A stretch of 64,000 nt of DNA from Planctomycetota bacterium (GTDB taxonomy: Bacteria > Planctomycetota > UBA1135 > GCA-002686595): positions 1 to 64,000 of the forward strand of contig JAJDEW010000121.1 in NCBI GenBank assembly GCA_029259595.1, given 5' to 3'. A model generated the notes under the pieces. That model was not told where the DNA came from and ran no database searches. It was given only the letters and a program-made list of their open reading frames with translations. Positions 1-64,000 of this stretch are shown in pieces. Both the position numbers and the translations under genes were made by a program. The first letter of the stretch is position 1. Every line of letters begins with the position of its first letter.

Positions 1-115
1 GGGCTCGGGGGCGTGGTGTCGGGGGCACTGGCGATGCGGGCATCGAGGGGGTTGAAACATGGTCGAAAGTCCTCTGGCGGACCCTTCCGGGGCCCGTTCG
101 AGGAGAAGACCGGCC
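1..115. other. Left edge, no gene recognised
   Basis: Sequence past the aroK stop. A 5- to 6-bp inverted repeat CGATGC/GCATCG (33-46) has too small a loop for a good terminator. I see no coding sequence with recognisable character. Confidence 0.3.
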
Positions 116-688
116 TCAACTCCTTGGGTGACCGAGAGATCCGAATCTTGCTGCTTCAGGCATGCGGATCAGCTTCAACAGCTCGAGGGTCGTTTCGGGG
201 TCGGGGGGCCCTGCCCCCACCGAGAACTCAGCCAAGGCCCGGTAGTAAGGAATCCGCCGGGTCGCGAGCTCGGCCAGCTCCTCGGCCGGGTCTCCTCCAC
301 GCAGGGCGGGGCGTTCGGCCGAATCCGCGCGCAGGCGGGCGGCGGCTACGTCGATGGGGACGTCGAGGTAGATGCAGGTGGCGCAGCGTGCGAGCCAGGT
401 GCGGTTGTCCGCGCGTTCGACGACGCCTCCGCCGGTGGCCAGGACGAGGCGCAGCTCGGGTTCGAGGATGGCGCGTAGGGCGGCGGCTTCGAAGTGGCGG
501 AAGGTGGCTTCGCCGGCGCGGGTGAGCAGGGCGCCGGCGGTCGGGGCGTCGAGACCGGCTTGCCGGGCGTGGATCAGGGTTCGTTCGTCGAGGTCGAGGA
601 AGGGGAGGGAGAGTTCCGCTGCTAGCGCGCGACCGACGGTCGTCTTGCCGGCGCAGCGCAGGCCGAGGAGGGCGAGCGTCCGTTTCAT
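116..688 (-). CDS. aroK: Shikimate kinase
   Basis: Phosphorylates shikimate with ATP in the chorismate (aromatic amino acid) pathway, in the cytoplasm. The 190-residue length fits the family. A Walker A loop GLRCAGKTT lies at residues 9-17, followed by the FLDLDE segment (about 30-35) whose Asp residues bind Mg and shikimate. ATGGGVV and a lid region with AERPAL (the ATP-binding Arg) come later. The ATG overlaps the stop of aroDE in an ATGA, so the two genes are translationally coupled and encode consecutive pathway steps. Family assignment is secure. Confidence 0.95.
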   Translation of the reverse strand: MKRTLALLGLRCAGKTTVGRALAAELSLPFLDLDERTLIHARQAGLDAPTAGALLTRAGEATFRHFEAAALRAILEPELRLVLATGGGVVERADNRTWLARCATCIYLDVPIDVAAARLRADSAERPALRGGDPAEELAELATRRIPYYRALAEFSVGAGPPDPETTLELLKLIRMPEAARFGSLGHPRS

Positions 689-2211
689 CCGATGGCGTCG
701 TCGGTTTCGAGGGCGTGCTCGACGGCTTTGCGCATCAGGGGCTCGTCGGGCTCACCGTTGGTGAACAGGCGGAACTGGACGATCGCCTGGCGCACGAACC
801 ATTCGACGCCGGGTATCGGTGTGCATCCGCGTTCGTTCGCGAGCTTCATCAGCGGCGTGCGGATCGGGCGGTAGACGGCATCGAGGACGAGCGCTCCTCG
901 CCGCAGGGCCTCGGGCGCGAGGGGTAGCTCGCCCGGCAGGCTGGTCGAGCCGACGGGCGTCGCGTGCACGAGGACGTCGTATTCATGGGTTGCGAGCGCG
1001 TCCAGGGGGAGCGCTGTGCAGTCCAGCTCGCTTGCCAGGGTTCGTGCTCGCTCCGTGTTGCGGCTCGCTACGGCGACGTGCGCCCCGACCGAGCGGGCCG
1101 CCCATGCGGCTGCCCGTGCGGCACCTCCGGCGCCCAGCACGAGCACGCGGGCGCGGGCGAGTTCGAGCGTCTCGCCGGTACGCTGTCCGCGGAACTCGAG
1201 TCCGCGTTCGAGGCTTGCACGTACGGCGGCCACATCGGTGTTGGCTCCGCGCCAGCCCGTGCCGTCCCGTACGAGGGTGTTGACCGCACGTGTGCGTTCG
1301 GAGGCTTCGTCGCACTGCGTCGCGCGCCGAAAGGCCGCCTCCTTGAAGGGCGCCGTGATCGAAAGGCCGCGGATGTTCTCGTCGTAGCAGAGGTCGAAGA
1401 AGGCGTCGAAATCGTCTGGCTCGAAGGCGACGTAGACCGCGTCGAGGCGGGCCGCCTTCAAGGCCATGCCGTGTACGCGAGGCGAGATCGAGTGTCCGAT
1501 CGGGCGACCGACGACGCCCAGGATCGCGGTCTCCTGGCTGACGCCACCGGGAGGCAGGAGGCCGTGCAGGTCGTTCACGGCGATCTGGCCGGGAGCGGTG
1601 CGTTCTGGCTGGGTGCGGCCGGGAGCCTTGGCGGCCGAGCAATACGTGAAGGGCGAGCCGAAAATCGGCGCCAGGATGCGCGTGAAGCTCCCCGCTTCGC
1701 CGGCGCAGAACGAGACGATGCCCTTGGTCGTTCGTAGCCAGTTGAGCTGACGCAGTCCGTCCTCGGTCGTGCGAGCGGTCGGTACGAGCTTGGTCACGTC
1801 GCCCTCGTACAGGACGGCCGCGACGTCCTCGTGCCAGGCCTCGAAGTCGTCGGGCAGGCCGTCGGGGTCGTGGCGCGAGACGATGCGGTGGCAGGGAGCC
1901 TCGACCTCGCCCAGATCGAGCGAGAGCGTCCAGTCGATGTCGACGAAGCGCGCACCGCAGCCTGCAGCGTCGTGCAAGAGCTGGAATTGCTCGTCGAGCG
2001 AGCCGGCGTAGGTCCCGAAGGCATCCGCCCGGTTGCAAGACACGATGACCGGCTTCGGGCAGCGCTGGAAGAACTCCTTCAACGCCGGCGTCCCGGGGTG
2101 CCCGATGCGGTCGAGCCGCAGTTCGATCAGGTCCGCGAGCGGTGCGTGCCGCAGGGCCTCCTCGGTGAGCGTGCGGAACTCCGAACCGATGTGCGAAACG
2201 ACGATGGCCAT
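685..2211 (-). CDS. aroDE: Fused 3-dehydroquinate dehydratase (type I) / shikimate dehydrogenase
   Basis: A bifunctional enzyme for two consecutive chorismate-pathway steps: dehydration of 3-dehydroquinate, then NADPH reduction of 3-dehydroshikimate. The first half (about 1-220) is type I AroD: ELRLDRI, the catalytic His in SRHDPDGLP, the Schiff-base Lys in DVTKLVPTA, and a C-terminal APGQIAVNDL. The second half (about 230-508) is AroE: VVGRPIGHSISPRVHG, the catalytic Lys in TAPFKEAA, the substrate Asp in GANTDVAA, and the NADP loop VLGAGGAARAA. The 508 residues equal the sum of both enzymes. This fusion is known from plants, chlamydiae and planctomycetes. It is coupled to aroK and starts 1 base after the DUF2520 gene stops. 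Confidence 0.95.
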   Translation of the reverse strand: MAIVVSHIGSEFRTLTEEALRHAPLADLIELRLDRIGHPGTPALKEFFQRCPKPVIVSCNRADAFGTYAGSLDEQFQLLHDAAGCGARFVDIDWTLSLDLGEVEAPCHRIVSRHDPDGLPDDFEAWHEDVAAVLYEGDVTKLVPTARTTEDGLRQLNWLRTTKGIVSFCAGEAGSFTRILAPIFGSPFTYCSAAKAPGRTQPERTAPGQIAVNDLHGLLPPGGVSQETAILGVVGRPIGHSISPRVHGMALKAARLDAVYVAFEPDDFDAFFDLCYDENIRGLSITAPFKEAAFRRATQCDEASERTRAVNTLVRDGTGWRGANTDVAAVRASLERGLEFRGQRTGETLELARARVLVLGAGGAARAAAWAARSVGAHVAVASRNTERARTLASELDCTALPLDALATHEYDVLVHATPVGSTSLPGELPLAPEALRRGALVLDAVYRPIRTPLMKLANERGCTPIPGVEWFVRQAIVQFRLFTNGEPDEPLMRKAVEHALETDDAIG

Positions 2212-2212
2212 G

Positions 2213-3163
2213 TCAGGACTCCAGACGATCCTCGAGCGTGCGTGCGACGTCCGGTGTCAGGCTGCCGCGGGAGAGCGCGAGCGAGAGCATACGTCGTGCG
2301 AGGCTGCGGTAGGCGACGGCGGCTTCGGGCGCGCGCGCCTCGAGCACCTCGAGCTGGCGGCTGAGGAGCTCCGCCTCCCCGCGCGCGACGGGGCCGGTCA
2401 GCGCCGCCGTGGGTCCGCGCGCGACGACGTTCTCGAGCGTGCGCGCCGCGAGTGCCCCGAGCGCTTGGCGTGCGTCGGCGCGCTCGGCCGGCATGAGCTC
2501 CTCCGCCAGCGCGAACAGGGCGACGAGACCGCCCGCCAGGAGCGAAGCCGCGGTGTGGTAGCGCTCGGAGGCGGGCAGCGCTTCGTCGTCCTCGATCAAA
2601 GCCAGCTCGCGACCGCCGAACGCACGGACGAGGTCGCGCGCCGCACGGCGGGCCGCGTCGTCCCCCGCCAGAGCGAACCAGACTCCGGCCAAGCTCGTCG
2701 CGATCTCTCCGGGTGGAAAGGCGTGCAACGGGTGCAGCTTGCCGAGCGCGAGACCCCGGGCGCGCAGGGGCGCGAGGGGCTCGGTCCCGAGAAAACCCGC
2801 GCTGTGCAGGGCGACGGGCGGCTCGACCAGCGGACCGGCGCGCAGCGCGAGCTCCGCCGCGAGCTCGCGCAGAGCCCGTTCGGTGACGCAGAACAACAGC
2901 ACCTCGCCCGCCGTCGCGAGGTCCAGGTCGCCCAGCGCATGCGCGTCGATGCCAGCGCCTGCCCTCGGCGTCATCAGCGCGTCGGCGGGCAAGGCCGTGG
3001 GGATCGCCGCAGCCAGGTTCCGGGCCGCACCGAGGTCGCGCGCGAAGAGGCGGACCCGGGCACCGGCCCGCAGGCTGGCGGTCGCGAAAGCGGCGCCGAC
3101 GGAACCGCAGCCGAGCACGGCGACCGTGCGACCGACCAGCGAAGACTCGGACGGAACGCTCAC
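2213..3163 (-). CDS. Rossmann-fold DUF2520 oxidoreductase-like protein
   Basis: 316 residues. The N-terminus is a dinucleotide-binding Rossmann fold (VAVLGCGSVGAAFATA, about 14-29) resembling F420/NADP-dependent reductases. The middle has a LHPLHAFPP strand-loop, and the C-terminal half is helical with a ..YHTAASLLAGGLVAL.. helix typical of DUF2520. Family members resemble ketopantoate or 6-phosphogluconate dehydrogenases in fold, but their substrate is not established. It is the first gene of an apparent operon with aroDE and aroK (1-base spacing). An aromatic-pathway or pantothenate-related reduction is possible (panC lies 1.8 kb away), but this is inference. Confidence 0.8.
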   Translation of the reverse strand: MSVPSESSLVGRTVAVLGCGSVGAAFATASLRAGARVRLFARDLGAARNLAAAIPTALPADALMTPRAGAGIDAHALGDLDLATAGEVLLFCVTERALRELAAELALRAGPLVEPPVALHSAGFLGTEPLAPLRARGLALGKLHPLHAFPPGEIATSLAGVWFALAGDDAARRAARDLVRAFGGRELALIEDDEALPASERYHTAASLLAGGLVALFALAEELMPAERADARQALGALAARTLENVVARGPTAALTGPVARGEAELLSRQLEVLEARAPEAAVAYRSLARRMLSLALSRGSLTPDVARTLEDRLES

Positions 3164-3492
3164 GGCGTCATCCTAGCCCGCATCACGTCCAACTCGCTGT
3201 CGAGTGGCGCTTTGCAGACATCGGTCCCGTGGGCAAACCTTCACCCCTCGAAGAGCAGGCCGGTGTTCGCAGAGTTCCTCGAACGACGAGAGGCCGGTGC
3301 AGCCGGTGCTTCGAGGACATCGGCCCAGCGGCCCGTCGAACAGGTCCTGCGACGCCAGGGGCGAGTCATCCAGCGCGGCGCGGTACCCGCAAAGCCTCGC
3401 CGGATCCATGCTTCGCCCGCATCTCGGACGAACTCCTGAGCGGGTCGTCGCGGACATCGATGTTCCACGAAGGGGCGCCGTGGAACGGGCCG
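3164..3492. other. Intergenic region between spoVG and the DUF2520 gene
   Basis: About 330 bases with no convincing gene on either strand. It contains a perfect 8-bp hairpin next to the spoVG stop (listed separately). It also has an inverted repeat CCTCGAA (3277-3283) / TTCGAGG (3310-3316) and a short direct repeat GCCGGTGC at about 3293-3309. No tRNA, tmRNA, SRP RNA or RNase P consensus was recognised. It should hold the promoter for the DUF2520-aroDE-aroK operon on the minus strand. Confidence 0.4.
3462..3486 (-). terminator. Hairpin after spoVG
   Basis: GTTCCACG (3462-3469) and CGTGGAAC (3479-3486) form a perfect 8-bp stem with a 9-nt loop, 6 bases past the spoVG stop on the minus strand. 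No clear U-tract follows, so it may be a weak intrinsic terminator or a 3'-end stabilising hairpin. Confidence 0.5.
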
Positions 3493-3951
3493 TCAGGTCG
3501 AGCGTTCGACGACGTCGGCGCGTTCGTAGGAGTCGTAGTCCAGGTCGTCGAAGGACTGGGCCACGTAGCCATCCTGCTGCGAACGGGCGACCTCTTCCTT
3601 GTAGGCCACGAGCACCTGGCCCTCGACGAAGTCGCGGGCTTTCTGGTGGATCGGGTGGGAGATGTCGGCATAGAGCCGCAAGCGACCCCGTTCGTCGTGC
3701 TCGCCGCGATCCGAGCGCAGCCGCCGGCCGCAGTCGTTGCAGAAGCGAGCGCGCAGGTGATTCTTGCCCGCGCAGGAGGGACAGCGGTCGCAGAGCTTGC
3801 GGCTCGGCATCGCGATGAACAGCCCGTGGGCACCCTCGATGATCTTGAGATCGCGGATGACGAGCTGATTCTCGATCGTGATGCTGGCGAAGCCACGCAG
3901 CTTGTCCGGCTGGTTGTCGAGCAGTTTGACGCGTACCTCGGTGATGTTCAT
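3493..3951 (-). CDS. spoVG: SpoVG-family protein with inserted zinc ribbon
   Basis: 152 residues. The first 50 residues match SpoVG (ITEVRVKLLD, FASITIENQLVIRDLKIIEG, GLFIAMPSRK), and residues about 92-120 resume the family (DISHPIHQKAR). Between the two halves is a cysteine cluster, C54, C57, C60, C71 and C74, arranged as CxxC-x10-CxxC, a zinc-ribbon signature absent from classical Bacillus SpoVG. The C-terminal tail is acidic. SpoVG proteins are small nucleic-acid-binding regulators of gene expression, and the zinc ribbon probably adds a second binding surface (inference). It is monocistronic, with no recognised neighbour of related function. Confidence 0.88.
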   Translation of the reverse strand: MNITEVRVKLLDNQPDKLRGFASITIENQLVIRDLKIIEGAHGLFIAMPSRKLCDRCPSCAGKNHLRARFCNDCGRRLRSDRGEHDERGRLRLYADISHPIHQKARDFVEGQVLVAYKEEVARSQQDGYVAQSFDDLDYDSYERADVVERST

Positions 3952-4039
3952 GCTCCGTCGAAAGGCGGTTAACCTTCCACGGGCGCCGAGCTAACGGCCT
4001 CAAAACGCGAATTGCAATCGCCCTTTGGGGGTCAAACGA

Positions 4040-4984
4040 TCAGTCCGCGCGCACGAACGTGATGCCGCTTCCCGAGGGGTGAACGAGGAGGACGTCACGA
4101 AGGCCGAGATTGCGGTCTCGTGCACGAACGCGGATTTCGCGCACCTGCCCTGCGGCGGTCTCGGAGGCGCTCGGGATTCCGAAGAAGGAAGCACCGCTGC
4201 CACTCAAGTGAAAGCCCCCGGGGTCCACGGCGTCGAGCAGAGCGCGCCATTCGCGCAGCCCGTCCACACACGCGAGGGCCGGCGCCTCGAGCCGGTTGAA
4301 GGCCTGGGCGCGGAGTCCGGCGGGACCGCCGAGCCGGGGGTTGGCGAGGCGGCGCGGCACGTGGTCGGGAGCGAGTCGAAGGGCGCCATAGACGGCGGGC
4401 GTCGAAGCAAAGAGCGCGGGCAGGACGAGCACGAAGGGTGTTGGCGACGAGCCCTGGCGGGTCTGCGGCAGGGCGAGCGGCGTCACGCGCTCGCCGCGTC
4501 CGTGGCAGAGGGCCAATCCACTCCCCTGCGCCTCGAGGAAGAAGGCGCAGTCCGAGCCGAGGGAGCGGACGAGTCCCAAAACGGCCGCGCCGAGCGGATC
4601 GAGGCCGAGCAAGCGGGCCGCGCCGAGGGCCGCCGCCGCGGCGTCGGCGGAGGCGCCCCCCAAGCCGGCACCCGCGGGCACGTGCTTCTCGAGCGTCAGG
4701 GCGAATCCGGCCGGCCCCGCTCCCGGCGCGGCCAGGGCCAGGACCCCGGCGGCGGCCCGCACGGCCAGGTTGCGCCCGTCGGAAGGGATCTCGGCGCTGG
4801 CCGCGGGCCCCGTCAGGGTGAGGTGGACGCCGGGGCGCTCCGTCGTTCGGATCGACAGGCGGTCGGCGAGATCGATCGCGACGAGCAGGGTCTCGAGCTC
4901 GTGGAAGCCGTCCGGCCGGCGGCCGAGGACCTCGAGGAAGAGGTTGAGCTTGGCCGGAGCGAGCAGCTCGAGCGCGCCGTTCAT
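4040..4984 (-). CDS. ispE: 4-diphosphocytidyl-2-C-methyl-D-erythritol kinase
   Basis: Phosphorylates CDP-methylerythritol in the MEP route to isoprenoid precursors. GHMP-kinase fold: PAKLNLFLEVLGRRPDGFHE at the N-terminus, the ATP loop PAGAGLGGASADAAAA (about residues 95-110) and a C-terminal LSGSGASFFG. The chosen start (MNGALELLAP) gives 314 residues, normal for IspE. An upstream extension in the same frame reads through panC and was rejected. The ATG overlaps the panC stop by 4 bases. The HYxxP-type substrate loop is less obvious, but the ATP loop and termini are clear. Confidence 0.93.
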   Translation of the reverse strand: MNGALELLAPAKLNLFLEVLGRRPDGFHELETLLVAIDLADRLSIRTTERPGVHLTLTGPAASAEIPSDGRNLAVRAAAGVLALAAPGAGPAGFALTLEKHVPAGAGLGGASADAAAAALGAARLLGLDPLGAAVLGLVRSLGSDCAFFLEAQGSGLALCHGRGERVTPLALPQTRQGSSPTPFVLVLPALFASTPAVYGALRLAPDHVPRRLANPRLGGPAGLRAQAFNRLEAPALACVDGLREWRALLDAVDPGGFHLSGSGASFFGIPSASETAAGQVREIRVRARDRNLGLRDVLLVHPSGSGITFVRAD

Positions 4985-5916
4985 GCGCCCCCCTTCGATG
5001 CGCCCCCCTCCAGGGCCTCGTCCAGGGCCAGGTTGTCGATCAAGCGCACACCACCGACGCGCGCGGCGACGAGCGCGCGCGCCGTCGGTCCGGCCGAGTC
5101 CCCGCCCGCTCCCCAGAGCTCGGGATCGCGCACCGCGGCGTATTCGACCTCGAACGGTGTCCCGTCGTCGCCGCGCGCGAGTTCGCGCGTGAGCAGGGCC
5201 TCGAGCACGGCCACGCTGCGCTCGCCTTCCGCGAAGGCCCGACGCGCGGCCTGCAGGGCGCGGGACAGAGCCAGCGCCCGTTCGCGCGCGGCGGGCGTGA
5301 GGCGCACGTTGCGGGAGGAGCGCGCGAGACCGTCCGCATCCCGCGAAGTGGGACATACGACGATCTCGGGATACCCGAGCTCACGGGCGACGTGCCGTAC
5401 GACGAGCGTCTGCTGGAAGTCCTTCGCGCCAAAGTAGGCCCGGCCCGGTCCCACGAGCTCGAACAGACGGCCGACGATCGTCGCGACACCCTCGAAGTGT
5501 CCGGCGCGTCCGGCTCCCTCCAGATCGAGCGCACAGGGTCCGGGATCGCGCCTGGGGATCGCCTCCGGGCCCGCAACCCCGGGAAAGAAATCGCTCAGGC
5601 GACCGGTGAAGACCATCTTGCAACCGGCCGCTGCGAGCAGGGCCGCGTCCCGGTCCAGGTCGCGCGGGTAGGCCTCGAGGTCGGCCGGATCGTCGAACTG
5701 CAGGGGATTGACGAAGACGCTGACGCAGACGCGGACGTTCTCCGCCGCCGCCCGACGCACCAGCGTGAGGTGTCCCTCGTGCAGCGCCCCCATCGTCGGC
5801 ACGAAGCCGAGCGAAGCGCCCGAGCGCCGGACCGCCGTGCACCAGGCGTGAGCGCCCGCTGGCGATTCGAAGCGCTCGAGCACCCCGTGGCCGTCGCGCT
5901 CGCCTTCGCCGGTCAT
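4981..5916 (-). CDS. panC: Pantothenate synthetase
   Basis: Joins pantoate and beta-alanine using ATP, the last step of pantothenate (coenzyme A precursor) synthesis. 311 residues. Nucleotidylyltransferase signatures: VPTMGALHEGH (HIGH-like, about 40-50), VFVNPLQF, and the KMSKS-like region DGLARSSRNVRL. FGAKDFQQ is also conserved. The N-terminal 20 residues are slightly longer than usual. It is coupled by 4-base overlaps to pssA upstream and ispE downstream, forming a three-gene mixed-pathway operon. Confidence 0.94.
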   Translation of the reverse strand: MTGEGERDGHGVLERFESPAGAHAWCTAVRRSGASLGFVPTMGALHEGHLTLVRRAAAENVRVCVSVFVNPLQFDDPADLEAYPRDLDRDAALLAAAGCKMVFTGRLSDFFPGVAGPEAIPRRDPGPCALDLEGAGRAGHFEGVATIVGRLFELVGPGRAYFGAKDFQQTLVVRHVARELGYPEIVVCPTSRDADGLARSSRNVRLTPAARERALALSRALQAARRAFAEGERSVAVLEALLTRELARGDDGTPFEVEYAAVRDPELWGAGGDSAGPTARALVAARVGGVRLIDNLALDEALEGGASKGGA

Positions 5917-6776
5917 GCGCGCGGTTCGACCTCAGGCTCGGAAGGCGGCCGCCGCAGGGATTGCAGGGCGCCGAGGAGCGCGAAGCCGTTGAAGACGATG
6001 AAGAGGACCGGCACAGGCGCGAGGTAGAACAGAAAGACCCCGAAGACGATCCCGACCAGGGTGAAGAACTGCCCCCGGGCCCGCAGCAGGTAGCTGAAGC
6101 CGTGCACGTAGCGCAGGCGACTGACCATCAGGAGTCCCAGCACGGGCAGCATCATGAGGAGCAAGAGCGGGACCCAATCGAGCACGGGACCCCATTCGAC
6201 ACTGTCCATCCCCATCAGCTTGCGCAGCGGCGTCGGCGTCCCGGCGTTCGTCTCCAGCTCGGGTCGCCGCAAGATCAGGTAGAGCCAGATCGTCGCCGCC
6301 ACCGCACCCGCCGCCCCGGGCGAGGGCAATCCGCGGAAGGCGGTGTGGGCGTCCTTGTCTTCGTCGGATTCGAGGTTGAAGCGCACAAGGCGCAGGATCG
6401 CCATGAGCGCGAAGGCGGCCGCCGCCAAGAAGTGCAGGCGCGCATTGCCCTCGTAGCCGACCAGAGGGCCCTCGTGCTCGATCAGGACCTTCGCGAGCAT
6501 GGCCGGAACGATCCCGAAGGTCAGCGCGTCCGAAAACGAGTCGAGCTGGGCTCCGAAGGCGCTCTCCCCGCGCGTGATGCGTGCGACGAATCCGTCCAGA
6601 CTGTCGAAGACCATACCCAGGAAGACGAGTCCGCAGGCCGCTTCCATCTTGCGGTAGAAGAGCGCCTCGTCGGTTCCTGACAGCGCCAGACCGTCGATCG
6701 CCCACGACAGCGCCAGGAGACCACAGAAGGCGTTCGCCAGCGTGATCACGTTCGGGAGGATGTGAATGCGCTTCAA
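5913..6776 (-). CDS. pssA: CDP-alcohol phosphatidyltransferase, probable phosphatidylserine synthase
   Basis: A membrane enzyme of phospholipid synthesis. The CDP-alcohol transferase motif D-x2-DG-x2-AR-x8-G-x3-D-x3-D is complete (D58, D61-G62, A65-R66, G75, D79, D83). The protein has 287 residues and 7-8 hydrophobic segments. The N-terminus IHILPNVITLANAFCGLLAL is typical of the PssA subgroup that makes phosphatidylserine from CDP-diacylglycerol and serine. No decarboxylase gene is adjacent, so PssA rather than PgsA rests on sequence style alone. First gene of the pssA-panC-ispE operon, divergent from enolase. Confidence 0.85.
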   Translation of the reverse strand: MKRIHILPNVITLANAFCGLLALSWAIDGLALSGTDEALFYRKMEAACGLVFLGMVFDSLDGFVARITRGESAFGAQLDSFSDALTFGIVPAMLAKVLIEHEGPLVGYEGNARLHFLAAAAFALMAILRLVRFNLESDEDKDAHTAFRGLPSPGAAGAVAATIWLYLILRRPELETNAGTPTPLRKLMGMDSVEWGPVLDWVPLLLLMMLPVLGLLMVSRLRYVHGFSYLLRARGQFFTLVGIVFGVFLFYLAPVPVLFIVFNGFALLGALQSLRRPPSEPEVEPRA

Positions 6777-8298
<1,522 letters not shown>

Positions 8299-8299
8299 A

Positions 8300-8713
8300 A
8301 TGGGTCGCTCTTCGTCACAACTCGAGTTCGACCTCGCGACCGGTGGCCCGGACAAGGCGCGCCGCGGTGCGCACCCTCCCCGTCGTTTCGGGCCGAGGGT
8401 ACGCGCCAGCGCGCGGACCGCTGGCACCTTCGTCGTACGCTCGGTCCGCATCTGGTTGCCGCTCGTCGTCCTGGTCCAATTCGGACTGCGCGGCCTTCGC
8501 CCTGCCTGGGACGAACACCTCCGACTCGATCGCGAAGAGCACTCGATGCAAGCGCGGGTCCAGACGCTGGTGGCCGAGCGCCGCGCGATCCTGCGTGACG
8601 CGCGCAAGCTCTCCGATCCGGTCTACCGCGAACGCGTGCGCAAGAGCCTCCGGGCTTCGACCCTGGAGCCGCTCCTGCTCGATCATCCGGTCGCTTCGCC
8701 CACTTCGCGGTGA
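8300..8713 (+). CDS. FtsB/DivIC-like septum protein
   Basis: 137 residues: a basic cytoplasmic N-terminus of about 45, one membrane segment (IWLPLVVLVQFGLRGL, about 50-66), a short coiled coil (REEHSMQARVQTLVAERRAI) and a DPVYRERVRKSLR element like the DPxxxExxAR motif of FtsB/DivIC. In many bacteria ftsB directly follows eno, as here (1-base gap), which supports a division role. Similarity is weak and short, so this is a structural and synteny call. Confidence 0.6.
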   Translation: MGRSSSQLEFDLATGGPDKARRGAHPPRRFGPRVRASARTAGTFVVRSVRIWLPLVVLVQFGLRGLRPAWDEHLRLDREEHSMQARVQTLVAERRAILRDARKLSDPVYRERVRKSLRASTLEPLLLDHPVASPTSR

Positions 8714-10857
8714 GCTTTCCTGTCTGGCCGCTCGTCCTCGCGCTCCTGATCCAGGACGGCGCGGGTCCCGAAGACGAGTCGACCGCACAGGACGAGACCG
8801 AGAGCGAGGATCTCGGCCGCGCCCCCGGTGCGGAGGGTCCGCTGCAAAACGACACGTTCGTGCCGCGCGACGAGGCGGCCGAGGCCGCTCTCCACGAAGG
8901 CGATCGCGCGCTCGCGCGTTCGCGCTCCAGCGCGCGCGAGGACACGTCCCGGCGCGCTCGGTTGGAAGCCTTCCAGGCCTGGCAACGGGCGCTCGAAGGC
9001 TCGGAGGCCGGTGCAGCGGTCGCCGTCCTCGAAGCGAACGAGAGCGGCTCGGCGGCCCGCGCGCGCCTCTTCGAGGGCGTCGAAGCGGGGCTCGTCCGGC
9101 GGCTTTCGAACCTCGCTCCGGCCGAGCTGGCGGCCTGGACGAGCTTCGCCGACCAGACCGCAGCGCCGCTCTTCGAACGGGCCGGCTTCGAGCGCGCTGC
9201 GACGACTTCAGCGCTCACGCGCCGCCTGCGTGGAGCACCCGCCACGCGCTGGGCGGCGCGCGCCGCCCTGGCCGCGGGGGATGCGGCCCTGGAAGCCGGC
9301 CGAACGCAAGCAGCGCGCGCCTGGTTCGAACGCGCGGCGACGCATGTCCGGCTCGCCGGCAGCGAAGCGGCCGAGGAGGCGTCAGCGCTCGCCGTGCGGC
9401 GCGACTACCTCGCGCGCGGCCGCCCGGCGCAGGCGGACGAGCCCGCCTGGGAGCGCGGTCGGACGCTCGCACTCGAAGAACACGGCTTCGTACCCCTCGT
9501 CGACGACTCACGCTTCATCCCCCGCAACGAACTCCAGGTCGGCGCGGGCCTGCGCCCCGGCGCGGCCTTCTTCGCCGACGGCTCGGTCGTGGTGCAGACG
9601 CCGCGGCTCCTGCGCCTCTTGCGCACCGAGCCGGGCGGTGGGCTCGTGCAGGCGCGGGTGACCGTCCTCGACGACCTCTTGCGCTCCGCCTTCGATCCGC
9701 CCGGCTACCGCAACGCCTTTCCCGACGGACCCGCCTGGCCGCTGCGCCCGGCGGTCGCGGGAAGCTTCGTCGCCTTGGTCCACGGCGCCGACTACGACGG
9801 ACCGAACGCGCTCTGCGTCCTGCGCGTCGCCGACGAAGAGCCCCGCGACCGGTTGGCGCTCACGACCGCAATCCCGAGCGGCTTCGAGCTCGTGTGGGCC
9901 GTGTCGGGCGATCGCTTCGGCGCCTCCGGCGGTGCCTTCCGGCTCGTCGACGAGCTGGCGCCGCTGGCCGACGGCGAGTTCCAACCCGGTCCCGTCGTCG
10001 TCGAGGATCGCGTGCTGGCCCAGGTGCGCCTGTACGACCCGCGCGGCCTCGACGTGCGCAGCTGGCTCGTCGCCTTCGAGCTCGCGAGCGGCCGGCTCTT
10101 GTGGAGCCGCTATCTCGCGAAGGGCTCGGACTTCGAGCGCGAGACAAGTCGTTTCCGCTCCTCGGGAGCGGGCGAGCGCCTCGCTGCCCAGCCGCTCACG
10201 AGCTCCGGCTCGACCGTCCTCGTCGGCACGAACCTCGGTCTCGTCGCGGCCGTCGACGCCCTCGACGGACGGATTCTCTGGAAGCTGCGCACCCGGCGGC
10301 GCCCGGGACACGTGGACGGCTGGACGGGACGCGAGCCGCTTCCCGTGCTCGGTACCGAGGACGAGCTGACCGTGGCGCCCTTCGATTCGGACCGGCTCTA
10401 TCGCCTGCGGGCGCGGGCCGCGATCGGCCCCGATCCCTTGGCGGACATCCTCGCGGCACCGCCCCTGCCGAGCGGTTCGGCCCAGGCCCTCGTCGGCGGC
10501 GATGCGGACGAGGTGCTCGTGCTGGCCCGGGCCGGGGCCGAGCGCACGCTCCTCGCGCTACGCGCCGGAGAACGCCGCGAGGCGCTCTATCTCGCCCCCG
10601 GAGAAACGTTTTCCGGACACGCCCTCACCGGGGCGAAACGCGCGCTGGCGGCGACCGATCGGGGGCTCTACCTCTTCGACCGCGAACGGGACCTTTTCCT
10701 GCTGGACGTCGCCTCCTTGCCCCGTCCGCGGACTCTGAGCGGCGCGCCGCGCGGCGGCAGCGGCGTTCCACGCGTCGGCGGTGACGTGCTCGCGCGCGGG
10801 CAGCGGGTGCTCGTCGTCGGACCGCTCGGGATGTGGATCTTCAAGTGTTTGCCCTGA
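8710..10857 (+). CDS. Secreted PQQ/BamB-like beta-propeller protein
   Basis: 715 residues from a GTG that overlaps the stop of the FtsB-like gene (GTGA). A short hydrophobic N-terminus suggests export. The first 250 residues are helical and Ala/Glu-rich, possibly TPR-like. The rest holds blade-like strands ending in dipeptides such as GRLLW (about 455-460) and DALDGRILW (about 517-525), typical of PQQ-type propeller repeats. No quinone-binding or catalytic motif is visible, so a scaffolding or envelope role is more likely than a dehydrogenase. It resembles the larger propeller protein at 17692. Confidence 0.65.
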   Translation: MSFPVWPLVLALLIQDGAGPEDESTAQDETESEDLGRAPGAEGPLQNDTFVPRDEAAEAALHEGDRALARSRSSAREDTSRRARLEAFQAWQRALEGSEAGAAVAVLEANESGSAARARLFEGVEAGLVRRLSNLAPAELAAWTSFADQTAAPLFERAGFERAATTSALTRRLRGAPATRWAARAALAAGDAALEAGRTQAARAWFERAATHVRLAGSEAAEEASALAVRRDYLARGRPAQADEPAWERGRTLALEEHGFVPLVDDSRFIPRNELQVGAGLRPGAAFFADGSVVVQTPRLLRLLRTEPGGGLVQARVTVLDDLLRSAFDPPGYRNAFPDGPAWPLRPAVAGSFVALVHGADYDGPNALCVLRVADEEPRDRLALTTAIPSGFELVWAVSGDRFGASGGAFRLVDELAPLADGEFQPGPVVVEDRVLAQVRLYDPRGLDVRSWLVAFELASGRLLWSRYLAKGSDFERETSRFRSSGAGERLAAQPLTSSGSTVLVGTNLGLVAAVDALDGRILWKLRTRRRPGHVDGWTGREPLPVLGTEDELTVAPFDSDRLYRLRARAAIGPDPLADILAAPPLPSGSAQALVGGDADEVLVLARAGAERTLLALRAGERREALYLAPGETFSGHALTGAKRALAATDRGLYLFDRERDLFLLDVASLPRPRTLSGAPRGGSGVPRVGGDVLARGQRVLVVGPLGMWIFKCLP

Positions 10858-11051
10858 GCAGTCGTTAAGCACTCCGGACACACTCCTCACACGCAATTCC
10901 GGGAGTAGTTCCTGTTCGGGGGTGTCCGGCGCCGTATTAACAAGGACGCTCGTCCTTTCACGAACGACGCCTGCGCGGCTCCCTCCCTGACCGTGCCGCG
11001 CGCCGGCACGGACCCTGCTCTCCCTCGATCCTCGACCCCGACGTAGAGACC
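10858..11051 (+). promoter_or_regulatory. Leader region of the moxR operon
   Basis: 194 bases before moxR. They contain AAGGAC (10942-10947) / GTCCTT (10952-10957), then a perfect 8-bp hairpin CCGTGCCG (10991-10998) / CGGCACGG (11004-11011). TATTAA at 10935-10940 could be a -10 box, but no good -35 precedes it. The first hairpin may terminate the upstream gene; the second lies in the probable 5' leader of the long operon. Confidence 0.4.
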
Positions 11052-12092
<1,041 letters not shown>

Positions 12093-12104
12093 GCGGACGA
12101 CGAC

Positions 12105-13016
12105 GTGGCCGACGCCGTTCTCTCGAAGAGCCTGGATCCCGCCGTCCTCGACCGTCTCTCGGGCCTAGCGCTCGTGGCGCGGACGGTGGTCGAGGGCTTC
12201 ATGGCGGGGCACCATCGCTCTCCCCACAAGGGCAGCTCCGTCGAGTTCGCCCAGCACCGGCCCTACGTGCCCGGTGACGAGCTACGGCACGTCGACTGGA
12301 AGATCTTCGCGCGCAGCAACCGCTTGGTCGTCAAGGAGTTCGTCGAGGAGACGAACTTCAGCTGCCATCTCCTGCTGGATGCGAGCGAATCGATGGCCTT
12401 CACGTCCGGCACGTGGACCAAGTTCGACTATGCGCGTTGGTGTGCCGCTGCCCTCGGACACCTCGTCGTGCGCCAGCGTGACGCAGCCGGACTCGTGCTC
12501 TTCGATCGCGACGTGCGGGACAAGGTTCCGCCGTCGAACGGCACGCACCAGATCAACTCGATCGTGCAAGCGCTCGAGGGCGCGGTCCCGACCGGTGAGG
12601 CGCGCGTCGGCGACGTTTTGCACTGGCTGGGAGGCAAGCTCAGTCGGCGCGGCATCGTGGCGATCTTCTCCGACTTCTTCGACGACCTGGACAAGCTCGT
12701 CAGCGGGATGCGGCGCCTGACGCACGCCGGGCACGAGCCGATCCTGTTCCAGGTGCTCGATCCGCAGGAGATCGAGTTCGACTACGAGCGCCTCCTGCGC
12801 CTCGACGGACTCGAGGACAGTGGCCGCATCAAGGTCGATCCCAAGGCGATCCGCGCCGCCTACCGTGAGGAGATGCAGCGTCACCAGGAAGAGCTGAAGC
12901 GCCACGCGCGCAACCTCAGCATCGACTACGTTCAGCTGACGACGTCGACGTCGCTCGACGTCGCTCTGTCCACCTACCTGGCCCGACGCGCCGCCCGAAC
13001 GCGTTCGAGGAGCTGA
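12105..13016 (+). CDS. DUF58 domain protein
   Basis: 303 residues, GTG start. The DUF58 core is clear: YVPGDELRHVDWKIFARSNRLVVKEF (shown in part; about residues 49-75), then a von Willebrand-like LLLDASESM in which D-x-S-x-S (about 89-93) supplies a metal site. No membrane segment, so it is probably a cytoplasmic partner of MoxR. It ends 3 bases before the next gene. The moxR-DUF58-vWA order is the standard arrangement of this system; its client is not known. Confidence 0.92.
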   Translation: MADAVLSKSLDPAVLDRLSGLALVARTVVEGFMAGHHRSPHKGSSVEFAQHRPYVPGDELRHVDWKIFARSNRLVVKEFVEETNFSCHLLLDASESMAFTSGTWTKFDYARWCAAALGHLVVRQRDAAGLVLFDRDVRDKVPPSNGTHQINSIVQALEGAVPTGEARVGDVLHWLGGKLSRRGIVAIFSDFFDDLDKLVSGMRRLTHAGHEPILFQVLDPQEIEFDYERLLRLDGLEDSGRIKVDPKAIRAAYREEMQRHQEELKRHARNLSIDYVQLTTSTSLDVALSTYLARRAARTRSRS

Positions 13017-13019
13017 GCC

Positions 13020-15293
13020 ATGCCCTTCGAAGGCTTCATCCATCCTGGGCTCGCCCTCGGAACGCTGCTGGCTTCCGTTCCGCTCCTGATTCATCTCCTG
13101 AACCGCCAGCGCCACCGCCCCATGCAGTGGGCCGCGATGCGCTTCGTGATGGCGGCCTACAAGCGCACACGGCGCCGAGCGCAGATCGAGAACTTGATTC
13201 TCCTGCTCCTGCGCATGGCCGCGGTCTTCCTCTTCGCTCTGGCCGTGGCGCGGCCCTTCACCGGCAAGAACAGCCCGCTCGCTCCACTGACCGAGAGTCG
13301 GCGTGACCTCGTGCTCGTGCTCGACGGCTCGGCTTCGACGGGCTATCGCGAGAACGTCGAGAGCGTCCACGAGGCCATCGTCCGTCGCGGTCGCGAGATC
13401 CTCGCCGACCTCGATGGCACGCGCGGGGATCGTGTGCGTTTGATCCACGCCGGCAACCACCCGCGCCTGCTCTCCGCGCGTTCACCCGAAGACGCACTGG
13501 TCGCGCTCTCGACACTCACCGTTCCGACCGCCGAGCCGCTGCACCTCGCTTCGGTCCTGGGCGAGGTCGTCGACCTGGCGGAGAAGGAGGCGGCCGGAAC
13601 CGGCCAGAGCGCGCTCGAAGTGCGCCTGCTCTCCGATCTCCAGCGTCGCTCCTTCACCGACGACACGCTGGCGCGGGCCGCGGACGTCGATCTGGCCGAG
13701 CTGGCTGCCGCCCCGCCGATCCGGCGCGCGCTGGACCGCCTGCACGAGCTCGGCGTGCTGGTCGTCGTCGAAGACCTCGGCCCCCCGACCACGAACCCGC
13801 CCAACATCGGCATCGAATCGATCGAGCCGCTCGGTCCCGTCCTCGGAGTCGGAACGACCACGGAGATCGCGGTTCGCATCGGCAACTATGGCACGAGCGG
13901 CCGCTCCGGAGTCCGCGTGGCGCTGTCGGTCAACGGTCAGCGTCTGCCGAGCCAGAAGGTCGATGTCGGCGCCGAGTCTTCGATGGAGGCCATCTTCCCC
14001 GTCGTCGTTCGCGACGGTGGGTACGTGACGCTGGAAGCCGAGCTGGAGGGCGATCGCCTGGCGATCGACGACGAGCGCTCGCTCGTTCTCTGGGTGCCCC
14101 CGGCGATCCGCGTCCTCCTGGTCAACGGCGAACCCGACGACGAGATCGACAAGGACGAGGTCGGCCTTCTGCGCGCGGTCCTGGATCCGCCCGACGACGA
14201 CATGTCCTCCGGCTTCGCGTCGAGCGGCTCTTCGCCGTTCCAGGCGCGTGCGTTGACTTCGATCGCCTTCGCGGGCTCGGACGAAGAGCTCGCCGACTAC
14301 GACGTCATCGTCCTCGCCAACACGGGCCCTCTGTCGGGACGCATCGTCGACGAACTCGAGAGCTGGACCGCGGCCGGTGGTTCGTTGATCCTCACTCTCG
14401 GAGAGCGCTACGCGAACGCGTCCGCGCTCGAGTCGTTCCAGGCGCGGATGTGGCGCAGCGACGGAAGCGGGCTCCTGCCCGCGCGCCTCCTGCGCGCCGT
14501 ACGCGTCCCCCAGCGCGGCGAGCGCTACCATCGCGCTTCGGACTTCGACGGCGGACACCCCGCCCTGGCGTTCTTCGCGGACGAGCGCTGGCGCCCGCTC
14601 TTCACGGAGGTGCCCTACTACGGCTTCGTCGCGTCGGAACCCCTCGAAGACGCGCGCGTCCTCGCACGCCTCGATGACGCGGAAGCGAGCCCCCTGTTCA
14701 TCGAACGGGAGTACGACCGCGGTCGCGTCTTCCTCTGGACGTCGACGATCGACTCCGCCTGGAACCGCGTGCCCGAATCACCCGGGACCTTCATCCCGTT
14801 CATCCACGAGTGGTTCCGATACGCCGGCCGTCGGCCCGACGTCGAGCGCAACCTCGCCGTTGGCGCCACGTTCTCGGCCGAGGTCGCGAGCTTCCCCCGC
14901 AATCCGGTCGCCGTGTCGCCCGACGGCAGCCGTCGGACCCTCGACGGCGAGCCCGAAGAGGTGATCGAAGGCATCTGGCGCCTCGCGCCGATCTCCGACA
15001 CGGACACGCCGGGTTCCTGGCGCATCGAGCTGGAAGGCGCCGACGACGTGCGCTTCAGCGTGCAGCTCGCCGAAGGCGAGGGCGACCTCGCGCGCATCCC
15101 CGGTGCCGAGCTCGAGTCCTCCCATCCGGCCTGGCACGTCTATGACCACGGTCGCGACGAATCACAGTCGGCAACGGAATCCGAAGCCGATCGCGGTGAA
15201 CTGTGGCGCACGCTCGCGCTGCTCACGCTCGCCTGCCTCATCCTCGAAACTCTCTGGGCCGCCTGGATCGGCCGTGGCAGGAGGCTCACGTGA
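13020..15293 (+). CDS. BatA-type membrane vWA protein
   Basis: 757 residues. The N-terminal BatA region has a membrane hairpin (GLALGTLLASVPLLIHLLNR..., then NLILLLLRMAAVFLFALAVARPF). A von Willebrand A domain follows with a complete metal motif in LVLVLDGSAS (about residues 97-106). The middle looks like a beta-rich CARDB/amidotransferase-like module (RVLLVNGEPDD), and one membrane helix closes the protein (TLALLTLACLILETLWAAW). The bulk should face the periplasm. The final codons overlap the next gene in GTGA. Confidence 0.85.
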   Translation: MPFEGFIHPGLALGTLLASVPLLIHLLNRQRHRPMQWAAMRFVMAAYKRTRRRAQIENLILLLLRMAAVFLFALAVARPFTGKNSPLAPLTESRRDLVLVLDGSASTGYRENVESVHEAIVRRGREILADLDGTRGDRVRLIHAGNHPRLLSARSPEDALVALSTLTVPTAEPLHLASVLGEVVDLAEKEAAGTGQSALEVRLLSDLQRRSFTDDTLARAADVDLAELAAAPPIRRALDRLHELGVLVVVEDLGPPTTNPPNIGIESIEPLGPVLGVGTTTEIAVRIGNYGTSGRSGVRVALSVNGQRLPSQKVDVGAESSMEAIFPVVVRDGGYVTLEAELEGDRLAIDDERSLVLWVPPAIRVLLVNGEPDDEIDKDEVGLLRAVLDPPDDDMSSGFASSGSSPFQARALTSIAFAGSDEELADYDVIVLANTGPLSGRIVDELESWTAAGGSLILTLGERYANASALESFQARMWRSDGSGLLPARLLRAVRVPQRGERYHRASDFDGGHPALAFFADERWRPLFTEVPYYGFVASEPLEDARVLARLDDAEASPLFIEREYDRGRVFLWTSTIDSAWNRVPESPGTFIPFIHEWFRYAGRRPDVERNLAVGATFSAEVASFPRNPVAVSPDGSRRTLDGEPEEVIEGIWRLAPISDTDTPGSWRIELEGADDVRFSVQLAEGEGDLARIPGAELESSHPAWHVYDHGRDESQSATESEADRGELWRTLALLTLACLILETLWAAWIGRGRRLT

Positions 15294-17665
15294 TCGCCTT
15301 GCTCTTGCAACAAGCGGCCGAACAAGCGCAGGGACTCGACGAGAGCTTCCGCCTGCTCGACATGCCCCCGGCCTGGGTCGTCGTCCTGATCGTCCTGCCG
15401 CTCTTCGCGGCGGTGACCTGGATCGGCTACGCCCGCGAGAGCGTCAGCCGGCCGATGCGGTTGTTCCTCTCCGCGCTGCGTGTGTCGGCCTTCCTGCTGT
15501 TGTTCCTCGTGATCGCGCGGCCGGTCGTGGTCGAGCGACGCGAAGAGGTCCAGAAAGCGGAGGTCGTCGTGCTGCTCGACGATTCCGCCAGCATGCAGCG
15601 CAAGGACGCCTACTCCGGTGGCGGCGACGTGCGCGCGGCGATCGCGAACCTGACTGGACTCTCAGCCGAGGGCACCAGCCGCCTCGACCTCGCGCGCACC
15701 GCCTTGGAGCGCGTACTCCTGCCGCTGTTCGAGAAGGGCGACTACGAGGTGCGCACGTTCGCCTTCGCGGAGTCGACGACACCGTTGGACGACCTGTCCG
15801 CCGCCTCGGCACGGGGCGCGGGAACGCATCTCGGCGACGCGGTGTCCCAGGCCCTCGCCGCCCACCGCTCGCGACCGGTGACCGACGTCGTCGTCCTTTC
15901 GGACGGGCGCTCGAACGGTGGCCTGCCGGTCCTCGAAGCCGCGCGCGCCGCCGGCGCGACCGGCGTCCCGGTCCACACCGTGGTCATCGGGGACACGCGC
16001 CCCGAGCGCAACGCCATCGTGGAGCTGGTCGAGGCTCCGAGCGACGCCCTCGAAGGCGACGAGCTGGCGGTGATCGTGCGCGTCGTCGGCCGAGGCGTCG
16101 ACGAGAACGTGCGCGTCCTCCTGGAAGAGCTCGAGGGCGACGGCGACGACGCACGTCTTCTGACCGACGAGGAGGCGACACTCTCCGGGAGCGGCGAGCG
16201 CGTCGTCCTGGTCGCGCCGGCCGGAGTGCGTGCGGGCGAAAGGCGCTTCCGGGTCAGCGTGCCGCCGGTCAGCGGTGAGACGATGGTCGACGACAACTTC
16301 GTCGAGTTCATCGTGCACGTGTCGCCCGCCCGGATGCGCGTCCTCCTGATCGACGGCTATCCCCGTTGGGAGTACCGCTTCCTGCGTTCGATGCTGTTGC
16401 GGGCCGACAAGAACATCGAGTTCCAGTCCTATCTCCTGTCCGCGACGCGCGACTTCCCGCAGGACTCCTCGCCGCACCTCCCGCCCTTGCGCGAGGTGCC
16501 GGTGACGCGCGACGAGCTGCTCGACAACTACGACGTCGTCATCCTCGGCGACGTGAATCCGAACAAGATCTCGCCCGATCCGATGCGTTGCGAGGCGTTC
16601 ATGAACGCCTTGCACGAGTTCGTCGAAGCGGGCGGCGGCCTGCTCTTCCAGGCCGGCGAGTACGACAACCCGACGGCCTATCGTCACACGCCGCTCGAAG
16701 AGCTCCTGCCGATCGTGATGGACGCGACCGGCGTGCCGGCCTTCGAGGGGGATCGCCGCACGGAGTTCCGGCCGCTGCTCGAGGAACCGGCCAACCCGCA
16801 CGAGATCCTGCGCCTGCACGCCGACCCGGAGGTCACGCGTCGGCTCTGGGAGGACGAGGGGGGGCTGCGCGGCTTCTACTGGTACCAACCCGTCAAGCGC
16901 GCGAAGCCCGGTGCCCAGGTCCTGCTGCACCACCCGAACGAGGTCAACCGTCAGACGGGCGACCCGTACCCGCTGCTCGTCATCGGCTACTTCCCGGCGG
17001 GCCGCACGATGTTCCTCGCGGTGGATTCGACCTGGATGTGGCGCTACCACTACGGCGATCGCTACCACGAGATGTTCTGGCGCAACGCCATCCGTTGGCT
17101 GGCGCTCGGCCGCTTGAAGAGCGGCGACCGGCGCTTCCGTTTGGATGCCGACCGCGCGGCCTTCGACCTCGAAGATCGCATCTCGCTCGAAGCGCGGGTG
17201 CTCGACGAAGACTTCCGGCCCTCCGAACGCCAGCTGCAGAAGGTCTGGTGGCGCGGTCCGGACGGCAAGACCTCCGAACTCGACCTGGCCCGCGCGACCG
17301 ACCGCTTGGGCGTCTATCGTGGCTCGCTGCAAGTCGAGCGCCCGGGGCTCTACCGCGCCTGGATCGAGGATGGTGGCAAGCGCGTATCCGCCACCGAGTT
17401 CGAGGTCCTCCTCCCCTCGCGCGAGAACGAGGACCCCTCCCCGGACCCCGCCACGCTGGCGCTCCTCGCCAACCGTACGGGTGGGCGCGCGGCGACCCTC
17501 GCAACCTTGGCCGTCTTGGCCGAAGAGTTTCCTGGCGGCGAAGAGCGGCGCGAGCCCATCTCGTCGAGCCTCGAAGACATCTGGGACCGCTGGGCGACGC
17601 TGCTCTTTGCCCTGGCGCTCCTCGCGACCGAGTGGGTCCTGCGCAAGCGAGTCGAGCTCGTGTAG
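15290..17665 (+). CDS. Second membrane vWA protein (BatB/GATase-like)
   Basis: 791 residues. The GTG start at 15290 is chosen because AGGAGG (15279-15284) sits at the right distance and the codon overlaps the previous stop. Layout: two N-terminal membrane segments (WVVVLIVLPLFAAVTWIGY and LSALRVSAFLLLFLVIARP), a vWA domain with VVVLLDDSASM plus the remaining metal ligands in GTHLGDAV and VVLSDGRSNGG, then a glutamine-amidotransferase-like region (RMRVLLIDGYPRWEYR, VVILGDVNP). A C-terminal membrane helix (WATLLFALALLATEWVL) ends it. It parallels its upstream neighbour, suggesting a paired complex. Confidence 0.85.
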   Translation: MIALLLQQAAEQAQGLDESFRLLDMPPAWVVVLIVLPLFAAVTWIGYARESVSRPMRLFLSALRVSAFLLLFLVIARPVVVERREEVQKAEVVVLLDDSASMQRKDAYSGGGDVRAAIANLTGLSAEGTSRLDLARTALERVLLPLFEKGDYEVRTFAFAESTTPLDDLSAASARGAGTHLGDAVSQALAAHRSRPVTDVVVLSDGRSNGGLPVLEAARAAGATGVPVHTVVIGDTRPERNAIVELVEAPSDALEGDELAVIVRVVGRGVDENVRVLLEELEGDGDDARLLTDEEATLSGSGERVVLVAPAGVRAGERRFRVSVPPVSGETMVDDNFVEFIVHVSPARMRVLLIDGYPRWEYRFLRSMLLRADKNIEFQSYLLSATRDFPQDSSPHLPPLREVPVTRDELLDNYDVVILGDVNPNKISPDPMRCEAFMNALHEFVEAGGGLLFQAGEYDNPTAYRHTPLEELLPIVMDATGVPAFEGDRRTEFRPLLEEPANPHEILRLHADPEVTRRLWEDEGGLRGFYWYQPVKRAKPGAQVLLHHPNEVNRQTGDPYPLLVIGYFPAGRTMFLAVDSTWMWRYHYGDRYHEMFWRNAIRWLALGRLKSGDRRFRLDADRAAFDLEDRISLEARVLDEDFRPSERQLQKVWWRGPDGKTSELDLARATDRLGVYRGSLQVERPGLYRAWIEDGGKRVSATEFEVLLPSRENEDPSPDPATLALLANRTGGRAATLATLAVLAEEFPGGEERREPISSSLEDIWDRWATLLFALALLATEWVLRKRVELV

Positions 17666-17691
17666 GGCCCGCGCATGACGAAACGCAACGA

Positions 17692-20600
17692 GTGAACCGC
17701 ACCGTGAAGAGAGCGACCCAATCAGCCGAGACCCTCCGTGTCCTCGCGACAGGCGCCCTCTTCCTCGCGTTGTGTCCCGCGCCCACCTTCGGCGTCCAGG
17801 AGCAGACCGGCGAACCGCGTTCGTTCGCGCTGCCGCTGGCCCGTGACGCGCGCACCCTGGCCGAAGAGGCCCGCGAGCACATCGCTTCGGAGCGCTGGAA
17901 CGCGGCCCTCGCCACCCTCCAGGAGATGATCGAGCTGCATGCCGGTCACGTCCTGCCGGACGGCGACCAGCGCACCCGCGACGTTCGCCCGCGTCCGTTC
18001 GGAACGCTCAACACGGCCTCCTACACCGGTGCCGCGCAATGGGCCACCGATCGCCTGCGAGCGCTCCCGGCCGAGGCCCAGAAGCTCTACCGACAGCGCT
18101 TCGATCGCCGCGCTCGGGCGGGCCTCCAGGTCGCGCGGGCCGAGGCCAGCCGCAAGAAGCTCGTGCACATCGCGACCCGCTGGCCGCTTTGCAGCGCGGC
18201 CGCGGAGGCCTATTGGACGCTCGGTGACATCGAGCTCGAACGCGGCCATGCCGAGCAAGCCCTGGTCGCCTGGGACCGTGCCGCGGGGATCACCACGGCC
18301 GACGGCCGGGATCCCGGCGCGCTGCTGGCAGCCCGGCGCACGCTCGCCGCAAAGGCCAGCAAGCGCGAGGCAGCGAAGAGCCCGCTCCTCCTGCCCGGCA
18401 ACCGGGTCGCGAACGGGCCCGTGCCCCAGCGCGCCTCGGACTCTTGGAATTACGAGGGGCTCGACCTGCGCCCCTTCGTCAAGCAAGGCGGGGGGGCCTA
18501 CGCCTTCAACATCACGCCGACTCTGGTCGGAGACAAGGTCATCGTCTCGACGACGTTCCGGATCTTCGCGCTCGATGCGTACTCCGGCGAGCTGCTGTGG
18601 GAGTTCGGGCCGGTTCGCGGCTGGGAGCAGCTCAACTCGAACGCACAGGAGGACCTCTTCAAGGGCCTCAGCGAGAAGTACGTCCTGTCCTGGGCCTCCG
18701 TCGAGGGCAACATCGTCGTCGCCGGGATGCAGATCCCCTACAGCATCACGGAGAACCAGCAGTGGCAGGGGATCTCGATCATGGCGGCGATCCCCGAACG
18801 CCGCCTGGTCGCCGTCGACCTCGAAACGGGCAACCTGCTGTGGGATCACGTGCCCGACATGGTCTTCGACACCGCCGCCGGGCACGACGGCAGCTTCGTC
18901 TTCGAAGAGAGCACGAGCCCGTTCGCGGAGAAGATGCTGGTCGCGGCACCGCCGACGATCGTGGGCTCGCGCGTGCTCGTTCCTTGCTACCGCATGGAAG
19001 GGCGCATCGACTACCACGTGGCCTGCTACGAACTGGAGACGGGGGCGCTCCTGTGGTCGCGCCGCCTCGTCAGTGGGCAGCGCGAACGCAACATGTTCGG
19101 GCGACCTGAAGAGGAATTCGTCGGCTCCCCGCTGGCCGTGGCCGGTGGCCGTGTGCTGGCTCTGACCGAGCTGGGAACCGTCTCGGCGCTCGACATCTTC
19201 AGCGGCAACATCCTCTGGGAGTCCGAGTATCCTCAGATCGAGCTGCGCAAGACGATCAACTACAACGCTGCCAATCGCTCCCATGTCTGGCGCGAGACGG
19301 CTCCGATCGCCCTCGAGAAGCAGGGCGTCGTCCTCTGTACCCCGTCCGACTCCGAGTACGTCGTCGCGTTCGACCTGGAGAGCGGACGCAAGCTCTGGTG
19401 GACGGCCGCCGCGGATCTCGACGACTCACGCCGCTCGATGTTCGAGTGCATGATCGGGGCCGAGGACGACACGATCTGGTTCGGTGGCAACGTCATCGCG
19501 GCCTTCCAGAAGCCCGGCGGACTCGCGCAACCGGACAACTTGACCCGTCGCTGGGCCTTCCCCGTCAAGGAGCGCAGCGGCAGCTCGCGCAGCCCGCGCC
19601 CGGTTCTGGCCAAGGACGTCGTCGTCATTCCGACGCGCGAGGAACGGATCGTGCTGGACAAGACGACCGGCGAGCTCGTGCGCACGCTCAGCGACGATTG
19701 GAGCTACCCCGAGATGGGCGCCGTCGCGATCGGGGACGGCGTGCTCTTCACGCTCAGCCGCCAGCAACTGACCGGGTTCTTCGACTGGGACACCCTGCTC
19801 CAGCGTCACCGCGAACGTCTGGCCGAGACTCCCGATGCACCGGCGGTCCTGATCGATACGGCCGAGCTCTTCGCGCGTCGTGCCGAGGCCGTCTTCCAAA
19901 CGGGCGAGGCCGGGCGAGCGCTCGACTACATCGGTCAAGCCAAGGCGATTCTCGAGCCGCGCCTGTTCGACGACGGACCGTCTTGGGCCGGTTTGGCGCG
20001 CTCGTTGCACGGCATCCTGCGCACGGAAGCCGAGCTGCGCGCCGAGCTCGCCGACACGAACGGCGCGCTGCGCGCCCTCGAGCAGGCGAAGGAGCTCGCC
20101 ACCGGCGAGCTGGCCCTGCGCGATACCCTGATCCAGCAGGAGGGGCTCCTGCGCGACCGCCGCATGTCGGACGTGCTGGACGTCTTGGACGAGCTGGAGT
20201 CCCGCTGCGGGACGCTGTCGCTACCGGAGTCGATCCTGCTCGGCAACGACGATTGGCTGGTCGGTCGGGACACGCCCCTGGATCGCTCGCTCGTGGACGG
20301 TTGGCAACAACTCGACCTCCCGATCGCCTGCTGGGTGACGTTGAAGCGCGCCGACCTCCTCGCCCGTCATCGCGACGCCGAGGGTTCGCTCGCGAACCTT
20401 CACCGCGCCCTGGCGACCTGGGGGCCGCTCGCCTTCGAGGGCGGCTTCACCATGTCCGAGCTGCTGCAGGCGCGGATCGCTCGGCGCGTCGAGATCGCCG
20501 GTAGCGCCTCCTACCTGCGCTTCGAGAACGAGGCGCGCGAGCTGCTCGTTCGAGCCGAGGAGACGAACGACCCCCTCCTTTACGAACGGATCGGCGAGCT

Positions 20601-22248
20601 CTATCCGCACTCGAAGGCCGCCGAACGTGCGCTCGATTCGCTGCTCGAATGGGCCTTCCGGGAGGGCCGCCCCGAACGCGTCGCGCGGATCGTCTACGAG
20701 GCCCTCTCGCGACCGCATTCGCCCCAACGCGAGGTTTCGGACATCGAGGCGCTCTTGCGTCTCGGCGCCGTCCTCGAGGGCGCGGGCAACCTGGCCTTCC
20801 TCCCGGGACTCGTCGAGAGCGCCGCGAAGCGCACGCCCCTCCTGCGCCCGAGCTTGCCCTCGTTCGAAGGTCGCACGCTGTCCGAGTGGCTGAACGAGCG
20901 GCGCACGCCCCCCGATGTCGCGCCCCCGCGGCCGACCTTCGATGCGAGCGTCCGGCTGACGCAGACGTGGACCGGCATGTTCACGTTCCTCGGTGAGCTC
21001 CGCCCGGCCGCGCCGTCGCCCGACTCGCCCGTCCAACACGTCTACATTTCCGAGAGCGAAGGCGCGCTCTACGCCTTCTCGTCGGACCGCCCCGGGACGC
21101 CGGCCTGGGTGAAGGACGACATCGAATTCAACTCGCACCCCGACCGCAGCGCGATCGCGCCGGAACGCGTCATCATCGGTGGCCGCAGCCGCGTCAAGAA
21201 CACGCTCATGGCCCTCGACCCACGCGGAGAGGTCGCCTGGGAGATCGACCTCGGGGAGCAACGCGTGCACTACGTGCGCGCGAGTTCCGGAGTGGTGCTC
21301 GTCATGCTCGGCAAGAGTTCGAGCAAGCCCCAACTCACTCGCGCCTACGACGCGCAGCTCGGGATCGAGCTCTGGGAGCTTCCCTTGCGCCGCGAGCGCT
21401 ACTTCTGGATCCCGCCGGTCTTCGGCGAAGGTTACGCGGTCCTCTTCCACTACCTTTGGGGCCAGCCCTCCTACGCCTTGGTCGTCGACCTCTACAGCGG
21501 CCGGATCCAGAGCGACTTCGAAGTCGATGTGCATCGCCACAGCGACAAGAGCGCCTGGATCGAGAACGGGAAGCTCCTGGTCCCGAGCTTCACCGCGAAG
21601 AAGTCCAAACGCAGCGGGATCACGGCCTTCTCCCTCGCGCAGGGCAACGAGCTGTGGTCGTACGATTTCTCGGCCGAGGAGCAGCTGTACGCGCTCGGAG
21701 CCTTCCAGGCCGACACGTACCTCGTCGCGTACACCGTCTCACCCCAGGGTCCGGGACGCAGCGGCGTCTATCACCTGAACACGGACATCGGCACGGCACG
21801 CAAGCTCGTCGACCTGCGGCCGGACGAGCAGGTGCTGGGCCTGCCGGAAGACCGCCGGACGGAACTTTCTGCGCCCTTCCTCTTCCTGCGCCCGCGAGAC
21901 CCGCTCGGTGAGACGCTGCCCATTCAGGCCATACAACTTCCGAACCAGAACCGCTGGACCCATCACCTGCCGCCTTCGGATGCCGATCTCTACGATAGGA
22001 CGATGCCGATGCCAGCCGTATCGGACACTACCGTGGCGATGACCTACGTGACGAAGGACGGGGCCCGCATGCCCGACGAGATCATGTTGGTGTTCCTGAA
22101 CGCGCGCAACGGCTCCACTCTGGATCGCCGCGTCTACGAGAAGGCGCCGCGCAAGGTCACCGAGTTCGAGCTGCGCGGACTGGGTGACGCCCTGTTCCTC
22201 ATCTACCGCGGAGCCAAGAGTCGCATCGACGTCCTGGAGAGGAAATGA
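17692..22248 (+). CDS. Giant secreted double PQQ-propeller / TPR protein
   Basis: 1518 residues. GTG at 17692 is chosen; GTG at 17704 (reading KRATQ) is equally possible. The signal peptide is RVLATGALFLALCPAPTFG. Three parts follow: a helical region (about 50-225), a first propeller (about 230-685) with repeats such as DAYSGELLWEF, DLETGNLLWDH, ELETGALLWSR and DIFSGNILWE, a helical TPR-like middle (about 700-1080), and a second propeller (about 1085-1518). No heme, quinone or catalytic motif was seen. It probably scaffolds an envelope complex with the vWA proteins. It overlaps the next gene by 4 bases. Confidence 0.8.
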   Translation: MNRTVKRATQSAETLRVLATGALFLALCPAPTFGVQEQTGEPRSFALPLARDARTLAEEAREHIASERWNAALATLQEMIELHAGHVLPDGDQRTRDVRPRPFGTLNTASYTGAAQWATDRLRALPAEAQKLYRQRFDRRARAGLQVARAEASRKKLVHIATRWPLCSAAAEAYWTLGDIELERGHAEQALVAWDRAAGITTADGRDPGALLAARRTLAAKASKREAAKSPLLLPGNRVANGPVPQRASDSWNYEGLDLRPFVKQGGGAYAFNITPTLVGDKVIVSTTFRIFALDAYSGELLWEFGPVRGWEQLNSNAQEDLFKGLSEKYVLSWASVEGNIVVAGMQIPYSITENQQWQGISIMAAIPERRLVAVDLETGNLLWDHVPDMVFDTAAGHDGSFVFEESTSPFAEKMLVAAPPTIVGSRVLVPCYRMEGRIDYHVACYELETGALLWSRRLVSGQRERNMFGRPEEEFVGSPLAVAGGRVLALTELGTVSALDIFSGNILWESEYPQIELRKTINYNAANRSHVWRETAPIALEKQGVVLCTPSDSEYVVAFDLESGRKLWWTAAADLDDSRRSMFECMIGAEDDTIWFGGNVIAAFQKPGGLAQPDNLTRRWAFPVKERSGSSRSPRPVLAKDVVVIPTREERIVLDKTTGELVRTLSDDWSYPEMGAVAIGDGVLFTLSRQQLTGFFDWDTLLQRHRERLAETPDAPAVLIDTAELFARRAEAVFQTGEAGRALDYIGQAKAILEPRLFDDGPSWAGLARSLHGILRTEAELRAELADTNGALRALEQAKELATGELALRDTLIQQEGLLRDRRMSDVLDVLDELESRCGTLSLPESILLGNDDWLVGRDTPLDRSLVDGWQQLDLPIACWVTLKRADLLARHRDAEGSLANLHRALATWGPLAFEGGFTMSELLQARIARRVEIAGSASYLRFENEARELLVRAEETNDPLLYERIGELYPHSKAAERALDSLLEWAFREGRPERVARIVYEALSRPHSPQREVSDIEALLRLGAVLEGAGNLAFLPGLVESAAKRTPLLRPSLPSFEGRTLSEWLNERRTPPDVAPPRPTFDASVRLTQTWTGMFTFLGELRPAAPSPDSPVQHVYISESEGALYAFSSDRPGTPAWVKDDIEFNSHPDRSAIAPERVIIGGRSRVKNTLMALDPRGEVAWEIDLGEQRVHYVRASSGVVLVMLGKSSSKPQLTRAYDAQLGIELWELPLRRERYFWIPPVFGEGYAVLFHYLWGQPSYALVVDLYSGRIQSDFEVDVHRHSDKSAWIENGKLLVPSFTAKKSKRSGITAFSLAQGNELWSYDFSAEEQLYALGAFQADTYLVAYTVSPQGPGRSGVYHLNTDIGTARKLVDLRPDEQVLGLPEDRRTELSAPFLFLRPRDPLGETLPIQAIQLPNQNRWTHHLPPSDADLYDRTMPMPAVSDTTVAMTYVTKDGARMPDEIMLVFLNARNGSTLDRRVYEKAPRKVTEFELRGLGDALFLIYRGAKSRIDVLERK

Positions 22249-23387
22249 CCATGAGACTGCTCCCTGGATTCCTCCTGTCGATCCTCGCCGCGCACTCGAG
22301 TGCGACGCAGGAGGCCCCCGGCCGACTGAACTTCGAGTCGATGCCGATCATCGTCACCGACGATCACCGCCAAGCGGTCGAGCGCGGGCTCGATTGGCTC
22401 GCCGAACATCAGAATCCGGACGGCAGCTGGTCCGCGAAGATCGGCTACAAGCTGAACAGCGAGTACCGCAACACGGGCGAGGGCCCGCACGTCGGCGTCA
22501 CCGCCCTGGCTTGCATGGCCTTCCTCGCGGGCGGCCATCTGCCCGCACGAGGTGAATACGGTCCGGTCGTAGAGCGTGGCCTGGGCTTCGTGTTGAAAGC
22601 CGCCAAGAACGACGGCTATATCACGCACGGCGGAACGCGCATGTACAGCCACGCCTTCGCGACGCTGTTCCTCGCGGAAATCTACGGAATGACGCACCGC
22701 GAGGACGTCCGCGAGAAGCTTCAGAAGGCGATCGACTTCATCGTCGACACCCAGAACGAGGAAGGCGGCTGGCGCTATGTGCCCTTCGCGCCCGAGTCCG
22801 ACATGTCGATCGTCGTCTGTCAGGTGCTGGCGCTGCGCGCCGCTCGCAACATCGGGATCCGCGTTCCGAAGTCGACGGTCGATCGCGCGGCGCAGTACGT
22901 CCTGGATTCCGCCATCACGGAGGACAGCGTTCCGCACTTCCGACGCAGCGTCTTTCCCGACGAGATCGGCTCGTTCCACTACCAGCGCGGACGGGGTTCG
23001 CGCTCGTCATTCCCGCTCACGGCGGCCGGAGTCACGGCGCTCCACGGCGTCGGCATCTATACGGACGAGTCGATTCGCCGCGGCCTCGACTATCTCCAGA
23101 AGAACCACGAACCCTTCAACCGTCACTTCGGCGAGGCTGAAGGCGGGCACTACTTCTTCTGGTACGGCCACTACTACGGCGTGCAGGCCATGTACACGGC
23201 GGGGACCTCCTCCCAGCTCAGCTACTGGGAGTCCTACTTCGCCCGGCTGCGCTCCGAGCTGTTCTCCATGCAAGCTTCCGACGGATCGTTTCCGAATCAA
23301 GTGGGGCCGGGCCGTGCATTCGGCACCGCGATGGCCGTCTTGATCCTCGAGATCCCCTATCGCTTCCTCCCTATCTTCCAACGCTGA
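22245..23387 (+). CDS. Secreted squalene-cyclase/prenyltransferase-repeat protein A
   Basis: 380 residues with an N-terminal signal (LLPGFLLSILAAHSSA). Alpha/alpha-toroid repeats of the prenyltransferase and squalene-oxidase type occur: LDWLAEHQNPDGSW, IDFIVDTQNEEGGWR and a C-terminal MQASDGSFPNQ, each with the repeat's QxxDGSW-like core. The DxDD catalytic motif of cyclases was not seen, so cyclase activity is doubtful and a binding or structural role is likelier. The last residues are LPIFQR, identical to the end of the paralogue at 29459. Coupled to the upstream giant protein by ATGA overlap. Confidence 0.82.
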   Translation: MTMRLLPGFLLSILAAHSSATQEAPGRLNFESMPIIVTDDHRQAVERGLDWLAEHQNPDGSWSAKIGYKLNSEYRNTGEGPHVGVTALACMAFLAGGHLPARGEYGPVVERGLGFVLKAAKNDGYITHGGTRMYSHAFATLFLAEIYGMTHREDVREKLQKAIDFIVDTQNEEGGWRYVPFAPESDMSIVVCQVLALRAARNIGIRVPKSTVDRAAQYVLDSAITEDSVPHFRRSVFPDEIGSFHYQRGRGSRSSFPLTAAGVTALHGVGIYTDESIRRGLDYLQKNHEPFNRHFGEAEGGHYFFWYGHYYGVQAMYTAGTSSQLSYWESYFARLRSELFSMQASDGSFPNQVGPGRAFGTAMAVLILEIPYRFLPIFQR

Positions 23388-23400
23388 GGTTCGATCGCTC

Positions 23401-25719
23401 TTGAACTCCCGAACGCCCGCCCTCGAGCGCCTGCTCGGCGCCCTGAGTGCCCGCCTCCGTCGCAAGATCCTCTTGCACGGGTCAGGGACGTTCCTCTTCG
23501 TCGTCGCTGCCTGGCTCGTCTTCGCGTTCCTCGCGGACTGGGGCCTGCGCGTGCCACACGGCGTACGACTCCTGCACGGACTGGTGCTCGTCGGACTCAG
23601 CGCGTTCTTCCTGTGGCGCGACCTCCTGCGCCCGTGGTTGCGCGTTCCCGGACGGGACGGACTGGCCGTCCTGCTCGAGCGCGCCCACCCCGAACTCGGC
23701 GAGCTCCTGGTTTCCGCCGTGCAGTTCCAGGAGCGCGGAGCCCCCGACGCCTCCCCCGAGCTCGTCGCTGCCGTCATCCGCCAGGCCGAGGCCAAGGCCG
23801 GCGAGCTCGACGTCTCCGGCGTCCTGGATGACAAGCGCCCGCGTCAGCGCTTCGTCTTCGGTTCGGCGGCGGCGAGCCTGGTCGCGCTCTTCTTCCTCGC
23901 CAACCCCACGCTGCGCGCGGTCTTCTTCGATCGCCTGCTCGGCGGAACGTCACCTTGGCCCCAGCGCACGCACCTCGCCCTGGAGATTCGCGACATGGGC
24001 GACGGCGCGCGCATCGAAGCGACGCCCGAGTTGATCCTCGTCAGGGTCGCGCGCGGCACGGACATTCCGGTCATCGTGCGCGCCGCAGGCGAACGCCCGG
24101 ACGAGGTCATGCTGCACTTTTCGAAGAGCCGTGACCTCGTCCTGAACGAGAGCGGCTCCGGCGTCTACCGCACGCTGCTGCGCTCGCTGCAGGAGGACAT
24201 CGTCTTCTGGGCGACCGGCGGGGACGACCTCGACGGGCTCCCGCGCGTCGAGGTCACGGTCCTGCAACCGCCGGACGTCGAAGGCGTCGCCATGACGGTC
24301 TTCCCGCCCGCCTACAGCGGGCTCGAGGAGACCACCGTGTTCGACCAGGACGTCGAAGTGCTCGCGAACTCGCGCGTGCAGATCCACATGCTGCCCTACC
24401 CGGCGGACGCTTCCGGTGTCGCGCGCCTCCTGCCCGATGACCGCGAGATCGCCCTCGAGGACGCACCCTTCCCGCTGGATCCGTCCCGCTCGGACGGCCC
24501 GCTCGAGGGGCTCCGCACCGGCAAGACGTTCGAGCTGCTCGCCTCGAAGTCCCAGGGCTTTCGGTTCGAACTCCTGGACCGGACGGGGCTCACGAATCCC
24601 GACCCGGGCCTGTTCCGCATCCGCGTCGTCGAAGACCGCACGCCCGACGTCCAGATCCTCTCCCCCCGCCGCAGCGACTTCGAGGTCGTGATCGGCGGCG
24701 CGATCCCCCTGCGAGCGCGAGCGGAGGACGACTTCGGCCTCGCTTCCATGTCCTGGATCGCACGCCTGAGCGGCGGGCGCGAGGAGAACGCGACCGAGCC
24801 GACCCAAGGTGGAGCCCTGGCCTGGCGCCTCGTCGAGAAGGACCGCGAGGACAAGCGATCGAACGACGTGCTCGGCGTCGGCAGCGTCCGCATCGAAGTC
24901 GACCAGCTCGGAACTCCGGCGTCCCCCGTTGCAGTCGACCAACGCTTCGAGTTCGTCGTCACCGCGGACGACAACCGCGTCCCCGAAGCCAACCGCGGTC
25001 AGACCATTCCGATCCGTGCGCGCGTCGTCACGCCCGGCGAGCTGCTGCGTCGCATGCAGGAACGTCTCGGCCAGGCGCGGCTGGCAGCGTCGCGCCTCTC
25101 CGATCTCGAACGCGAGCGGTTGACGCGCACGAAGGATCTCTTGCAGGCGCTCGAGTCGGACGGCTCCGAGCTGGAAGCCCTCGGGCCCGCTCTCAGCGAC
25201 GCTTCGAGCCGCGAGCGACGCCTCTTGTCCGACGCCCAGGCGCTGTCGCGCGATCTCGCGGCGGTCGCCGAGGACATCCTCTATGCCCGACTCGACGACA
25301 AGGCCGGCGCCTTGCTCGAGTTCTACGAGCGCGAGCAAGCGGAAGTCGTCGACGCACGCTTCCGCCCCGAACCGATGCGCGCGCTGGCCAAGGCCGGACG
25401 CGAGGGCCTCGGCGCCGGCAGCTTTGCAGGCACGCTCGTCAAGCTCGTCGATCTCGCACTCGAGATCTCCCAGGACCACACCATCGCGGCCATCCGGGCC
25501 CTCTCGGAGGCCGAGCGCGCCGTCGAGCTCGAAGCGGCCCAGAGCGCGCTCTTCGCCGCGCTGGATGCCCAGACCGCCGCGGACAAGCGCACGGAAGACT
25601 TGCTCGACGAACTGGCCGAGTGGGACAACTTCCAGAACATCCTCGCCCTCACGCGCGACATCTTGAATCGACAAAAGGCGTTGCGGGACCGCACCCAGCA
25701 GTTCGCAACGGACAAGTGA
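23401..25719 (+). CDS. DUF4175-like membrane protein
   Basis: 772 residues; the only plausible start is TTG at 23401. Two close membrane segments (about 27-48 and 57-75) and a third (about 152-170) precede a large, probably periplasmic part with Ig-like strands (VEVTVLQPPDVEGV, DRTPDVQILSP) and a long C-terminal coiled coil. This layout matches DUF4175-type proteins found with BatA/vWA genes; no biochemical role is known. It abuts the next gene (1 base). The coiled coil could contact the coiled-coil protein encoded next (inference). Confidence 0.7.
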   Translation: MNSRTPALERLLGALSARLRRKILLHGSGTFLFVVAAWLVFAFLADWGLRVPHGVRLLHGLVLVGLSAFFLWRDLLRPWLRVPGRDGLAVLLERAHPELGELLVSAVQFQERGAPDASPELVAAVIRQAEAKAGELDVSGVLDDKRPRQRFVFGSAAASLVALFFLANPTLRAVFFDRLLGGTSPWPQRTHLALEIRDMGDGARIEATPELILVRVARGTDIPVIVRAAGERPDEVMLHFSKSRDLVLNESGSGVYRTLLRSLQEDIVFWATGGDDLDGLPRVEVTVLQPPDVEGVAMTVFPPAYSGLEETTVFDQDVEVLANSRVQIHMLPYPADASGVARLLPDDREIALEDAPFPLDPSRSDGPLEGLRTGKTFELLASKSQGFRFELLDRTGLTNPDPGLFRIRVVEDRTPDVQILSPRRSDFEVVIGGAIPLRARAEDDFGLASMSWIARLSGGREENATEPTQGGALAWRLVEKDREDKRSNDVLGVGSVRIEVDQLGTPASPVAVDQRFEFVVTADDNRVPEANRGQTIPIRARVVTPGELLRRMQERLGQARLAASRLSDLERERLTRTKDLLQALESDGSELEALGPALSDASSRERRLLSDAQALSRDLAAVAEDILYARLDDKAGALLEFYEREQAEVVDARFRPEPMRALAKAGREGLGAGSFAGTLVKLVDLALEISQDHTIAAIRALSEAERAVELEAAQSALFAALDAQTAADKRTEDLLDELAEWDNFQNILALTRDILNRQKALRDRTQQFATDK

Positions 25720-25720
25720 G

Positions 25721-28558
25721 ATGAATCACCGCCTCGTGCAGCTCCTCGTAGCCTTCTCCGTCGTCCATGCGTCGGGAGCGGCCTTCGCCGTTCCGTCGAG
25801 CGCGGTCGGAGCTGTGCTGCAAGAGGACGACGACGTCCTGTCCAGCCGTGAGCTGGCCGCCATCTCCGAGGAACAGGCCCTGATCCTGCGGCAGCTCCAG
25901 CGCCTGCGCAGCACGATGGAGGTGCAGCTCCAGCGCATCGAGATGGAAGGGCGCACGCGCACGGCCGAGCTGCTTCGCGACGCGCTCGAGCGAATCGACC
26001 GGCGCCAGGCCGAACAGGACGGCGACTCGCCCCTGACGCTCGAGGAGCGCATGGACCGCGCGCGCACGTCGCTCGAGAGCGGACAGATCGTCGGCTCGAT
26101 CGAGGCGCAGAAGGAGCTCATCGCCGAGCTCGAGCACCTGCTCGGCATCCTGCTCGACCGCAAGAACCTCGAAGCCCTCGAAGACAAGATCGAGACGCTG
26201 CGCGAGCTGCAGAAGCAAGCCGACGCCCTCGCCGACGAAGAAAAGGAGCTGCGCGAGAAGACCGAGGCGCTGCGTCAGGACGCATCGAACGCGACCCAAC
26301 GCGCGCTCGAGGCCGAGCTGCGCGAGCTCCTGAAGACCCAGCGCGAGTTGCTCGCGGCGAACGAAGCCCAGGGCCGCGAATCGGGGACGCTCGAGCTCGA
26401 ACAACTCGAGCGCGAACTCGCGCGGCTGGTCGAGAACCAGACCGCGGACACGGCCGTGCTCTCGTCCTGGCGCCCCGAAGAGGCGCGCGGGCTCGAGGCC
26501 GCGCGCGAGCCCCTGGCCCGCGCCCGCCGCGCCGAAGACGCCGCCAAGCGCCTGGAGGCCGCGGCCGAGCTCGTCGAGAAGGCCGCCAGCGAGCTCGCGA
26601 ACGGCAGCGAAGCGTCCACCAAGTCCGCCCAGGAGGCCCTGCGCGCAGCGGCGGAGCGGGCCGAGCGCCACGGCCGCGTCTCGAAGGACACGGCCGCCGC
26701 CGAGGCCGCGCGGCGGCTGCGCGAGGCCCTCGAAGCCATGCAGAACACGCCCCAGGGCTCGGACGCCCAGGCCAAACAGAGCGCCGCCGAAGGCATGCGC
26801 GCCCAGGCCGAGGCCCTCGCTGCCCAGGCGAGCGCCGCGCGTCAGCCGGCCTCCGAGGCCCGGCAAGAAGCGCAGGAAGCCCTGGCCGAGCTGGCCGCAA
26901 AGGACACGAACGCCGGACGCGCGGCCCAGGAGGTCGCGCAGGCCTTGGAGGACGCCGAACAGGCCGCCGCTTCGAACGAAGGCCAGCGCGCGGGGGAAGC
27001 GACCGAAACGGCTCAGGCCGAGCTCGAGCGCGGCCTGGCCGAGCTCGACTTCTTGAGTGAGGCGCTGTCTTCTTCCCAGGCCGAGATGAAGGCGCGCACC
27101 GAGCGGCTCGAACGCGGGCTCGCCACGACGCCCAAGGCGAACGAAGGCGCGGGCCAGAAGGCGCAGGAAGCTCTGCAGCGCGCGGCCGCCGGCATGGAGC
27201 AGGCCGCAGCAGCAGCCCAGAAGGGCGCAGCCGAGGAGGCGCACGAGGCTTCGCAGGAGGCCCTCGACGCGCTCGAACAGGCCCAGGCCGCGCTCCAGGA
27301 GACGCGCGAGAGCGCCGCCCAAGGCCCTTCCGAGTCGACCAGCAAGCTGGCCCAGGCCCAGAGTCAGGCGGCCGAGAAGACCGCGGCCGCCGCGGCCAAG
27401 GCCTCGCAGGGCTCGATGAACCCGAGCGCCGAAGCGCAGGCGCAAGAGGCGCTGGAGAACGCTGCGCAGGCCATGGAGCGCGCTTCGCAGGAGCTCGACC
27501 AGGGCAAGTCCGCCTCGGCCGCGAGCTCGCAGCGCGAGGCCATGAAGGAACTCGAAGAGGCCCTGCGCGAGGCCCAGGAAGGCGTCACGCCCAACACGCC
27601 GGAGGAGGAGGAACGGGCCCAAGCGCTGGCCGCGGAGCAGGCCCGCGTGCGCGAGGAGATCCTGGACCTCGCCAAGCGGCTCGAGGAACGCGAGAACCCG
27701 CGCCCGTCCCAGAGCCTCCAGAAGGCCCAGGAAGCGGCCGAGCAGGCGCAGGAGAGCCTCGAAACGGGGGATCTCTCCCAGGCCGAGGAGCAGGAAGAGC
27801 GCGTCGAGCAGGAGCTGCGCCAAACGCGCGAGGAACTCGAAGAGGAGGAGGAGGAGTACCAGCGTCTGCGCCAGGAGGAACAGCTGTTCCGCATCGCCGA
27901 AGAGGTGCGCGCGTTGCTCGAGCGTCACCGCGAGCAGATGACGGCCCTGGTCGAGATCGATCGCGAACGCACGCCCGAGCGCGACCCCTCACGCGCCCAG
28001 AAGCTACGCCTGCGCCGCGTCGCGCGTGAGGAAGACGCCCTCGCGACACGCTCGGGCGAGATCGCCCAGGCGATCGAGAAGGAACACGCGCTCGTCGCGG
28101 CCGAGCTCATGCGCAACGTCGAGAACGACCTCTTGCGGATCGCCACGGCCCTCTCCGAGGAAGGCGACTACGTGACGGGCGACCGCACTCAGGGTCTGCA
28201 GCGCGACGTCGAAGAGGGGCTGGTGGCGCTGCACGAAGCCCTGCGCCAGGAGCAGACGCGCCGCAACCAGGAAGACCAGGAACAGCGCGAACAGCAGCAG
28301 CAGCAGGGCGGTCCCGAGGAGCCCCCGCTCGTGCCCGACACGGCCGAGCTCAAGCTCCTGCGCCGGATGGAAGTCGACATCCAGGCCTCTGTTCAGGAGC
28401 TGTTGGATCTCTATCCCGAGCTCGCGGACGGCGACGTCGACCCGTACATCCTCGAGGACATCATGCGGCTCGCGGTGCGTCACCAGCGCATCACCGAACT
28501 GTTCCGTGACATGCGCCAGCGCGTGGGTATCCCGGCGCCGGCTCAGCCCGAAGACTGA
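25721..28558 (+). CDS. Long secreted Ala/Glu/Gln-rich coiled-coil protein
   Basis: 945 residues with a signal peptide (LVQLLVAFSVVHASGAAFA). Nearly everything else is helical, rich in Ala, Glu, Gln, Arg and Leu, with long heptad-like stretches from about residue 45 to 870. Many short AQEAL / AEEAREAL-type repeats produce the low complexity. The C-terminal 70 residues are less repetitive and may be a folded cap (LYPELADGDVDPYILEDIMRL, shown as one stretch). No enzyme motif. It is probably a periplasmic rod or spacer for the operon's envelope complex. A 759-codon open frame on the other strand is a composition shadow. Confidence 0.72.
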   Translation: MNHRLVQLLVAFSVVHASGAAFAVPSSAVGAVLQEDDDVLSSRELAAISEEQALILRQLQRLRSTMEVQLQRIEMEGRTRTAELLRDALERIDRRQAEQDGDSPLTLEERMDRARTSLESGQIVGSIEAQKELIAELEHLLGILLDRKNLEALEDKIETLRELQKQADALADEEKELREKTEALRQDASNATQRALEAELRELLKTQRELLAANEAQGRESGTLELEQLERELARLVENQTADTAVLSSWRPEEARGLEAAREPLARARRAEDAAKRLEAAAELVEKAASELANGSEASTKSAQEALRAAAERAERHGRVSKDTAAAEAARRLREALEAMQNTPQGSDAQAKQSAAEGMRAQAEALAAQASAARQPASEARQEAQEALAELAAKDTNAGRAAQEVAQALEDAEQAAASNEGQRAGEATETAQAELERGLAELDFLSEALSSSQAEMKARTERLERGLATTPKANEGAGQKAQEALQRAAAGMEQAAAAAQKGAAEEAHEASQEALDALEQAQAALQETRESAAQGPSESTSKLAQAQSQAAEKTAAAAAKASQGSMNPSAEAQAQEALENAAQAMERASQELDQGKSASAASSQREAMKELEEALREAQEGVTPNTPEEEERAQALAAEQARVREEILDLAKRLEERENPRPSQSLQKAQEAAEQAQESLETGDLSQAEEQEERVEQELRQTREELEEEEEEYQRLRQEEQLFRIAEEVRALLERHREQMTALVEIDRERTPERDPSRAQKLRLRRVAREEDALATRSGEIAQAIEKEHALVAAELMRNVENDLLRIATALSEEGDYVTGDRTQGLQRDVEEGLVALHEALRQEQTRRNQEDQEQREQQQQQGGPEEPPLVPDTAELKLLRRMEVDIQASVQELLDLYPELADGDVDPYILEDIMRLAVRHQRITELFRDMRQRVGIPAPAQPED

Positions 28559-28635
28559 AAAACACGGAATTCCACGCGGTCGAGGTACCATGAGATTCGA
28601 CGGGGACCCGGTTCCCCGCAACGAGAGACACCATC

Positions 28636-29022
28636 ATGAAGCGAAACCCTGCCCAGCCGATCCTGATCGGGAGCCTCCTGACGGCCCTCCTCGTCCCCCT
28701 CGCCGCGCAACCCGCGGCCGCCCTCGATGAGCGCGACGGCGATGAGAAGAAATTGCAGGACGACCCGCTCCTTCCGGAGCTGCCGTTCGCCGAGGACGAC
28801 CCCCGCAACGAGATGATCGAGCTCTTCCACGAGGTCGAGCGCAAGCTCGGCGAGGTGGACGTGAAGTTGGGTGCGGCCGGCACCGGCGAGATCCGGCTCC
28901 AAGAGGTGACCGAGAGCGGGATCGAGAAGCTCCTGCGCGACGCGGAGGACGACGGCGCGAACATCGTGACGAACATCGACCGCATCCTCGAGATCGCCCA
29001 GCAGATGGGCAACGGCACATGA
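28636..29022 (+). CDS. Small exported protein of unknown function
   Basis: 128 residues. Signal peptide about residues 1-29 (ILIGSLLTALLVPLAAQPAAA), then an acidic helical domain with ELFHEVERKLGEVDVKLG. No recognised family. The ATG is preceded by a GAGAGA-like ribosome site. It follows the coiled-coil gene by 77 bases and abuts the next gene with no gap, so it belongs to the operon. A role as a small periplasmic partner is inferred from position only. Confidence 0.65.
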   Translation: MKRNPAQPILIGSLLTALLVPLAAQPAAALDERDGDEKKLQDDPLLPELPFAEDDPRNEMIELFHEVERKLGEVDVKLGAAGTGEIRLQEVTESGIEKLLRDAEDDGANIVTNIDRILEIAQQMGNGT

Positions 29023-29421
29023 ATGCAATCGGGGATGGCTGCGGAGCAGCCGTCACAGGGCGACAAGCCGCTCGATCAACCCCGCGGGAACGCGCCGACC
29101 GAACGGGAGCGCACCCCCGAAGCCCCACCCGAGGAACAAGGCGGCGAGAAGGACGGTCAGAAGCCCGGCGACGAACAGCAGAAAGCGGGCGAAGAGCCGA
29201 AGGGCAACCAGGACAATCCGCCCGGCGGCGAGAACCGTCCCGGGACCGAGCGCAAGGACGAGTCCGGCCAGCCTGTCGCGCACGGCGACGACACCGATTC
29301 CTGGGGCTTCCTTCCCGCGCGCGTGCAGGAGACCTTCCGCAACCAGGGTGGCGACGACATGCCCGTGCGCTACCGGGAGTGGATCGACTCGTACTACCGG
29401 CGCCTGAACAAGAACCGCTGA
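29023..29421 (+). CDS. Small disordered protein with C-terminal WGFLPARVQ motif
   Basis: 132 residues. The first 85 are Pro/Glu/Gly/Lys-rich and probably disordered. The last 40 form a compact, conserved-looking segment containing WGFLPARVQETFRNQG and then YREWIDSYYRRLNK. The WGxLP...WIDSYYRRL pattern resembles tails I associate with vWA/BatA loci in planctomycetes; this is from memory and not verified here. No signal peptide; the start directly follows the previous stop. The ordered tail probably docks onto another operon product. Confidence 0.62.
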   Translation: MQSGMAAEQPSQGDKPLDQPRGNAPTERERTPEAPPEEQGGEKDGQKPGDEQQKAGEEPKGNQDNPPGGENRPGTERKDESGQPVAHGDDTDSWGFLPARVQETFRNQGGDDMPVRYREWIDSYYRRLNKNR

Positions 29422-29458
29422 GCGGGCGAGCGGCGCCTCCTTCCGCCCGACCCTGCCG

Positions 29459-30580
29459 ATGCTGATCCTCGCCGGACTCCTGCTCGCACTGGCGCTCGAC
29501 GCGGCGCCGGAAGCGGGCGTTCGTCCGGACGAGGGGGACGAGCGCGACGCGCTGCTCGCGGGCGGGCTCGCGGCCGTCGAGAGCGAACGCAGCTCGCTGG
29601 ACCGCGCGGCGAACCAGGCCTTGCAGGCCGGTCTCGCCTTCCTCGCACGCGAGCTCGAGCGCTCCGACGATGGTGCCTTTCCGCTCGATCCGAACCGACC
29701 CGCCCTCCAGTGGGCGCCGGTCGGCGTGAGCGCCCTCGGGGCCCTGGCCTTCATGGCGGCCGGCAACTCGCCCGGTCGCGGCCCGCACGGGGCCGCCCTG
29801 AGCGATCTCATCCGCTTCCTGGAGCGCCAAGCCGACCTGACTCCGGCCTCGCCGCACTTCGGCTTCATCTCGAGACAGGGCGACAACATGTCGCGCACGC
29901 ACGGTCACGGGTACGCGACGCTCGCGCTCGCCCAGGCTTTCGGCATGTGGTCACCGCAGGCCAGCGGACGCGACGAGATCCAGCGCGTGCTCGAGGCCGC
30001 GGTTCGGCGCATCGAGCAGAGCCAGGGCACGCAGGGCGGTTGGTTCTACTCGCCCGAGGTCTCCGCCCAACACGAAGGCTCGATCACGATCGTCTACGTC
30101 CAGGCCTTGCGCGCGGCGCGCGACGCGGGCATCCGGGTGGACGCGGGCACGATCGAGCGGGCCGAGGACTACGTCCTGCGGCTCCAGAACGACGAGGGGA
30201 TGTTCCGCTACGGCCTGAACGAAGCGCGCGCCACGGTCGGTCTCACCGCCGCCGGCGTCGTCACGCTGAACATGGCTGGCCGCTACGACGATGCGGTGAT
30301 CCAGAGCGCCGTCGACGCGATCTGGCGCGGCCTCGAAGGGCGCAAGAAAGAGCCGGGCTGGCCCTTCTACGAACGTCTCCACGTCGCCCAGGCCTTCTGG
30401 CAACTGACCGACCTGTCGCACTACGATCGCTGGATCGAGGACGAACTGCGCACGCTCGTGACCTCCCAGCGCGAAGACGGCTCGTGGCGCGACCGGCAGT
30501 TCGGCGACGCCTACGCGACGGCGATGAACTGCCTCGTACTCACGATGTCGGAAGGCGTGTTGCCGATCTTCCAGCGCTGA
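29459..30580 (+). CDS. Secreted squalene-cyclase/prenyltransferase-repeat protein B
   Basis: 373 residues with a short signal (MLILAGLLLALALDAAP). Toroid repeats similar to protein A: LAFLARELERSDDGAF, IEQSQGTQGGWFYSPE, LRLQNDEGMFRYG and LVTSQREDGSWRD. Conserved HGHGYATLALAQAFGM corresponds to SHAFATLFLAEIYGM of protein A, and both end in LPIFQR, so they are paralogues in one operon. No DxDD cyclase motif. This is the last gene of the operon; its 3' end overlaps the convergent larE by 41 bases. Confidence 0.8.
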   Translation: MLILAGLLLALALDAAPEAGVRPDEGDERDALLAGGLAAVESERSSLDRAANQALQAGLAFLARELERSDDGAFPLDPNRPALQWAPVGVSALGALAFMAAGNSPGRGPHGAALSDLIRFLERQADLTPASPHFGFISRQGDNMSRTHGHGYATLALAQAFGMWSPQASGRDEIQRVLEAAVRRIEQSQGTQGGWFYSPEVSAQHEGSITIVYVQALRAARDAGIRVDAGTIERAEDYVLRLQNDEGMFRYGLNEARATVGLTAAGVVTLNMAGRYDDAVIQSAVDAIWRGLEGRKKEPGWPFYERLHVAQAFWQLTDLSHYDRWIEDELRTLVTSQREDGSWRDRQFGDAYATAMNCLVLTMSEGVLPIFQR

Positions 30581-31430
30581 GCGCGCTCGTCGGCGACCGA
30601 TAGGCCGCGAGCGTGAAGGACGTGAAGCCGTGCCCGCGCAGCCGCTGTGCCAAGCTGGCGCGCAGCTCCTGCGCTCGCGCCAGCTCGTCCGCCCCCACCT
30701 CGACGCGCGCCGCCTCGCCTTGATCGCGAACGCGCAGCACTCGAAATCCGAGCGCGCGCACGTCCGCCTCGACCGCTTCGATGCGTGCGAGTCGTTCGGC
30801 CGTCACCGTGCGCCCGACGGGCAGGCGCGAGGCGAGGCAGGCTGCAGCAGGCTTGTCGGCGGTGCTCAGACCGTGACGACGCGCATAGGCCCGCACGTCC
30901 GCCTTCGTCCAGCCTGCGGCGGCCAAGGGCGCCACGACGGCGAGCTCGCGCGCCGCACGCGCACCGGGGCGGTCGTCTGCCAAGTCGTCCACGATCTCGC
31001 CGAAGGCGAGGTGCGCGAAGGCGTTCGAACGGGCCCAGGCCGACATCGCGCGAAAGAGCGTGCGCTTGCAGAAGTAGCAGCGCGCACCGGCGTTGGCCAC
31101 GTAGTCCGGATCGTCCAGCTCGGAGGTCGCGACGACGACGAGCCGGACCCCGTGCTCGCTCGCGAAGGCCCGCGCCGCCGCGAGCTCCGCCCGCGGAAGC
31201 GAGGGCGAATCGGCGATCCAGCCGACCGCGCGCGGACCCAGCAGACGGTGAGCCGCATGCAGCAATACGGACGAGTCGACTCCGCCGGAAAAGGCCACGA
31301 CGAGGTCGCCCAGCCGCTCGAGCTCGGTCGCGAGCCGCGCGTCAGCGTCCGCGGCAGTGCTGCAACCAGAGTCGAGCTCCGCGCCAGGATGGCCCGCGAG
31401 AGCGTTCGCGTCCAGTCGGGCTAGCGACAC
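30540..31430 (-). CDS. larE: LarE-type ATP-dependent sacrificial sulfur transferase
   Basis: 296 residues, GTG start. PP-loop ATPase motif SGGVDSS (48-54), CYFC (118-121), a DDLADDRPG loop (148-156) and the sulfur-donor cysteine C198 in AACLASRLPVG, matching the cysteine-sacrificing LarE class. LarE thiolates a pyridinium dinucleotide to build the nickel-pincer nucleotide cofactor of lactate racemase and related enzymes. LarB and LarC are not in this window, so either they lie elsewhere or the protein thiolates something else. It overlaps the upstream nucleotidyltransferase gene by 10 bases. Confidence 0.85.
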   Translation of the reverse strand: MSLARLDANALAGHPGAELDSGCSTAADADARLATELERLGDLVVAFSGGVDSSVLLHAAHRLLGPRAVGWIADSPSLPRAELAAARAFASEHGVRLVVVATSELDDPDYVANAGARCYFCKRTLFRAMSAWARSNAFAHLAFGEIVDDLADDRPGARAARELAVVAPLAAAGWTKADVRAYARRHGLSTADKPAAACLASRLPVGRTVTAERLARIEAVEADVRALGFRVLRVRDQGEAARVEVGADELARAQELRASLAQRLRGHGFTSFTLAAYRSPTSALSAGRSATRLPTS

Positions 31431-32371
31431 GCGAGCTCCTCCCCCCCGCTGAAGATGATGTCGGCGTACGTCCCCTTGGGCACGCGCTCGCCGGGCATGA
31501 CGAGACAGCGCTCGAGATGCGCTCCGCTCGCGACCTCGGCACGCGCCATGACGACCGTGCGCTCGAGCTCGACCCCCTCGCCGATGCGCGCGGACGGGGC
31601 GACGTAGGCACGCTCGCCGGTTCCGTCGAGCGCGTGCAAGTTCAGTCGCAGGAGATCGGCCGGCTCCGACAGGTTCAGGTCGCGCTCGACCACCGCCGCG
31701 GAGCGCACGCCGTAGCCGTACTCGATGAAGATCTGGATCGAATCGGTCAGCTCGTACTCGTCGCGAAGCGCGGTCCGCGGCGTGCGTCGTACCGCATCGA
31801 AGATGGTCGTGTCGAAGAGGTAGAGGCCGCAGCCCTTGAGCTTCGTGCGCGGGTGTCGCGGTTTCTCGACCACGCGTCGCACGAACCCGGCCTCGTCGAG
31901 GTCCACGGTGAAGTTGCGCCGGATCGCCTCCGGGTCCTCTTCGACCTTGACCGCGAGGACGCCGTCGACGCCCTCGCTCGCGAACACCTCGAGCATCTGC
32001 CCGAGGTTCTCGGTCTCGAAGAAGATGTCGCCCAGGAAGAGCAGGAACGGTCGGTCGACGAAGGGCTCGAGCTTCGAGACGGCGTGAGCGATACCGAGCA
32101 CGTTCTCCTGCTCGACGTAGCGGAACCGGACACCGTGCGCGCTGCCATCGCCCAGGGTCTGGACGACCTCGTGTCCGAGGTGACCGATCACGACCACGAT
32201 GTCGGTGATTCCGAGCCCGCGCATCGCCTCGATCTGCCAGAGAATCAGCGGACGATCGAGAATCGGGAGCAGGGGCTTGGGGGTCGCGTCGCTGAAGGGC
32301 TGGATACGCCGCCCCTTGCCCGCGGCGAGGATCACGCCCATGAAGGCGCCGGGCTCTCTGTCTTCGGCCAT
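31421..32371 (-). CDS. Sugar-phosphate nucleotidyltransferase
   Basis: 316 residues from the chosen ATG (MAEDREPGAFMGV); 32341 and 32407 are alternatives. NTP-transferase signature GVILAAGKGRRIQPFSDATPKPLLP near the N-terminus (quoted in part), then LFLGDIFF with the metal-binding Asp and VVEKPRHP. The C-terminal 60 residues resemble a short left-handed beta-helix (APSARIGEGVELERTVV). Probably makes an NDP-sugar for envelope polysaccharide; the sugar cannot be told. Overlaps larE, with no obvious functional link. Confidence 0.85.
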   Translation of the reverse strand: MAEDREPGAFMGVILAAGKGRRIQPFSDATPKPLLPILDRPLILWQIEAMRGLGITDIVVVIGHLGHEVVQTLGDGSAHGVRFRYVEQENVLGIAHAVSKLEPFVDRPFLLFLGDIFFETENLGQMLEVFASEGVDGVLAVKVEEDPEAIRRNFTVDLDEAGFVRRVVEKPRHPRTKLKGCGLYLFDTTIFDAVRRTPRTALRDEYELTDSIQIFIEYGYGVRSAAVVERDLNLSEPADLLRLNLHALDGTGERAYVAPSARIGEGVELERTVVMARAEVASGAHLERCLVMPGERVPKGTYADIIFSGGEELACR

Positions 32372-32415
32372 GCCCGGCACCCTACCCCGCCCGTTCCTTG
32401 CGGGCAATCGCCCGC

Positions 32416-34737
32416 TCAGCCGTCGACGGCTTCGGTCGAGAGGTTCAACGCGACCCAGACGAGCGAAGAGCTCGGGGACACGAAGAGCAGGTCCCGCAGG
32501 CCGTCGCCATCGACGTCGGTGAAGGCGCCCGCGAGCGTGTTGAAGGGCAACGGCATGCGGCCCTTCCCGCCGTCGATCGTCGGGAAGGCCCCTGTGCCGT
32601 CGCCGTAGGCGATCCGCATGTCACCCGTCGCGGAGCCGATGATGATGTCGGTGGCCCCGTCCTCGTCCACGTCCCCGGTCAGGACGACACCCGGATCGGA
32701 TCCGACGTCCAAGCGCCGGGCTTCGAAGGCGAAGCCGCCGCGGTTGTGCAGGATGAAGATCTCGGTCAGCGTGAAGCCCGGCTGGCCGACCACGAAGTCG
32801 ACCAGACCGTCACCGTCCAGGTCGCCGGCGTCGAGCGAAGCCGTCAGCGCGTCGACCTCGAAGCTCGACGCCACCGAGAGTCCACCGTGACCATCCCCGG
32901 CCAGGACGATGACGCTGTTGGGCGTACCTGCGCCCCCCGCGGACATGACGACGTCGATGTGCCCGTCGTTGTCGACGTCCATCGAGAGAATCGCGCCCGG
33001 GCGCGACGGAAGCGGTACGGCCGGACGCGGGTTCAGGGCTCCCGAACCCGTTCCGAGCAGGACCTGCGCGCTGTGGTCGCCGGCGTTGCCCACGACCACG
33101 TCCGGAATTCCGTTCTCGTCGAAGTCGGCGACGTCGAGCCCGATCGGCTTCTGGCCCAGCGGATAGATGTCGGTCGGCGCGGCCGGCTGGAAGTTCATCC
33201 CGGCGCCGCGGTTCCGATAGACGCGCAGCTCGTTCGACTGCAGCACCGTGGTTACGACGTCCAGGAGACCGTCGCCATTCATGTCCGCGATCGCGAGCTC
33301 GCCGTAGTTCTCGGAGCTCGGAACCAGCGGAACGACGCTCGAGGCCTCGAAGCCTCCGCGACCGTCGCCGTCGAGGAAGACGACGGACGTGTGGCCCGCG
33401 GTGAGCACGACCGCGTCCTGGTCTCCGTCCCCATCGAGGTCCCCGGTCTCGATCGCGATCGGTCCTTCGGAGAGCGTGGGGTAGCCCACCGCGCCCCGAA
33501 AGAAGCCCTGCCCGACACCCAGGAGCACGGAGACGTCGTCCCCGTTCGCGCACACGAGATCGGGAATCGGATCGCCCGGAAGGAAAACCAGGCCGAGCGC
33601 GCGCGGCAGGTTGCCGACGTTGTAGCGCACCGGCTCGCCCCAGGTCAGCGGCCCGGTGGACAGCTGCACGTTCACGGTCGAGCGGTCCAGGACCGTGCCG
33701 GCCACGTCGCGCAGGCCGTCTCCATCGAAGTCGCCGAAGACGAGCGACGACGTCGTGCCCTCGAATTCGATCGCGATCGCGTCGGACAGCCCGCCGGCAT
33801 CTCCCGCGAGGAGAAAGGCTCGGCTCCCCGAGAGTTGAGCGACCGAAAGGTCGGGATAGCCATTGCCGTCCACGTCTCCGGCCTCGTCCACGATGGGATC
33901 GGAGACCGGCTGCATCACGAGCACGGGATCCCCGAAGCCGTCCGCGCCGCGCGGATAGGCGATCACGCGATCGGGCGCGCCGTTCACGAGGTCGATCTCC
34001 CCGACCGCGAGATCGAGCAGACCGTCGCCGCCGATGTCGAGCGTGGCCAGGCTGATCGGGTGGCCCAGCGGGCCGAGTGCGTCCGCGTCGAGGCGACCGC
34101 ATTCGACCAGGTTCCCGGAGCCGTCCATGCGCAGGCGCAGGATCGCCATGTCCCGGCGCGACGCGACGAACAGCTCCGAAGGTTCGATCGTTCCGACCGC
34201 GCCCGAGTACGACGCCGCGGCGAGGTCGATCGGCTCTCCGGCGAGCACGAGGCTCGCGCTCGCACCGAAGTCGCCCGCATTCGGGCCCTGCAGGAAGACC
34301 TGCACGCCGGCCTGGACCAACCCGCCCTCGTCGAGACAGACCACGGCCAGGTCCTCGAGACCGTTGCCGGTGAGATCCGCCGCCACGAGTCGCCACGGCG
34401 CCCCGATCGTGGGGAGCTTGTAGACGCTCGTGAAGGTCCCGTCGGCATTCCCGAAAGCGATGCCGAGCGAGTGCTTCGCGAAGCTGGCCTCGACGATGTC
34501 GACGAAGCCGTCCAGGTTCACGTCGCGCGTGAGCGCGTCGGAGAGAAAGCCGCCGTCGAGCTGAAAGTCGCGCCGCAGCCCGAAGTCCACGCTCAGGCCG
34601 AGCGTCGAAGGCGGAACCCCTCCACCGTCGTCTCCCCCACCGGTATCGCCGCAGGCGACGAGGGCGGAAGCCAGGGTGAGCAGGGTCGCGGTACGGAACG
34701 AATTTCCCCCGCGCGGCTGACGAGTGGTGCAGATCAT
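32416..34737 (-). CDS. FG-GAP/VCBS-repeat lipoprotein
   Basis: 773 residues from ATG 34737. The signal ends in a lipobox (LASALVAC|G) followed by a Gly/Asp linker, so this is a lipoprotein. The remainder is about a dozen FG-GAP-like repeats with Ca-binding loops such as DLDGDGLVDFVVG, DVDEDGATDIIIG, DFDENGIPDVVVGN and DMNGDGLLDVVT, giving integrin-type beta-propellers. The frame is open 22 codons further upstream, but that extension lacks signal-peptide character. Likely surface-exposed adhesion or binding; no enzyme motif. Confidence 0.85.
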   Translation of the reverse strand: MICTTRQPRGGNSFRTATLLTLASALVACGDTGGGDDGGGVPPSTLGLSVDFGLRRDFQLDGGFLSDALTRDVNLDGFVDIVEASFAKHSLGIAFGNADGTFTSVYKLPTIGAPWRLVAADLTGNGLEDLAVVCLDEGGLVQAGVQVFLQGPNAGDFGASASLVLAGEPIDLAAASYSGAVGTIEPSELFVASRRDMAILRLRMDGSGNLVECGRLDADALGPLGHPISLATLDIGGDGLLDLAVGEIDLVNGAPDRVIAYPRGADGFGDPVLVMQPVSDPIVDEAGDVDGNGYPDLSVAQLSGSRAFLLAGDAGGLSDAIAIEFEGTTSSLVFGDFDGDGLRDVAGTVLDRSTVNVQLSTGPLTWGEPVRYNVGNLPRALGLVFLPGDPIPDLVCANGDDVSVLLGVGQGFFRGAVGYPTLSEGPIAIETGDLDGDGDQDAVVLTAGHTSVVFLDGDGRGGFEASSVVPLVPSSENYGELAIADMNGDGLLDVVTTVLQSNELRVYRNRGAGMNFQPAAPTDIYPLGQKPIGLDVADFDENGIPDVVVGNAGDHSAQVLLGTGSGALNPRPAVPLPSRPGAILSMDVDNDGHIDVVMSAGGAGTPNSVIVLAGDGHGGLSVASSFEVDALTASLDAGDLDGDGLVDFVVGQPGFTLTEIFILHNRGGFAFEARRLDVGSDPGVVLTGDVDEDGATDIIIGSATGDMRIAYGDGTGAFPTIDGGKGRMPLPFNTLAGAFTDVDGDGLRDLLFVSPSSSLVWVALNLSTEAVDG

Positions 34738-34912
34738 GGTGGTCGGCGGGCGCCCGCGGGCGCCGGCTGAAAAGGCGAGTCGTCGGTGGGTCAGCTCTCC
34801 CACCGTCGGGGTGGGGAACAGGGCCGGCGAACCCTACCCCGCTCCCGGGAGCGAGGTCGGACGGAGCGCGGAAATCGGCTCGGAATCCGAGGCGCGCTCG
34901 AGGCCGCGCGAC

Positions 34913-35422
34913 TCACCTCGCCAGGTAGAGCCGAATCTTCTTCACGTAACCTTCGGCGCTCGCCGCGAGCATGGCGATCTCTTCCGCCTTCAGCGGCCGA
35001 ATGACCTTGGCGGGCACACCCGCGACCAGGGTGCGCGGCGGCACTTCGAAGCCCTCGCGCACGACCGCCCCGGCCGCGACGATCGCCTCGGCGCCCACGA
35101 CCGAGCGGCCCAGCAGGATGGCCCCCATTCCGATCAGGGCCCGGTCGCCGACCGTCGCGCCGTGCAGGACACACCGGTGCCCCACCGTGACCTCGCTCCC
35201 GATCGTGTTCGGGACTCCCGTGTCCGCGTGGACCATCGTGAGATCCTGGAGGTTCGTCCGAGAGCCGATCGTGAGCGGCGCGTCATCACCTCGCACCACG
35301 CAACCGAACCAGATGCCGACGTCCTCTCCGAGCGTCACGTCCCCGGTGACGATCGCGTTCTTCGCCTTGAAGGCGCCGCCGTCCAGAGCTTCGAAGAGTC
35401 CGCGTTGGGGATACGTGGTCAT
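34913..35422 (-). CDS. Gamma-carbonic-anhydrase-like left-handed beta-helix protein
   Basis: 169 residues. Hexapeptide repeats throughout (AIVTGDVTLGEDVGIWFGCV, IGSRTNLQD). The three zinc-ligand histidines are in place: one in MVHADTG and two in VGHRCVLHG. It resembles the YrdA/PaaY/CaiE branch, whose carbonic anhydrase activity varies. The start at 35422 overlaps the upstream protease gene's stop by 4 bases. The longer frame upstream is a shadow of that gene. Confidence 0.9.
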   Translation of the reverse strand: MTTYPQRGLFEALDGGAFKAKNAIVTGDVTLGEDVGIWFGCVVRGDDAPLTIGSRTNLQDLTMVHADTGVPNTIGSEVTVGHRCVLHGATVGDRALIGMGAILLGRSVVGAEAIVAAGAVVREGFEVPPRTLVAGVPAKVIRPLKAEEIAMLAASAEGYVKKIRLYLAR

Positions 35423-36270
35423 GGCGTGAGCGGTGGAGAATCGAGCAGCTCGGGAAAGTGGAAGCCGAGGTAGAGCGTGAGTCCGTTGTGAGCGGCGTGC
35501 ACGACCCAGGCCGCCGCGATGCGTTGCGAGCGCAGCTGAATCGCACCGAGCAGGAGGCTGAAGCCGAAGATCGGCAGGAAGGCGACCGCGCCGTGCAAGA
35601 CGGCGAACAAGAGCGACGTGACGACGATGCCGCCTCGCTCGTGCAGGTTCTGGACCAGAAGCGGCTGAAGGAAGCCGCGGAAGAGCACCTCTTCCAGCAG
35701 CGGCCCCGCGACGCAGGCTACGAAGACCGCGAAAAAGAGCGCCCCCCCCTCGAGCGCGAGGATGGCCTTCATCACCTCCTGTCGCCCGGTGGCATCGAGC
35801 TCGATCCAGTCCGCGAGCCGCGGCCAGATCCAACCCAGCCCGGCGAGGGCGGGAAAGACCACGACGTAGGCCGCGAGGCCCGCGAGCATCGAGCACAGGT
35901 TGTGCCCCTTGCGAAAGCCCAGCGCACCCAGCCCCTCGGGGTGCAGGCGCAGCGCCGTGCGGCCGGCCAGAGCGGCGCCGATTCCGAGAAACGCGAGGGT
36001 CGCGACGAGCGCGCCCACGGGCGTCGCGGACAAGATCGGGCCGGCGACGAGCAGCGTTCCGAAGGCGATCGCTGCCACGGTCAAGACGTGACCGAAGCCC
36101 CAGCGGGCGAAGAACACGGGCCCTTTCGGGATCCCGTACGCGAGCAGCGCACGTGCGATCGGGATCAGAGCGAACCCGGCGCCGACGAGGATCAGGCCCG
36201 CTCCGAAGCCGGACGAGCCCACGTCGTCGGCCGCCTTCGCGACCTCCTGCACCTCGAGAACGAGCGTCAT
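35419..36270 (-). CDS. CPBP-family intramembrane glutamic endopeptidase
   Basis: 283 residues and about 7-8 membrane segments. The CPBP (CAAX protease / bacteriocin-processing) motif EEVLFRG lies in PLLEEVLFRGFLQ, and later motifs LLFAVLHGAV and WVVHAAHNGLTL supply the conserved histidines. Members cleave membrane substrates; the target here is unknown. Coupled to the gamma-carbonic-anhydrase-like gene by ATGA overlap and located 14 bases after thiG. Confidence 0.88.
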   Translation of the reverse strand: MTLVLEVQEVAKAADDVGSSGFGAGLILVGAGFALIPIARALLAYGIPKGPVFFARWGFGHVLTVAAIAFGTLLVAGPILSATPVGALVATLAFLGIGAALAGRTALRLHPEGLGALGFRKGHNLCSMLAGLAAYVVVFPALAGLGWIWPRLADWIELDATGRQEVMKAILALEGGALFFAVFVACVAGPLLEEVLFRGFLQPLLVQNLHERGGIVVTSLLFAVLHGAVAFLPIFGFSLLLGAIQLRSQRIAAAWVVHAAHNGLTLYLGFHFPELLDSPPLTP

Positions 36271-36284
36271 CGACGAACTCGCGC

Positions 36285-37154
36285 TCAGCTCTCGACCGCT
36301 TCCTTCGCGGCCGAAGGCTTGGCGCTGGGCACGAGGGTGTCGGCGCCGAGGACTCCTTCGGTCGGCGACGAAGCGTTGGCGTAGAGGCGACGCGGAATGC
36401 GCCCTGCCAGCCAGGCGTTGCGACCGGCGCGACAGGCGTCCCGCATCGCGGCCGCCATCCGCAGCGGATCCCGCGCGCCGGCGATGCCGGTGTTCAGGAG
36501 AACGCCAGCGACGCCGAGCTCCATCGCGAGAGCCACGTCGCTGGCCGTCCCCACGCCCGCGTCGACGATGACCGGCACCGACACGAGCTCGAGCAGGATC
36601 CGGATCGCGTTCGGGTTCAGCACGCCCTGACCCGAACCGATCGGCGAGCCTGCGGGCATCACCGCCGCGGCGCCGGCTTCCGCGATACGCACACCGAGAC
36701 GTGGATCGTCGGAGCAGTAGACGAGCACCGTGAAGCCGTCCCGGACGAGCTCGCGCGTCGCCTCGAGCGTACCCACGGGATCGGGCAGGAGCGTCTTCGG
36801 GTCGCCCAAGACCTCGAGCTTCACGAGGTCGGTGTCGAGGATCTCGCGCGCCAGGCGCGCCGTGCGTATCGCGGTCTCGGCGTCGTAGCACCCGGCGGTA
36901 TTCGGGAGGATCGCGTAGCGCTCGCGATCGATGGCATCGAGCAGCGACGGCCCCTTCGAGGGGTCCAGCTCGACGCGACGCACGGCCACCGTGACGCAGT
37001 CCGTTCCGCTGATCTCGAGCGCGCGTCGCGTCTGCTCGTTGGACGCGTACTTGCCGGTTCCGACGAGCAGCCGCGAACGGAACGAGTGCGCTCCGACGAC
37101 GAGCGGCTCGTCGTGTTCCCCGTCGTTGTCGTGGAAGTCCGTCTTCGGTTGCAT
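36285..37154 (-). CDS. thiG: Thiazole synthase
   Basis: Builds the thiazole ring of thiamine from deoxyxylulose phosphate, ThiS-thiocarboxylate and dehydroglycine. 289 residues. Family blocks: [18 protein letters not shown], the Schiff-base Lys in [25 protein letters not shown] and [20 protein letters not shown] (20 residues). The first 15 residues are a non-conserved acidic addition. Its sulfur carrier ThiS is encoded 4.4 kb away on the same strand. No other thi gene is in the window. Confidence 0.95.
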
Positions 37155-37283
37155 GCGCGGGATTTTAGGGGGCCGAGTCGGTGGTTCACACCACTCTTTC
37201 GACTCTGCCCGCCCGTCCGCATTCCAACCGGATTCGAGCCGCTCTGGCCTGCGTCCAGCCCGCAAGCGACCCTGGGCCAGCCC

Positions 37284-38660
37284 TCAGTTCAGCCCGTAGC
37301 GCTCCACCACCTCGAGAAACCACAGCTCGGCGTCGAGCGGCAGGTCCTTCCCCGTCAGGTCACGCAGAGCGTCCCAGGCCGCGTCGCGCACGTTCTCGCT
37401 GCGGTCGTTCAGGACCTGGACCAGCCCGGCGATCACCACCGGCGAGCCCAGGTCGCCCAAGCTGCGAACGGCGAGCAGGCGCAGGGACTCGCGCGGGTGA
37501 AAGAGGACCTCTTCCACTTCGCGGGCGATCTCGTGGCGGAAGAGCGGATGTCCGCTCAAGAGCCGGATCGCGCGAGCGACGCGCGCCTCGTCGTGCGAGC
37601 GCAGGCGCTCGAAGTGCTTGCGGGCCTCCAGATCGAACCACTTGATCTCGTTATCCCGCCAGCGGACCCAGACGTCCGGCTTGGGGGAGTACTGCATGCC
37701 CGTGACTTCACGCAGGGCCCACAGTGCGTTCGAGCTCGTGCCCCGCTCCTCGTGCTCGAGGAGCTCGATCAGGGTCGGGATCGACCACACATCGCCGAGC
37801 TCGGCCAGAGCGAGGGCGGCATTCTGGCAGCGCCTGCGGTCGTCCGGATCGAGGAACGGGCGCAAGTGACGCGCGACCTCGAAGTTCACCTCGACCGACA
37901 GCGAGGCGCCGACCCGTCGAACCTGGGACATCGCGAGATCGTCGAGCTCCGGACGCCAGACCACGATCTGAGCCAGGAACTCGAGCGCCAGCGGATCGCC
38001 CGCATCCCCGACGGCCTGGATGACCGGCCTCAGGAGACCATCCGGCAGTCGTCGCCAGTTCTCGTCGAGCCAGGCGAAGGCCTCCGCGTCGCGCCCGAGG
38101 ATCTCGGCGATCGCACTGCGCAAGGCCTCTTCCATCCGGGCGTCCGGTTCGGGATCGAAGGGAGTCTTGGCGAGACTCAGGAGTCCGTCGATGTCCTGCG
38201 CCACCCCGACGGATCCCAGCACTCGAACCGCCGTGCTCCGGCGCGACTTGTCCGGGCGCTCCTCGAGTCGGGCGGCGATCGTCTCGCGTACGAGATCCGC
38301 AGGCAGCTGCCGGAACGCCGAGAGAATCAGGGCTTCCTGGAAGATGCTCATCCTCTGGAACGCGTCGTCCTCTTCGTAGGGCGGGACCGTGCGGGACTCG
38401 AGCAAGCGGAAGAGGTCGCTCGGATCCTCGAGCGCCAGAGCCGCCAGCGGTTCGACCAGGAGCTCTTCGCTCCGACCGTCGGCCAGTCGAATCTCGCGAA
38501 CGAGCCGGACGAGCTCCGAGCCCAGCGGAAGAATGGCCTCCAAGTCGCCGCCATCCGGGTGCGTCGCGCCCCAAGGTGCAGCGCTCCCGGCAGAAGCCTG
38601 CGGCGCGAGGGCCCACAGAGAAAGCGTGGCGAAGAGCGCGGCTGTCGAAAGCTCCGTCAT
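37284..38660 (-). CDS. Secreted HEAT-repeat protein
   Basis: 458 residues with a signal peptide (LSTAALFATLSLWALAPQASA). Several HEAT-like helical repeats: RSTAVRVLGSVGVAQDIDGL, ALALAELGDVWSIPTLIELL, LLAVRSLGDLGSPVVIAGLV and VRDAAWDALRDLTGK. Such proteins bind partners rather than catalyse. It starts 3 bases after the PilX-like gene ends, so it may be the last gene of the pseudopilin operon. Confidence 0.8.
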   Translation of the reverse strand: MTELSTAALFATLSLWALAPQASAGSAAPWGATHPDGGDLEAILPLGSELVRLVREIRLADGRSEELLVEPLAALALEDPSDLFRLLESRTVPPYEEDDAFQRMSIFQEALILSAFRQLPADLVRETIAARLEERPDKSRRSTAVRVLGSVGVAQDIDGLLSLAKTPFDPEPDARMEEALRSAIAEILGRDAEAFAWLDENWRRLPDGLLRPVIQAVGDAGDPLALEFLAQIVVWRPELDDLAMSQVRRVGASLSVEVNFEVARHLRPFLDPDDRRRCQNAALALAELGDVWSIPTLIELLEHEERGTSSNALWALREVTGMQYSPKPDVWVRWRDNEIKWFDLEARKHFERLRSHDEARVARAIRLLSGHPLFRHEIAREVEEVLFHPRESLRLLAVRSLGDLGSPVVIAGLVQVLNDRSENVRDAAWDALRDLTGKDLPLDAELWFLEVVERYGLN

Positions 38661-38663
38661 GAC

Positions 38664-39929
38664 CTAGTTCCGGAAGGGCAAGATGCGCCAGGCAACCGTC
38701 TCGAACGTGCGCCCGCCACCGGCGCTCGCGCTCGCCAAGGCCTCGTCGAAGTGGATCTGCGAGTTGCTGTCCAGGTGGACGCTGCGCGCGACGATCGATC
38801 CGAACAGCTCGAAGTTGCTGTTGATCTCGATGGCGGCGTGCGGGGCGTAGACCGAGCCGTACAGGCGGGCGTTGGACTCGAAGTCGACTTCGTCGAGATC
38901 GACGTTGAGATCGGGATCGAAGACGTTGTCGCTCTGCAGGTAGATCTCGACGTTTGCGGGACTGAAGTCCGTCGCCGCGACGAGGGTGTTGCTGCTCATG
39001 ACGAAGTCGTCGAGGACGTAGAGCTCGACCTTGCCGCCGGTCGCATCGATCAGCAGGTTGGAGCCGGAGCGCAGCTCGAACGAGCTGACGACGATCCGGG
39101 CCGGGCCTTGAACGGTCAGGACCTTCTGGTTCTTGAGCGTGACCGAGTCGAAGTAGTAGTCCCCGGGTACTAGCGTCTGCGCCGAATCCACCGTCCAGCT
39201 GCCTCCTGGGGCGGCAACGGCGGGAATGACGAGCGCCGGCATCTCCAGGACTTCTGGCAGAGGCGTCGTCGACCCGTGCACGACGGCGTTGCCGTAGACG
39301 TTCGTCGCGCCCGACGGACCGGCGTGAGCGTCGCCGTAGACCTCGCTGTTCTGTTCGATGGTCACGCTGCCGTTCGAACCGACGTCACCGTCTTCGTTGG
39401 CGTGCTGATCATTGCCGTTGCCGTTCACGGCTTGGCTCTCGTAGGTTCCCACGCTGGAGTCGTAGCTGTCGACGCGCGCGTTGCTGTCCATCGTCATGCT
39501 CTCGTCACCGAAGGCACCCCACCGATAGAAGGAGTCGGCCGCCTCGCGCACCTGCAGCTCGGCCCGGAAGCCGGCCCGGTTGTCGATCCCGGTCGACACG
39601 AGCGAGGTGATGCCGTCGGCCTGGGGGATCGCCTCGACGTAGAAGGACGACCCACCGAACTCGATCGGCTGGCCTTTCTGCCCGAGCGCGCCCGTTCCGC
39701 CCGCTTGCAGGTCGAAGACGGCCTGGGACAGACCCGCCTCGCAAACGCACATCGCGGCGAGGCTCTCGCGCTCACCCCGCTGGGCCCGCGAACTCGACAC
39801 CACGTTCGTGACCAGGATCATCGAGAGGACGGCGAGTCCGCTCAACATCACGAGCACGAGTACCAGGGAGGCTCCCCGCCGACTCGCTCCGAGCGCGCGA
39901 CGGGGCATGTTCAGGTCCTTCATCATCAA
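38664..39929 (-). CDS. PilX/DUF7305-like pilus-associated protein
   Basis: 421 residues. A basic N-terminus (RRALGASRRGASLVLVLVML) and one hydrophobic helix resemble PilX N-terminal domains. A conserved CEAGLSQA region and a long Asn/Asp/Gly/Ser-rich beta-solenoid-like body (DSNARVDSYDSSVG, LRSGSNLLIDATGG, FESNARLYGSVYAPHAAIEI) follow. Lacks the FTLIE prepilin cleavage motif of its neighbours. The ATG lies in an overlap with the upstream pseudopilin gene. Likely a minor-pilin-associated or secreted surface component. Confidence 0.7.
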   Translation of the reverse strand: MMMKDLNMPRRALGASRRGASLVLVLVMLSGLAVLSMILVTNVVSSSRAQRGERESLAAMCVCEAGLSQAVFDLQAGGTGALGQKGQPIEFGGSSFYVEAIPQADGITSLVSTGIDNRAGFRAELQVREAADSFYRWGAFGDESMTMDSNARVDSYDSSVGTYESQAVNGNGNDQHANEDGDVGSNGSVTIEQNSEVYGDAHAGPSGATNVYGNAVVHGSTTPLPEVLEMPALVIPAVAAPGGSWTVDSAQTLVPGDYYFDSVTLKNQKVLTVQGPARIVVSSFELRSGSNLLIDATGGKVELYVLDDFVMSSNTLVAATDFSPANVEIYLQSDNVFDPDLNVDLDEVDFESNARLYGSVYAPHAAIEINSNFELFGSIVARSVHLDSNSQIHFDEALASASAGGGRTFETVAWRILPFRN

Positions 39930-40612
39930 TTCCTCAAGAGCACGGAAGTCGTCAAAGTGCGGGTCAGAACGCGACCGTCGGGGTCGAGCCCTTCGACGGA
40001 GAGGCGCAGGGTGAGCACGTCGCCGATTCGGTGGATGTTGAAGCCGCGTTCATCGCTGACCCCGTTGCCGTTGTCGTCGTCGCCGTCCTCGATCTCACCC
40101 TCGAGGAGCTCACGCACGTCCTTGCAGAGAACGACCCGGTTCTCGCGGCCTTCTCCCTCGTAGCGCACGAACACCAGCTGACCCTCGTCGATCAGGCCGT
40201 CGCCATCGTTGTCGACACCGTCGTCGAGCTCGCGCGGGTCGTACTCCAAGACCAGTCGGTGTTGTTCGACCCCGAAGTCCGGCACTCCGTCCACGACACC
40301 GACCAGTTGCTGGAAGCCGAGGCTCTCGGTCCCGAAATTCCCCGTCGGATCGGGATTCAGGACCCCGCGTCCGCTCCGGTAGACCTCGGCGACGGCGCGC
40401 GAGAGCCCCTGGCGCACCTTGTCCTCGAGACGCGCGCTCGCGCGCGTCGCTCGGTAAGCACCCGACGACTGCGTGACCACCTGGTGGACCGAGAACATCA
40501 AGACGACGAACAACGAGAGCGAAAAGAGCATCTCGATCAGGGTGAAGCCGGAGCTTCCCCGACGACGCTCCGTGCCCAGCGACGTGGCGGCTCTTCCCTG
40601 CATGGCGATCAA
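39926..40612 (-). CDS. Type IV pseudopilin (PilW/GspJ-like)
   Basis: 228 residues. Prepilin cleavage site SSG|FTLIEMLFSLSLF at about residue 22, followed by the conserved hydrophobic helix. The soluble domain holds two Asp-rich loops, DDGVDNDGDGLIDEG and DGDDDNGNGVSDERG, that look like Ca-binding loops. Longer body than a major pilin, fitting minor pilins of the GspJ/PilW type. Start and stop overlap both neighbours by 4 bases. Confidence 0.82.
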   Translation of the reverse strand: MIAMQGRAATSLGTERRRGSSGFTLIEMLFSLSLFVVLMFSVHQVVTQSSGAYRATRASARLEDKVRQGLSRAVAEVYRSGRGVLNPDPTGNFGTESLGFQQLVGVVDGVPDFGVEQHRLVLEYDPRELDDGVDNDGDGLIDEGQLVFVRYEGEGRENRVVLCKDVRELLEGEIEDGDDDNGNGVSDERGFNIHRIGDVLTLRLSVEGLDPDGRVLTRTLTTSVLLRN

Positions 40613-41292
40613 AAGTCCGCCAACTGGGTCTTGAACTCGATCTGGGCGTCGCCCTTCGTGCCTCGCCAGCGGACGCGCACGAGAACAGGCAGGATCCGGT
40701 AGTCGCCGGAATGGTCGGCGTCGTCGATGTCCCCGTCTCCGTTCAAGTCGCGCGGCATCCCGAGCTCCGGTAGATCGATGTCCTCCCGCAGCACTCCAGG
40801 CGCGCCCGGTCGCACCGGAAAGACGTACTCGCCGACGAAACCGTCGCCGTCGTCGTCCCGCAGGGTCAAGCCTTCGACCGCGATCCCCGAGCCAGGCGTG
40901 ACGACCCCACCGGCGGGGTCGTCGGCGTCCGTTCCGTTGAAGGTCGCGAAGGCGTCCTCGAACTCGACGGCGTGCAGCCAGGCCAACGCGGAACGACCGG
41001 CCTCACGGGCCAGAGTCGTCTCGTGGTTCTGCTCCGCGGCCATCGACGAGGAGACGATCGCCCGCGTGAAGGTGAGCATCGCCAGGAGCACGACCGAGAA
41101 GGTCATGACGATCTCGAGCAGCGTGAAACCCGCCTGTCGAGACGGTTCGCCCGCACGCGGGAGGATCGGCCAGCCCGCCCCCGGGCCGGCTGGTTTCGCA
41201 ACGATCGGTCGCTCCGCTTCAGCCGGTGCGCGCAGCGCACGACTCGCTCGGTGCAGACAATTCCCTCGCCCAGATTTCCATCGCAGCAACAT
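40609..41292 (-). CDS. Type IV pseudopilin (PilV/GspI-like)
   Basis: 227 residues. The prepilin motif RQAG|FTLLEIVMTF sits at about residue 54, an unusually long leader (most are 6-25 residues). No ATG, GTG or TTG closer to the motif is in frame, so either the long leader is real or an atypical start is used. The mature domain has DDDGDGFVGE and DLNGDGDIDDADHSGD, Asp-rich Ca-like loops. First gene of a three-gene pseudopilin set; no prepilin peptidase or ATPase is nearby. Confidence 0.8.
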   Translation of the reverse strand: MLLRWKSGRGNCLHRASRALRAPAEAERPIVAKPAGPGAGWPILPRAGEPSRQAGFTLLEIVMTFSVVLLAMLTFTRAIVSSSMAAEQNHETTLAREAGRSALAWLHAVEFEDAFATFNGTDADDPAGGVVTPGSGIAVEGLTLRDDDGDGFVGEYVFPVRPGAPGVLREDIDLPELGMPRDLNGDGDIDDADHSGDYRILPVLVRVRWRGTKGDAQIEFKTQLADF

Positions 41293-41457
41293 GTTCCCTT
41301 CCCCTTCCGGGCCTTCCCTGGTCCCGGTCGCTGCTTAATGTCGGTCAGGAACCGTGCGGAAATTGAACCTTCTCTACATCCAAGTCAGATGCTTTCGTGA
41401 CACTCGCGAGACTCCCGCAGGTCACGCAAGACCCGAGAAGAAAACGACCGAGCACGA
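41293..41457 (-). promoter_or_regulatory. Upstream region of the pseudopilin operon
   Basis: About 165 bases upstream of the first pseudopilin gene on the minus strand, noticeably more A/T-rich than the surroundings (around 41360-41400), as expected for a promoter. No -35/-10 pair was clear enough to name. No ORF with coding character was seen. Confidence 0.35.
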
Positions 41458-41486
41458 ACAGGTGACCGAGGAACGCGCCCACCTGT
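41458..41486 (-). terminator. Probable intrinsic terminator after rlmI-thiS
   Basis: ACAGGTG (41458-41464) and CACCTGT (41480-41486) form a perfect 7-bp stem. Read on the minus strand, about 13 bases past the stem there is a pyrimidine-rich run with TTTT, followed by TTCT. It lies 47 bases past the thiS stop and would separate the rlmI-thiS unit from the pseudopilin operon. Confidence 0.5.
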
Positions 41487-41532
41487 CCGTCGACCGCGCA
41501 GCGGTTTCCGGGCGGAAGATGCCTCAGGCGTG

Positions 41533-41733
41533 TCAGCCGCCGCCGACCAGCGTCACGATCTCGACCACGTCGCCGTCCGCGAGCCGGGTGGTCGCATGGT
41601 CACGGCGACGAACGAGCTCACGATTCAACTCCACCGCGACACGGTCCGCGGCGAGCTCGAGCGCTTCGAGCAGGCCGTCCAGGGCCATGGGCTCCGGAAG
41701 GCTCTTCGTCTCTCCGTTCAGAACGATCTTCAT
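41533..41733 (-). CDS. thiS: ThiS sulfur carrier protein
   Basis: 66 residues of ubiquitin-like fold (MKIVLNGETKSL, LAADRVAVELNRELVRR) ending in VTLVGGG. The final Gly-Gly is what ThiF-type enzymes adenylate and thiocarboxylate so that sulfur can pass to ThiG. Starts inside a 4-base overlap with the RlmI-like gene, so it is co-translated with a methyltransferase rather than with thiG. Confidence 0.88.
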   Translation of the reverse strand: MKIVLNGETKSLPEPMALDGLLEALELAADRVAVELNRELVRRRDHATTRLADGDVVEIVTLVGGG

Positions 41734-42941
41734 TCACCGACGCGCACGAAGGCGCACTTCAGATAGTCCGACTCCGGCAGCTGCAGCGCAAAGGGGTGGT
41801 CGACGCTGGCGCGCGTCGTCTCCTCCAACCAGGTTTCCCGCTCCACCGCGACCGCCGCTTCGCGCACGCACCCGAGGAAGGTCTCACGGTCGACGTTGTA
41901 GGAGCAGGACGCGCTGACGAGAATCGCACCGGGATCGAGCATCGACAGCGCACGCCGGTTGAGCTCGCGATAGCCACGCAGCGCACCTTCGACCTCGCGC
42001 TTGTTGCGCGCGAAGGCGGGCGGATCGATGACGATGAGGTCATAGCGTTCCCCCTGCTCCGAACGCCTCCGCAGGTCGTGCATGGCGTTCGCCCGCTCGA
42101 AGCGGACGCGGTCGGCGACGCCGTTGCGCTCCGCGTTGCGCAGGACGCGCTCACCGAGCGCCTCGGACTGATCGAGGCAAACGACGGAACTCGCCCCGCG
42201 CAGGGCCGCGCGAATCCCGAAGAGCCCGTCGTACGAGAAGGCGTCCAGCACGCGTGCTCCTCCCGCGACACGGGCGGCGTAGCGTGCTGCTCGCCGGCGG
42301 TTCGCGCTTTGGTCGAGGTAGTGTCCGGTCTTGTGTCCCTCGGTCAGGGACACCTCGTAGACCAGGGCCGGATCTTCGCCGCGGGCCTCTTCGCGGACTT
42401 CGATCGGACCTGGATCCTCGCCACGGATCCACTCGACGCGCTGGTCGAGCGCTTCGAGCTTGCGGACCGAGGTGTCCGAACGGTCGAGGACGGCGCGCAC
42501 CTCGAAGGGCAACGCCTCGAGAATTAACTCGAGCAGAAAGTCCCGCATGCGGTCCGCGGACTGGCACCCGCTCTGGATACAGAGCGTGTCGGCGTAGCGG
42601 TCGACCACGAGGCCCGGCAAGCCCTCGGAGTCTCCCGCCACGAGCCGGCAGGCTCCATCGCGCTCCAGCAGACCCGAGCGCGCGCGGTGCGCGACGGCGG
42701 CCTCGACTCGCGCGGCCCAGAAGGCGCGGTTCGGTTGCTCGGGCGAACGCGTCACGAGGCGCACGCTGATCTTCGAGTGGCTCGAGAACATGCCCCACCC
42801 CAGCGGGCCCTCGTTCGGGTCGAAGATCGGCAACAGCTCGCCGGGCTCGCCCTCCCCTTCGCGCACGTCGTCCTGATAGACCCAGGGGTGTCCGGAAAGG
42901 ACGCGGCGACGACCGCGGCCGGTGAGAATGATCTTGCCCAT
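41730..42941 (-). CDS. RlmI-family rRNA (cytosine) methyltransferase
   Basis: 403 residues. The N-terminal PUA-like domain begins ILTGRGRRRVLSGHPWVYQD. The central EEHD subdomain has LVVDRYAD. The Rossmann SAM domain has VLDAFSYDGLFGI, VVCLDQSE and the motif VIDPPAFARNK, with a Cys in SASCSYN. These define the RlmI/K group (SAM-dependent large-subunit rRNA methylation). The exact rRNA position is not assignable. Coupled to thiS. Confidence 0.88.
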   Translation of the reverse strand: MGKIILTGRGRRRVLSGHPWVYQDDVREGEGEPGELLPIFDPNEGPLGWGMFSSHSKISVRLVTRSPEQPNRAFWAARVEAAVAHRARSGLLERDGACRLVAGDSEGLPGLVVDRYADTLCIQSGCQSADRMRDFLLELILEALPFEVRAVLDRSDTSVRKLEALDQRVEWIRGEDPGPIEVREEARGEDPALVYEVSLTEGHKTGHYLDQSANRRRAARYAARVAGGARVLDAFSYDGLFGIRAALRGASSVVCLDQSEALGERVLRNAERNGVADRVRFERANAMHDLRRRSEQGERYDLIVIDPPAFARNKREVEGALRGYRELNRRALSMLDPGAILVSASCSYNVDRETFLGCVREAAVAVERETWLEETTRASVDHPFALQLPESDYLKCAFVRVGE

Positions 42942-42964
42942 GAAGAATTCGGGACCGACCGGGG

Positions 42965-45484
42965 TCAGTCGTCGAGCGTGACCAGGCGCTGAAAGCGCGG
43001 ATCGTCACGCAGGGAAGCGAGATCGGGGTCGTCGGCGGCCCATTGCTTCTGACGCCGCATCGCCCCGGGGGTATCGTGGTTTTCGGTCAACTCGCGCCGC
43101 AGCCAGTCGAGCGCCAGGTCGGCATCTCCGAGCAACGCGTGGGTGCAAGCGAGGTTGTAATACAAACGGGGCGCCGGCTCGACCGTGGAGAGCACGGCGC
43201 GCGCCTCGACGTCGCGTCCGCTGCGCGCGCGGTAGCAGGCGAGCAGGACGCGCATGAAGTCGCTCTGGTCGAGCTCGTAGGCGCGTTCGAAGTAGGCCAA
43301 GGCCTTGTCCGGGTCCCCACCACGCACGTTCGCGTTCACGGCCAAGGACAGGAGGGCGTTGCCGAGGCGTTGGCGTGTCTGACGCAGATAAACGGCGACG
43401 CGCGCCTGATTCTCGGGATCGCGATCCTGACGCATCAGCTCGACCATCGTGTTCTCGAGCCCCTCGAGCCGCTCGACCGCCTGGCGGCCGACGCCGTCCG
43501 CCTCCTCGGCCTTGTCCTCGTCCATGAGCGAGGAGGCGAGCCCCAGGAGGAGCTCGGCGCTCGTCCATTCCGTCCAGATGTCGCTGGTTCCGGGCAGGCC
43601 CTGGCGCAGGTCCGCGAGCATCCTCTGACTGAGCTCGTAGGCTTCGCGCGACCGCCCTTGGTCGCGCAGGACGATCGAAAGCGTCGACGCGTAGGACGAC
43701 GGCTGGCGCTTGTCGGCGAAGGGGCGGTAGGCCGCGAGGCGCTCGGCCGGCGTCGCATCCTCGGACAAGCCGCGCTCGGCGACGTTCACCGCCGAGAGTC
43801 CGCGCTGCTCGATCTGGAGCCGCTGGGTCGCGACCAGAAGGCGGTTGCCCGCCGCGCGTCCGGGCACCAGCGTGTTGCGTTCGCGTGCGAGCTGGGCGAT
43901 GCGCTCGCGCTGCAGCTCGCGAAAGATGCCGAGCCGCTCGGGATCGGCGAACGGATCGATCCAGCGCTCGGCGACGCCGGCGCTCGGACGAAAGCCCGGA
44001 ATCTCCCAGGGGCACACGTTCGCGAGCGCCGTTCCGAGCACCGTCATGAGGTCCAGGGCGCGCCCTCCCTTGCCTTGGGACCACTTTCCGTTCGCGAGCA
44101 AGAGCCGGCGCGGCGCGAGATCGCGGTCCATGACGGCGTCCCACGACCCCCCCGGCAGGTCGGAGTCGGTGCGGAACTCCCACAGCTGCGCCCGCAGGAG
44201 CGCCGCGTGGGCGCGCCGGCAATGTTCGAGCACCAGGGGCTGGTCGGGGCCCTGCCCCGCCGCCAACCGGCACAGGGTCTGCCACAGCTCTTCGATCGCG
44301 AGGAGCTGCAGGCGGTCCACGAGGATCGCTCCGCCGAGCGGCGAGCGTGGGAAGTCGCTGCGCGAGCGCTGGAGCGAGGGCGTCAGGTCCTCCCGCTCGG
44401 CGAACAGGCGCTCGAGGATGCGACCGGCGGCGACGAAACGATCCAAGGCCCGGGTCGGTTCGCCGGCGGCGAAGTCGGCCACGGCCAGGAAGTGGGTCCC
44501 GTAGAAGCGCCAGGTCAAGGACGCGGGGTCCTCGCCCGCGCCGTAGTTCTCGACCAGAAGGCGCGCCGGCTTCCGCGCGGCCTCGGGCCTGGACGTTTGG
44601 CTCAAGAGGAGGTTCGCCTGACGGTAGAACAGCTGGGGAGCCTCGAGCCCGTCGCGCGCGAACAGGTCCAAGAGCTCGAGCGCGCGCTCCTCCCGGCCGA
44701 ACTCGACCAGACGCGAGATCCACTGGTCGAAGCTGCGACCCGCGGCGACGCGCACACCCTGTCCGGGATGGCGGAGACCGACCAGGATCGGCGCACGGTC
44801 GGCCGCATCGACGCCGGCTCCCGGCGTCTCGGCCAGCGCGCGCCCGTAGGCCTCCATCAAGATGCGCAGGCCGGATCCGTCGAGCCCGGTATCGGCTTCG
44901 CTCGCCCCCGCGAGCCCGGCCCGCAGGCGGCGCACGACCAGGGGGCGCGCGGCGGGCAGGTCCACGAACAGTCGCGCCGCGAGCTGCCGCTCCTGGACCG
45001 GCAGCTCGGTCAGGAGCGCATCGAGCGTGCGTGCGGCGGAGGCCAGGCCCGAGCCCGCGATCGACTGCAGCGCTTCGCGGCGGACGCCCGCATCCGGGTC
45101 GTCGAGCGCCAGTTCCGCGAGGCGCGCGAGGCGTCGATCCGCTTCCACGTCGCCGAGGGCCGAACGACCGAGATAGCGCACCAGGTTTCGTCGCACGCGC
45201 TCGTCCGGGGCGTCGAGCAGGGTCAGGACCGCCGCCAGTGCCGTTTCGTCCCCGAGTTCCGCCGCGAGACGGGCGCGCGAACGGCGACCGCGCAGATCCG
45301 CTTCCGCGAAGCTCTCGAGACCGCGTCGCACCGCGGCGGGCCCCTGCCCCTCGAGCTCGTGGTAGAGCGCCGGCCAGTCGTCCTCGGTGGCGGCATCGAG
45401 CCGCGACCAGAGCTCGTCCGCCGCGGCCGCAAGGGCGAGGGCCAAGCCCAGGAATCCGGAGGCTACGAAGATCGGGAGGTTCAC
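42965..45484 (-). CDS. HEAT- and TPR-repeat protein
   Basis: 839 residues with an N-terminal signal-like helix (VASGFLGLALALAAA). The first third has HEAT repeats (LLDAPDERVRRNLVRYLGRS, LALDDPDAGVRREALQSIAG); the C-terminal third has TPR-like helices (DKALAYFERAYELDQSDFMR, RLYYNLACTHALLGDADLAL). No catalytic motif. Its start overlaps the stop of the sigma-54-type activator gene by 4 bases, so the two are one unit. Confidence 0.75.
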   Translation of the reverse strand: MNLPIFVASGFLGLALALAAAADELWSRLDAATEDDWPALYHELEGQGPAAVRRGLESFAEADLRGRRSRARLAAELGDETALAAVLTLLDAPDERVRRNLVRYLGRSALGDVEADRRLARLAELALDDPDAGVRREALQSIAGSGLASAARTLDALLTELPVQERQLAARLFVDLPAARPLVVRRLRAGLAGASEADTGLDGSGLRILMEAYGRALAETPGAGVDAADRAPILVGLRHPGQGVRVAAGRSFDQWISRLVEFGREERALELLDLFARDGLEAPQLFYRQANLLLSQTSRPEAARKPARLLVENYGAGEDPASLTWRFYGTHFLAVADFAAGEPTRALDRFVAAGRILERLFAEREDLTPSLQRSRSDFPRSPLGGAILVDRLQLLAIEELWQTLCRLAAGQGPDQPLVLEHCRRAHAALLRAQLWEFRTDSDLPGGSWDAVMDRDLAPRRLLLANGKWSQGKGGRALDLMTVLGTALANVCPWEIPGFRPSAGVAERWIDPFADPERLGIFRELQRERIAQLARERNTLVPGRAAGNRLLVATQRLQIEQRGLSAVNVAERGLSEDATPAERLAAYRPFADKRQPSSYASTLSIVLRDQGRSREAYELSQRMLADLRQGLPGTSDIWTEWTSAELLLGLASSLMDEDKAEEADGVGRQAVERLEGLENTMVELMRQDRDPENQARVAVYLRQTRQRLGNALLSLAVNANVRGGDPDKALAYFERAYELDQSDFMRVLLACYRARSGRDVEARAVLSTVEPAPRLYYNLACTHALLGDADLALDWLRRELTENHDTPGAMRRQKQWAADDPDLASLRDDPRFQRLVTLDD

Positions 45485-46542
45485 GGGGCTGGCGTATCGG
45501 AGTCCGATCCGGCCTCCTCCGATTCTGACGGGCCCGAGCGGGACATGCGATAGTCGAAGGCCCGGCGCGTGAGTCCGACCTGCCGCGCGGCGGCGCTGAC
45601 GTTGCCGTGCTGCTCGCCGAGGGCCCGCTTCATCATCGCCAGGGCCAGCTCGTCGATCGTGAAGCCCTGCCCGAGCGCCTCACCTGCGAGCGCTTCGAGC
45701 ATGCCCTCACCGGCCTCGTTCAGGAAGTCGAACTCGGCCGCCTCGACCGGCCGGGACGGATCGGGCGCCAGGGCGAAGACGCGCTCGAGAGCGTTCTCGA
45801 GCTCGCGCACGTTGCCCGGCCAGCCATGGGCCGCGAGGCGGGTGAGGACGTCGACCGTCAACGGCCGGGCGCCGACCCGCAGGCGCGCCGCCACGCGCTG
45901 GGCCAGGACCGTGGCGAGCTCGGCGAGATCCCCGACGCGGGCCCTCAGGGGCGGCAGCACGAGGGTCACGACCGCCAGCCGGTAGTAGAGGTCCTCTCGA
46001 AAGCGGCCGGCCGCCACCTCGCTGCGCAGGTCGCGACGGGTGGTCGCCACGAGGCGCACGTCGACGGGCACCTCCTGCTCGGCACCGAGCGGCAACACGA
46101 TCCGTTCCTGCAGCGTCCGCAGGAGCTTGCCCTGCAGCTCGGGCCCCAAGAGGTCGATGTCGTCGAGCACGAGCGTGCCCCCCTCGGCCTGCCGGAAGAG
46201 CCCGGGACGGGACCGATGGGCATCGGTGAAGGCCCCGCGCTCGTGACCGAACAGCGCCGCTTCCAGGAGCGTCGGAGCGTGGGCCGCCAGGTGGGCCACC
46301 ACGAAGGGGCCGCTGCTGCGCCCGGAACGGCGATGCAACTCGACCGCCGCGAGCCCCTTGCCGGTGCCCCCTTCCCCTTGCAGCAGCACGGTGGCCTGGG
46401 ATTGGGCGGCCTGATGCAGCAGCGCGCGAAAGCTCTGGAAGGCCTCGCTCGAGCCCACGAGCTCGACCCCCTCGTACGAGGCTCGGGGCACGGAGGCCGT
46501 CGTCACGGCCGAATCGCCGGATGGCACACGGGGGGAGGACAT
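45481..46542 (-). CDS. Sigma-54-type AAA+ activator with atypical motifs
   Basis: 353 residues: AAA+ domain (about 25-265) and a C-terminal Fis-like helix-turn-helix (about 300-335, GNVSAAARQVGLTRRAFDYR). No receiver, GAF or PAS domain, so regulation would come from a partner. Deviations from NtrC-type proteins: Walker A is GEGGTGKG (56-63) rather than GESGTGKE, the sigma-54 contact loop is GAFTDA (103-108) rather than GAFTGA, and Walker B is LVLDDI, with Asp in place of the usual Glu. It may be a weak or altered activator. Divergent from nusA. Confidence 0.83.
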   Translation of the reverse strand: MSSPRVPSGDSAVTTASVPRASYEGVELVGSSEAFQSFRALLHQAAQSQATVLLQGEGGTGKGLAAVELHRRSGRSSGPFVVAHLAAHAPTLLEAALFGHERGAFTDAHRSRPGLFRQAEGGTLVLDDIDLLGPELQGKLLRTLQERIVLPLGAEQEVPVDVRLVATTRRDLRSEVAAGRFREDLYYRLAVVTLVLPPLRARVGDLAELATVLAQRVAARLRVGARPLTVDVLTRLAAHGWPGNVRELENALERVFALAPDPSRPVEAAEFDFLNEAGEGMLEALAGEALGQGFTIDELALAMMKRALGEQHGNVSAAARQVGLTRRAFDYRMSRSGPSESEEAGSDSDTPAP

Positions 46543-46808
46543 GCGAAGGGCGGAGATCCCGGCGCGAGACCCGCAGCGGGGGGTTCGTGGCGCCCTCGGG
46601 AGCGCTCCCAGGGGGCCGGGCGGCGTTGACTCGCGCCCCTACATATAGCAGACTGGCCGGCCTTAAGAACGGTGCGCCCAACCCCACGGACCCGTCGGGC
46701 GGGTCGGTGGCGGGCGGGTATCGGTTGGGCCGGGCGGAAATCCGCCCTCCGGCTCCTCCGATCGTGCACGGGTCGGTTCGTCTATTCCCTTGCCCCCACA
46801 CATCCCCC
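46543..46808. promoter_or_regulatory. Divergent region between the sigma-54-type gene and nusA
   Basis: 266 bases. A short AT island (ACATATAG, 46641-46648) lies behind TTGACT (46626-46631), but the 12-base spacing is too short for a standard sigma-70 promoter. GGGCGG (46732-46737) / CCGCCC (46742-46747) is a 6-bp hairpin with loop AAAT in the probable nusA leader. No gene is seen; rimP, which often precedes nusA, is absent. Confidence 0.4.
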
Positions 46809-47981
46809 ATGCTCAACAGTGAAGACCTGCTCAGAATGATCGACGTTCTTCACCGCGAGCGCGACATCCCCAAAGAGATCCTCTTCCGCGGGCTCGAGGA
46901 AGCGATCGCGGCCGCCGTACGCAAGCGCCTCGGCGTCGGGGACGACCTCATTGTCACGATCGATCGCGCTTCGGGCGAGATCGGCGTCGAGGACGACGAG
47001 GGCGAGTACGAGTTCGAACTGGCCGAGCTCGGGCGCATCGCCGCCCAGGCCTGCAAGCAGACCTTCCTCCAGAAGGTGCGTGAGGCCGAGCGCGACGTCC
47101 TCTTCGACGACTACGAGACGCGCGTGGGCAACCTCGTCAACGGAACCGTCCAGCGCTTCGACAACGACAACCTGGTCATCAACCTGGGGCGGACCGAGGC
47201 CTACCTGCCCCGCGAGGAGCGTGTGCGCGGCGAGACCTTCTCGCCCGGCGACCGCATCCGCGCGATCATCCTCGAGGTCCGCAAGGACGGTCCGCGGGTC
47301 AAGATCATCGTCAGCCGCACCCATCCCGACCTCGTGCGCCGGCTCTTCGAGCTCGAAGTGCCCGAGATCGCGGACAACATCATCGAGATCAAGCGCGTCG
47401 TCCGCGAGCCCGGCTATCGGACCAAGATGGCCGTCATCTCGCAGGACCCGAAGATCGATTGCATCGGCGCTTGCGTCGGCGTGCGCGGCTCCCGCATCAA
47501 GGCCGTCATCGACGAGCTGCGGGGCGAACGCATCGACATCATCCGCTGGAGCGATTCGCTCGAGACCCTGATCATGAACGGCCTCAAGCCCGCCGTGATC
47601 CACCTCGACAACATCTACGCCGACGTCGACCGCCACCAGGCAGCCGTTGTCGTCGACGAGGACCAACAGTCCCTGGCCATCGGCAAGAAGGGTCAAAACG
47701 TCCGACTCGCCAGCCGCCTCTGCGGTTGGGACATCGACATCAAGACCCGCGAGGAGTTCGAGGCCGACGGCTTCGGCCCCCCCGATGACGGGGAATTCCA
47801 GCCCCCGTTGGACGGACCGGACGAGCACGAAAGCAGCGGCGCCGAGGCCGCGAACGGCGAGTCGCAGGCCGCAGACGGAGGATCCGCCGACCTCGCGGAA
47901 GGCGCTCCGTCGGCGCAGGCCGGCGCGTCCGACGCTTCGCAAGCCGAGAAGGCCTCCCCGATCCGGGCAGAGAAGAGCTAG
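46809..47981 (+). CDS. nusA: Transcription elongation/antitermination factor NusA
   Basis: 390 residues from ATG 46809. Domains: N-terminal RNA-polymerase-binding domain (about 1-120), S1 domain (about 130-200, GNLVNGTVQRFDNDNLVINL), KH1 (about 225-290, IGACVGVRGSRIKAV) and KH2 (about 300-345, LAIGKKGQNVRLASRL). An acidic, Ala/Ser-rich tail of about 45 residues replaces the repeats found at the end of Escherichia coli NusA. First gene of the nusA-infB-rbfA translation/transcription operon. Confidence 0.96.
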   Translation: MLNSEDLLRMIDVLHRERDIPKEILFRGLEEAIAAAVRKRLGVGDDLIVTIDRASGEIGVEDDEGEYEFELAELGRIAAQACKQTFLQKVREAERDVLFDDYETRVGNLVNGTVQRFDNDNLVINLGRTEAYLPREERVRGETFSPGDRIRAIILEVRKDGPRVKIIVSRTHPDLVRRLFELEVPEIADNIIEIKRVVREPGYRTKMAVISQDPKIDCIGACVGVRGSRIKAVIDELRGERIDIIRWSDSLETLIMNGLKPAVIHLDNIYADVDRHQAAVVVDEDQQSLAIGKKGQNVRLASRLCGWDIDIKTREEFEADGFGPPDDGEFQPPLDGPDEHESSGAEAANGESQAADGGSADLAEGAPSAQAGASDASQAEKASPIRAEKS

Positions 47982-48053
47982 GCTCCCGACGGCTCACGTG
48001 ATTCACGCAGGGGTCCACGACCTCGGCAGAAGCCCCCACCCCCACGCCTCAGA

Positions 48054-50798
48054 TTGAGTAAGAAACGCGTCTACGACCTCGCCAAAGAGTACGGCATGAC
48101 CGGCCAGGAGCTCGCTTCGAAGCTCCGCGACCTGGGGTTCCAGGTCAAGAGCCACATGACGGCACTCGATGAATTCAAGGTCCTCGAGATCCAGGCACGG
48201 CTCGAGGCCTACGGAATCGTAGGCGAATCGGCGGGTCAGGGAGCGAGCTCGATGGGCGGGCTCAAGATCAAGCGCAAGAAGAAGAAGAAGCCCGAGGTCG
48301 CCGAGACACCGACGCCCGAGCCCGAGGAGAAGCCTGAACGGGCAGAGGCTCCCGCGCCCGCCGAGCCGCTCGAAGCCGACCTCGCCGACGAGCCGCAACC
48401 GCTCGAAGCGCCCACCGGCGCGACTCCGGACCCCGATCCGATCGTCCCCCCGCCTACGGCCGAACCCGAGCTCGAGCCCGTCGAGGCCAGCGTCCAGCAG
48501 AGCGAGGCGCCGGTCGAAACCGACGAGGGCCCCGAGGACGAGCTCGTCGAAGAGCTGGAAGCGATCCCGGCCCCCGCGGCTCGGAGCAAGCAAGCCGCCG
48601 AGCCCGGGAAGGCGTCGAAGGAAGTCGAAGAAGCCAAGCCGAAGAAGGGCGCCAAGGCCGAGACGAGCACCACGGACGAGGAAGGCGCCGAAGTCGTGCG
48701 CCCCTCGGCCCGTCGACGCGCCGGCAAGGTGGTCGGCTTCATCGACCCGGCCCAGTTCCAGAACCAGCCCCAGCGCCGGACCGAGTCGCGCCGACTGCGC
48801 TCGTCCGACGAGGAGATGCCGGACGTCCGTCCGACGCTCGGTCGCGACCGCGCGAGCAGTCTCGTGCGCGGCGACACGACCCGGGGTGCGCTCACGGCTC
48901 AACAGCTGCGCGAGCGCGAAGCCGGACGCTTCCTGCGTCGGCGCCGCGTCCAGCAGGGCGGTCCAGGCGGCGGTCGGGGTCGTGGCGGAAGCCGCGATAC
49001 GTCGGGCAACTCCCCCTACGCCGGCGCACCGGTCAAGATCGGGTCCCCGGTCACCATCAAGAAGCTCGCGAACAGGCTCGCGGTGAAGGAAAACGAGGTG
49101 CTGCGCACCGCCCTGCGTCAGCTCGGCTTCGGCATCAACATCAACTCGCTGATCGACGACGACAGCGCCGTTCTCCTGGCCCAGGAATTCCACGTCGAAC
49201 TCGAGGTCACCGAGGAGGTCGAAGCCGAAGAGGCGCTCCTCAAGGAACTCGAAACGAAGCGCTCCGAGGTCGAGGTCGAACACCTCATCCAGCGCCCCCC
49301 CACCGTCGCGGTCCTCGGTCACGTCGATCACGGCAAGACGACGCTCATCGACTCGATCCGCAAGAGCCGTATCACCCAGGGCGAATCGGGCGGCATCACC
49401 CAGCACATCGGGGCCTACCAGGTCGAAACGAAGGCGGGCCATACGCTGACCGTCGTCGACACCCCCGGCCACGCCGCCTTCACCCACATGCGTGCGCGCG
49501 GTGCGCGGGCGGTCGACATCGTGATCCTCGTGGTCGCCGCGGACGACGGGGTGAAGCCGCAGACCGACGAGGCCCTGAACCACGCGAAGGCGGCCGGCAC
49601 GCCGATCGTCGTGGCCCTCAACAAGTGCGACAAGCCCGAGGCCAACCCCGAGCGCGTTCAGAACGAGCTCGCCGGCCTCGGCCTGACGCCCGAGGAATGG
49701 GGCGGCGACACGGCGATGATGAAGGTCAGCGCCCTCAAGGGCGACGGCGTCGACGAACTGCTCGAGCGCGTGTTCCTCGAGAGCGAAGTGCTCGAACTCC
49801 GCAGCCACCTCGAAGGTCCGGCCACGGGCGTCGTGCTCGAAGCCGAGATCCAGCAGGGCAAGGGCAAGGTCGCTCACCTGCTCGTTCAGGACGGCTGCCT
49901 CAAGAAGGGCGACGTCATCCTGGCCGGCGAGGGCTATGGCAAGGTCCGCTCGATCCACGACGACCGCGGCAAGGACGTCAAGGAGGCCGGACCGTCGAAG
50001 CCCGTCGAGGTCACGGGCCTCAACGAGCTGCCCAGCGTCGGCGACAACTTCCACGTTGTCGAGTCGCTCGATCAAGCCCAGGAAGTGGCGGAGGAGCGCG
50101 CGCGCAAGAACCGCCAGCTCTCCCAGATCGAGCGCCGCACGATCAACACCGAGAACCTCTTCGAGGCGGTCGCTCACAGCGAGAAGCCGACGATCAACCT
50201 GATCGTGAAGACCGACGTGCAGGGCTCGGCGGAGGTGCTGAAGCACCAGTTGAGCGAGCTCACGCACGACGAGGTCGAGGTCAAGGTGGTCCACGCCGGC
50301 GTCGGGGCCGTGCTCGAATCCGACGTCGACCTCGCGGTCACGTCCGACGCGCGCATCCTGGCCTTCCACACGAGCGCCAACAACAAGGTGCGCCAATCCG
50401 CGGATCGAGCCGACGTCGAGATCAAGGTCTACCAGGTCATCTACGAGCTCTTGGACGACGTTCGAACGCTCATGGAAGGCGAGCTCGCACCCGAGCAGAA
50501 GGAAGAGGTCACGGGTCACGCCGAAGTCAGGCGCGTCTTCAAATCCTCGAAGTTCGGCAACATCGCCGGCTGCTTCATCCTCGACGGCAAACTGCGCCGC
50601 GCCGACAAGCTGCGGATCCTGCGCGACGACAGCGTCGTCCACACCGGCAACTTCGCCTCGATTCGCCGCGATTCCGATGACGTCAAGGAGATCCGCGAGG
50701 GCTTCGAGTGCGGCATCCTGGTCAAGGATTACAACGACATCCGGGACGGGGACATCATCGAGGCCTACCACGTCTACTCCGTCAAGCGGACGCTGTAG
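48054..50798 (+). CDS. infB: Translation initiation factor IF-2
   Basis: 914 residues from a TTG start ([15 protein letters not shown]...); no better start is in reach. IF2_N domain at 1-55, a long low-complexity Pro/Glu/Ala/Lys linker (about 65-220), an Arg/Gly stretch (about 290-325), then a second IF2_N-like domain (about 330-390). The GTPase has G1 [12 protein letters not shown]3 VDTPGHAAF and G4 NKCDKPEA, followed by domains II, III and IV. GTP-dependent loading of initiator tRNA on the 30S subunit. Followed by rbfA at 60 bases. Confidence 0.97.
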
Positions 50799-50858
50799 CG
50801 TCGTCCGCCCAGCGCCCGAACCGTTCCTCCCGGGGGCCCCACACGCGGGCAGGATCCC

Positions 50859-51326
50859 ATGGCCAACCCCCGCACCAAGGCGAAGATCGAGGCTCGCATC
50901 CGCGAGCGCGCCGCCTACTGCATCGAGTTCGAACTCTCGGACCCGCGCTCTTCGTTCATCACGGTGACGCGGGTCGAGATCACGAACGATCTCGGCTCCG
51001 CGCAGATCTTCTACACGGTCTTCGGGACCCCCGGGGAGAAGAGCCGCGCCGCCCACATGCTGGAAGATGCCAACGGCTTCATCCGCAAGCAGGTCGGCCG
51101 CGTCTTGAAGACCCGTCGCATCCCGCGACTCACATGGATCTACGACGACTCGATCGAGATCGCCGAGCGCATGGACGAGAGCATCAGCTCCGCCCTTCAG
51201 CGCGACCGTGAGATCAACCCGAGCGCCCACACCGAGCTCTCGAAGCGCGGGCAGGACGAGACCGACGAAGTCGAGCGCGAGGTGGAGGACTTCCTCGAGG
51301 CCCGCGAAGAGGATGAGGGCGTCTGA
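50859..51326 (+). CDS. rbfA: 30S ribosome-binding factor A
   Basis: 155 residues. KH-like fold with RTKAKIEARIRERAAYCIEF, the FITVTRVEITNDLGSAQIFY segment (in part) and the C-terminal IPRLTWIYDDSIEIAERMDE. Matures the 16S rRNA 5' end and 30S subunit, especially in the cold. The tail is acidic and longer than in E. coli. nusA-infB-rbfA is the classical order. Confidence 0.93.
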   Translation: MANPRTKAKIEARIRERAAYCIEFELSDPRSSFITVTRVEITNDLGSAQIFYTVFGTPGEKSRAAHMLEDANGFIRKQVGRVLKTRRIPRLTWIYDDSIEIAERMDESISSALQRDREINPSAHTELSKRGQDETDEVEREVEDFLEAREEDEGV

Positions 51327-51331
51327 GGTAC

Positions 51332-51351
51332 GGCGGGCGGGCGAGCCCGCC
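51332..51351 (+). terminator. GC hairpin after rbfA
   Basis: GGCGGGC (51332-51338) pairs with GCCCGCC (51345-51351) around a 6-nt loop, 5 bases past the rbfA stop. There is no following U-tract, so it is only a probable terminator. Confidence 0.45.
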
Positions 51352-51613
51352 TCTGGCCCTGCGGCCCCTTGGAGCCGCCTCGCTACGGTCCAGCTCTCCC
51401 GCCTCCCTCTACAGCATCGCCTTCGCTCTCGAGCGGAGACCGAACGATCGCCCCCTCCACCCGCGACCGGGCTCGCCGAGACGAAGAGTGGCGAAGAGGG
51501 CCACCGAGAAGCCCCTGAGGCACCGGTCGCGCCTTTCCGGCCGCTCCCCCTTTGCGCGCCGGAAAGGGCCGGGCTAGCTTGGCTCTTTTGCACGGGAGGA
51601 AACGAGCCGGGTC
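51352..51613 (+). promoter_or_regulatory. Region before the DUF1552 gene, with a 10-bp hairpin
   Basis: CCTTTCCGGC (51532-51541) and GCCGGAAAGG (51558-51567) form a perfect 10-bp stem with a 16-nt loop, 46 bases before the next gene. A purine-rich ribosome site GGGAGGAAA lies near 51594-51602. The promoter for the DUF1552/DUF1592 pair probably lies here; no box pair was identified. No coding capacity is seen. Confidence 0.45.
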
Positions 51614-52906
51614 ATGCCAAGCACGGGTCCGTACAGCCGAGGATCGCGCTCCGGCGTTTCCCGCCGCCAGGTCTTGCGTGCTGCTGCGACCTGCCTGACC
51701 CTGCCCGCGCTGCCGTCGCTTGCCCGGGAGACCGCGGAGCCGCCGCGCCGGCTCGTCTGCGTGGTCAACGAATTCGGCTTCGTCCCCGACCAGTTCTTCC
51801 CGCAGGAAGCGGGACGGCTCGCGACCCTGCCACCCTTGCTGGCTCCGCTCGAAGGACTCCGGGCCGACTTCGGCGTCTTCTCGCATCTCGACCATGGGCA
51901 GCAGGGCGGACACCACTCCGTTCACTCCTTCCTGACGGGCGTGGACGCCGCGGAGGCGCGCGCTGACCCCGAGCTCGGGGTCAGCCTCGACCAGCGCGTC
52001 GCCGAACACCTCGGCTGGCGCACACGACATCCCTGTCTGGTCCTGGGCTCGCCGGACGGCCTGCACGGGGGCTGCCGCGCGAGCTGGACACGTGCCGGCA
52101 CGCGAGTCCTGCCCGAGCCGAGCCCCAAGGCCTTGTTCCGACGGCTCTTCCTGGCCGATGACGAACGCACACGCGCGGCGAAGGAGCAGCACCTCTCCAT
52201 GCGTCGCTCGATCCTGGACGCCGTTCGAGACGAAGCCTCCGCACTGCGCCGGCGCCTGAATACTTCCGACCGCACAAAGCTGGACGGGTACCTCGAATCG
52301 ATCCGTGCGGTCGAACGGAAGCTCGCGCACGAGGAGCAATGGAGAGACTGCGAGAAACCCCGGGGCGAGCTCGGGGAGCCTCGTGATGCGGGCGCAGTCC
52401 ATGACCTCGCCGTGTTCTACGAGCTCGTCGCGCTCGCGCTCTGGACGGACTCGACCCGCGTGGTGACGCTCGAGATCGGTGGCGGCTACCTTCCTGCTGA
52501 CCTGGGCATCCCCGAGGACTACCACGCCTTGACCCACCACGGAAGGCTCCCTGCGAAGTTGGCGGCGCTCCACAAGGTCGAGCTGCACCAACTGGAGCGC
52601 TTCGCCGCGTTCCTCGAACGGCTGCACTCGTTGTCCGATCCGGAGGACGAGGCGACTCTGCTCGACCGGACCGTAGTCCTGTTCGGGAGCGGCATGGGCA
52701 ACGCGAGCTCGCACTCGAACGCAGACCTCCCGATCCTCGTGGCCGGAGGCGGGTACCGGCTCGGCGCGCATGTACAGCTCGCTGCCGAGCCCGAGAGGCG
52801 CGTACCGCTGGGCAACCTGTTCGTCTCCATCCTCCGCGATTTCGGTATCGAGGACGAGCGCTTCGCTCGCGCGTCGGGACCTCTGCACGGGCTCGAAGCG
52901 CGATGA
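51614..52906 (+). CDS. DUF1552 secreted protein with Tat-like signal
   Basis: 430 residues. SRRQVLRAAATCLTLPALPSLA (in part) resembles a twin-arginine signal, implying export of a folded protein. The body matches DUF1552: the HHSVHSFLTGV, SLDQRVAEHLG and YHALTHHG regions and a C-terminal LFGSGMGNASSHSNADLPILVAGG (in part), typical of the family. DUF1552 proteins are nearly always encoded beside DUF1587/1592/1588 cytochrome-like proteins in planctomycetes; their function is unproven. It overlaps the next gene by 4 bases. Confidence 0.88.
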   Translation: MPSTGPYSRGSRSGVSRRQVLRAAATCLTLPALPSLARETAEPPRRLVCVVNEFGFVPDQFFPQEAGRLATLPPLLAPLEGLRADFGVFSHLDHGQQGGHHSVHSFLTGVDAAEARADPELGVSLDQRVAEHLGWRTRHPCLVLGSPDGLHGGCRASWTRAGTRVLPEPSPKALFRRLFLADDERTRAAKEQHLSMRRSILDAVRDEASALRRRLNTSDRTKLDGYLESIRAVERKLAHEEQWRDCEKPRGELGEPRDAGAVHDLAVFYELVALALWTDSTRVVTLEIGGGYLPADLGIPEDYHALTHHGRLPAKLAALHKVELHQLERFAAFLERLHSLSDPEDEATLLDRTVVLFGSGMGNASSHSNADLPILVAGGGYRLGAHVQLAAEPERRVPLGNLFVSILRDFGIEDERFARASGPLHGLEAR

Positions 52907-55401
52907 GCCCTCGGATCGGCCCGAGCCAGACGGGGACGATGGTCCTCGCTCTCCTCTGCGCCTTGCCGTCGAGCTCCGGACCGGCGCAAGCGCAGCGAGC
53001 CAGTCCGAGGGACGACTTCGAGCTGGTCGTCCGTCCGTTTCTGGCGGCCCACTGCTTCGCGTGCCACGGTCCCGACATCGCCAAGAGCGGTCTGCGACTC
53101 GACCAGCTCGCGTCCAGCGCGAAGGACGAACGGACGGCACAGACCTACCGGAACGTGCGCGATCAACTCCACTTCGGTGTCATGCCGCCGGAAGACTCAC
53201 CGCGCCCGCCTGCCGAAGACGTGCTCGGCGTGCTCGTCTGGCTCGAACGAGAGCTCACGGAGACGCACCGCACCGGAGTCCAAACCAGCACGGACCTGCG
53301 CCGGCTGAACCGACGCGAGTTCCGCAACGCCCTGCGCGATCTGCTTTGCATCGATACGACGCGGCTCGATACCGTCCGCCTCCTGCCGCCAGACGACCTG
53401 GTCGAGGGCCTTGACACGATCGGGGCCGCGCTCACGTTCGAAGACACCCGACTCGAGGCGATGCTGGCGGCAGCCGAGCGCGCCGTGCACAAGGCCCTTG
53501 CTCCTCGCCGCCGTCCCGAGCCACGCGTCTGGCGGTTCGACGGCGACTTCCGTCAGCAAAGCGCTCTCGACGAGGTGCATCGGGCCCTGAACGACTTTCG
53601 CTATCTGGCCCTGTACGAAGTGACGGCGGCAGAGAAGCACGAGGGAGCCTACGCGCCTCTACTCGCCTTTTCCGCTGGGGTCCCGTTCGACGGAATCTAC
53701 GAGCTGCGCATCGAGGCGGAAGCCGTCGACCGCCGCTCCCCGCACGCCGGTCTCCTGGGCACGAACCCCGACGAACCACTCTTGCTCGGGATCGTTCCCG
53801 GCGACCGCGAGGCCGGCGAGCTCCACCTCCCGCAACCGTTCGAGCCCCTCCTGGCCGAGATCGAGCTCGCAGACGAACGCCGTCCCTATACGGTCCGCGT
53901 CTTCCTCGAGGCGGGCACGACGCCCCGCTTCACGTTCCGCAACGGCCCGATGGACATCCAAAACCTCTACGGTCGGGTCGTCGCTGCCTCGACGGACACT
54001 CGCAGGAGGTTACCGCGTGGGATCGTCGAGCGCCGGCGCGCCGCGCTGACTCACGGACGGCTCCCGCACATCCGCATCCACACCGTCGAGATCGAGGGGC
54101 CGTTCTACGAGGTCTGGCCCACGCCTGCCCAGCGGACGCTTCTCGGCGACGACTGGGAGCGCGTCGAATCAACTGGCGAGTTGGACCGCGACACCGCGCT
54201 GCGGCACCTGGCGCGCTTCGCACGAGCGGCCTACCGTCGGGTCCCGGACGAAGGCGAGCTCGCAAGACTGGCGCGCGTTGTCGACGCGAGTGCGGCCGCC
54301 GGTCTGACGCCCCTGGACAGCTTCGCGCAGGGGCTCGTGACGGTGCTCCTCTCGCCGAGCTTCCTCTTCCTGGAAGAGCCGGAGGGACGGCTTCCGCCCC
54401 GCTCGCTCGCGGCCCGACTCGCCGCCTTCCTGTGGTCCTCCATTCCCGACGCGGAGCTCTCTCGAGTGGCCGCGGACGGAAGTCTGGAGTCCCGCCCCGT
54501 GCTCGCCGCGCAGTGCGAGCGCATGCTCGACGAGGCACGTGCGGCAGCCTTCGTCGAGAGCTTCCTCGACAACTGGATCGACCTGCGCGAGCTCGGCCGG
54601 ACTCCACCGGATCGTAGGGCCCACTACTCCTACTACCGCTACGAGCTCCTGGAGGCGATGCGCGAGGAGACGCTGCGCTTCACGGCCGACCTCCTGGCAC
54701 GCAACGGCAGCGTGCTCGAGTTCCTTTCGGCGAAGCACAGCTTCCTGGACGAACGTCTGGCGCGGCACTACGGCCTCGAGCTCGCCCACCCACCAGGCCA
54801 ATCCTTCGAGCGCGTCGAGCTCCATGATCCTCGCCGCGGGGGGCTCCTGGGCCAGGCCAGCGTCCTCACGCTCACGGCCAACGGCATCGATACGTCACCC
54901 GTCGTTCGCGGTGTCTGGCTCCTGGAGCGGATCCTCGGCACGCCGGCCCCTCCCCCACCTCCGGGCGTTTCCCTGTTCGAGCCCGACCTGCGTGGCACCC
55001 TCACGATCCGCTCCCAGCTCGAGCAACATCGCGATGTCGACGCTTGCCGCACCTGCCACGCGAAGATCGACCCCTTCGGGTTCGCCTTCGAGAGCTTCGA
55101 TCCGGTGGGTGCCTGGCGCGACCGCTATGAGAACGGTCAGAAGATCGATACGAGCGGAGAGCTCCCCGGCGGGCGAAGCTTCACGGACGTGGTCGGGCTG
55201 AAGAACCACCTGCTCGAGCTGCGCGCGGACTTCTTGCGGAACCTCGTGACGCGGCTCACGGAGCAGGCCACGGGCAGGTTGTGCGGCGCCAGGGACCTCT
55301 CCGAGGTCCAGGCGATCGTCGGGCGGGCGCTGGAGGAGAGCGACGGCTTTCGCGACCTCGTCGTCGCGGTCGTGCAGAGCGAGGCCTTCCGCACGAAGTG
55401 A
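52903..55401 (+). CDS. DUF1587/1592/1588/1585 cytochrome-like secreted protein
   Basis: 832 residues. Signal (MVLALLCALPSSSGPAQA), then the cytochrome-c-like heme motif CFACH (51-55). In order: the DUF1587 region (RRLNRREFRNALRDLL, about 128-143), a carbohydrate-binding-like insert, DUF1595, DUF1592 (SFLDNWIDLREL), DUF1588 with a second CxxCH motif (CRTCH, about 715-719, then DPFGFAFESFDPVG) and DUF1585 (GRSFTDVVGLKNHLLEL). Two potential covalent heme sites suggest redox or oxidative polymer-degrading chemistry, but the family is uncharacterised. Confidence 0.92.
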   Translation: MSPRIGPSQTGTMVLALLCALPSSSGPAQAQRASPRDDFELVVRPFLAAHCFACHGPDIAKSGLRLDQLASSAKDERTAQTYRNVRDQLHFGVMPPEDSPRPPAEDVLGVLVWLERELTETHRTGVQTSTDLRRLNRREFRNALRDLLCIDTTRLDTVRLLPPDDLVEGLDTIGAALTFEDTRLEAMLAAAERAVHKALAPRRRPEPRVWRFDGDFRQQSALDEVHRALNDFRYLALYEVTAAEKHEGAYAPLLAFSAGVPFDGIYELRIEAEAVDRRSPHAGLLGTNPDEPLLLGIVPGDREAGELHLPQPFEPLLAEIELADERRPYTVRVFLEAGTTPRFTFRNGPMDIQNLYGRVVAASTDTRRRLPRGIVERRRAALTHGRLPHIRIHTVEIEGPFYEVWPTPAQRTLLGDDWERVESTGELDRDTALRHLARFARAAYRRVPDEGELARLARVVDASAAAGLTPLDSFAQGLVTVLLSPSFLFLEEPEGRLPPRSLAARLAAFLWSSIPDAELSRVAADGSLESRPVLAAQCERMLDEARAAAFVESFLDNWIDLRELGRTPPDRRAHYSYYRYELLEAMREETLRFTADLLARNGSVLEFLSAKHSFLDERLARHYGLELAHPPGQSFERVELHDPRRGGLLGQASVLTLTANGIDTSPVVRGVWLLERILGTPAPPPPPGVSLFEPDLRGTLTIRSQLEQHRDVDACRTCHAKIDPFGFAFESFDPVGAWRDRYENGQKIDTSGELPGGRSFTDVVGLKNHLLELRADFLRNLVTRLTEQATGRLCGARDLSEVQAIVGRALEESDGFRDLVVAVVQSEAFRTK

Positions 55402-55455
55402 CACCTGCTTCGTGCGCCAGGGTCGAGACGAGCCGTGGACCGCGGAGAACTTCGT

Positions 55456-55472
55456 CGTCGGGCTGCCCGACG
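55456..55472. terminator. Bidirectional hairpin between the DUF1592 gene and cysS
   Basis: CGTCGGG (55456-55462) and CCCGACG (55466-55472) form a perfect 7-bp stem around CTG, in the 83-base gap between two convergent genes. The position suits a shared terminator; no U-tract is seen on either strand. Confidence 0.45.
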
Positions 55473-55484
55473 CAGCACCCCTTC

Positions 55485-56915
55485 CTACTTGAGGCGCCAG
55501 ATGGTGCCTTCGGGCGTGTCCTGGATGACGATGCCGTGTTCGAGCAGCTCATCGCGCAGTCGATCGGAACCGGCCCAGTCCTTGTCCTTGCGCGCCTGTT
55601 CGCGGGCGTCGAGGAGGGCCTGCGCGGCGGGCTGGAGCTCGGTCGCGGCCTCCTCCGAACGCAGGACCCCGAGCACGCCGTCGGCCTCCCGGAGGAAGTC
55701 CGCCGCGGTTCGCGCGGAGTCCCGCCCGAGCTTGCCGTCCAGCACGGCGGAGCGCAGCTCGAACAACGACGAGAGCGCCTGGGGCATGTTCAGGTCGTCG
55801 TTCAGACCATCCTCGAACTTCGCACGCGCGGCGGTGGCGAGCTCGGCGCCGGCGGCGGCATCCGCAGCGCCACCCTGACCGTCCTGGATCCGCCGTAGAC
55901 GATCCGCGAGCTCGTCGAGCTTCTCGAGCGCCGTCCGGGACTCCGTCATGATGTCCCAGGTGAAGTTCAGCGGCTGACGGTAGTGACCCCGGATCAGCGC
56001 GTAGCGCAGCACGCGCACGTCGAAGCCCCGCTCACGTACGTCATCGAGCGTGTAAACGTTGCCGAGACTCTTCGCCATCTTGCCGCCGTCGACCTGCAGG
56101 AACTTCGCGTGCAGCCAGTAGCGCGCGAACGGCTCACCGGTGTGGCATTCCGACTGGGCGATCTCGCATTCGTGGTGCGGAAAGATGTTGTCCTCGCCAC
56201 CCGTGTGGATGTCGAGCTTCTCTCCCAGGTGCTTGATCGCCATCGCCGAACACTCGATGTGCCAGCCTGGAAAGCCGTGCTCGCCATAGGGGCTGTCCCA
56301 CTTCATCAAGTGCTTCTCGTCGCTCTTCCAGAGCGCGAAGTCGGCCGGATTGCGCTTCTCGTCGCGCACCTCGATGCGTGCGCCGGCCTCGAGGTCGTCG
56401 ACCCGGTTGCCCGACAAGCGCCCATAGCGCTCGAAGGTCGTGACGTCGAAGTAGACGTTGTCACCGGCTCGATAGGCGTGCCCCTTGGCGACCAGGTCGT
56501 CGATGATGGCCAGCATCTCCGGGATGTGGTCGGTCGCGCGCGGGTAGAGCTCGGGCTCCCGCACACCCAGGTCCTTCATGTCCTTCAGGAATTGCTCGGC
56601 GTAGCTGTCGGCGATCGCCTTCGGATCGAGCTGCTCGCGCCGGGCCTGGACCTCGATCTTGTCTTCGCCTTCGACGTCCGCATCGCCTTGCAGGTGGCCG
56701 ACGTCGGTGATGTTCATCACCTGCCGCACACGGAGGCCGCGGTATTCGAGCCAGCGGCGCAGCGTGTCGGCGAACAGGAACGAGCGAAAATTCCCGATGT
56801 GCTGGCGGTTGTAGACCGTCGGCCCGCAGTTGTACATGCGGACGAGACCGGGCTCCCCGGGTTCGAAGACTTCTTTGTTCTTCGTATACGTGTTGTAGAC
56901 GTGAAAAGGGTGCAC
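55485..56915 (-). CDS. cysS: Cysteinyl-tRNA synthetase
   Basis: 476 residues from GTG 56915 ([16 protein letters not shown]). Class I synthetase: zinc Cys in YNCGPTVYN, the HIGH-like QHIGN motif, [10 protein letters not shown] with further zinc ligands, and KMSKS as [10 protein letters not shown]-terminal DALR-like anticodon domain completes the protein. The much longer open frame upstream is a shadow of the kinase gene on the other strand. Divergent from that kinase gene. Confidence 0.96.
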
Positions 56916-57016
56916 GGTTTCGTCCCCGCGGGGTGTTCGGGAGAGAAGCGTCGCGGCACGCCGCCCCGTCGCTCTGATTCGGGAAAAAGCCCTCCGCGGA
57001 CGGGCCTCCAGCCGGG
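56916..57016. promoter_or_regulatory. Divergent promoter region of cysS and the PknK-like gene
   Basis: 101 bases separate the two start codons, so both promoters must lie here or inside the genes. The stretch is GC-rich; GGAAAAAG (about 56978-56985) is the only AT patch. No boxes assigned. Confidence 0.35.
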
Positions 57017-60000
57017 ATGATAACGGGTTCTGTGGAAGCACCCGAACCCCGATTCGAGCGCCGGAAGACCCTGGGAACCGGAGCCAGCGCGCACGTCGAG
57101 CTGGTTCGCCTGCTGGACGAGCATGGCTCGCTGCCCGAAGGGACCGAGGTCGCCCGCAAGACCTTGCACCCCAAGCTGCGCGAGGACCCGGCCGCGACGC
57201 GCGCGCTCTTCTCGGAGGCGGACATCGCAGCCGCGGTCCGCGACCCGTCCCTGGTCCGCGTCCTGCACCGCGGCAAGGGCCCGGACGGTCCCTATCTGCT
57301 CTTGTCCTTCGTCGAAGGGCGCAGCCTGCGCGAGCTGATCGAGACGGACGGCCCGCTCCCGGAGCCCGCGGTTCGCGCCATCGCCCGCGAGCTGGCCGGC
57401 GCCCTCGCCACGCTCGCCGAGGCTGGCTACGCGCACGGGGACCTGAAGCCGGAGAACGTGCGCCTCGACGCGGCGGGACGCGCGGTCCTGCTCGACCTCG
57501 GCTTCGCCCGTCGACTCGAGGACGCGAGCGCCGGCCAGCCCGGCGCGGGCAGCCTCGCCTACCTCTCGCCCGAGCGCGCCCAGGGCGCTCCGCCCGGCCC
57601 CGAAGCCGACGTCTTCGCCCTCGGGGTCCTGGTCTACGAGCTCGCGACCGGCGTCCACCCCTTCGGCTACATTCCACAGGCCGGCGCGCGCCCACGACGC
57701 ATCGCGAGCTCGCTCGGCTTCGGCTCGTCGAGCGGCGAGCTCCTGCGGCGTTCGATCGAGATTCCGGGCGCGGACGAGCTCCTGGCGGCGATCTCGCGCG
57801 CGAAGGTCACGTCCCCCTCCCACTTCGCTCCCGAGCTCTCGCCGTTCTTCGATGCCCTCCTGGAGGAGATGCTCGCGCGCCCGCCGCAACTGCGCCCTGG
57901 CGCGCGCGAGCTCGTCGAACGGCTCGAGGAGGCCGAGGCCAGCGCGTGGTGGCGACAACACATCGACCCCGAGACGCCGCGCGAGGGCCCGACCCAACGC
58001 GAGGGCATCTACCTCACCCCCATGATCGGGCGAGAGCGCGAACTCGCGCTCCTGCAGGCCGCGCTCGAACAGGTGAGGACGCTCGATCCGCACGGCGACC
58101 GCCAGAGCTCGGTCGTCTGGCTGAGCGGGCCGGAGGGCAGCGGCAAGTGGCGCCTTGCCAGCGAGTTTGCCGCGCGCGCGCGGCGCAGTTCGGCACCTCC
58201 GCTGTATCTCTATGCGCGCTGGAACGAACCGGCCGAAGCCCTGCCGGCCGGCCTGCTCCTCGTCCTCCTGGCACGCTACCTCCTGCTCCCGACCGGCACC
58301 GCACCCGGTGAGCGCGAGGAAGAGCTCCTGCGCGAGCTGTTGCCTCCCGCGCTCGTACGAACGCTCCTGCGCGCACTGGACCCCGAGCGCACCGCGGCCA
58401 CGGAGGAATCCGTTCCGGCCGCGCTCGGCGCCTGGTTCGTCGCGCTCGGCAAGCGCCGTCCCCTGATCCTCTTCCTCGACGACCTGCACCTCGCCGGCGA
58501 GGAGTCGCTCGGCGCCATCTCGCACGTCCTCGAAGGTCTCGACTCGACGGCGACGCTCTGGATCCTCGGGGTTCGCGAGGATACGCCGCCGGCCCAGGCC
58601 GAGCTCCTCGATCGCTTGCGCCGCGCCGTGGACCACGCGCTCGACACGGGCGGCAGCGTGTCGGGGAATCGGATCTCTCTGGCGCCGCTCGGCGAGGCGG
58701 ACATCCAGGCGCTCGTCAACGAGACCTTCGAGAGCAGTGCCCCCCGACTGCGGTTGGGCACGGTCCTGTGGGAGAAGAGTCGGGGCAATCCCGGGCTCTT
58801 CGCCGAGACGCTGCGCGAGATGCTGCGACGCGGACATGCAGCCCCCGATGAATTCGGTCAGCTGAAGCTCTTCATTTCCCCCGACGAGATCCCGACACCG
58901 CGCTCCGTGGATCGCTTGATCGCCGAGCGCTTCGCAGCGCTGGAAGGCGACGACCGAACCTGGCTCGAACGCCTCTCCGTGGTCGGTGGGAAGATCGCTC
59001 CCGCCTTCCTGGTCCGTGCCTTCCCCCCCACGACGCGAGCGGAGATCGACACGGTCCTGGCGGGGCTCGTTCGCAGGGGCTGGCTCGTTCCACGCGGTGA
59101 CCGTTACCGGTTCGATCGCCCCGCCTTGCGCGAGGCCGTTTACCGCTCGCTCGCGCCGAGCCGCCGGCGGCACTTGCACCTCGCGGCCGCACACGGGCTC
59201 GAGCTGGAGGCCGCGAACCAGGCCGCCTCCGAGGACGACTTTCAGCACGCCTTCCACCTGCGCGCCGCTGGGGAACACGAAGAGCTCCTGGCCAACGTCC
59301 TTCCCCAGATCCAACGGCTCGAGCGTCGGGCTTCCTCCCACCGCATCGCCACGCTCGCCCGCTGGGGTCTCGAAGCCCAGGACGCGCTCGGCACGAATCG
59401 GCCCGAGGAGCGCGCGATGCTCCTGCGTTCGGCTTGCGACGCCGCCAACCGGCTCGGACGCCGCGACGAGGAGCGCCGTCTGCTCGATCGGATGATCGAC
59501 CTCTCGGCCGAGGTCGATCGCCCGGCCGACGCGGCTCTGCTCTACCTTCTCCACGGGCGTTACGCGATCGGCACCGGCCAGTACGGGCTGGCGCGCGGCA
59601 TGCTCCGCAACGCCAGCCAGCTCGCGCACGAAGCGAAGAGCCCAATGCTCGAGAGCGAGGCCCGCCGGCGCCTCTCGCGCGTCCAGGCCCAGATCGGCGA
59701 ACTGGCCGAGGCACGCCGCAACGCGAAGCGCGCCATCGCGCTCGCCGTCACCGAAAACCAGGAGGCCCTGGGCCTCATCGCGCTCGCACACGCGAAGCTG
59801 CTGGACGATGGGATCGAGGACGCGCTGCACGCGCTCGAGCGCGCCGGTGAGCTCATGCGGCAGGCGGCCGAACCACGCATCGGCATCCTGGCGACGCTGC
59901 ACCTCATGCGCGCCCGCGTGTGGCGCTCGTCCGGGCGCCTCCTGCGGTCGGCGCGTTCCGTGCGCCGGGCGATTCGCTTCGCAAAGCGCTCCGGCGAACG

Positions 60001-60595
60001 CTCCCTCGAGGCCGAAGCGCGCGCCCGACTCGGCATGCTCTACGTCGACTTCGAGCGCTTCGACGAGGCCGAAGCCCACCTGCGTGACGCCCTGTACCTG
60101 GCCGAAGAGATCGAGGACCGGCGCGGCAAGATCCTGGCTCGACTCTGGCTCGGGCTGCTCCTGTGGGAACGCGACGACCCCGGGGCCGAGGCCTCCGTAC
60201 GGCGCGCCACCGAGGAGGCCCGCGAGATCGCTTTCTACCGCGCCGAAGCCTTCGGCTTGGCGCTCCTGGCACGCATCCACATCCTGGAGGAAGGCTCCGA
60301 GCGCGTCCCGGACGCGGAAACGGAGAGCATCTCCGCCATGGAACTGCTCGACCGCCACGGCGCGGAGGTCGCGGACCGCATCATGGTCGCGGGAACACGC
60401 GCGCTGGTGCTGCGCCTGCAGGACCAGGAACGCAAGGCCGTGGAGATCGAACGCAAGCTCGAACGTCACGTCGCGCGTGGCAACCGGCGCTTGAAGGATG
60501 TCGACCTGCGCAAGCGCCAGCGCGATTACACGCGGCGCCTCACGCGCGCCGTGCTCTCCCAGGAGGGGCCCGTCTACCCCCACCAGGGAAACTGA
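57017..60595 (+). CDS. PknK-like Ser/Thr kinase with ATPase and TPR domains
   Basis: 1192 residues. Kinase domain about 15-310: GTGASAHV glycine loop, K48, HGDLKPEN (140-147, with D142, K144, N147), DLG (160-162) and LSPERA, consistent with an active kinase. Next an ATPase of the PknK/LAL type (about 335-700): P-loop GPEGSGKW at about 371-378, with Trp where Ser/Thr is expected, and Walker B LILFLDDLHLA. The C-terminal 450 residues are TPR-like helices. No transmembrane or DNA-binding domain. Its stop and that of the convergent next gene share the palindrome TGATCA. Confidence 0.85.
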   Translation: MITGSVEAPEPRFERRKTLGTGASAHVELVRLLDEHGSLPEGTEVARKTLHPKLREDPAATRALFSEADIAAAVRDPSLVRVLHRGKGPDGPYLLLSFVEGRSLRELIETDGPLPEPAVRAIARELAGALATLAEAGYAHGDLKPENVRLDAAGRAVLLDLGFARRLEDASAGQPGAGSLAYLSPERAQGAPPGPEADVFALGVLVYELATGVHPFGYIPQAGARPRRIASSLGFGSSSGELLRRSIEIPGADELLAAISRAKVTSPSHFAPELSPFFDALLEEMLARPPQLRPGARELVERLEEAEASAWWRQHIDPETPREGPTQREGIYLTPMIGRERELALLQAALEQVRTLDPHGDRQSSVVWLSGPEGSGKWRLASEFAARARRSSAPPLYLYARWNEPAEALPAGLLLVLLARYLLLPTGTAPGEREEELLRELLPPALVRTLLRALDPERTAATEESVPAALGAWFVALGKRRPLILFLDDLHLAGEESLGAISHVLEGLDSTATLWILGVREDTPPAQAELLDRLRRAVDHALDTGGSVSGNRISLAPLGEADIQALVNETFESSAPRLRLGTVLWEKSRGNPGLFAETLREMLRRGHAAPDEFGQLKLFISPDEIPTPRSVDRLIAERFAALEGDDRTWLERLSVVGGKIAPAFLVRAFPPTTRAEIDTVLAGLVRRGWLVPRGDRYRFDRPALREAVYRSLAPSRRRHLHLAAAHGLELEAANQAASEDDFQHAFHLRAAGEHEELLANVLPQIQRLERRASSHRIATLARWGLEAQDALGTNRPEERAMLLRSACDAANRLGRRDEERRLLDRMIDLSAEVDRPADAALLYLLHGRYAIGTGQYGLARGMLRNASQLAHEAKSPMLESEARRRLSRVQAQIGELAEARRNAKRAIALAVTENQEALGLIALAHAKLLDDGIEDALHALERAGELMRQAAEPRIGILATLHLMRARVWRSSGRLLRSARSVRRAIRFAKRSGERSLEAEARARLGMLYVDFERFDEAEAHLRDALYLAEEIEDRRGKILARLWLGLLLWERDDPGAEASVRRATEEAREIAFYRAEAFGLALLARIHILEEGSERVPDAETESISAMELLDRHGAEVADRIMVAGTRALVLRLQDQERKAVEIERKLERHVARGNRRLKDVDLRKRQRDYTRRLTRAVLSQEGPVYPHQGN

Positions 60596-61021
60596 TCAGC
60601 CACGCGCGCGCCGGCGCGAGATCTGGTGCACGACGTAGGCGACGATCCAAAGCAGAGAGCTCACGCCGTGCGTCCAGACAGCGGCGGTACGGGACCACTC
60701 GCTCGAAGCCGTCTGGACGACATAGCCCGAGACGATCATCGGCACGAAGACGCCGAACAAGACGAGTCCCGTCGAACGCCGAATCGCGAAGCCCGCGCGC
60801 ACGCGCTTCCAGACATGATCGCGCCAGAACAGTGCGCACGAGAAGACGAGCAGCGGCGCCAGCAGGATGTGCAGGTGCTGGAGATCCGGCTGCCAGGCGT
60901 GGTTCGTGATCGCGTAGGGATCGTCGGACTCCGCGAAGTAGCACATCCAACCGTAGACGAGGCCCGTGCCGCCGACGAGGGCGGTCGCGGAATGGGAGAG
61001 CCAGGCCTCGCCGCGGGTCAC
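60596..61021 (-). CDS. Four-helix histidine-rich membrane protein, possible cytochrome b
   Basis: 141 residues, four membrane segments (about 9-29, 50-70, 83-103 and 112-135). Histidines near helix ends (H10, H49, H51, H118, H132) could ligate b-type heme, as in DUF4405-like proteins. Overlaps the upstream FMN-binding gene by 4 bases, and that gene plus apbE suggest a redox role. The heme assignment is inferred from helix and histidine positions only. Confidence 0.55.
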   Translation of the reverse strand: MTRGEAWLSHSATALVGGTGLVYGWMCYFAESDDPYAITNHAWQPDLQHLHILLAPLLVFSCALFWRDHVWKRVRAGFAIRRSTGLVLFGVFVPMIVSGYVVQTASSEWSRTAAVWTHGVSSLLWIVAYVVHQISRRRARG

Positions 61022-61608
61022 TTCTTCGCGACGAGGGTCGAGAGCCGCCCTTCGTCCCAGGCGTGGACCGCGAGCACGCGACGGACCGCGTCGGTCGTGG
61101 CGCGCGAAGTCAGGGTAGCACCCGCCACGCCCCGGATTCCGGTCTTGAGGCCCAGCTCGGCATCGAGACCGCGCCCGATGAACTGGCCATACCAGCCTTC
61201 GCGCGGCAGGTATTCCTCCGGCTCACCGAAGGCGAGCACCTCGATCCGGCGAACCTTCGCCTGCGGGTCCACGACGATCATCAGCGTCTCGCGCAGGGTG
61301 CGAACGCGGTGCAGATCGAAGTAGGCGTAGCCCACGAGCTTGCCTTCCTTGCGCGCAACGTAGGGCCGAAAGACCCCGCCCAGGAGCTCGACCTTGGCGA
61401 GCTTCTCGATCGTCTCACGCTCCTCCTTCGAGAGGTAGATCGTGCGCTTTTCGATCTCGCACTCGGGGAAGGCGAGCTCGAGCGCCTCCGGCATCGTGAG
61501 GAAGACCTTGCTGCCGCCGGCCGCCAGCGGTCCGGCGACGGCGCCCTGCGCGCGGAGCGCGAAGATGCCGAGCAGAACGAGGGAGAGGAGGATGTTTCGA
61601 AGGTGCAT
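61018..61608 (-). CDS. Secreted FMN-binding domain protein
   Basis: 196 residues from the ATG at 61608, chosen because the signal peptide (LLSLVLLGIFALRAQGAVA) starts right there. A 21-codon extension to 61671 is less likely. FMN-binding domain with the attachment region VAGATLTS (161-168). In RnfG/NqrC the Thr of the GAT triplet carries FMN through a phosphoester bond made by ApbE; Thr165 corresponds, though Ala replaces the usual Ser/Thr before GAT. apbE is two genes upstream, supporting covalent flavinylation. Confidence 0.85.
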   Translation of the reverse strand: MHLRNILLSLVLLGIFALRAQGAVAGPLAAGGSKVFLTMPEALELAFPECEIEKRTIYLSKEERETIEKLAKVELLGGVFRPYVARKEGKLVGYAYFDLHRVRTLRETLMIVVDPQAKVRRIEVLAFGEPEEYLPREGWYGQFIGRGLDAELGLKTGIRGVAGATLTSRATTDAVRRVLAVHAWDEGRLSTLVAKK

Positions 61609-61635
61609 GTGGAGTGTCCTAGCTGTCCATCCGTC

Positions 61636-61669
61636 GCTTCCGCGAGACCTCGAGGGGCCTCGCGGAAGC
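61636..61669 (-). terminator. Strong 11-bp hairpin between porin and FMN-protein genes
   Basis: GCTTCCGCGAG (61636-61646) and CTCGCGGAAGC (61659-61669) form a perfect 11-bp stem with a 12-nt loop that itself contains the palindrome CCTCGAGG. It lies 44 bases past the porin stop and 28 before the FMN-protein start. It could terminate most transcripts after the porin or set mRNA decay so the two halves are expressed differently. No U-tract follows on the minus strand. Confidence 0.55.
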
Positions 61670-61713
61670 AAGGGATGACGGCGCGATGTCGCAGGAGCTC
61701 TTCAGCGGACTGC

Positions 61714-62979
61714 CTAGAAAACGAAGCCCATGGAGACCCGTACCTCGTCGTTGGCGAGGTCCCAGTCCTGGAATTCGAGCTTGAAGACGACCTGGTCGAT
61801 CGGCTGGACGTTGAGGCCCAGCGTCACGATCGATTCGTCGTTGGCCGGGCTCGAAGCGAAGCCGGTCGGAACGTCGGCCTGGGTGTCGATCCCCTCGTAG
61901 CGCACGTACGGCGTCACCGCGGCGCGGCTCTCGGGGGCGATGAGCGCCAGAATGTCGTAGCCGAGCTCGACATAGTGGCCCTCCAACGTCTCCCCCACCG
62001 AAGCGGCACCGACGAGGCCGCCGGCCGCGTTGAGAGCCGCGACGTCGTCGACTTCGGCCTGGGCCACGAGGGCGCGTACCGTGAAGCCGCGGTAGCGGAA
62101 GTCCGCATGGGCCTCGACGATCGTCGTGCTGGTGTCCCCGAGGCCGGCCTGGTTCTGCCCCGCGTCTCCGAAGTAGGCCGAAGCGCCGAGTACGAGGCCG
62201 GCAACGCCGCTCCAGTCGGTGCGCGCGACCAGCGCGAGATCCTCGGCCAGCGCTTCGCTACCAGCCTGGCGTCCGCCACGCAGGCCCGAGGCCGAGAAGC
62301 CCATCGCGTCGAAGCCGTTCATCAGGTAGGCGCGGTACGCGAAGTCGCCGGCCTCACCATGCACGCCGACGCCGTTCTCCCGCCAGGTCGAAGGCAGAAT
62401 GCGACGCTCGGTCTCCGGGCGTCCGACCGGAAGGAAGGTCGTCGGCTCGTGCAGCTCGTTCACGATCCCCATCGGTGTGAGCAGCAGCCCGGCGCGCAGG
62501 GCGACGTGTTCGCAGGCGAGCCAGTCGAGATAGGCGAATTCGGCCGACACGCTGCCGTTTTCCCCGGTCGAACCGTGCTCGAACTCGATCTCCGAGTTGA
62601 ACAGCCAGTTCTCGTCGAACTTGTATCCGAAGTAGAGGACGGTGCGGAGCGCGTCGAACTCGCTGGATCCCTTTCCGTTCGGATTCGAGTAGACGGCTTC
62701 GCCGTAGCCTCCGATCGAGAGGCCCTGGTTCTTGTTGTAGATCTTCGAGGCCGCCGGGCCCAGGCCGGGGCGCGAGGCTCCGATTGGCACGAACACGTCG
62801 CCGAAGGTGAGTCGCTCCGACTCTTCTCCGAGCACGTCGATGCGAGTCTTGAGTTCCTTGTTTTCGAGCTCGAGCCGCTGGACGCGGGCCTCGAGGTCGG
62901 AGCCCTGGGCGTTCGCCGCCGCGGCCCCCACGACCGCGGACACGACCAGATACGGGGGGATGAGGAAGGATCGCTTCAC
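61714..62979 (-). CDS. Outer-membrane porin with N-terminal coiled coil
   Basis: 421 residues, GTG start. Signal peptide (PPYLVVSAVVGAAAANA), then a short coiled coil (DLEARVQRLELENKELKTRI, 20 residues) as in several planctomycete and OprO/P-like porins. About 16 amphipathic strands follow, and the last residue is Phe (VSMGFVF), the usual outer-membrane insertion signal. Its start overlaps the apbE stop by 4 bases. It may let small electron acceptors or flavins through (inference). Confidence 0.82.
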   Translation of the reverse strand: MKRSFLIPPYLVVSAVVGAAAANAQGSDLEARVQRLELENKELKTRIDVLGEESERLTFGDVFVPIGASRPGLGPAASKIYNKNQGLSIGGYGEAVYSNPNGKGSSEFDALRTVLYFGYKFDENWLFNSEIEFEHGSTGENGSVSAEFAYLDWLACEHVALRAGLLLTPMGIVNELHEPTTFLPVGRPETERRILPSTWRENGVGVHGEAGDFAYRAYLMNGFDAMGFSASGLRGGRQAGSEALAEDLALVARTDWSGVAGLVLGASAYFGDAGQNQAGLGDTSTTIVEAHADFRYRGFTVRALVAQAEVDDVAALNAAGGLVGAASVGETLEGHYVELGYDILALIAPESRAAVTPYVRYEGIDTQADVPTGFASSPANDESIVTLGLNVQPIDQVVFKLEFQDWDLANDEVRVSMGFVF

Positions 62980-63992
62980 GGATTCTCTTTCTTGGTAAGG
63001 AGGACACCCGGGTCCAGGATCGTCAGACGATCGACGATGCCGTCGCTCGCCCGGGCGTGGAGGGTCGTGCCGTTCGTCTCGAGCACGAGCACCTCGATGC
63101 CCGCGTTGCGCTCGGCAAAGTCGAGGGCCGCGTCCGGACCGAGGACATACAGCCCGGTCGAGAGCGCATCGGCGGTCGTCGCGTCGGGAGCCCAGACCGT
63201 CAGGCTGCCGAAGTCCGGAGCAGGGCGTCCGGTACGGGGGTCGAGCAGGTGACCGAGGCGCTCCCCGTCGACGACGATGCCGCGCTCGCCGTTGCCGCTG
63301 GTCGCGCACGACCCGGAACGGACTTCGAAACGAAGCACCGCGTGCTCGCGTTCGGTGGGGTGCGCCAGTCCGTAAGCCAACCCGGGGCCGCCGTCGCCCT
63401 CCGCGTGCGAGCCCGGTCGTGTCCACGTTGCGAGCTGCCCCCCCAGGTCGAGCGTCGCTCGCAGGACCGCCGGCTCGGCGCGCAACACGTCGAGGGCCGC
63501 GTCGAGACCGACGCCCTTGCCGAAGGCCCCCTCTTCGAGCACGAAGTCCGCGTGACCGCGGCGCGCCGTCCAGCCATTTGGGCCAGACTCGAGCTCGAGC
63601 GCTTCGATTCCCGGTGCCGCCGCAAGGCGCGCCAGGACCGCGTCCGAAGGACGCTCGCCGCCCCCGGTCCGCAGCCCCCAGGCCGTCACCAGGGCACCGA
63701 CCCCGGGATCGAAGGCGCCCTGCGTCCGGAACGCGAGCTCGCGCGCGCGTCCCAGATCCGCGGCCAGCGCGGCCGAGATCCCCACCGGCGTCGCGACCGG
63801 CGCCCGGTTGAGGTGCGCGAGCTCGCTCGCGTCACTCCAGGTGCTGAGCCTCGTCTCGACCGCTTGCAGGGCGAGCAGGGCGCGCTCGCTCGCGGCCAGG
63901 CCCGCGGCGCGGTCCGTGACCTCGAGCAGGAGCGCGAAGCTCGTCCCCATGGCGAACAGGCGTCGCTCGACCTCGACCGTCTCGTCCGACAC
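62976..63992 (-). CDS. apbE: FAD:protein FMN transferase
   Basis: 338 residues from the GTG at 63992; the window ends 8 bases upstream with no stop, so the true start (and any signal peptide) may lie outside. ApbE features: FAMGTSFALLLEV at the N-terminus, DPGVGALVTAWGLRTGGG, a Gly-rich DLGGQLATW, HLLDPRTGRPAP and TTADALSTGLYVLG. ApbE transfers FMN from FAD to a Thr of a partner such as the FMN-binding protein two genes downstream. Coupled to the porin gene. Confidence 0.92.
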   Translation of the reverse strand: MSDETVEVERRLFAMGTSFALLLEVTDRAAGLAASERALLALQAVETRLSTWSDASELAHLNRAPVATPVGISAALAADLGRARELAFRTQGAFDPGVGALVTAWGLRTGGGERPSDAVLARLAAAPGIEALELESGPNGWTARRGHADFVLEEGAFGKGVGLDAALDVLRAEPAVLRATLDLGGQLATWTRPGSHAEGDGGPGLAYGLAHPTEREHAVLRFEVRSGSCATSGNGERGIVVDGERLGHLLDPRTGRPAPDFGSLTVWAPDATTADALSTGLYVLGPDAALDFAERNAGIEVLVLETNGTTLHARASDGIVDRLTILDPGVLLTKKENP

Positions 63993-64000
63993 TCCCGCCA

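Follow-up and report, generated by a model that had tools for sequence, protein, structure and literature searches.

In a survey, approximately half of the genomes with ApbE flavinylation machinery were without any system characterised before (PMC8238504; repeated in PMC11334425). Among the systems already described, the MsrQ-like and PepSY-like ones (Meheust et al. 2021, PMC8238504) follow the same electron logic as the planctomycete locus analysed here, in that ApbE occurs with a heme-bearing membrane protein and with an extracytosolic protein that is flavinylated, whereas their membrane proteins belong to other families (of six and three helices) and no dedicated porin has been described for them. 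In a similar way, the flavinylation- or ferrosome-associated cytochromes of the DUF4405/FezC type (Huang et al. 2024, PMC11334425) are small transmembrane b-type proteins with conserved His pairs, encoded beside apbE. As described, however, DUF4405 comprises six helices, in contrast to the four helices of the present protein, which carries all four His in one chain; moreover, those systems are set apart by the porin and the FMN_bind protein of the present module, and DUF4405 was named for Proteobacteria and Firmicutes (PMC11334425), whereas the module occurs in other phyla. Envelope flavinylation is also a feature of the DUF3570/thioredoxin-like/ApbE system (PMC8238504), but in that case the protein that receives the flavin is DUF3570 itself, and in place of a cytochrome there are a thioredoxin-like protein and DsbD. 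The genome studied here also holds a cluster of this last kind, with DUF3570, thioredoxin-like and ApbE genes (L003, contig C79, ~11417-15247).

The individual components can be compared with other proteins. The best fold match of the membrane protein is the cytochrome b of [NiFe] hydrogenase-1 (HyaC; PDB 4gd3, 6g94), a diheme b protein that connects the membrane with a redox partner in the periplasm, as the proposed cytochrome would, but the identity is only 14-16% and the partner here would be an FMN_bind protein, not a hydrogenase. As for the porin, the OprP/OprO-type proteins (Porin_O_P) have the 16-strand barrel in common with it, although OprP displays an arginine ladder for phosphate and the conserved lumen positions of the present porin are mostly acidic. 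A porin inside an electron-transfer gene cluster is also found in Geobacter, where ExtI (PMC5877670) sits, unlike the one described here, with c-type cytochromes. Loss of ExtI lowers selenite and tellurite reduction, an effect for which its authors weigh both uptake and effects on heme proteins (PMC5877670); in ExtI there is a precedent for the reduction of a soluble acceptor falling when a porin is lost.

Porins are unmentioned in the main text of the two flavinylation surveys (PMC8238504, PMC11334425), whose supplements may list single clusters, and in a 2025 ApbE review, and no description of the four-gene set was found in the open literature. This agrees with the earlier note on this DNA, made by a model from the letters alone, which did not know the set as a described system. 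The conserved four-gene module is apparently undescribed, and would be a variant of flavinylation-based extracytosolic electron transfer. As such, it is a candidate for one of the uncharacterised flavinylation systems, with a complete and tiny parts list reaching from the inner membrane to the outer pore; it would extend the flavinylation-associated cytochromes by a protein of four helices, and connect covalent-flavin electron transfer with a specific channel of the outer membrane.

Organisation and recurrence of the four genes

The window, i.e. the whole stretch of 64,000 nucleotides of Planctomycetota DNA that was analysed, contains near its end the compact locus proposed in the earlier note, with all four ORFs in place on the minus strand (Table 1). 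The two gene overlaps on which that proposal leaned, apbE with the porin gene and the FMN_bind gene with the membrane gene, are both present as 4 nt (GTGA). Position 63992 is probably not the true start of apbE, since an in-frame ATG at contig position 64100, 100 bp past the window end, yields a full form of 374 aa and adds a hydrophobic N-terminus resembling an export-type signal.

Table 1. Features of the four-gene locus, in window positions unless noted
Feature	Position	Strand	Basis
apbE, FAD:protein FMN transferase, predicted exported	62976..64000, on to ATG at contig 64100	-	Pfam ApbE
Porin, predicted 16-strand outer-membrane barrel with N-terminal helix	61714..62979	-	AlphaFold2, Foldseek, Porin_O_P in relatives
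FMN_bind protein, predicted exported, predicted ApbE substrate	61018..61608 (ATG)	-	Pfam FMN_bind, motif
Thr165 codon, predicted FMN attachment site (GAT motif)	61114..61116	-	Alignment, motif count
Four-helix membrane protein (141 aa), predicted diheme cytochrome b	60596..61021	-	Invariant His, AlphaFold2, HyaC fold
His51 codon, helix 2, predicted periplasmic heme ligand	60869..60871	-	Invariant
His69 codon, helix 2, predicted cytoplasmic-side heme ligand	60815..60817	-	Invariant
His118 codon, helix 4, predicted periplasmic heme ligand	60668..60670	-	Invariant
His132 codon, helix 4, predicted cytoplasmic-side heme ligand	60626..60628	-	Invariant

Between the porin and FMN_bind genes, the minus-strand transcript would contain a long GC-rich hairpin (~61636-61669) with no T-run after it, and the whole intergenic region (61609-61713) folds at -54.3 kcal/mol, with a z of -4.5 relative to shuffles; the hairpin is perhaps a processing or expression-balancing element. 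The membrane gene is convergent with a plus-strand gene of the window (57017-60595), ending at the neighbouring base, which encodes a Ser/Thr kinase of 1192 aa that also has AAA and TPR domains. In a cluster some 10 kb upstream of apbE, genes for a multiheme c-type cytochrome, a cytochrome b and a Rieske protein adjoin, followed by a CRP-like regulator (L002:14693-18153, that is, contig C26:74693-78153).

The neighbourhood search that the earlier note had suggested was carried out, and gene order proved to be kept in three phyla. An independent scan of 84,980 species genomes, which used the FMN_bind alignment alone as query and was therefore blind to neighbouring genes, yielded 57 loci, distributed over Planctomycetota, Acidobacteriota and Bdellovibrionota. 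Together with the window's own locus, all four genes are present in 52 of 58, the exceptions being three loci without apbE, two with the FMN_bind and membrane genes at a contig start and one without the membrane gene. The loci fetched from relatives keep the order apbE, porin, FMN_bind protein and membrane protein, save at contig ends; in seven loci of the window's order apbE is not adjacent to the cluster, and all nine genomes of that order that were checked hold an apbE, most of them not beside the cluster. The 4-nt overlap between the FMN_bind and membrane genes recurs in 52/57 loci and that between apbE and the porin gene in 26/53. The recurrence of these overlaps and of gene order across three phyla is far above chance. 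Among the relatives, every genome with a strong FMN_bind match also gave porin and membrane protein matches (38/38), and a search with the membrane protein alone gave matches in 43 of 61 genomes, including the window's, whereas around a dozen relatives' genomes are devoid of all or nearly all of the genes. Altogether, the data support the view that the four genes constitute one functional unit.

In this regard, some of the genes are also found joined. FMN_bind and ApbE are fused in one frame of ~500 aa, between the porin and membrane genes, in four loci (L062-L065) that make up a divergent branch of the module with ApbE and its substrate in one chain, and frames of similar length occur in several more relatives with weaker matches. 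In two other loci it is ApbE and the porin that occupy a single open frame (L103:5683-7992, 769 aa, and L112:3128-5452, 774 aa), where the signal-like stretch of the porin is still visible mid-frame in L112 and seems worn down in L103. These two frames could be real fusions or assembly errors, the latter because each comes from a single metagenome assembly. The membrane protein of L121, which runs in frame into an amidohydrolase, was not accepted as a meaningful fusion. The genes that recur on the flanks (Kdo-kinase-like, RNA 2'-phosphotransferase-like, symporter, phosphodiesterase and kinase) do so in only part of the loci and are replaced in other lineages, and were thus left out of the module.

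The flavoprotein and the four-helix membrane protein

The apbE product matches its family (PF02424) with E=4.5e-50 and 171 bits, against a cut-off of 25.6, over domain positions 1-265 of 266, and the FMN_bind protein matches PF04205 with E=2.5e-6 and 28.5 bits, against a cut-off of 22. The flavinylation motif GA[T/S], preceded mostly by T, A or S, is present in 96 of 97 alignment rows, some genomes being represented twice. With the ATG at 61608 as residue 1, Thr165 falls on the T of GAT, so that the FMN site named in the earlier note is correctly placed; the secreted flavoprotein that it had paired with ApbE also holds, as a protein predicted to be exported and likely to be the ApbE substrate. 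It is the sole FMN_bind match of the genome, whose assembly is ~90% complete. A flavinylated complex of the Rnf, Nqr or NosR type was ruled out because this assembly holds no further FMN_bind subunits.

Taken as single sequences, neither the membrane protein nor the porin gave a meaningful Pfam match. The earlier note had described the former as a four-helix, His-rich protein, and the four helices are recovered in the AlphaFold2 model (pLDDT 94.2), while the description of its His needs refinement: only H51, H69, H118 and H132 are invariant in the 76 distinct sequences (76/76), as is G85, and H10, H41 and H49 vary among them. Of the invariant four, helix 2 carries H51 and H69 and helix 4 carries H118 and H132, giving the two conserved His pairs on two helices that are general to diheme cytochromes b. 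Since loop 70-82 and the C-terminus are positively charged, they would be cytoplasmic, placing H51 and H118 towards the periplasm and H69 and H132 towards the cytoplasm.

In the fold search with the model, all three top places went to the cytochrome b of E. coli hydrogenase-1 (E 0.07 and probability 1.00 for the best). Among relatives of the protein there are weak matches to prokaryotic cytochrome b561, and every entry listed by a profile search against the PDB is a cytochrome b, apart from one cytochrome b reductase, at scores that are not significant. DUF4405 (PF14358) is matched weakly by 11 of 41 relatives at E up to 1 (best 3.8e-4), and not by the window's protein, which stays below the Pfam cut-off; that family has six helices with four central His, and the window's protein, with four invariant His, has only four helices. 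From the invariant His, the model and the fold match we infer a compact diheme cytochrome b, and the heme that the earlier note had expected in this protein is accordingly rated as probable. A 929-aa protein encoded on the same contig (L131:10183-12972, contig C26:90183-92972) contains CXXCH c-heme motifs and TPR repeats, together with an N-terminal four-helix b-type-like region that weakly matches the membrane-protein profile.

The porin and the proposed path of the electrons

In the AlphaFold2 model of the porin (pLDDT 88.4), a long N-terminal helix precedes a barrel of 16 strands, and Foldseek related the porin to OmpU (E 7.3e-13) and OprP (5.0e-12), as well as to OprO and enterobacterial porins; Porin_O_P is matched by 27 of its 55 relatives. 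With sides assigned by hydrophobicity parity, clear in some strands and unclear in others, lumen-facing residues are better conserved than outward ones (mean entropy 1.24 vs 1.72). Loop 3, between strands 5 and 6 of the model, is the most conserved of the porin loops examined (1.09). The conserved charged residues of the lumen include E94, E130, E132, E134, E147, E201, D255 and H291 against R112, R162 and K400. We infer from sequence and model a cation-favouring, substrate-selective channel, which is the weakest step of the argument.

On the other hand, the porin may belong to the locus by association only, as a general nutrient channel left there by operon history, the redox unit being the cytochrome b, the FMN_bind protein and ApbE. 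No substrate-specific enzyme or transporter is consistently near, and the shared order could be block inheritance, with pairwise distances among the four proteins correlating at r 0.60-0.73. Such an origin is very unlikely in our estimate, given that the lumen and loop 3 are unusually conserved, that the porin accompanies every strong FMN_bind match and stays while flanking genes change between lineages, and that it has a frame in common with ApbE in two loci.

Heme proteins pass electrons through the outer membrane in MtrCAB and Cyc2, MtrB having 26 strands and Cyc2 being a cytochrome-porin fusion with a small barrel. The tight linkage of porin, FMN_bind protein and cytochrome, the precedent of Cyc2 and the frame of ApbE and porin in two loci would fit a comparable arrangement here, in which the FMN_bind protein would sit inside the porin or beneath it and hand electrons to an extracellular acceptor. 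Such a conduit is nevertheless quite improbable: with 16 strands and a conserved loop at the usual place of the porin constriction, the lumen is expected to be too narrow for the FMN_bind domain, and the c-heme motif CXXCH is absent from all four proteins, leaving no evident relay through the barrel. An MtrAB-type conduit, whose wide barrel encloses a multiheme c-type cytochrome, was rejected as first choice on barrel size. The OmpU/OprP-type barrel, the conserved loop 3 and the acidic lumen make the porin seem a solute channel instead, and, in the absence of CXXCH, it is more likely that an acceptor or donor enters through the pore. Hence, of the movement of electrons in or across the envelope suggested by the earlier note, the part within the envelope is supported, and the crossing of the outer membrane is not.

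We consider it somewhat probable that the diheme cytochrome b links the membrane pool to covalent FMN, and that this FMN exchanges electrons with some small solute let in through the porin. To judge from the protein families and the motif, the FMN_bind protein, in the periplasm, would receive its FMN at Thr165 from exported ApbE. In the membrane, His51 and His118 would hold a heme near the periplasm and His69 and His132 another near the cytoplasm, providing an electron path across the inner membrane along which the cytochrome most likely draws electrons from the quinol pool, a donor proposed by analogy, and delivers them to the covalent FMN. The FMN_bind protein would then reduce a small solute reaching the periplasm via the dedicated porin, whose acidic lumen points to a metal species or a cation. 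As the module encodes no separate terminal oxidoreductase, the path probably ends with the flavoprotein as its final enzyme. In the neighbourhoods of the loci, genes for an electron donor, a terminal enzyme or a transporter are not consistently near the module, so that donor, substrate and direction rest on analogy.

Every part of this path is in principle redox-reversible, none fixes its direction, and it has been noted that such systems could run backwards (PMC8238504), in which case a donor admitted by the porin would be oxidised by the FMN_bind protein, with the diheme cytochrome b passing the electrons to quinone. This reverse flow is regarded as unlikely, since a reductive reading has been given to most of the flavinylated systems described with a membrane cytochrome (PMC8238504, PMC11334425) and the module contains no dehydrogenase. 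A broader proposal, made only tentatively and with somewhat less than even confidence, is a new class of envelope electron-transfer system, present in three phyla and free of heme c, where a substrate arriving via a dedicated, specific and cation-favouring porin would be reduced by a minimal diheme cytochrome b together with a single covalently flavinylated protein.

Distribution across phyla

The named loci belong mostly to Planctomycetota, and most of the records behind the distribution are metagenome bins. In a search within the phylum, strong matches were confined to the window's order, and weak ones elsewhere lay mostly in long unrelated frames. Eight rows of the tree are from Acidobacteriota and three from Bdellovibrionota, and in this quick tree, with its open forks, they fall among the planctomycete sequences, which makes transfer of the module between phyla plausible. 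The Planctomycetes bacteria Pla86 and Pla163, whose records are titled as complete chromosomes, carry the module, and the question of the substrate is thus directly testable. In three acidobacterial loci (L070, L072 and L109) a second, distant ApbE-type gene is found just behind the membrane gene, on the opposite strand.
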